From: a virus | Direction: 5' to 3' (one strand) | Length of the DNA: 22,976 bases | IMG/VR virus record: IMGVR_UViG_3300041955_000731 | Location: 1-22,976 of that record | Position numbers and translations under genes: made by a program | Notes under the pieces: model-generated | Database searches by the model: none | What the model was told of the DNA's origin: nothing | What the model saw: only the letters and a program-made list of their open reading frames with translations | Shown: in pieces, positions 1 to 22,976 of the stretch | Position numbering within the stretch: the stretch's first letter is position 1 | How the letters are laid out: each line of letters starts with the position of its first letter

Positions 1-2
1 CC

Positions 3-2276
3 ATTGACAGCGGCAGTCCAAACGGCAACATCGCTTCGCCTATCGTGGATAATGTCGGCTGCTGCTGGCACACAGTCGTAGATGGGGACGGCACCGATTG
101 GACATTTGACGTCGCGAATAATGCGGGTTACGTGGATTTCGCCCTCTTTGAGGTTGAAGGGGCTGGCGAGATATCTGTTTATGGAGGAGGTTCGACACCA
201 CCCGAATGCCTGGAGTTAACATCCGTAGCTTGGGGATCAATCGGCACGTCAGATTTTACCGGTTTAACTCCAAGCGGCAACGCGCTGCTAAAGCAGATCA
301 ACCGCACACCTAATGGGCATTCAAGTGCTTTTCTAAGTTCCAACGGCATTACACTTCCCTTTACAGCTCAATTCAGTCCCGCGCCGCGTCAATCAGCGCT
401 CTTGACGGTTGTTATCACCGGAACGTGGGAAAATGTAATTGAGCCCACGGGCGCGAGCTCACCCACGCTTGATGCCGTGATCCTGGACCTGTGCGAGCGC
501 TCCGGGTTACAGGCAACTGATATCGACGTGACAGCACTACAGGCGACGGAGGGATCACCTGCCGTCAGCGCAGTTTTTCCGACGAATATTGTTCAAGGTT
601 ATATCGTAGAGCGCATGGCGACAGCCGCGGAGATTCTCAAGGAGTTGTGCCTGGCCTACTTTTTTGGCGCTTGTGAATCAGATGGCAAACTGAAATTCAT
701 TCCACGTACAGCGTTCCAGGAATTCACCATTGCCGAAAACGATCTTGGTCTGAAAGCGGACAAGGCGAAGCTAGAGGAAGATCAAACTCAAGAACAGGAA
801 TTACCGCTTATCGTTACCGTGCTCTATAACGACGTGTCGCTGAATTGGCAACAGGGAAAACAAGTCAAACAGCGCAATGCGCGGACTGTCACCACCAAGC
901 AGCAAAAATTACTTTCACTTCGCATGTCACTGGACGATACGACGGCGCGACAGATTGCAGAGGCGACGCTTTATTCAGATTGGACCAATCGCACTTCTTA
1001 TTCGATAAGTCTACTGCGCGCGCTCTATATGCTGCTCGACCCTACCGATGTGGTCTGGATGATCTACGAGGGCGTGCCGGTGGAGATCCGTGCAGTGCAA
1101 AGCAGCCTCGGGCAGGGATATGCGGTGAAGCTGCGCGCGCTGGCGGAAGATGTGCGGAACTTCGCGGTAACGGGGCCGAACGCCCCAGTGGTCCAGGGGG
1201 TGCCAAGCCAGGGATTCACGCCATCACAACCATCAGGTTCTTATCCCACGATCTTATTTTTGCTCGATTTCCCCCTACTCAGAGACGCCGATGCTAATCC
1301 GGGTGGAAGCGGGTTTTACGCTGTCATCTCTTCGGTTTCCAAAGGATGGCCGGGCGCGGAGCTTTATCAATCAACAGACGATGAGACTTTTACTCCTCTC
1401 GCTCCGATGGCCGTGGCTGCGTCCTTTGGCAATGCGGCTAACGCGTTGGGCGCGCTGGGGCCAAGCTCGCCCGAAGCAGCATTCTCGCCTTGGGCCTGGG
1501 ACACGGAAAACACCCTGACGGTGAAACTCCAAGTGGGAACGCTCGCGGGGGCAAGCGAAGCGGCGGTGCTTGCCGGAGCGAATGCGCTGATCGTGGGGAG
1601 CGAATTGATACAATTCGTCAACGCAGCACAGAACGATGATGGCTCGTGGACTGTCTCGCAATTGCTTCGCGGGCGACGTGGCACTGATGCTAACTGCGCG
1701 TCGCACATTGCGGGCGAGACGGTCATCGTGCCGGCGGCCGGCGGAGTGCTGCGCGAGGCCGCGCCAAACTCCCAGATCGGGCAAGAACGCTATTACCGCG
1801 CGCCCACCGTGGGCGTAGACGTGAGCGCCGTCGCCGACGTGGACCTGACGCTGGCAGGGAACGATCTGAAGCCCTACTCGCCCGTAGCTGTGGGTGGGTC
1901 CCAGGACGAAGCCGGCGATTGGACGATTTATTGGCTGCGCCGGACGCGCATTGGGGGAAGTTACGGGACGGAAGCCGAAGCGCTCTGCGACGGCATGAAC
2001 GGGCCGCTAAACGAAGCAAGTGAGGCCTATCAGGTGGATATCCTGGGCGGCTCGCCGGAAGTGGTAAAGCGCACGATTGACGTGACGACGCCCACGGCGA
2101 TCTATACAGCGGCGCAACAGGTAGCCGATTTCGGATCGGTTCAAACCACGCTTCAGGTCAATGTGTATCAGATCAGCGCGGTGGTGGGTCGCGGCTCGCC
2201 CGGCGCCGGATCGCTACCCGCGACCACAGATGCGGTGCCCGTGTTGCCCGGCGGCGGCGGATTCTATGTCAATTGA
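3..2276 (+). CDS. Tail hub / host-specificity protein (GTA Rcc01698-like), 5'-partial
   Basis: The frame is open from the first bases of the window with no credible start, so the N-terminus lies upstream; a GTG at 45 is just an internal valine. Counting from that GTG, residues about 195-370 resemble the Phage-tail_3 tail-hub domain: 'ILKELCLAYFFG', 'GKLKFIPR', then 'ELPLIVTVLYND' and a stretch ending 'LRALAEDVRNF'. Residues about 510-690 resemble the C-terminal domain of gene-transfer-agent protein Rcc01698, with its hallmark 'QLLRGRRGT' near residue 540. In that family the protein forms the tail-tip hub below the tape measure and carries the receptor-binding module. The TIM-barrel domain of GTA homologues is not visible and may lie upstream or be absent. 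It ends 21 bases before the fibre gene, which fits hub-then-fibre order. The family call is confident; exact domain edges are inference. Confidence 0.82.
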   Translation: MDSGSPNGNIASPIVDNVGCCWHTVVDGDGTDWTFDVANNAGYVDFALFEVEGAGEISVYGGGSTPPECLELTSVAWGSIGTSDFTGLTPSGNALLKQINRTPNGHSSAFLSSNGITLPFTAQFSPAPRQSALLTVVITGTWENVIEPTGASSPTLDAVILDLCERSGLQATDIDVTALQATEGSPAVSAVFPTNIVQGYIVERMATAAEILKELCLAYFFGACESDGKLKFIPRTAFQEFTIAENDLGLKADKAKLEEDQTQEQELPLIVTVLYNDVSLNWQQGKQVKQRNARTVTTKQQKLLSLRMSLDDTTARQIAEATLYSDWTNRTSYSISLLRALYMLLDPTDVVWMIYEGVPVEIRAVQSSLGQGYAVKLRALAEDVRNFAVTGPNAPVVQGVPSQGFTPSQPSGSYPTILFLLDFPLLRDADANPGGSGFYAVISSVSKGWPGAELYQSTDDETFTPLAPMAVAASFGNAANALGALGPSSPEAAFSPWAWDTENTLTVKLQVGTLAGASEAAVLAGANALIVGSELIQFVNAAQNDDGSWTVSQLLRGRRGTDANCASHIAGETVIVPAAGGVLREAAPNSQIGQERYYRAPTVGVDVSAVADVDLTLAGNDLKPYSPVAVGGSQDEAGDWTIYWLRRTRIGGSYGTEAEALCDGMNGPLNEASEAYQVDILGGSPEVVKRTIDVTTPTAIYTAAQQVADFGSVQTTLQVNVYQISAVVGRGSPGAGSLPATTDAVPVLPGGGGFYVN

Positions 2277-2297
2277 GTCATTTGGCGAGATAATATC

Positions 2298-4790
2298 ATG
2301 CCAGTAGCGGGACAAACACCGACCGAGATTCATCTCAATGCGACGACGCCGGCAGCGCCGGCGGGCAAGATGAACGCACAATTTCAAGCGGGATCTCCCT
2401 ATCCAGACCCCAACAATACATCCTTGCTCGTACGCGATGTAACCGCAAACCTTCCTAACATTGGTGGAGTTGATCCGCGCAGCAGGACGAGCGAGACCGT
2501 CCACTTGGCTTCGCAGGGGATGCTGGTTACCCTTACCAACGCCTCTGCCGTGGCCGTCACACTAGACAGCGCCGCTGGCGCGGGATTTTTTTGCGCGGTG
2601 CAAAATCTCGGCGTAGGAACGGCAACGCTCACCCCATCGAGCGGAACGATTAACGGCGTGGCTAATCTGGCGCTCGCTACCAACCAGGGTGGATGGCTAT
2701 TTTTTGATGGCACAAATTGGAAAGCGGTAACCGGAGGCGGCGCGAGCTTTACACCAAGTGGCGATCTCTCGGGAAGCGGATCGTCACAGGAAGTTGTTGG
2801 CATTCAGAGCAAGCCAATCGACGGCGGGCCAACAGATGGCTACGCCCTGCAATATTCAGCAGCAAGCGGCAAGTGGGAGCCGACCGCGCTTGCGCCGGCG
2901 GCAAGAAATATCAACACTGCGCTGCCCCTGCAAGGCGGCGGCGAGCTTTCTTCCGATCTCTCGCTCATCGTGGGTACGATGACAGGAGATTCCGGGAGCG
3001 GGGGATTGCGGGGCGTGGTGCCGGCGCCCCCGGCAGGAAGCGCAGCGGCGGGTAAATTTCTAAAAGCAGACGGAACGTTTCAAGTACCATCTTCAACCGG
3101 CTACCAAGCGACGTACATCAAGTCAGCCTCAGGCACCGTGGTTTCGGGAACCTGCACCGCGACGTTTGGCTCGAATAACGTGGCAGGTAATGCTTTGATC
3201 GTGATTTTCAGTTGGTATGGTACAGGAGCCTGGGGAAGTCCCGTAACGCCAACCGACAGCCAGGGCAATTCCTATGCTCTGCTGGGTCAGATTGGGCACT
3301 CGCAGAGCGGTACAGCCTACCGAGCCTGCGTTTGGCTGGCAACCAATATCGTCGGCGGGGCGAATACGGTTACAGAGGCCTCGGGGTTTGGCGTGGCATC
3401 GAGCCTCACGGTGCTTGAGTACAACGGCCTGGCGGCTGCGGGTACCAACGACGGATTCGTGGATTGCTATAATGCCGCTAATCCCGCTTCTATCACCAGT
3501 CTCAACCCGAAAGATTTAATTCTCGCGATCTGTGGGACCACGCCCATCCTTCCTTTTACGGATTCCGCTGGCTGGACCCTCCGTAGCTTCACCTATTCGG
3601 CCACTGCGGAGCTTTCCGTTACTGGTCCCGGAACTTACAGCGACACGCTCTATATGAACGGGGTGGCCTGCGTCACGGTTGGGATTATGGCCCTGAAACT
3701 CTCGGCAGGCGCGCAGGGAATTCAAGGGATCCAGGGAAATCCCGGCAATCAAGGTGATAAAGGCGGTTTGCGCTATCAGTTCGACACGACGACTTCTGCG
3801 CCTTCATCGAGCGCGGCGAACGGCGACCTGCGCTTCAACAACGGAACGATTGGTAACGTCACCGCCATTTACATTTCCGATGAAGACGTCAACGGCGATA
3901 ATATGCAGCCGTATATTGCGCATTGGGCGGATTCAACGAGCGCCATCTGCGGCTACATCATCGTCAAGGAAAACTCGAACGCGGGCACGCCTTATGCCAT
4001 TTTCAGCATCACGGCAGTATCCCACAACGGCACTTACGGCTATTCCACGCTAAGCGTCGCCAACATCGCTGGGACTCTGCCGGCTAACGGGGATCAGCTT
4101 GTGGTCGAGTGGATCAGGACGGGCGACCAGGGAAACCAGGGCGCGGCCGGAGCAACGGGTGCAACAGGATCAGGCGCCAGCAGCCCGCCAACTATTCAGC
4201 AGACAGCTTACGCTCGAGGTAACGGATCAACCCTCGGGGTATCATTCACAAATCAGCCCGCAACCGGAAACATTCTTGTCTTCTTATGTGCCGGGTGTAC
4301 GGCAAACGCCCCGACTGGATTGACGCAATTATCGGCCGTCTATCTCAACGCTTCGGCAGATGCCGGATATGTCTATTATCGTGTGGCGCAGGGGGGCGAC
4401 TCAAAAACCTGGACGTTTACGGCGGTTGGCAATGGCTTCAATATCGCTGCCTATGAAATCAGTGGGCTTGGCGGCCTTTCTGCTCTGGGTTACGGACCGC
4501 CAAGCATGGCTACTGCCGTAGGCACCATTCCTTCAACGATTGCAATTCAGACCACCGGCGTACAGGCAATCGTCAAGGTATTTTTCACACAGACGGGGAC
4601 CATCGCTTATTCATCCTGTACCACCCTAAGCCTCGATCATGATTTTGGCTCTGGATCCCCAGCGGGCGCTTTTTACTCTCAGATATTGAGTGCTGCGGTA
4701 AGTACGCTTTTGACGCCGCCTACGATGACTTGGGCCTCAGCGCCCACATCGCCGGGATGTTTAGTCCTCATTCTGTACGGGAAAGTTTAA
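2298..4790 (+). CDS. Tail fibre / receptor-binding protein with two collagen-like segments
   Basis: 830-residue, Gly/Ser/Thr-rich protein starting at ATG 2298. Residues 1-140 are a small beta-rich N-terminal part ('LASQGMLVTLTNASAVAVTL'). Residues about 270-465 form a beta domain containing 'DSQGNSYALLGQIG' and 'LTVLEYNGL'. A collagen-like Gly-X-Y run 'GIQGIQGNPGNQGDKGG' follows at about 474-490, then a domain 'LRFNNGTIGNVTAIYISDED' typical of what follows collagen repeats in phage fibres. A second Gly-X-Y run 'GDQGNQGAAGATGATGSG' lies at about 608-625. Residues about 633-830 appear to be a diverged second copy of the first beta domain ('VFLCAG...TWTFTAVG...IAAYEISGLGG'). Collagen triple helices normally form trimeric fibre shafts, so an adsorption fibre is likely. 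No tail-spike enzyme motif or chaperone domain is evident. Confidence 0.8.
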   Translation: MPVAGQTPTEIHLNATTPAAPAGKMNAQFQAGSPYPDPNNTSLLVRDVTANLPNIGGVDPRSRTSETVHLASQGMLVTLTNASAVAVTLDSAAGAGFFCAVQNLGVGTATLTPSSGTINGVANLALATNQGGWLFFDGTNWKAVTGGGASFTPSGDLSGSGSSQEVVGIQSKPIDGGPTDGYALQYSAASGKWEPTALAPAARNINTALPLQGGGELSSDLSLIVGTMTGDSGSGGLRGVVPAPPAGSAAAGKFLKADGTFQVPSSTGYQATYIKSASGTVVSGTCTATFGSNNVAGNALIVIFSWYGTGAWGSPVTPTDSQGNSYALLGQIGHSQSGTAYRACVWLATNIVGGANTVTEASGFGVASSLTVLEYNGLAAAGTNDGFVDCYNAANPASITSLNPKDLILAICGTTPILPFTDSAGWTLRSFTYSATAELSVTGPGTYSDTLYMNGVACVTVGIMALKLSAGAQGIQGIQGNPGNQGDKGGLRYQFDTTTSAPSSSAANGDLRFNNGTIGNVTAIYISDEDVNGDNMQPYIAHWADSTSAICGYIIVKENSNAGTPYAIFSITAVSHNGTYGYSTLSVANIAGTLPANGDQLVVEWIRTGDQGNQGAAGATGATGSGASSPPTIQQTAYARGNGSTLGVSFTNQPATGNILVFLCAGCTANAPTGLTQLSAVYLNASADAGYVYYRVAQGGDSKTWTFTAVGNGFNIAAYEISGLGGLSALGYGPPSMATAVGTIPSTIAIQTTGVQAIVKVFFTQTGTIAYSSCTTLSLDHDFGSGSPAGAFYSQILSAAVSTLLTPPTMTWASAPTSPGCLVLILYGKV

Positions 4791-4794
4791 TTGA

Positions 4795-5094
4795 ATGATA
4801 GTTCACGACGACGACCTAATTTGGCGCGAAGCGGTGATCGAGCGGCTGACGCGCATCGAAGCTAGGATGGTTCCCAGGGATGAGATTATCGCTCTGCGCA
4901 CAGGATTTGATGTCCTGCAAAAGCAACTTGGAGGGAATGGTCAACCCGGAACTTGTCGAGAACACGCTGAGGCGATTATAGCCTTGGGAGAGCGCATGCA
5001 GGGATTAGAAAGAAAACAATCCTGGATGACGGGGATTGGGATTGGAATTTCGGCGGCGATCTCGGCAGGGATGGCATATCTAGGGATAAAGTGA
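4795..5094 (+). CDS. Small C-terminally membrane-anchored protein, holin/XhlA-like
   Basis: 99 residues. The first about 75 residues are charged and helix-prone ('REAVIERLTRIEARM', 'EAIIALGERMQGLERKQSW'), consistent with a short coiled coil. Residues about 76-97 ('MTGIGIGISAAISAGMAYLG') form one hydrophobic membrane helix ending in Lys. This is the layout of XhlA-type haemolysin/holin accessory proteins. It overlaps the endolysin gene by GTGA, which fits a lysis cassette. There is no second transmembrane helix, so it could be the anchor of a two-component holin or an unrelated membrane protein. Confidence 0.6.
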   Translation: MIVHDDDLIWREAVIERLTRIEARMVPRDEIIALRTGFDVLQKQLGGNGQPGTCREHAEAIIALGERMQGLERKQSWMTGIGIGISAAISAGMAYLGIK

Positions 5095-5552
5095 GGCGTG
5101 TCATGAAATATTCCAGGAAGGGCTTGGCATTAACGGAACGATTTGAGGGTTGTAAGCTCCAGGCTTATCGGGATGCAACCGGCATCTGGACGATTGGTTA
5201 CGGGCACACTTACCAAGTAACGCCCGGGATGATTTGCACGCAAGAACAAGCGGAGGATTGGCTCGCTCAAGATGTTCAGTTTGCCGTAGACTTCGTTAAC
5301 CGCAGGGTGGAGGTCCCGCTTACGCAAGGCGAATTCGACGCCTTGGTGGATTTCACCTTTAACGTGGGGGTTGGGAACTTTGAAAACTCAACCCTACTGA
5401 GGATGCTGAATGCCGGCCAATTTAAGGGCGCGGCGGCGCAATTCGAGCGTTGGGACAAGGCGGGCGGGAAGGTGCTCAGCGACCTACTCCAGCGGCGAAA
5501 AGTGGAAGAGGCGGAATTTATCGCAGTTGATTCGGAGATCACGATCGGATGA
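5091..5552 (+). CDS. Endolysin, GH24 (T4-type) lysozyme
   Basis: About 153 residues, the size of a single-domain muramidase. The GH24 catalytic triad is visible with T4 lysozyme spacing: Glu19 in 'ERFEGCKL', Asp28 in 'AYRDATG', Thr34 in 'IWTIGYGHT' (E-9-D-6-T, as E11/D20/T26 in T4). A conserved 'GEFDALVDFTFNVGVGNF' helix follows, then 'LLQRRKVEEAEF' near the C-terminus. It cleaves the glycan strand of peptidoglycan. GTG at 5091 overlaps the preceding stop; ATG at 5103 is an equally plausible start and would shorten the protein by four residues. No signal-anchor sequence is seen, so release would depend on a holin, consistent with the gene just upstream. Confidence 0.93.
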   Translation: MRRVMKYSRKGLALTERFEGCKLQAYRDATGIWTIGYGHTYQVTPGMICTQEQAEDWLAQDVQFAVDFVNRRVEVPLTQGEFDALVDFTFNVGVGNFENSTLLRMLNAGQFKGAAAQFERWDKAGGKVLSDLLQRRKVEEAEFIAVDSEITIG

Positions 5553-5606
5553 ATAGAGGTGCGGGGACTGCAGAAAATAAATCTTACCCGCGTGGAGGAT
5601 TGGGCT

Positions 5607-6338
5607 ATGGCTAATGAGGACATCATCAAGGCGGTGTCGGCTTCAGCGCGGGGCCGGATGGTTCGAGATTATTTCGTCGCAAGCCTTTGTCTTACGGCGA
5701 TCATCGCGATTGCGCTTGTAACGGCAAAAGTTTATTCGACCCTGGACGCGGCGCGCATAGCCATCCAGCACGCCGACGATCAAGTCAATCGCAATCTCCT
5801 GCCGGTACTGACGGCGGACATGGACCGCGTAGCGACTTCGACCGAAAATGTGAGCGATTCGATTGGCGACGTGCGCTCCTCAATGGTTGCCACGCTCATA
5901 CCTACGATGGTTACGGATCTGGACAATACCACAGGATCGATCTCGAAAGTCGCCGGATCGATTGATGCGACGCGAACCCAACTCGACCGCCTGATAATTA
6001 TTAGTTCGGGCGCGGTCACCAATATCGAGAAGGCGACACGCGATCTTGACGCTCAGGAATCCGCGCAAATCGCGTACCTGAATTCGACCGCCGCGAATAT
6101 GGTTAAACTGACCAATGACGCGGATAGACTGGTTTCAGATCCAGAGCTTGACGCCACATTGCGCAACCTGGGCGCAGTGACGAAAAATCTGGACGATGTA
6201 ACCGGTAATGCCGCCAAGCTCAGCGATTTTTATTACCAAAAGCTTACCAGCCCAAAGTCGCTCGCGATCAAAGTCGGCGAAGGCGTGGGGCATTATCTCT
6301 CGCTCTTTGCCGGGGCGCTGGTGGGGACGTGGCACTAA
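5607..6338 (+). CDS. Membrane-anchored coiled-coil protein, unknown function
   Basis: I place the start at ATG 5607, not the GTG at 5559, because GGAGG at 5594-5598 is correctly spaced for it. The protein is 243 residues: a basic N-terminal segment ('SARGRMVRDY'), one transmembrane helix at about 22-42 ('VASLCLTAIIAIALVTAKVY'), then about 180 residues of repetitive amphipathic helix rich in Asp/Thr/Ser/Leu with recurring patterns such as 'ATSTENVSDSIGDVRSS' and 'AGSIDATRTQLDRLI'. It looks like an inner-membrane protein projecting a long coiled coil, similar in style to methyl-accepting or MCE-associated helical regions. Position right after the endolysin suggests a role in lysis or envelope interaction, possibly spanin-like. 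No lipobox, Cys or known domain is seen. Confidence 0.7.
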   Translation: MANEDIIKAVSASARGRMVRDYFVASLCLTAIIAIALVTAKVYSTLDAARIAIQHADDQVNRNLLPVLTADMDRVATSTENVSDSIGDVRSSMVATLIPTMVTDLDNTTGSISKVAGSIDATRTQLDRLIIISSGAVTNIEKATRDLDAQESAQIAYLNSTAANMVKLTNDADRLVSDPELDATLRNLGAVTKNLDDVTGNAAKLSDFYYQKLTSPKSLAIKVGEGVGHYLSLFAGALVGTWH

Positions 6339-6340
6339 TA

Positions 6341-6372
6341 GATTTGAAATCTCAGATTTCAGATTTGAAATC
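6341..6372 (+). repeat. GATTTGA-type heptamer repeat with inverted symmetry
   Basis: GATTTGAAATC occurs at 6341-6351 and again at 6362-6372. Between them, TGAAATCT (6345-6352) and AGATTTCA (6354-6361) form a perfect 8-bp inverted repeat around one base. It sits between two genes, just before the ATG at 6401. The same heptamer theme recurs at 20097-20131. Similar runs are widespread intergenic repeats in some soil bacteria, which is recalled knowledge, not shown here. Confidence 0.7.
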
Positions 6373-6400
6373 AAAAAAATCAATTCAAGGTGAAAACATT

Positions 6401-6778
6401 ATGGCAAGTGAATTGTCAAAGATAGTATCAAAAGTTGAATCTTTCGTGAAAGACCTCGGCAGCGAAGTCAAGAAAATCGAGGTAGCTGCTCCGGTAGTCA
6501 TCGCCTCGATACAGAAGGATCTAAACGAATACGAAGCTCCTCTAGTGACCATGCTAGATGAAGAGTTTCCCGCTGCCACGGCTCCCCTGGCGCTAGTGAC
6601 AGCATTGCTTCAGGGCGGCTTGACGTTGGTATCGACAGCGGTTACCGCAGCCACTCAGAACGGTGTGAATCCAACCAGTGACCAAGCCTTTATTTTGGCA
6701 ATCAAGGCGCTGATTTCACTGTATAAGGGAAAAACGGCTCCAGCTCCGAGCGCAAACACTCCAGCCACACAAGCGTAG
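6401..6778 (+). CDS. Hypothetical small helical protein in the lysis region
   Basis: ATG 6401 follows an AAGG-type site at 6387-6390. An in-frame extension to 6329 would translate the heptamer repeat and is rejected. 125 residues: an amphipathic N-terminal half ('IVSKVESFVKDLGSEVKKIE'), a moderately hydrophobic Ala/Leu/Val/Thr segment at about 60-85 ('LALVTALLQGGLTLVSTAV'), and a Pro/Ala-rich tail ('APAPSANTPATQA'). The pattern recalls small phage proteins encoded near holin/endolysin genes. I do not recognise the family. The hydrophobic segment might be membrane-associated but is broken by Gly and Thr. Confidence 0.72.
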   Translation: MASELSKIVSKVESFVKDLGSEVKKIEVAAPVVIASIQKDLNEYEAPLVTMLDEEFPAATAPLALVTALLQGGLTLVSTAVTAATQNGVNPTSDQAFILAIKALISLYKGKTAPAPSANTPATQA

Positions 6779-6801
6779 CCGCGCATAAAGGGAAGCTCTA
6801 C

Positions 6802-7125
6802 ATGCCCTTAACCGGACCGGAGCGCGTAGCGCGCATACGCGCGCGGCTAAAAGCGCGCTTACTGGAGCAGCACGGCGGCAAATGCCAAACGTGTGGTTCG
6901 ACACAGGACCTCGAATTCGCGCATATCAAACCGACCAAAGTCAAAGGAAAGGGCCGGGGAATGAAAGAAAGGCTCTGGGATATCAAGAAACACCCAACGC
7001 CTTACACTCTCTTGTGCAATTGGTGCCACGCGATATTGGATGGCAGAGCCGATCCACCGCTAGAGGCGATTTCTGCCGAAGAGGAGTTCAGAATTCCGTG
7101 CATCGAAAACGATTGCCCGGCATGA
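6802..7125 (+). CDS. HNH-type nuclease domain protein
   Basis: 107 residues. A zinc knuckle Cys28-x2-Cys31 ('GKCQTCGS') is followed by 'LEFAHIKPT' with His41 at the metal/catalytic position, and 'YTLLCNWCHAILDG' with Cys72, Cys75 and His76. This is the beta-beta-alpha-metal layout of HNH proteins. The usual Asp-His pair is Ala-His here, as in several small phage HNH proteins. ATG 6802 follows GGGAAG. A basic N-terminal helix ('RVARIRARLKARLLEQ') may contact DNA. It is one of three HNH-type genes in the window and is separated from the terminase, so a recombination or homing role is as likely as packaging. Confidence 0.78.
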   Translation: MPLTGPERVARIRARLKARLLEQHGGKCQTCGSTQDLEFAHIKPTKVKGKGRGMKERLWDIKKHPTPYTLLCNWCHAILDGRADPPLEAISAEEEFRIPCIENDCPA

Positions 7126-7156
7126 GCCCAAAGCGGCCTGATGTGCGGAGGTTGGT

Positions 7157-7450
7157 ATGCTGAAATTTGTCGAAGATAAATGGGGCGACATCGTAGGATT
7201 ATTTATGATTATTGCGGGCGCCACACTGGTGGCCTGCGTGCCTAGCGCAAAATCGCTCGGGCAAGATGCGTTCTGCGCCGGGCTACTGGCGCTTAAATTA
7301 CACACTCCCACTTCTCCGAACACTCCTTCGGAGAATACCCGCGCTGTTGGACCCACCATCATAGCCGGAGCGTCTGCCCGGCCCGACGCTCCGGCCCCGC
7401 CTATTACCGACAGTCAAAATGCAAAAAGCGAAGAGAGCGCCGGGCTATGA
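7157..7450 (+). CDS. Small membrane protein, unknown
   Basis: 97 residues from ATG 7157, preceded by GGAGG. Residues about 11-29 ('IVGLFMIIAGATLVACVPSA') form one hydrophobic helix, which could be a membrane anchor; the Cys is not in a clear lipobox. A long Pro/Thr/Ser/Ala-rich, probably unstructured tail follows ('ASARPDAPAPPITD'). The final ATGA overlaps the start of the DUF4406-like gene, so it belongs to the same transcript. No family recognised. Confidence 0.6.
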   Translation: MLKFVEDKWGDIVGLFMIIAGATLVACVPSAKSLGQDAFCAGLLALKLHTPTSPNTPSENTRAVGPTIIAGASARPDAPAPPITDSQNAKSEESAGL

Positions 7451-7821
7451 AATTGATTTACATTGCAGGGCCATTTCGAGCGGCCAACTACTGGCTACAA
7501 GAGCAGAATATCAGGCGCGCCGAAACTGCTGCGCTCGAAGTGTGGAAACTCGGCACGGCAGTAATTTGCCCACATGCCAATACGCGATTTTTCCAGGGTG
7601 CGGTGCCCGATCACGTGTGGCTGGATGGAGATCTAGAAATCATCCGCCGATGTGATGCGTTGCTGCTCGTTGAGGGCTGGGAAAATTCGGTCGGCGCGCG
7701 GGGAGAAGTTGAGATGGCAAAACAGTATGGACTGAAAATATTCCGCAATATCAACGAGCTAAAATCCTGGCTGGAGGTTGATTGTGAGAATCTTCAATTC
7801 CGGCGCGACACGCAGCGATGA
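7447..7821 (+). CDS. DUF4406-like / nucleoside 2-deoxyribosyltransferase-fold protein
   Basis: 124 residues. It opens with 'KLIYIAGPFRAANYW' (Rossmann-like beta strand and the GPF loop), has 'VICPHANTRFFQG', then 'WLDGDLEIIRRCDALLLVEGW' and 'SVGARGEVEMAKQYGLKIF', with the Ser-x-Gly-x3-Glu pattern near the family's active site. These match DUF4406 and related nucleoside 2-deoxyribosyltransferase-like proteins, which act on nucleotide N-glycosidic bonds. The exact substrate cannot be told. It starts at an ATGA overlap and itself overlaps the next gene by 38 bases, implying translational coupling with the predicted nucleotide hydrolase downstream. Confidence 0.8.
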   Translation: MKLIYIAGPFRAANYWLQEQNIRRAETAALEVWKLGTAVICPHANTRFFQGAVPDHVWLDGDLEIIRRCDALLLVEGWENSVGARGEVEMAKQYGLKIFRNINELKSWLEVDCENLQFRRDTQR

Positions 7822-8182
7822 TGAAAACAAATTAGATTTTGAAGGTTTTCTTTCGCCACTCGTGCTGCGGCGTTACGCCCAATTTCTCGACAAACATCGA
7901 AGGCAAGAAGATGGCAAAATACGCGACAGTGACAATTGGCAAAAAGGAATACCGCGCGAGGCGTACATGAAAAGCGCCTGGCGACATTTCGTGGATTGGT
8001 GGAGCGCACATCGGGGCTGGAAATCGGCGACTGACGATGAACTTGAAGAAATGATCTGCGCCGTGCTTTTTAACGCCAGCGGATACCTACACGAACACCT
8101 GGCCTTGAGAAAACGTATTGAGGATCAAAATATCTTCTCTAGGGGCGAATCGACATGGATAAACGAAAGCGCGCCACTGTGA
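7784..8182 (+). CDS. MazG-like dATP/dGTP diphosphohydrolase-type protein (DUF5664-like)
   Basis: I choose GTG 7784 because GGAGG at 7773-7777 is spaced 6 bases from it; an in-frame TTG at 7778 is too close. The N-terminal half 'GFLSPLVLRRYAQFLDKHR', 'GKIRDSDNWQKGIP' and 'YMKSAWRHFVDWW' matches the helical family I know as DUF5664, now linked with MazG-like dNTP pyrophosphohydrolases such as cyanophage MazZ. The C-terminal helix 'DDELEEMICAVLFNASGYLHEHL' supplies the acidic metal-binding face expected of MazG folds. It would cleave (d)NTPs to (d)NMPs, adjusting the pool for replication or sparing host signalling. No PurZ or DatZ partner is visible. The family match is confident; the substrate is inference. 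Confidence 0.75.
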   Translation: MRIFNSGATRSDDENKLDFEGFLSPLVLRRYAQFLDKHRRQEDGKIRDSDNWQKGIPREAYMKSAWRHFVDWWSAHRGWKSATDDELEEMICAVLFNASGYLHEHLALRKRIEDQNIFSRGESTWINESAPL

Positions 8183-8457
8183 CCTTAAAACTGGACGGTA
8201 AACCTCTCTTGGTCGATCACTCCTGGGTGCCGCGAGCCGTTAAGGTGCTCGGCCGCATGCCATCTGATTCATTTTTCTCATTGCGCGAACTGGCCAAAAA
8301 GTTAGGCATCTCACCGGAGACCGTCTGCCACGGCGCCCAGCGCCTTAAGCAATGGCGTTTACGTGTCGGATCGAAATATTATTACGGTTCACAGTCGGGG
8401 ATCGCAGCGCTAAGGAGGGAACTTGAAGCTCAGCGAAATTCTGGCACCGCAGAATGA
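8155..8457 (+). CDS. Winged-helix DNA-binding protein
   Basis: 100 residues, overlapping the previous gene by 28 bases. After a basic N-terminus it contains 'FFSLRELAKKLGISPETVCHGAQRLKQWRLRVGSKYYYG': a helix-turn-helix ('LAKKLGISPETVCHGAQRL') followed by a short beta wing. That is the shape of small phage transcription or replication-accessory proteins. The C-terminal helix 'GIAALRRELEAQRNSG' may dimerise. Its target is not evident. Confidence 0.65.
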   Translation: MDKRKRATVTLKLDGKPLLVDHSWVPRAVKVLGRMPSDSFFSLRELAKKLGISPETVCHGAQRLKQWRLRVGSKYYYGSQSGIAALRRELEAQRNSGTAE

Positions 8458-9328
8458 ATTGCAAGAACTGGCGAGCGAGGATCTGCGAGCCAAAATCCAA
8501 CGCGCCAAAGGCAATCGAAAACATGTGGCTAGGATATCCCGCCCCTCCGGGCGCAGCGAGTTCCCCGAACTTTTCGTGGATGTGCCATCTACCTGGCCCT
8601 ATGTAGACATTGCTCCTCTGTACGATGTTCATCGCGGCCACTCGAAACATCTGGATGCGCTGTTTTCCCGCCATGTCGCCTGGATGCTGCGCAATCCGTA
8701 TTTGTTGACGTTCGACGGCGGCGACTTCTCGGAGTTCGCTTCGAAGCTGAGCGTCGGAGCGGGAGTGTACGAGCAACGCCTCCAACCGGACAAGCAGTTC
8801 GAGGATGCACTACTGATTCAAGCCAAGTTATGGCGGAAGATGCTCTTCAAGCTGCCGGGCAACCACGAGCGGCGCGCCTCGATACTTGGGCTTGATTTGG
8901 CTATGTGGATCGCGACATGGCTAGGTATTCCCTATTTCCCAGATTTTTGCTTTTGCACGATTAGGTTCGCCGGTAATAATTTCCGCATTCTGGGCCATCA
9001 CGGGACCGGTGCTTCGACCACCGCGGGGGCTCAGCGGATGGCAGCGCGTAAAATGCTGCCCTGGGCTAAAGTTTTTGATGTGTTTTGGACGGGGCATTTA
9101 CACGCCGACCTGGTTGATAAGGTTTACCAAATCGACCACGACCAGAAGACAGGGAGGGCCTTCGAGCGGACCGGACTGATCATCATCGCGCCCTCGTACC
9201 TCGGCTATTTCGGCACCTACGCCGCGCAGAAGATGTACCCGCCCGGCAGTCCCGGAATGTTACCAATCCGCTTGCAGCGCGATGGGCGTATTGATGCGAG
9301 CGTTCATGCGCGCGGACGAAGGTTATAG
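8423..9328 (+). CDS. Calcineurin-like metallophosphoesterase
   Basis: Start is TTG 8423, supported by AAGGAGG at 8412-8418. The full metal-binding set is present: Asp68-x-His70 ('PLYDVHRGH'), Gly-Asp101 ('FDGGDFSE'), Gly-Asn147-His148-Glu149 ('LPGNHERR'), 'ILGHHGTGAST' at about 189-199, and Gly224-His-x-His ('WTGHLHADL'). About 301 residues, typical of phage-encoded Mre11/SbcD-type or calcineurin-like enzymes. These hydrolyse phosphodiester or phosphomonoester bonds on DNA, RNA, nucleotides or proteins. No SbcC-like partner is adjacent, so a nucleotide or RNA phosphatase role is as likely as DNA processing. Substrate is unknown. Confidence 0.87.
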   Translation: MKLSEILAPQNELQELASEDLRAKIQRAKGNRKHVARISRPSGRSEFPELFVDVPSTWPYVDIAPLYDVHRGHSKHLDALFSRHVAWMLRNPYLLTFDGGDFSEFASKLSVGAGVYEQRLQPDKQFEDALLIQAKLWRKMLFKLPGNHERRASILGLDLAMWIATWLGIPYFPDFCFCTIRFAGNNFRILGHHGTGASTTAGAQRMAARKMLPWAKVFDVFWTGHLHADLVDKVYQIDHDQKTGRAFERTGLIIIAPSYLGYFGTYAAQKMYPPGSPGMLPIRLQRDGRIDASVHARGRRL

Positions 9329-9330
9329 CT

Positions 9331-9358
9331 GCGAATTAACGCAGATCTCCGCAGATTG
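9331..9358. repeat. GCAGAT-rich intergenic sequence resembling a dispersed repeat
   Basis: ACGCAGAT followed three bases later by CGCAGAT lies in the 47-base gap after the phosphoesterase gene. This wording resembles dispersed intergenic repeats I recall from Acidobacteriota, Verrucomicrobiota and Planctomycetota genomes. One short copy only, so this is a weak call. Confidence 0.35.
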
Positions 9359-9375
9359 GAAAAGGCGAGGCTACG

Positions 9376-9696
9376 GTGGCAAAATTTTTGATCATAAACG
9401 GCGTGAAGTTCCGGCCGGGCGAGATCGAGTGGGAAGACGCGTGCACGATGATGCGCTCCGAACTTCCACCTTTCTTTGACTTGCGACGGGGAAGCAAAAC
9501 CATCGGCAAAGTTGTTACCAGCGTTGGTCTCGTTGCGCGCGTTGGCATTTATTGGATTGTGATTTCTGAGCATGGAAGCGCGGAGGATATTTTCGATTAC
9601 ACGCTGGTGCCCATGCGGTCTAAAATTAAAGTGATGTGGACTGGCGGTCCAGCAGGGGCGCCCGCAAAAGTGAAAAGATCGGAGCGTACAAAGTGA
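9376..9696 (+). CDS. Hypothetical protein
   Basis: 106 residues from GTG 9376 with GGCGAGG at 9364-9370 as ribosome binding site. Mixed alpha/beta composition: 'FLIINGVKFRPGEIEWEDA', 'SKTIGKVVTSVGLVARVGIYWIVIS', then a Lys/Arg-rich tail. There are no Cys, His clusters or helix-turn-helix pattern. I do not recognise a family. It lies between the metallophosphoesterase and the DNA methyltransferase block in what looks like one transcription unit. Confidence 0.65.
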   Translation: MAKFLIINGVKFRPGEIEWEDACTMMRSELPPFFDLRRGSKTIGKVVTSVGLVARVGIYWIVISEHGSAEDIFDYTLVPMRSKIKVMWTGGPAGAPAKVKRSERTK

Positions 9697-9708
9697 CGAG
9701 CCATCCCA

Positions 9709-9867
9709 ATGTGCATCCCGCGCGGAGGGCTCTATATTTACATCAATCGAGAGGACGTTGCGGCATTCGTTCTAACTTCGCGGGAGGCGTTGGCCCTGGC
9801 AAGATTTAAAGATATAATTCCCAAAAATTTGGGACTTATATACTTAACTCCCTCGGATGAAAAATGA
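9709..9867 (+). CDS. 52-residue hypothetical protein
   Basis: ATG 9709 to TGA 9865-9867 encodes 'MCIPRGGLYIYINREDVAAF' followed by 'VLTSREALALARFKDIIPKN' and 'LGLIYLTPSDEK'. The composition is protein-like, and the last four bases (ATGA) overlap the start of the adenine methyltransferase, as at other junctions here. The possible ribosome site is weak. A promoter and palindrome (9790-9834) lie inside its 3' half, so the DNA may do double duty. No family recognised. Confidence 0.6.
   Translation: MCIPRGGLYIYINREDVAAFVLTSREALALARFKDIIPKNLGLIYLTPSDEK
9790..9834 (+). promoter_or_regulatory. Promoter with overlapping palindrome (repeat copy 1)
   Basis: TTGGCC (9790-9795), a 17-base spacer and TATAAT (9813-9818) make a good sigma70-type promoter reading toward the adenine methyltransferase. 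TCCCAAA (9819-9825) and TTTGGGA (9828-9834) form a perfect 7-bp inverted repeat around AA, covering the expected transcription start, as a repressor operator would. The 18 bases TATAATTCCCAAAAATTT recur at 10354-10371. Confidence 0.5.
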
Positions 9868-10349
9868 CGCAGTTGGCTATTAAGAAACTCAACACGAGCG
9901 ATGATTTTCTAACGCCGCCGAATATCGTGAGGGCGATGGGTGATTTTGATCTCGATCCCTGTGCATCGGGACGGCAAGAGAATCCATTGGCAAGGCACCA
10001 GTACAGGTTCCCGGAGGACAACGGGCTGCTGCTTCCCTGGGACGGGTCGGTTTTTGTTAATCCTCCATTCTCCGAACTTCAGTCATGGGTTAACCGATTT
10101 GTTTTGCACGCAGACGGCGTACTTCTCGTCCCTGCTCGGGTTGAGGTTTCGTGGTTCTGGAAGCTCTGGAGACATTCCGACGCCATTTTTTTCACAAAAG
10201 GTCCGGTGAAATACATCTGCCCAGAGGGGAAATCCCCCCCCCGGTTTTTCGGAGGGGCGTTTTGCGCGATGGGATTGCAGAACGTCCCACGGCTGTATAA
10301 AATCCCACTGAAGGGCGTTTTGATTACAGCAAAGGAGCTAAGGGAGTGA
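9864..10349 (+). CDS. Phage DNA N6-adenine methyltransferase (Dam-type)
   Basis: 161 residues. 'DDFLTPPNIVRAM' at 13-25 and 'FDLDPCAS' at 28-35 are signature elements of the phage N-6-adenine methyltransferase family (PF05869 type). The catalytic motif IV is 'VNPPFS' (Asn66-Pro-Pro-Phe69). 'SPPRFFGGAFCAMG' near 128-142 matches the family's C-terminal part. It transfers a methyl group from S-adenosylmethionine to adenine N6, usually in GATC-like sites, protecting phage DNA from restriction. The start is an ATGA overlap with the small gene upstream. A run of nine C (10234-10242) inside the gene could be slippage-prone. Confidence 0.9.
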   Translation: MTQLAIKKLNTSDDFLTPPNIVRAMGDFDLDPCASGRQENPLARHQYRFPEDNGLLLPWDGSVFVNPPFSELQSWVNRFVLHADGVLLVPARVEVSWFWKLWRHSDAIFFTKGPVKYICPEGKSPPRFFGGAFCAMGLQNVPRLYKIPLKGVLITAKELRE

Positions 10350-10353
10350 AGTA

Positions 10354-10383
10354 TATAATTCCCAAAAATTTTATGGGATTTTC
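10354..10383 (+). repeat. AT-rich start-site repeat, copy 2
   Basis: The first 18 bases (10354-10371) match copy 1. The 20 bases AAAAATTTTATGGGATTTTC (10364-10383) match copy 3 exactly. TCCCA (10360-10364) and TGGGA (10374-10378) form its palindromic arms. The ATG at 10373 opens a six-codon frame 'MGFSGQ' whose stop overlaps the HNH start as ATGA. It could be a regulatory leader or a relic of a duplicated gene start. TATAAT is present at 10354-10359 but no -35 box is found. Confidence 0.7.
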
Positions 10384-10389
10384 TGGGCA

Positions 10390-10833
10390 ATGAATCTAAC
10401 CAAGCAGCAGCGCTGCGATCTTCGAATGAAATTTGGCGGTAGGTGTGCGTACTGCGGGATCGAGCTGCCGGAAAGGGGCTGGCACGCAGACCACGTAGAG
10501 CCAGTTGATCGCGTTCTGAAAATGGCGACCGATAGGCTGGGCAACTCAAAGTTCGTCGCCAGCGGACAATTGCGAAATCGCGAGGCAGACACCATCGAGA
10601 ATCTTTTTCCCGCCTGTGCCCCATGCAACATAGACAAGCGCTCGTCACCGCTTTACATCTGGCGCAAACGTCTGGAGGACCTAGCGAATAACTGTAGGCG
10701 AACCGTCTCTGCATTCCGGCATGCCGAGAGATTTGGGCGTGTGACCATCGTAAATGGACCGGTCATTTTCTGGTTCGAGAAATACCAAGCGAGCGCTAGG
10801 GAGACCGCCGCGCCCATGAGGTTATTTCCATGA
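10390..10833 (+). CDS. HNH endonuclease
   Basis: 147 residues. Zinc-binding Cys19-x2-Cys22 ('GRCAYCGIEL'), the catalytic pair Asp34-His35 ('WHADHVEPV'), Asn71 and Cys76-x2-Cys79 in 'IENLFPACAPCNIDKRSS' form a complete HNH motif. The remaining about 55 residues are basic and helical. The gene sits between two DNA methyltransferases and, with the small frame after it, is bracketed by exact 20-bp direct repeats (10364-10383 and 10953-10972), suggesting it may be an inserted free-standing nuclease. Alternatively it could act together with the methyltransferases as a restriction-like pair. Its own start overlaps the six-codon leader frame. Confidence 0.9.
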   Translation: MNLTKQQRCDLRMKFGGRCAYCGIELPERGWHADHVEPVDRVLKMATDRLGNSKFVASGQLRNREADTIENLFPACAPCNIDKRSSPLYIWRKRLEDLANNCRRTVSAFRHAERFGRVTIVNGPVIFWFEKYQASARETAAPMRLFP

Positions 10834-10940
10834 ACGTCTTGCCCCTCCTCCTGACAAAAGTTCTATTTCTAGCGGTAGGTCTGATGTTGGCGGTCTAGTA
10901 CTACGGCGACATCACAAGGGGCGGTCCGAAGGCCGCGTAA
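10830..10940 (+). pseudogene. Small transmembrane protein frame interrupted by an amber codon
   Basis: ATG 10830 overlaps the HNH stop (ATGA). It encodes 'MNVLPLLLTKVLFLAVGLML' plus 'AV', then TAG (10896-10898), then continues in frame as 'YYGDITRGGPKAA' to TAA 10938-10940. The TAA lies directly before the ribosome-binding stretch of the next gene, as expected if the full 36-codon frame was once, or is still, the gene. A single TGG-to-TAG change would explain it. The product would be one membrane helix with a short polar tail. Sequencing error, a recent nonsense mutation or amber readthrough are all possible, as is a genuine 22-residue peptide. Confidence 0.5.
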
Positions 10941-10948
10941 GAAGGGGA

Positions 10949-10972
10949 CCCTAAAAATTTTATGGGATTTTC
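10949..10972 (+). repeat. AT-rich start-site repeat, copy 3
   Basis: AAAAATTTTATGGGATTTTC (10953-10972) is identical to copy 2 and contains the ATG and first codons of the C5-methyltransferase. CCC (10949-10951) and GGG (10964-10966) flank an AT-rich centre. GAAGGGG at 10941-10947 supplies a ribosome site. Its position over the initiation region would allow translational or transcriptional control. Confidence 0.7.
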
Positions 10973-11660
10973 CCGGCCATTAGCGATTGACCTCTTCTGC
11001 GGACTCGGCGGATGGGCCGAAGGGTTTCTCGCCGAGGGTTACGACTGCATCGGGTTCGACATTGAGAGGCATGATTACGGAACGGGTGGCTATCCGGGCT
11101 GGCTGATGCTTCAGGATGTACTCACCCTCCACGGCTCGCAGTTCAAGGATGCGGTCGTCATCGTGGCGTCGCCCCCCTGCCAAGCGTACAGCTACCGTGC
11201 GATGCCCTGGAGACGTGCGAAAGCTCTCCCGCCACCAGACAACTCACTTTTCGATGCCTGCTTCCGAATCCAGCGGGAGGCGTGCGAAGCCGCAGGCCAT
11301 CACATCCCCCTGATTGTGGAGAATGTGCGGGGGGCGCAGAAGTGGGTCGGTCGGGCAGCTTGGAATTTTGGAAGTTACTACCTGTGGGGCGACGTTCCGG
11401 CACTTATGCCCCTGACTTTCCGCGCGCAGAAATTCAATCCCGACGGCACTCGGCGTCCTTCGGGCTCATGGTTTAAGATTGCGGACAGTAAAAATCGCGG
11501 GCAAAAGAACGCTCGCAACTGGTGGTCCGGCAGCGCAGGGAGCCTATCCGCCACGACTTCATCGCACAGCGCCGACCGCAAACGCGCTTCCGCCATAATT
11601 GCGAAGATTCCCTTCCCATTGGCCCGGCACATCGCGAGAGTGTTCAAACCTTATACCTGA
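10962..11660 (+). CDS. DNA C5-cytosine methyltransferase (short phage form)
   Basis: 232 residues. Motif I 'AIDLFCGLGGWAEGF' (8-22) binds S-adenosylmethionine, 'GFDIE' (31-35) is motif II, motif IV 'ASPPCQAYS' carries the catalytic Cys73, and motif VI 'IVENVRG' (118-124) follows. The stretch after about 125 ('FGSYYLWGDVP', 'WWSGSAGSLSATTSSHSADR') holds little room for a target-recognition domain, and the protein is shorter than typical 300-400-residue enzymes. The last helix 'IPFPLARHIARVF' resembles motif X. It methylates cytosine C5, presumably to evade restriction or as the first step of a larger modification. Together with the adenine enzyme it forms a two-methylase block. Confidence 0.88.
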   Translation: MGFSRPLAIDLFCGLGGWAEGFLAEGYDCIGFDIERHDYGTGGYPGWLMLQDVLTLHGSQFKDAVVIVASPPCQAYSYRAMPWRRAKALPPPDNSLFDACFRIQREACEAAGHHIPLIVENVRGAQKWVGRAAWNFGSYYLWGDVPALMPLTFRAQKFNPDGTRRPSGSWFKIADSKNRGQKNARNWWSGSAGSLSATTSSHSADRKRASAIIAKIPFPLARHIARVFKPYT

Positions 11661-11675
11661 GAGCCAAGGAGGAAA

Positions 11676-13181
11676 ATGCGGGAAGAAAACAGGATCATCC
11701 AATCGCTTTGGATCGGGAATGAACTCTCGCCCATGGAGCGTGGTTGCCTAAAAAGCTTCCTGCGCCATGGACACGAGTTTCATCTTTATCTTTACGCTCC
11801 CATGGGAGGGGTCCCTGAAGGTGTAAAAATCAAGGACGCTGAAGCGATTTTACCGCACAGCGAAGTCGCGCGTTATCGCACGCTGGCAAATTTTTCCGAC
11901 GTGTTTCGCTATCGCCTGATTCAGCAAACGCATATCCCTTGGTGGGTGGACCTGGACGTTTTCTGTTTACGGCCGCTTGATTTTGGGGACCCCTATGTAT
12001 TTGCAAGTGAGGATACCTATGCGCGCCTGGGCGTCAAACAATTGGTGAATGGCTGCATTATGAAAGCTGATCCGGACGGGCCGCTGCTGGCCGCAGCCCT
12101 CGCACGTTGTGCCCAGCAGGAACCGCAAAGGCCAAACGGAAAATTGCTTAAGGGGCTGCTCGCGTTTGGCCCCGAACTTCTCACGGACTTGACACGGGAA
12201 CTAAAGCTAGAGAAGTACGTTCACGCTGCCAACGTATTCAATCCGGTCGCGGTGGGCGAAACACCGCGAAAATTTCTTGATCCGCAAGGCTTCGATCCCG
12301 GAGACGCATATGCAGCCCACGCGTTTCGTTCGTGCTGGGGAAGGCAAGGCCGCGGGCCGGGTCCCCCGGGGTGTTTTTACAATAAACTGCTTGGAATACC
12401 CCGCCCGACTAAAGTGCTCATTGCAATTTTCACATGCGCTAAAAACAGTGCGCGACTGAACGCCCTGGAGCGCACATGGCTACCCGTGGCAAGGGGCGCG
12501 GGATATCGCGTCCAAATTTTTGATGGAGCGTATCTTGACGTACCGGACACTTACGCTTTTTTGCCGCTTAAAGACCGTGGAATTTTTAACTTTGCCCTCT
12601 CAACAGGCTACGCCGGCTTACTGAAGTGCGATGATGACACATTTCTTCGGATCTCTCAATTAGTTAAACTGCCATTAGAGGCGGTTGATTATGCGGGCGC
12701 GCGCTGCCGGGCAAACCAGCTTGGGCGCCCCTGCTCGGGCGGCAATGGATTGCCATACGAGCAATTTCCGGCCAGTTATCCTCCAGGGACATTTCCGCAC
12801 GACTATGCGCAAGGCGGAGCAGTGTGGTTTTCAAGGCGCGCGATTTCGATTTTGGCCGAAGCGGATTTTAACGGTGATTGGGCTTGCGACCGTTGGGCGG
12901 GAAATGCGCTTGCAGGCGTAGGAATCAGGTTGACCGCACTGCCGGAATTTGTATGGTGTGGGCCATCGACGGCGAAGCCGGTGACTCCATGGACGCGCGA
13001 TTACGTTGCGGCAACCCAATTACCAACACCGGAAACGCTCGACCAATTAAAAGTCAATCCGCTCTGTTTCTGTAAAACTGAAATGCCAATACCCGGAAGC
13101 GCCAATCGAAACACGTTCCCCACGGGGCATTCCGGCGCCTGTCATTGCCGATGGTGCGAGGCGGCAAGACGGGGAAAATAA
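11676..13181 (+). CDS. Two-domain glycosyltransferase (GT32-like + GT31-like)
   Basis: 501 residues, start ATG 11676 after AAGGAGG (11666-11672). Residues about 1-230 resemble GT32/capsular-sugar transferases: 'IIQSLWIGNELSPMER', then 'FSDVFRYRLIQQ' and the nucleotide-sugar DxD motif 'PWWVDLDVFCLRPLD' (Asp92, Asp94). Residues about 262-440 resemble GT31 beta-1,3-galactosyltransferases: 'VLIAIFTCAKNSARLNALERT', a DDD motif in 'LKCDDDTFLRI' (Asp319-321), and 'YAQGGAVWFSRRA'. The tail carries a Cys/His cluster 'HSGACHCRWCEAARRGK'. It probably adds two sugars in sequence to one acceptor. The acceptor is unknown: modified bases, virion proteins or host surface glycans are all possible. The methylase genes directly upstream make DNA a candidate, but no hydroxylase is seen. 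Confidence 0.83.
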   Translation: MREENRIIQSLWIGNELSPMERGCLKSFLRHGHEFHLYLYAPMGGVPEGVKIKDAEAILPHSEVARYRTLANFSDVFRYRLIQQTHIPWWVDLDVFCLRPLDFGDPYVFASEDTYARLGVKQLVNGCIMKADPDGPLLAAALARCAQQEPQRPNGKLLKGLLAFGPELLTDLTRELKLEKYVHAANVFNPVAVGETPRKFLDPQGFDPGDAYAAHAFRSCWGRQGRGPGPPGCFYNKLLGIPRPTKVLIAIFTCAKNSARLNALERTWLPVARGAGYRVQIFDGAYLDVPDTYAFLPLKDRGIFNFALSTGYAGLLKCDDDTFLRISQLVKLPLEAVDYAGARCRANQLGRPCSGGNGLPYEQFPASYPPGTFPHDYAQGGAVWFSRRAISILAEADFNGDWACDRWAGNALAGVGIRLTALPEFVWCGPSTAKPVTPWTRDYVAATQLPTPETLDQLKVNPLCFCKTEMPIPGSANRNTFPTGHSGACHCRWCEAARRGK

Positions 13182-13235
13182 GAAAAGCAGGGCAAGGATA
13201 AGTTTTTAAGTAGCCTATCTGAGATTAAAGCTCAA

Positions 13236-15245
13236 ATGACAGATAAACCCCATCCCACGTGCGAGCAGATCGCGCGCAAGCTGTGGGGGTCACCACTAAA
13301 AACCGAACGCAGCGAACTTTATTGGCTCTGCCCACGGCACGAAGATCAGCATCCTTCATTCAAAATCAATCCCGAAAAAGACGTTTGGTTTTGCGGCCCG
13401 TGCGGGCTTCAGGGCGGTAATTGGTGGACACTGGCGGCGTTCGTCTCTGGCTTTGCGCCAGACGACAGGAAAAACATTGCTATTTGGCTAGCGGAAAAAG
13501 GCTTCGAGGGCGAAAGCGAAACCAAGCGCAAAAAGTCGAGCGCGCCGCGCGACCGCTTCGCCGATTCTGAGATTCTGCGTGAGTTTATCTATCGCGATGC
13601 GGTCGGCATACCGATTGCGAAGAAAACGCGGCGCGGATACGCCGATCCCAAGCGCGACCAGGAAATCAAAAAAGCAGGGCAAGCATTTAGGTGGTGGACC
13701 TGGCAAGAAAGCGCATGGACGCCCGGCTTGGGCAAAGACAAGCAAGCGGCGCTGCCCATGTATCGCGCGGGCGAGGCGTCGCAGGCGGGAAAAACGCGCG
13801 AAGAGCCGATAATCCTCACGGAAGGCGAACACGATGCCGAGGCGGCGGCATCATTGGGTTTGCAGAGTGTCAGCCCCGGTGGAACGGGGACGCTGCGCCA
13901 AAGGGATATTGAATTCCTCAAATGCCGGCACGTGGTGATTGTCGGCCACAGCGGATCGACGGCGGAGTTTGCCGACGCGCAAACCCGCGCCGCGCTGCTT
14001 CACAAATCCTGTGGTTCTGTCCGCCTGGTTTTCATTCCCAACTTCAAGGACTTGGCGCTTGCAATTGAAGCGGGATTTAGCCGCGACCTTTGGGATATAC
14101 TGCTCTCCGAAACCGAAGATTGGCATCCGCCCACCGGGCGGGAGCTATTTGCACAGACCCGCGCGGAGTTGCGGGCACATACGTGGATTTCAGAAGCACA
14201 AGAAATCACCTGTGCCCTTTGGGCGTGGCACACCCATGTTTTTGATGTTTGGGACGATACGCCATATTTGCATTTTACGTCGGCTGACGTAAGTTGCGGA
14301 AAAACCAAAACAATGAAGCTCGTGGGTTGCCTCTCGGCAAACCCCCGAGTGGCAGCCACAATCTCTTCCGCCGCAGTTTATCGAGTCATACAGTTGTGGC
14401 GCCCGACCTTGCTTTTCGATGAAGCGGACAACTTGATTAGAGGCGACTCCGAATTAGCACAAACAATTCTCGGAATCCTTAATTCTGGATCATCGGTTGG
14501 ATCTCCCGCCATCCGAATGGTTGGAACGGGAAGTAATATGATGCCCGAGGAATTTGACACGTTTGGCCCAAAAGCCTTCACAGCGGTAAATAAACTTCCA
14601 AGTTCGATTTCAAGTCGAAGCATTGTAATTAAAATGAAGCCGGCTCCCCCGAAAACACTTAAACCATTCCGCCTAAGAAAACTCCAAAAAGAATGCACAC
14701 CGTTACAGGCAGCGATTGGAGCATGGCTCAAACCCCGCAGGGCTGAATTGGAGTCGCTGGAGCCGGAGATTCCAGAAGCCCTACAATTCCGCGACGCTGA
14801 TATACACATGCCACTGTTAGCAATCGCACACCTCCTCGGTCAGGACATAGAAAAGCAAGCGACCGATGCGTTTTTAGAGATCTATGGCAAAACCAGCGAA
14901 GATGAGCGGAGCATTGGCCAGGAACTGCTGACCGATATTTGGAAGATCTGGTTGTATCCACAGGAAGAGCTCTTGACCGATCCGCCAGATAAGATTCAAT
15001 CCGATTATGTTCTAAACGAGTTATTAAAGATGCAGGATCGCATTTGGCCGAGATTTCACCGGTCAGGCCAGGGTCTAAATGCAAACGACCTATCACGCTT
15101 ACTGAAGAAATATGATATCAAGGCAAATCGAATATGGTTTGAGGATAAGCGATTACGCGGATATACGCTCGCCGAATTCATTCCAGTTTGGAAGTCGAGT
15201 TGTCCATGGTTAGAATTGCCTGGACATCCGACACAGAACACATAG
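13236..15245 (+). CDS. Replicative primase-helicase (CHC2 zinc finger, TOPRIM-like, DUF3631-type ATPase)
   Basis: 669 residues. Residues 32-56 form a CHC2-type zinc finger (Cys32-x2-His35, Cys53-x2-Cys56 in 'LCPRHEDQHPSF' and 'VWFCGPCGLQGG'). Residues about 188-270 resemble a TOPRIM fold with the Glu motif 'IILTEGEHDAEAAASLG', but the expected DxD motif reads 'VVIVGHSGSTAEF', lacking both acids. Residues about 340-560 resemble the DUF3631 helicase module: Walker A-like 'SADVSCGKTKTM', Walker B 'LLFDEADNLI', sensor-like 'FTAVNKLPSSISSRSIVI' and 'DADIHMPLLAIAHLLG'. It should unwind the replication fork and either synthesise primers or, given the altered TOPRIM, mainly act as loader/helicase. 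The iteron region directly downstream supports a replication role. Confidence 0.87.
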   Translation: MTDKPHPTCEQIARKLWGSPLKTERSELYWLCPRHEDQHPSFKINPEKDVWFCGPCGLQGGNWWTLAAFVSGFAPDDRKNIAIWLAEKGFEGESETKRKKSSAPRDRFADSEILREFIYRDAVGIPIAKKTRRGYADPKRDQEIKKAGQAFRWWTWQESAWTPGLGKDKQAALPMYRAGEASQAGKTREEPIILTEGEHDAEAAASLGLQSVSPGGTGTLRQRDIEFLKCRHVVIVGHSGSTAEFADAQTRAALLHKSCGSVRLVFIPNFKDLALAIEAGFSRDLWDILLSETEDWHPPTGRELFAQTRAELRAHTWISEAQEITCALWAWHTHVFDVWDDTPYLHFTSADVSCGKTKTMKLVGCLSANPRVAATISSAAVYRVIQLWRPTLLFDEADNLIRGDSELAQTILGILNSGSSVGSPAIRMVGTGSNMMPEEFDTFGPKAFTAVNKLPSSISSRSIVIKMKPAPPKTLKPFRLRKLQKECTPLQAAIGAWLKPRRAELESLEPEIPEALQFRDADIHMPLLAIAHLLGQDIEKQATDAFLEIYGKTSEDERSIGQELLTDIWKIWLYPQEELLTDPPDKIQSDYVLNELLKMQDRIWPRFHRSGQGLNANDLSRLLKKYDIKANRIWFEDKRLRGYTLAEFIPVWKSSCPWLELPGHPTQNT

Positions 15246-15545
15246 TTGTCCAGGTTGTCCATAGCGTTGTACTGCATTGATTGCATTATGATTATTCGTG
15301 GACAACTGACATATTTTCCGAGATAATAAATCCTTTGTCTTCAACATTGGACAACGTGGACAGCCCAATCCCCCTAAGAGAGATAGAAAGCACGATAAAT
15401 AGGCTTTTTTCGGGTGCTAATGGACAGCCGAGTTATTTGTTTTCATTGTTTTAAAAAAGTGTGCGTCCATATACCACAGGTTGAGCTGTCCACGCTGTCC
15501 ACTAGAATTGATACATATCATAATATCATTAATTATTGTAAATAA
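15200..15545. other. Candidate replication origin: TGTCCA/TGGACA iterons plus AT-rich tract
   Basis: TGTCCA or its complement TGGACA occurs at 15201, 15221, 15247, 15256, 15299, 15348, 15357, 15421, 15487 and 15496. Three pairs (15246/15255, 15348/15357, 15486/15495 as 7-mers) repeat at exactly 9 bp, close to one helical turn. Both orientations occur. An AT-rich stretch at about 15500-15545 follows and could be an unwinding element. The array begins inside the 3' end of the primase-helicase gene and extends through gene-free DNA. The 15246-15666 interval holds no credible gene. Iterons plus AT-rich DNA beside a replicase gene is the classic theta-origin layout, though transcriptional operators remain possible. 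Confidence 0.55.
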
Positions 15546-15666
15546 TGTCACTTGGGGGGTATGGGTGTCTTGAATAAAATCTGCATTTTCTGTACACCGG
15601 TTGCGCAATAGCAAACACGCGACCGCAAAATTACAGGGAGGGGTGTCGTAGTTGACCGGGAAAAGG

Positions 15667-15825
15667 TTAGTCTAAGGGCCACAAAATCGCCACAATTAAA
15701 ATCGCAGCAGCAATGATGCTTACCAACCATGCAATTCTCAGGCCCACCTGGGACATCTTGCGACGACCGCAATAAAGGCAAAGGTATTGGGTATGCGGAA
15801 TTGTGAGACCACACTTACACGTCAT
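15667..15825 (-). CDS. 52-residue zinc-ribbon membrane protein, the only minus-strand gene
   Basis: On the minus strand, GAGGAGG (complement of 15834-15840) precedes ATG at 15825-15823, and the frame ends with TAA at 15669-15667. The product starts 'MTCKCGLTIPHTQYLCLYCG', so a Cys-x-Cys and Cys-x2-Cys pair probably binds zinc. It continues with 'RRKMSQVGLR' and a strong transmembrane helix 'IAWLVSIIAAAILIVAILWP'. The excellent ribosome site and coherent domain plan make it a convincing small gene. It diverges from the gene at 15994, sharing the control region between them, which hints at a distinct expression programme. Function unknown. Confidence 0.8.
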   Translation of the reverse strand: MTCKCGLTIPHTQYLCLYCGRRKMSQVGLRIAWLVSIIAAAILIVAILWPLD

Positions 15826-15887
15826 GTTAATTTCCTCCTCAGTGCTATTATTGGACGTTCCCAGTCGGAAAATAAGAGTACAAAAGT

Positions 15888-15907
15888 AATGGTACTAAAG
15901 TACCATT
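15888..15907. promoter_or_regulatory. 20-bp palindrome, probable operator
   Basis: AATGGTACTAAAGTACCATT has perfect 9-bp arms around AA. It overlaps the -35 box of the rightward promoter (TTGACG at 15906) and lies upstream of the divergent minus-strand gene. An additional GTAC half-element occurs at 15878-15881. Binding of a dimeric repressor here would block the promoter. The binder is unknown; the LuxR-type protein at 16497 and the winged-helix protein at 8155 are candidates. Confidence 0.6.
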
Positions 15908-15934
15908 GACGGGGATCTGCATAAATATTAGTAT
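15906..15934 (+). promoter_or_regulatory. Sigma70-type promoter toward 15994
   Basis: TTGACG (15906-15911), 17-base spacer, TAGTAT (15929-15934). Five of six bases match the -35 consensus and four of six the -10 consensus, with ideal spacing. Transcription would begin near 15941 and leave a leader of about 50 bases. Confidence 0.55.
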
Positions 15935-15967
15935 GGGTAGTGTAAGAAGAAGAAGTAAACAGTCGCA

Positions 15968-15982
15968 GCGGCTACCAGCCGC
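15968..15982 (+). promoter_or_regulatory. Leader hairpin next to the ribosome binding site
   Basis: GCGGCT-ACC-AGCCGC folds into a 6-bp GC hairpin with a three-base loop, ending one base before AGGAG (15983-15987) of the gene at 15994. It could limit or stabilise ribosome access, or protect the 5' end of the message. Confidence 0.45.
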
Positions 15983-15993
15983 AGGAGATTAAC

Positions 15994-16329
15994 ATGGAAA
16001 AACAATTTGAAGTCATTAGATCCCACGACGAGCTTGGGGGATACTTCGAACATCCGACCAGTACCCAATTCCGATCTCTCCACGAAGCTATTAAATTCCT
16101 TGCTGCACATAACTCGCTTCGGATCGATGGAGGCACGACATCCTTTCTCCGGCGAATTGAGGATGGTGCGGAACTCGTACCGTGGGGGCCGAAGGACTCC
16201 CTTCGCGCGGCCAGCGCCGCAAATCCTTGTCAGCTTGCCTGGGCCACGCCCGACGGCCGCCTGGAACTAATCAATATGTGCATCCGTTGGGGTACGGCCA
16301 AGGTGGCGTGGCCTTCGCGCGAAAATTAA
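15994..16329 (+). CDS. Hypothetical protein, first gene of the promoter-controlled unit
   Basis: 111 residues from ATG 15994, with AGGAG at 15983-15987. It begins 'MEKQFEVIRSHDELGGYFEH' and includes 'FRSLHEAIKFLAAHNSLRI', 'GAELVPWGP' and 'WATPDGRLELINMCIRWG'. The mixture of short strands and helices with many aromatic and charged residues suggests a soluble early protein. No family recognised. It stands alone between the controlled promoter upstream and a long folded non-coding segment downstream. Confidence 0.7.
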   Translation: MEKQFEVIRSHDELGGYFEHPTSTQFRSLHEAIKFLAAHNSLRIDGGTTSFLRRIEDGAELVPWGPKDSLRAASAANPCQLAWATPDGRLELINMCIRWGTAKVAWPSREN

Positions 16330-16336
16330 TCTCCCC

Positions 16337-16477
16337 CGAGCGCCACTCCGCGCAGGCGGAGCGTCCCGGGTGGTACCGGGGGGCGGTACGTAACCCGCCG
16401 CTCGCTCTGAGCCTCCGAGATGCGGGGGCTGAGAGTGGGCAGAATCGCACGATGTCCCCGACCGGGGGACCAACCCA
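16337..16477 (+). ncRNA. Candidate structured RNA with several nested helices
   Basis: No convincing gene lies between 16329 and 16497. The GC-rich segment folds by eye as follows. CGAGCG (16337-16342) pairs with CGCTCG (16399-16404), enclosing two hairpins: CTCCGC/GCGGAG (16346-16351/16356-16361), and CGGGT/ACCCG (16367-16371/16393-16397) with inner TACC/GGTA. Directly after the closing helix comes CTCTGAGCC/GGCTGAGAG (16405-16413/16427-16435, one mismatch), then GTCCCC/GGGGAC (16454-16459/16465-16470). The first part makes a three-way junction. No T-run follows, so these are not simple terminators. It may be a regulatory leader of the HTH gene at 16497, or an independent RNA. High GC inflates chance pairing, so confidence is moderate. 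Confidence 0.42.
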
Positions 16478-16496
16478 GTATTACCGGAAGGTGTTT

Positions 16497-16769
16497 ATGG
16501 ATGGCGTAGGTAGCAGAACTAAAACCAAGGGGCGGGGACTCACGCGAAATGAGCGATATTATCTGGCGTTTTTGTGCGCGGGACTCACCAATGAGGAAAT
16601 TTCCATCGCTATGCTCGCGAAGCGAAACACCGTGCAGCGCTGGACACAGAGCGTATATCGGAGGGTTATGGACGTGGAATCGATGGCGATTCCGGCCATT
16701 AAACCGAAGGTCGCTCGCCAAATCGTCGAACGGCGGAGACCTATGGCGATACGGAAAGGAATTATATAG
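16497..16769 (+). CDS. LuxR/GerE-type helix-turn-helix protein
   Basis: ATG 16497 is chosen because GGAAGG at 16486-16491 is correctly spaced and the conserved domain starts shortly after; the frame is open further upstream but reads through the folded non-coding segment with gene-unlike composition. 91 residues. 'LTRNERYYLAFLCAGLTNEE', 'ISIAMLAKRNTVQRW' and 'TQSVYRRV' follow the GerE pattern (L-T-x-R-E, G-x-T-N-E-E-I, A-x-R-N-T-V). The C-terminus is basic ('KPKVARQIVERRRPMAIRKG'). It lacks a receiver or ligand domain, so it is a bare DNA-binding module, likely a transcription regulator of this region. Confidence 0.72.
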   Translation: MDGVGSRTKTKGRGLTRNERYYLAFLCAGLTNEEISIAMLAKRNTVQRWTQSVYRRVMDVESMAIPAIKPKVARQIVERRRPMAIRKGII

Positions 16770-16784
16770 GAGAGTGGTAATTAT

Positions 16785-16806
16785 CATTGCGCGGTGACGC
16801 GCAATG
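16785..16806 (+). other. Intergenic hairpin
   Basis: CATTGCGC (16785-16792) and GCGCAATG (16799-16806) pair perfectly over 8 bp with loop GGTGAC. It lies between the HTH gene and the next ribosome site. No T-run follows, so a processing site, operator or stability element is more likely than a terminator. Confidence 0.45.
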
Positions 16807-16837
16807 CTCGAAACAGCACGACACGCGAGGAGGATCT

Positions 16838-17110
16838 ATGGTTGATGGCGTTTGGGTTTACTGGTTCGGACTCTTATTGCTTTGTGCTCTTCTTTTTCCG
16901 GCTTTTGTGCGCTGGGCCGCCCAGTTTCTTTTTCTGTGCATCGATCTAATCGCACAAGTGGCGCACAAGTGGGAGACTACGTTTCCACCGCAATCACTGC
17001 CGCCGAACGACTCCTTTAAAAATTTCTTGGACTCGCCTTGTCACGGCCCGAGCGTTGCTGATCCGCCGGGCTGGAAGGTCGTAGATACACTCAAAAAAGA
17101 GGAGGAATAG
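16838..17110 (+). CDS. Small membrane protein, unknown
   Basis: ATG 16838 is preceded by GAGGAGG (16827-16833) and is preferred over an in-frame ATG at 16787 whose extra residues overlap the hairpin. 90 residues: one or two hydrophobic helices at about 4-35 ('VYWFGLLLLCALLFPAF', 'AAQFLFLCIDLIAQVAH'), then a hydrophilic tail with 'PPQSLPPNDSFKNFLD' and 'PGWKVVDTLKKEEE'. It ends two bases before the ATG of the Cys-rich gene that follows. It may be a membrane-acting early protein. No family recognised. Confidence 0.65.
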   Translation: MVDGVWVYWFGLLLLCALLFPAFVRWAAQFLFLCIDLIAQVAHKWETTFPPQSLPPNDSFKNFLDSPCHGPSVADPPGWKVVDTLKKEEE

Positions 17111-17112
17111 CG

Positions 17113-17274
17113 ATGACCGTTATTTGTATGGATTGCAAAAAAAAGATCAGGGAAAAATTCCCGATAGGCGAGGGACCGGTCTCGCACGGCATTTGCGATG
17201 AGTGCTTGGAAAAACGCTTGGCCGACCTTCGGTCGGTGGTGATGGTGGCACAAGGATATCCACCGAAACCCTAA
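17113..17274 (+). CDS. 53-residue zinc-ribbon-like protein
   Basis: ATG 17113 after GGAGGAAT (17101-17108); stop TAA 17272-17274. The sequence holds two Cys-x2-Cys knuckles, 'VICMDCKKKIREKF' (Cys5, Cys8) and 'GICDECLEKRLADL' (Cys28, Cys31), spaced as in treble-clef or zinc-ribbon domains. A basic C-terminal helix follows. Tiny zinc proteins of this kind are common among phage early genes and often bind host transcription or DNA proteins; that is family knowledge, not shown here. The DNA at 17222-17236 also forms a hairpin with a TTC loop inside the coding sequence. Confidence 0.78.
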   Translation: MTVICMDCKKKIREKFPIGEGPVSHGICDECLEKRLADLRSVVMVAQGYPPKP

Positions 17275-17304
17275 CTTCGGCATGCGCCCCCATCGAGGGA
17301 TGAT

Positions 17305-17514
17305 ATGAATAACAATGTAACGCATGCCGAAATTATTGAGTTCGCGCGACGGCATGGAATCACTTACTGTGCACCCTCGCCGGCATTTCGGGTGAGTTGG
17401 CGCGCGAGATATAAACAGTCGGAAGAAGAGCATATCGCTGAATTGGCGAGAGTACCAGAGTTTCTCGCCCTAGGGCAAAAAATAAAACGGCATAATGCGG
17501 GCCGGAGGAGATAG
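17305..17514 (+). CDS. Small basic hypothetical protein
   Basis: 69 residues from ATG 17305 with GAGGG upstream at 17294-17298. It begins 'MNNNVTHAEIIEFARRHGIT', with a helix-turn-helix-like start, and ends in a basic tail 'LGQKIKRHNAGRRR'. There are no metal ligands. It overlaps a possible second small basic frame (17495-17662). Function unknown. Confidence 0.62.
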   Translation: MNNNVTHAEIIEFARRHGITYCAPSPAFRVSWRARYKQSEEEHIAELARVPEFLALGQKIKRHNAGRRR

Positions 17515-17662
17515 TAAGAGAGCAATCGGACGGGCACTGTCCGGCCCCAGGGCTTTCAATGAACGGGAAGCTCGGTTGAGACTGAAGAGGAAAGCTGAAC
17601 GGCGAAGATTGAAAGTCAGAAATCGTGCGGCTGAAAGGGGGTTTCAATGGACGCGGAATTGA
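17495..17662 (+). CDS. Possible 55-residue, highly basic protein
   Basis: ATG 17495 to TGA 17660-17662 would encode 'MRAGGDSKRAIGRALSGPRA' followed by 'FNEREARLRLKRKAERRRLK' and 'VRNRAAERGFQWTRN'. More than a third of the residues are Arg or Lys, as in nucleic-acid-binding peptides. It overlaps the previous gene by 20 bases and the ParB-domain gene by 16, and otherwise fills a 132-base gap. There is no strong ribosome site, and CGGAC/GTCCG (17526-17530/17538-17542) could instead be a hairpin. Treat as tentative. Confidence 0.38.
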   Translation: MRAGGDSKRAIGRALSGPRAFNEREARLRLKRKAERRRLKVRNRAAERGFQWTRN

Positions 17663-18420
17663 AGTTTCATCCGGCAGCGGCGATCTTCCCAATGCTGGAC
17701 GAAGTAGAACTCACTCAACTGGCCGAGGACATCAAAGAGAACGGACTGATCGAGCGGATCTCGCTTTACGAGGGCATGATTCTGGACGGCCGGAACCGTT
17801 ACCTGGCCTGCCAGCAGGCCGGCGTCGAGCCCAGATTTGATGAACTGCCGTTCGTCAACGATTGCCCGGTGACCTGGGTTATCAGCAAGAACCTTCATCG
17901 TCGCCACCTAACGGTGAGCCAGCGCGCCATGGTTGCAGCCGAAACGAAAGGTCCAATCATGGAAGAGGCTCGAACGCGCATGGGTCATCCACGCCAGGAT
18001 AAAACAGGTGTGGCCAAAAGGCCACCGCTGGTAAGTCTTGGAAAATCAAGAGATATTGCCGGAAAACTTCTCGGAATTAGTGGCAGGAGTGTTGAGCGGG
18101 CGACAAAGGTACTAGAAGCTTCCCCCGAACTGGCCACAGAAGTTAAGGCCGGTGACAAAACCCTAAGTGAAGCCCTGCGCGAAATCGCGCCGCCCGCGCT
18201 TGGCAAGCGGGATAAAATGCTGGCGAACGCGGCCCAGAATAAGCTAGGAATGTTCCTCGCAGAGACTAACGGTGGAATACTCGGCCTGGAATCCGTTAAT
18301 TGGGATGCGTGGTTCAGCACACACACAAAAAAAGACGGTAAGGACGTTCTCAGGGATTTACTCGATTTTTCAAAACGACTCCGGTCGTTCATTTCTCAAT
18401 TCAAGAGGAGGATACAGTGA
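17647..18420 (+). CDS. ParB-like nuclease / DNA-binding protein 1
   Basis: 257 residues from ATG 17647 with AAAGGGGG just upstream. The N-terminal ParB-type domain shows 'FPMLDEVELTQLAEDIKENG' and 'YEGMILDGRNRYLACQQAG' (DGRNR at 47-51), then 'SKNLHRRHLTVSQRAMVAA' at 80-98. A helix-turn-helix follows at about 130-160 ('SRDIAGKLLGISGRSVERAT'), and the remainder is helical and basic. Family members include partition CTPases, transcription regulators such as Noc/KorB, and DNA nucleases. No ParA partner is visible, so partition cannot be claimed. It overlaps the second ParB-like gene by GTGA. Confidence 0.82.
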   Translation: MDAELKFHPAAAIFPMLDEVELTQLAEDIKENGLIERISLYEGMILDGRNRYLACQQAGVEPRFDELPFVNDCPVTWVISKNLHRRHLTVSQRAMVAAETKGPIMEEARTRMGHPRQDKTGVAKRPPLVSLGKSRDIAGKLLGISGRSVERATKVLEASPELATEVKAGDKTLSEALREIAPPALGKRDKMLANAAQNKLGMFLAETNGGILGLESVNWDAWFSTHTKKDGKDVLRDLLDFSKRLRSFISQFKRRIQ

Positions 18421-19190
18421 ACATCAAAGACGAAGGCAAGTATAAATTACTCAGAATACGGGCAGATAAATTAATCATTCACCCGCTTGTGCAGAGGGGA
18501 ATCGTTAAAGCTCACCTGAATCGCTTAGCTGAAAATCTTGACCTTGATGCGCTGGGCCTGATTCATGTGGTTACGTACAGGGGCAAACTTGCCGTGATAG
18601 ATGGCCAACACAGGGTCCTTGCGTTGCTTGAAAGGGGACTGGGTGAGTGGGAAGTCCTAGCGATGCACCATTTAGACATTTCAACGGTTTCCATGGCCTC
18701 CAGCTTGTCATGCAAGGTGAACGGAGAGCACGTAGGTTGGACAATCTACGATCACTTTCAGCAATTACTTTTACAGGGAGATTCGATTGCCCTTGAGGTC
18801 CAGTCAGAATGCCAAAAGCGCGGCCTGAAGATTACGCGCGGCCACGCCGATAGTTCCGTTTGTGCGATCAAGTCATTGTTAAGGGCTCGCGGAATGGGGA
18901 CACTGCCAGATGCCCTTGATTTGCTAATCGCTGCTTATGGGGCGGGAACCGACGGACTGGAAGGAAAAGTGATCGAAGGTGCAGCCTTACTGTTTCAAAC
19001 GCACAAGCAAATAGATCGAAAAGCCCTTCGGGAACACTTAGCCAAAGAGACCGGTGGTGGCGCTCGCATCATCGGAGACGGTCGGAGTTTTGCATCGCTC
19101 AATGGAGGCAGCGTAGCTCGCGGAGTGGCAAATGCCATGATAATGATCTACAACAAAGGACGCCGATCATTGAAACTGAAACCGATTTAA
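18417..19190 (+). CDS. ParB-like protein 2 (DUF6551-like)
   Basis: 257 residues from GTG 18417, with GAGGAGG at 18405-18411. 'IHPLVQRGIVKAHLNRLAEN', 'IHVVTYRGKLAVIDGQHRVL' and 'ALLERGLGEWEVLAMHHL' mark the ParB/sulfiredoxin-like fold, with DGQHR at 62-66. The rest ('SCKVNGEHVGWTIYDHFQQL' and a long helical C-terminus) resembles the ParB-related family known as DUF6551 in phages. No separate helix-turn-helix is obvious. Translational coupling to the first ParB-like gene suggests the two act together, perhaps as a heteromeric DNA-binding or nuclease pair. The biochemical role is unknown. Confidence 0.75.
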   Translation: MNIKDEGKYKLLRIRADKLIIHPLVQRGIVKAHLNRLAENLDLDALGLIHVVTYRGKLAVIDGQHRVLALLERGLGEWEVLAMHHLDISTVSMASSLSCKVNGEHVGWTIYDHFQQLLLQGDSIALEVQSECQKRGLKITRGHADSSVCAIKSLLRARGMGTLPDALDLLIAAYGAGTDGLEGKVIEGAALLFQTHKQIDRKALREHLAKETGGGARIIGDGRSFASLNGGSVARGVANAMIMIYNKGRRSLKLKPI

Positions 19191-19202
19191 TTTGGGGGAA
19201 CC

Positions 19203-19301
19203 ATGAAAAAGAAAATGCGCATGACGATTTCTAGACACGAAAATATCTGTGGAAAACTCAAAATAATACTTGACTTCCTTTGGGCAGTTAAGTATTATTG
19301 A
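19203..19301 (+). CDS. Possible 32-residue peptide
   Basis: ATG 19203 after GGGGGAA (19194-19200) to TGA 19299-19301 encodes 'MKKKMRMTISRHENICGKLK' then 'IILDFLWAVKYY'. A good ribosome site is present, but its 3' half coincides with the promoter and inverted repeat of the RNA gene below, so the base sequence there may be constrained by regulation instead of coding. Confidence 0.3.
   Translation: MKKKMRMTISRHENICGKLKIILDFLWAVKYY
19262..19299 (+). promoter_or_regulatory. Strong promoter framed by a 10-bp inverted repeat
   Basis: TTGACT (19270-19275), 17-base spacer and TATTAT (19293-19298) nearly match the sigma70 consensus. AATAATACTT (19262-19271) and AAGTATTATT (19290-19299) are perfect 10-bp inverted arms 18 bp apart; the right arm contains the whole -10 box and the left arm reaches the -35. 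A dimeric regulator on these arms would control initiation. Transcription should start near 19305. Confidence 0.65.
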
Positions 19302-19304
19302 TGC

Positions 19305-19420
19305 TGTAAGAAGATAGAAATGATCATAGGCAGCGCAAGTGAGACCATGGCAATCCGGGTAGAAATGCCGGAAAGTAAATCGCAGCCAAACGGTCCCTAA
19401 CTTGCGCTGCCTAATTTTTT
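19305..19420 (+). ncRNA. Candidate small RNA with 5'-3' closing helix and intrinsic terminator
   Basis: From the expected start near 19305, the transcript contains AGGCAGCGCAAGT (19328-19340), perfectly complementary over 13 bp to ACTTGCGCTGCCT (19400-19412), followed two bases later by six T (19415-19420). Inside, GAGACC (19341-19346) pairs with GGTCCC (19392-19397) with one mismatch, and CCGG (19355-19358) can pair with CCGG (19368-19371). No credible gene occupies this interval. A promoter, closed fold and terminator in one direction make a complete small-RNA gene of about 115 bases. I do not recognise a known RNA family. Confidence 0.6.
19400..19420 (+). terminator. Rho-independent terminator of the small-RNA gene
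   Basis: The right arm of the 13-bp helix is followed by AATTTTTT. The stem is unusually closed over a 59-base, partly folded loop, so the terminator stem also forms the RNA's closing helix. Confidence 0.6.
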
Positions 19421-19486
19421 CTCGCACGGTATGCGCCTCACCTTACGGCGTCCAAAGTTGCGGGCATCAATTTCTCGATTGCACAA

Positions 19487-19720
19487 ATGAGACTAGCAGA
19501 GCAAAAGCGCCGGAAAAAACAGCTTGAACTGCACTTCCTTTCCAACCGTTTTTATGACGATGCGGTAGCGCTGAAAAACGGCAAGAACGATGCGCGGAGA
19601 TCGCCAAACTGGAGAGGCATTGTGCGGGGCGCTGGGGAACGAGCCGGTCTAAGCCAGAGACAGATCTCGGAATTAATTAGAATTTTTGCGGAAGGGATGA
19701 GCGCCAAATCCAGAATCTGA
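19487..19720 (+). CDS. Small basic helical protein before the packaging genes
   Basis: 77 residues from ATG 19487. The start 'MRLAEQKRRKKQLELHFLSN' is strongly basic. The C-terminal half 'GERAGLSQRQISELIRIFAE' looks like a helix-turn-helix. It ends four bases before the HNH gene. No Cys or nuclease motif. It could be a DNA-binding partner of the packaging HNH protein or terminase, which is an inference from position only. The stretch 19421-19486 holds nothing I recognise. Confidence 0.6.
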   Translation: MRLAEQKRRKKQLELHFLSNRFYDDAVALKNGKNDARRSPNWRGIVRGAGERAGLSQRQISELIRIFAEGMSAKSRI

Positions 19721-19724
19721 GCGT

Positions 19725-20027
19725 ATGCCAACGCTAAATAAGCGGGCGTGCCCATTTACAGGATGCGTGCGCACAGATCCGCATAGGCACGACAATTTCC
19801 GGCCAGGCTCGGCGGCTAGGGGTTATGGGCGAAGGCACCAACGCTGGCGGAAAATGGTTTTGGCGCGCGATCCAGTTTGTATGATGTGCCAGGAAGCGCT
19901 GAGCACGGATGCGGACCATATCATCCCACTCTCACGGGGCGGTGATTGGTCGCTCGAAAACGGGCAGGGTCTTTGCCACGCGTGTCATACAAAGAAAACG
20001 TTCGCGGAGAACGGCAATAGAAGTTAA
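19725..20027 (+). CDS. HNH endonuclease of the packaging module
   Basis: 100 residues. The core is Cys52-x2-Cys55 ('DPVCMMCQEAL'), Asp64-His65 ('TDADHIIPLSRGGD'), Asn79 ('LENGQGL') and Cys84-x2-Cys87-His88 ('LCHACHTKKT'), a complete HNH site with zinc knuckle. Two further Cys (9 and 14) lie in the N-terminal 'RACPFTGCVRTD'. Short HNH proteins directly before the terminase genes are typical of HK97-like cos phages such as HK97 itself (gp74), where they stimulate terminase cleavage at cos. Its position here, one gap before the small terminase, fits that role. Confidence 0.9.
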   Translation: MPTLNKRACPFTGCVRTDPHRHDNFRPGSAARGYGRRHQRWRKMVLARDPVCMMCQEALSTDADHIIPLSRGGDWSLENGQGLCHACHTKKTFAENGNRS

Positions 20028-20037
20028 CCCACCAGAA

Positions 20038-20085
20038 GGCGGCCAGGAGCCAAGCTGAAATGAGCGGGGCTTGGCCCTGGCCGCC
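20038..20085 (+). other. 17-bp hairpin upstream of the small terminase, possible packaging-site element
   Basis: GGCGGCCAGG (20038-20047) and GCCAAGC (20049-20055) pair with GCTTGGC (20069-20075) and CCTGGCCGCC (20076-20085): 17 bp with one bulged A (20048) and a 13-base loop. No T-run follows. It occupies the HNH-terminase gap, where cos sites lie in related phages. A terminator, recombination structure or RNA processing signal are alternatives. Confidence 0.55.
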
Positions 20086-20096
20086 GTGCAAGCCCG

Positions 20097-20131
20097 GATT
20101 TGAGATTTGAGATTTGAGATTTTAGATTTAA
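20097..20131 (+). repeat. Five tandem heptamers before the small terminase gene
   Basis: GATTTGA at 20097, 20104 and 20111, then GATTTTA at 20118 and GATTTAA at 20125, end eight bases before the ATG at 20140. Tandem sites are the form expected for small-terminase binding, but the same heptamer at 6341 and in bacterial intergenic repeats argues it may simply be an acquired repeat. Confidence 0.8.
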
Positions 20132-20139
20132 AACCGGAC

Positions 20140-20760
20140 ATGCGCGGCAGAAAGCCAAAACCACTCGAAATGCGGAGGCGTGAAGGAAACCCCGGGCGCA
20201 GACCATTGCCCGAGGATGTACCCGAGCCCGCGGCCGCGATCCCCAACTGTCCGCCACACGTGCAAGGCGAAGCGCGGCGAGAATGGCATCGCATCGGAAT
20301 CGAGCTTGTGCGCCTGGGGCTAGTGGCGAGAATAGATAAGGCCGCCCTCGCCATCTATTGCCAGCTTTGGCAACGCTGGATCGACGCTGAAAACGCCGTA
20401 CGCGAGCTCGGGTTAATCGTCACCAACGCTCAACTTCGCGCTTACGTCTCGCAAAAACTCCTGACCGAAAAGGGCGCGGAAGGGATCGCCAATGTCGCCG
20501 CAAAAAAAGAAACCGAGGCGGGATTTCTATTCCCTGGACTGGCCGCGGAAGAAGAGGATAAGAGCTATCCCGGAAAAAACCCATTTTTGAGCATTGCCGA
20601 ATCTTGCATGGATCGCATGAAGGCGTTCTTGGTTGAATTTGGCATGACACCCAGTTCCAGGGCGCGGGTAAAATCCACGCCCGCCGAAACGACCGATGAA
20701 ATCGAAGCCGCACTCCAGGCCGGAAGCCAAGACGAGACGGAACCATCCCACCTACAATGA
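20140..20760 (+). CDS. terS: Terminase small subunit, P27 family
   Basis: ATG 20140 is chosen because the frame upstream to 20107 only translates the heptamer repeat; no clear ribosome site is seen. 206 residues. 'MRGRKPKPLEMRRREGNPGR' followed by 'RPLPEDVPEPAAAIPNCPPH' is the classic P27 N-terminus. 'EARREWHRIGIELVRLGLVA' and 'DKAALAIYCQLWQRWIDAEN' form the family's helical core. It recognises the phage packaging site and loads the large subunit. The C-terminal 60 residues are acidic and variable. It overlaps the large terminase gene by 65 bases, suggesting translational coupling. Confidence 0.9.
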   Translation: MRGRKPKPLEMRRREGNPGRRPLPEDVPEPAAAIPNCPPHVQGEARREWHRIGIELVRLGLVARIDKAALAIYCQLWQRWIDAENAVRELGLIVTNAQLRAYVSQKLLTEKGAEGIANVAAKKETEAGFLFPGLAAEEEDKSYPGKNPFLSIAESCMDRMKAFLVEFGMTPSSRARVKSTPAETTDEIEAALQAGSQDETEPSHLQ

Positions 20761-22444
20761 CCGAACCACGGAATATGCCCGCAAAGTCTGCGCCGGGGAG
20801 ATCGTTGCTGGCCGGCTGGTGCGTCTGGCTTGCAGCCGTCATTTGGCTGATCTTGATAGCGGTCCCGCTCGCGGTTTGCGTTTTAATCTTGCGCGGGCTG
20901 ACCGCGCCTTTCGCTTTTTTGAAGAATTACTGGTTCTTGCGGAAGGGCAATTCGCCGGCCAACCATTCAAGCTCCAGCCCTGGCAAGCGTTTATCATTGG
21001 ATCAATCTTCGGCTGGCTGCGTGTGGACGGAACGCGCCGTTTCCGACTCGCTTACATTGAGGTCGGTAAAGGCAACGGCAAATCTCCCATGGCCGGCGGA
21101 ATCGGGCTTTACGGGCTCGTGGCTGATAACGAGCCTGCTGCTGAGATATACAGCGCCGCGGTCACTAAAGAACAAGCAAGGATACTGTTTCGCGACGCTG
21201 AGCGAATGCGTGAATCAAGTCCTCAACTCTCTAAACTGATTCGCTCGCACGTCAATAATTTAAGCTGCGCGAAGACAGGGAGTTTTTTTCGAGCAATATC
21301 TAGTGAAGGCAGGTCATTGGACGGCAAGCGCGTCCACATGGGCCTGATCGATGAAATCCACGAGCACCCCTCGGCTATCGTCGTAGACAAGATTCGGGCG
21401 GGCCTGAAGGCGCGCCTCAATGGACTGATTTTCGAGATTACAAACAGTGGGTTTGACCGGGAATCCGTCTGCTGGCAACACCATGAGGCCAGCCGACAAA
21501 TCCTGGAAGGAAAAACCGAAAACGATTCATGGTTTGCCTATATTTGCGGGCTTGACGAAGGAGACGACTGGAAGACAGATAAAAACTGCTGGGTGAAGGC
21601 CAATCCAAACCTGGGAATCTCTATTCCAGAAAGTTATCTACTCGAACAAGTGGAAGAGGCTATCCAGATTCCCGCCAAGGAAAACATCGTTGCGCGGCTG
21701 AACTTCTGTGTTTGGACGCAATCGAGCAAGCGCGCCATCGCGCAGGACGTCTGGAAAGGAACAGAGAGGGAATACACCGCGAGAGACCTCGAAGGCCGCG
21801 AGTGTTTTGGCGGGCTAGACCTGGGCTCGGTGAGCGACACATGCTCGCTCACCCTGATTTTTCCACGCGATGATAGCTGTCCCGAATGGCGCTTGCTGAC
21901 CTGGTTTTTCTGTCCTGAGGCGGAAGTGGTAAACCGCGCCAAGAAAGGCGTGGCCAACTACGCGTTATGGGCCGACGAGGGCGCACTGATTCCCACGCCG
22001 GGAAACGTCACTGATTACCGCTATATCCGCAAATTTTTGAGTGGCGTAAATTCCGACGGCGTAAAAACGGAAGAGCCGTGCCTGGCCGACCGGTTTGATA
22101 TTAAGGAAATAGCCTACGACCGATGGAACGCCACCCAGCTTGTGATTGACCTGCAAGGCGACGGGTTAAATATGGTGCAATTCGGCCAGGGCTTCGCCAG
22201 TTTCCAGGCTCCGGTACGCGATTTTCTGAGGATGGAAATGGCCGGGGAGCTCCATCACAACGGGAACGGCATGATGGACTGGCAGATCGGCAACCTGGTA
22301 CTAGCACAGGACCCTGCAGGAAACCAGAAACCCGACAAAGAAAAAAGCGGGGACAAAATCGATGGGCCGGTAACGCTCATTATGGCACTTGGACGTGCCC
22401 TGGCATATGTAGCCGCTCCGCAACCCGGGATCTCGATCTTATGA
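20696..22444 (+). CDS. terL: Terminase large subunit, HK97-type
   Basis: 582 residues starting at ATG 20696 inside the small-subunit gene; the conserved N-terminus 'YARKVCAGEIVAGRLVRLAC' requires this start or one nearby. ATPase motifs: Walker A 'EVGKGNGKSPMAGG' (122-135) and Walker B with acidic pair 'MGLIDEIHEHP' (about 214-224). 'FKLQPWQAFIIGSIFGWLR' precedes them. The RNase H-like nuclease domain begins at 'FGGLDLGSVSDTCSL' (about 371), with its metal-binding Asp. It pumps DNA into the prohead and cuts the concatemer. This Terminase_1 subtype usually accompanies cos-type ends with 3' or 5' overhangs. Confidence 0.95.
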   Translation: MKSKPHSRPEAKTRRNHPTYNDRTTEYARKVCAGEIVAGRLVRLACSRHLADLDSGPARGLRFNLARADRAFRFFEELLVLAEGQFAGQPFKLQPWQAFIIGSIFGWLRVDGTRRFRLAYIEVGKGNGKSPMAGGIGLYGLVADNEPAAEIYSAAVTKEQARILFRDAERMRESSPQLSKLIRSHVNNLSCAKTGSFFRAISSEGRSLDGKRVHMGLIDEIHEHPSAIVVDKIRAGLKARLNGLIFEITNSGFDRESVCWQHHEASRQILEGKTENDSWFAYICGLDEGDDWKTDKNCWVKANPNLGISIPESYLLEQVEEAIQIPAKENIVARLNFCVWTQSSKRAIAQDVWKGTEREYTARDLEGRECFGGLDLGSVSDTCSLTLIFPRDDSCPEWRLLTWFFCPEAEVVNRAKKGVANYALWADEGALIPTPGNVTDYRYIRKFLSGVNSDGVKTEEPCLADRFDIKEIAYDRWNATQLVIDLQGDGLNMVQFGQGFASFQAPVRDFLRMEMAGELHHNGNGMMDWQIGNLVLAQDPAGNQKPDKEKSGDKIDGPVTLIMALGRALAYVAAPQPGISIL

Positions 22445-22976
22445 GAATGACATCCGATCAACCCATGCCCTTAATGCGATTCCTCGCCTCGAATTTTCAG
22501 TGGCCGGGTTTGCGCGGAATCGCTCGCTGGGCTTGGGAAGGTCGAACGTCACTTGAAAATCCCCAAACCCCGCTATCGTATCCCGCCGAATGGTTACTCG
22601 ATATTTTTAATGGTGGGCGCACCGATTCAGGTTTGCGCGTCTCCGAGTTAACCGCGCTGCAAGTGCCCGATGTGCTCGCTTGTGTCACGCGGATTTCCGG
22701 GGCTATAGCCGGCCAACCCATCAAGATTTACGAGCGGATAGAGACGGGCTCAAATATTGTCCGGCACTCGAAGCGCCTGGCGATCGAGCATCATATGTTC
22801 GACGTGCTCCGCTATCGCCCGAACGACGAGATGACGCGGGCAACATTTGTGCGCACATTTGTGTGCCACATGCTGCTTTGGGGAAATGGTTATGCGGAAA
22901 TCCAACGTGATGCCGCAGGGCGCCCGGTAGCCCTGTGGCCACGCAACCCGACGCGGACCCGCCCGCGCCGGCTTCT
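22441..22976 (+). CDS. Portal protein, HK97-type, 3'-partial
   Basis: ATG 22441 overlaps the terminase stop (ATGA) and the frame is open to the window edge, giving 178 residues. The N-terminal helix-rich lead ends near 'WLLDIFNGGRTDSGLRVSEL'. Then come 'VPDVLACVTRISGAIAGQPI' and 'LLWGNGYAEIQRDAAGRPVA' plus 'LWPRNP', both conserved in HK97-family portals ('A...aslPl.vy' and 'l.GNaYa.i.rd..G.p..L.pl.P'). The portal is the dodecameric ring for DNA entry and tail attachment. Gene order HNH, terS, terL, portal is standard for this phage group. A protease and major capsid gene would be expected next, beyond the window. Confidence 0.92.
   Translation, partial: MRMTSDQPMPLMRFLASNFQWPGLRGIARWAWEGRTSLENPQTPLSYPAEWLLDIFNGGRTDSGLRVSELTALQVPDVLACVTRISGAIAGQPIKIYERIETGSNIVRHSKRLAIEHHMFDVLRYRPNDEMTRATFVRTFVCHMLLWGNGYAEIQRDAAGRPVALWPRNPTRTRPRRL

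Follow-up and report, generated by a model that had tools for sequence, protein, structure and literature searches.

A palindromic promoter and a rod-shaped terminator between the ParB-like and packaging genes of an uncultured phage: a candidate late-operon leader

Gene neighborhood

The window analyzed here, that is, the whole stretch of DNA under study, is an entire IMG/VR record of 22,976 bases and is probably a fragment. Toward its end, two adjoining genes for ParB-like proteins are followed by the gene for a 77-aa orphan protein (p77), an HNH endonuclease gene and a packaging module, the portal gene of which runs off the contig (Table 1). All these genes are co-directional, and the second ParB-like gene is the last recognizable one before a predicted short RNA whose terminator separates the ParB operon from the p77-HNH-TerS-TerL-portal series. 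This gene order agrees with an earlier note on the same DNA, written from the letters alone, which had placed a small-RNA gene between the ParB-like genes and the packaging module. Given the placement of the terminator between the operons, transcripts started at either of two promoters, P1 upstream of the ParB operon or P2 behind it, must cross the terminator to reach the packaging genes.

ParB1 and ParB2 homologs also adjoin in loci L042, L075, L073, L082, L093, and L099, which suggests that the two genes form a unit conserved in phage operons. In mycobacteriophage Hades, a cro-like gene is followed by a ParB2 homolog with a similar-sized neighbor and, together with the side-by-side arrangement in the other loci, this indicates that the ParB operon is probably early. 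The scanned genes upstream of the RNA match ParB-like families or none. Among the family matches of the window proteins scanned there was no Q-type antiterminator, with some small ORFs lying outside the scan and the contig being a fragment, and no RinA/ArpU-type activator was recognized in the window.

Several other features lie upstream of the RNA. A 501-aa ORF (11676-13181) beside DNA methyltransferase genes reads like a glycosyltransferase-type protein. The AT-rich gap after the primase gene (15205-15501) holds a cluster of TGTCCA/TGGACA repeats and a 21-nt inverted repeat (15348-15368/15481-15501, 90%), and looks like an iteron-type replication origin. On the minus strand, divergent from the ParB operon promoter, a 52-aa ORF (15667-15825) with a perfect Shine-Dalgarno sequence encodes what looks like a zinc ribbon combined with a membrane helix. 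Finally, a 15-nt inverted repeat (17272-17335, 93%; TAACTTCGGCATGCG / CGCATGCCGAAATTA) spans the start of an ORF at 17305 and might mask the start codon or control its use.

Table 1 Features of the P1–P2 region and of the adjoining packaging genes
Feature	Coordinates	Strand	Remarks
P1 palindrome	15888-15907		AATGGTACT-AA-AGTACCATT; overlaps P1
Promoter P1	15906-15934	+	TTGACG-17-TAGTAT; upstream of ParB operon
Two adjoining ParB-like genes (parB1, parB2)	17647-19190	+	
ParB-like protein 2	18417-19190	+	phrog_1033, 1.7e-10
32-aa ORF	19203-19301	+	SD GGGGGA; crosses P2 palindrome; doubtful
Candidate operator, perfect 10-bp inverted repeat	arms 19262-19271, 19290-19299		AATAATACTT / AAGTATTATT; half-sites AATRRTACT
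Mirror-image promoter, weaker	19263-19291	-	TTAACT-17-TATTAT; 9/12 consensus; product of P2 palindrome
Promoter P2	19270-19298	+	TTGACT-17-TATTAT; sigma-70-like; 10/12 consensus positions
Presumed start region	19305-19314	+	TGTAAGAAGA; same 10-mer at same distance past -10 at P1
Predicted terminated RNA, ~115 nt	19305-19420	+	MFE -42.9
26-aa ORF inside predicted RNA	19320-19401	+	covers left arm and loop; stop 19399-19401 at right-arm edge
Intrinsic-terminator stem, perfect 14-bp arms	19327-19413; arms 19327-19340 / 19400-19413	+	
Terminator tail	19414-19420	+	A, then U6 (TTTTTT 19415-19420)
p77, 77-aa orphan, first gene past terminator	19487-19720	+	
HNH endonuclease	19725-20027	+	
Packaging module	20137-22976	+	TerS to 20760; TerL 20696-22444; portal from 22465, off contig end

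Two promoters with a common palindromic signature

The earlier note had described a near-consensus promoter wrapped in a perfect 10-bp inverted repeat and pointing at a segment that ends in six T, and each of these elements was recovered. In P2, the -35 box (TTGACT, 19270-19275) and the -10 box (TATTAT, 19293-19298) are separated by a 17-bp spacer, and the inverted repeat, whose arms stretch imperfectly to 17 nt (88%), covers the first -35 bases and the entire -10. Dinucleotide shuffling of the 121 bp around P2 gave a repeat of at least 10 bp in 2 of 3000 cases; over a whole 23-kb shuffle 0.78 inverted repeats of 10 bp are expected, and hence such repeats are not rare window-wide.

Only one other comparable palindromic promoter, P1, is present in the window, and a palindrome as long as that of P1 appeared in 4 of 3000 local shuffles. 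The palindromes of P1 and P2 have AATRRTACT half-sites in common, and AATNNTACT occurs in the window only within the P2 palindrome (19262-19299) and within that of P1. Furthermore, the 10-mer presumed to mark the transcription start has just two occurrences in the window, one after the -10 of each promoter. Agreement between half-sites as good as this was seen in 1.4% of random-arm trials (~0.014), and an in-register identity of 10 nt in 5e-5 (0.005%) of shuffles, both statistics being post hoc, as the pattern was noticed first. GTAAGAAG is present a third time, at 10937, but no promoter accompanies it there, and it was set aside.

The common half-sites, together with the in-register 10-mer, argue that both promoters are real, that transcription starts near the 10-mer and that the two answer to a common regulator; judged on these motifs, P1 and P2 are probably co-regulated members of one regulon. 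The palindrome and the signature common to P1 likewise support the view of the earlier note that the promoter is probably regulated. Candidates for the regulator are the two ParB-like proteins and a small HTH protein (16497-16769), the matches of which to LuxR/sigma-like proteins are weak. According to the promoter listing of the window, no further promoter-like site of P2 quality is found on the plus strand between 19298 and 20100; the next one, at 20100, lies inside a low-complexity run.

The terminator and the predicted RNA

The transcript expected from P2 would run into a hairpin that makes up most of its length. The earlier note had the ends of the segment pairing over 13 perfect base pairs; the helix is indeed perfect, with 14 pairs rather than 13, and its arms can be extended to 17 nt at 94% identity. 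With arms 30-100 nt apart and a T-rich tail as the criterion, dinucleotide shuffling of the whole window (60 rounds) gave a best arm pair of 9 bp, versus the 14 observed. No second arm pair of at least 11 bp with a T tail was found in 720 kb of both-strand sequence (the window plus TerL-related phage loci), and in ~2.3 Mb, again of both-strand sequence and with ParB-related loci included, the other cases of at least 11 bp were AT-rich and came from two loci only. Consistently, the segment 19304-19422 has an MFE of -45.6 kcal/mol, compared with -26.1 +/- 3.6 for shuffles (z -5.4).

In the predicted fold, ~22 nt at the 5' end are unpaired, and the 14-bp closing helix encloses two short inner helices (GACC/GGUC and UGGC/GCCA) and a UCCGG hairpin. 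The inter-arm loop of ~59 nt is long by the standards of intrinsic terminators. In folds predicted for the nascent chain, the inner hairpins come before the closing helix, which zips up only as 19404-19413 is made; such an inner-to-outer order, complete just as the U-tract is synthesized, suits a terminator. The initial transcript contains several 4/6 matches to -10-like pause elements (for example, TAGAAA at 19315), which are not distinguishing. As read from the DNA, P2 and the terminator are a real, well-formed promoter–terminator unit, ordinary in kind; what sets it apart is how its terminator is shaped and the promoter signature that it shares.

Another account would take the hairpin for a strong terminator and no more, which ends the ParB operon and keeps the packaging genes insulated, with a promoter that is fortuitous or serves another purpose. 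The hairpin is strong, carries U6, and ends 223 nt past the stop codon of the co-directional ParB-like gene, as such an account would have it; nonetheless, the half-sites of P1 and the in-register start sequence at P2 are unexpected of a fortuitous promoter, and we consider this account improbable.

Coding capacity offers another angle. The earlier note held that nothing coding fits the interval, which stands insofar as coding signal and family support are lacking, although two small ORFs are present, one of them with a plausible Shine-Dalgarno sequence. The latter, the 32-aa ORF, matches no family, and its codon score (0.18/codon) falls within the random range (median 0.09, 90th percentile 0.28). 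The 26-aa ORF inside the predicted RNA has neither coding signal nor family support, scoring 0.01/codon, which is background. Its placement over the left arm and loop, with the stop codon bordering the right arm, is what one would expect of a leader-peptide attenuator, in which translation melts the stem and covers the right arm, allowing read-through into the packaging genes. However, its ribosome-binding site is weak, its codon score is at background, and chance alone gives an open frame of 26 codons about three times in ten, so that a leader peptide appears to us highly improbable.

Searches for homologs

No known RNA family was matched, in line with the earlier note, which had recognized none: a scan of Rfam (6S, tmRNA, phi29 pRNA and others) gave nothing at the gathering score, and the best of the weak matches, to a microRNA family (17.1 bits, E 0.69), is attributable to chance. 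The exact arm pair was found in none of 2.9 million viral contigs and none of 84,980 genomes. In the same collections, searches with an exact 24-mer and with three gapped patterns of the stem returned nothing or chance matches only; the three loose-pattern matches (L122-L124) look like coding DNA without the structure of the RNA, and their number fits the chance expectation. Searches of phages, plasmids, and E. coli with the RNA by blastn yielded nothing convincing, and a single-sequence covariance model run over 99 loci and 18 whole records matched only the window itself.

Scans with single proteins (ParB2, primase, TerL, and p77) recovered relatives for TerL only, in 37 loci at 36-53% identity, and the RNA is absent from all 37; in related phages, the DNA ahead of the terminase genes showed no comparable promoter–terminator leader. 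The genome contigs, scanned with a stem pattern and with TerL, gave zero matches. The phage is thus isolated in the databases searched, with no TerL relative closer than 36-53%. An alignment-based scan with ParB2 reached 80 loci, the nearest being L042 (41% identical), where no such hairpin lies downstream of ParB2. Two further candidates were dropped: a 14-bp helix with a T tail in L017/L019, which lies inside an open reading frame, and a 14-nt match in L002/L003, which has no surrounding hairpin.

These searches bear on the possibility that the segment is a MITE-like inverted-repeat element, TA-GGCAGCGCAAGTGAG...CTAACTTGCGCTGCC-TA, which would have inserted behind a promoter. Its extended terminal arms and the TA on both outer edges would fit such an element. 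Against it, the window contains no second copy of the RNA or of the arm element, exact arms do not recur in viral or genome contigs, the plasmid and E. coli matches are unconvincing, and the combination of U6 behind the arms with nested inner helices is the pattern of a structured RNA; we regard insertion as very improbable.

More serious is the possibility that the unit encodes a dedicated trans-acting sRNA that would bind a protein or else pair, through its unpaired 5' end (UGUAAGAAGAUAGAAAUGAUCA) or its apical loop, with messages of the host or the phage, its site before the packaging genes being incidental. In favor of an sRNA, the full unit of ~115 nt has its own promoter and terminator, the 5' tail is accessible in the fold, and phage sRNAs of similar size are known, among them StxS, which derives from a late-promoter leader (PMC7873438). 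Conversely, no homolog was found in the collections searched and hence there is no sign of conservation, and no outstanding complementary target exists within the phage: apart from its own stem, the longest antisense pairings there are 13 bp, each with two G-U pairs and on the strand opposite the genes, none of them convincing. We accordingly rate a dedicated sRNA as unlikely, if still a contender.

A candidate late-operon control point

The simplest reading, which we favor and to which we give about an even chance, is that P2 and the terminator form a control point of the late operon, that is, a leader/attenuator. A sigma-70-type P2 would start a transcript near 19305, probably under the same phage regulator as P1, and the polymerase would normally halt ~115 nt on, at the rod-shaped terminator (19327-19420), so that a stable RNA of small size is freed. 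For p77, HNH, TerS, TerL, and portal to be expressed late would then need either read-through (antitermination) or very high initiation combined with leaky termination, and the terminator would also stop transcripts entering from the ParB operon. The promoter sequence, the palindrome, the structure of the terminator and the order of the genes are read from the DNA; we infer that the unit is transcribed, that P1 and P2 obey a common regulator, that the genes past the terminator belong to the late class and that read-through is under control. One point against a leader is that half of the late genes lie off the contig.

The earlier note had envisaged a self-contained small-RNA gene. Its promoter, closing helix, and terminator all hold, whereas self-containment and action in trans are less secure: since the RNA lies directly upstream of the packaging genes and co-directional with them, with no comparable promoter between the terminator and 19487, a cis-acting leader/attenuator fits at least equally well. 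For the packaging-RNA and anti-defence roles also raised there, nothing positive was found. A further idea, which we consider quite improbable, is that the rod-shaped RNA is itself functional and represents a new class of phage RNA, in which the terminator is the whole body and P2 is co-regulated with the early operon; for example, it could act as a decoy that occupies an RNA-binding or defence protein of the host, or it could signal antitermination in cis, as HK022 put does.

If the leader/attenuator reading is right, an uncultured phage with a P27-type terminase would have, in a promoter and its terminated leader, a switch between ParB operon and packaging genes that operates without a recognizable Q. 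One of the neighboring ParB-like proteins or orphan genes could then be an antiterminator or late regulator of a new kind, and the short RNA could be an sRNA, like StxS in Stx phages.

Comparison with known systems

In the late control region of lambda, a promoter yields a short terminated RNA unless an antiterminator carries the polymerase past the terminator, and in lambda-type systems the gene for a Q-type antiterminator usually lies immediately upstream. The unit described here resembles lambda PR'-tR' in that a promoter is followed, ~100-220 nt on, by an intrinsic terminator, between a delayed-early-type operon and late genes (here, genes taken to be late) on the same strand. Lambda PR'-tR' frees a short RNA while the late genes are off, and the same is proposed here. 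It should be noted that no Q homolog or other Q-type antiterminator was recognized among the proteins scanned; therefore, we do not class the unit as lambda-type, and the likeness is one of anatomy only. Besides, the genes downstream are for packaging, not lysis, and most of the RNA is taken up by the terminator hairpin, a rod of 87 nt. The operator-like palindrome flanks both -35 and -10, whereas lambda qut lies partly between them (PMC6266700).

A similar spacing is known from Pseudomonas phage YA3, where a terminator 224 nt behind the late promoter has been described in lambda-like terms (PMC7326022). Control by antitermination in Stx phages has a by-product, in that PR'-tR' is transcribed and terminated constitutively; the resulting short RNA is stable and works as the sRNA StxS (PMC7873438). 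StxS is both leader-derived and an sRNA, and thus the leader and sRNA readings of the present unit are not exclusive. Both RNAs are short transcripts between a phage promoter (for StxS, the late promoter) and its terminator; however, for StxS, processing by RNase E, binding to Hfq and a set of targets are known, whereas the RNA here is predicted from sequence, and no sequence similarity between the two was found (Rfam, phages, E. coli genomes).

The location of P2 upstream of HNH and TerS also invites comparison with a different mode of late control. Some phage late promoters upstream of HNH/terS are driven by activators such as RinA. P2 occupies the same position, but a terminator separates it from the genes. 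RinA has been described as an activator of transcription with a part in packaging (PMC9867676).

The palindrome of P2 has one further consequence, namely, the weaker promoter-like site on the opposite strand, which makes a bidirectional start possible, with a leftward transcript that would be antisense to the last part of the ParB-like gene. Warman et al. described bidirectional promoters that result from DNA-sequence symmetry, in which the opposite starts have one common -10 (PMC12825309). The site opposite P2 likewise stems from symmetry, but the two -10 elements are located at opposite ends of the palindrome.
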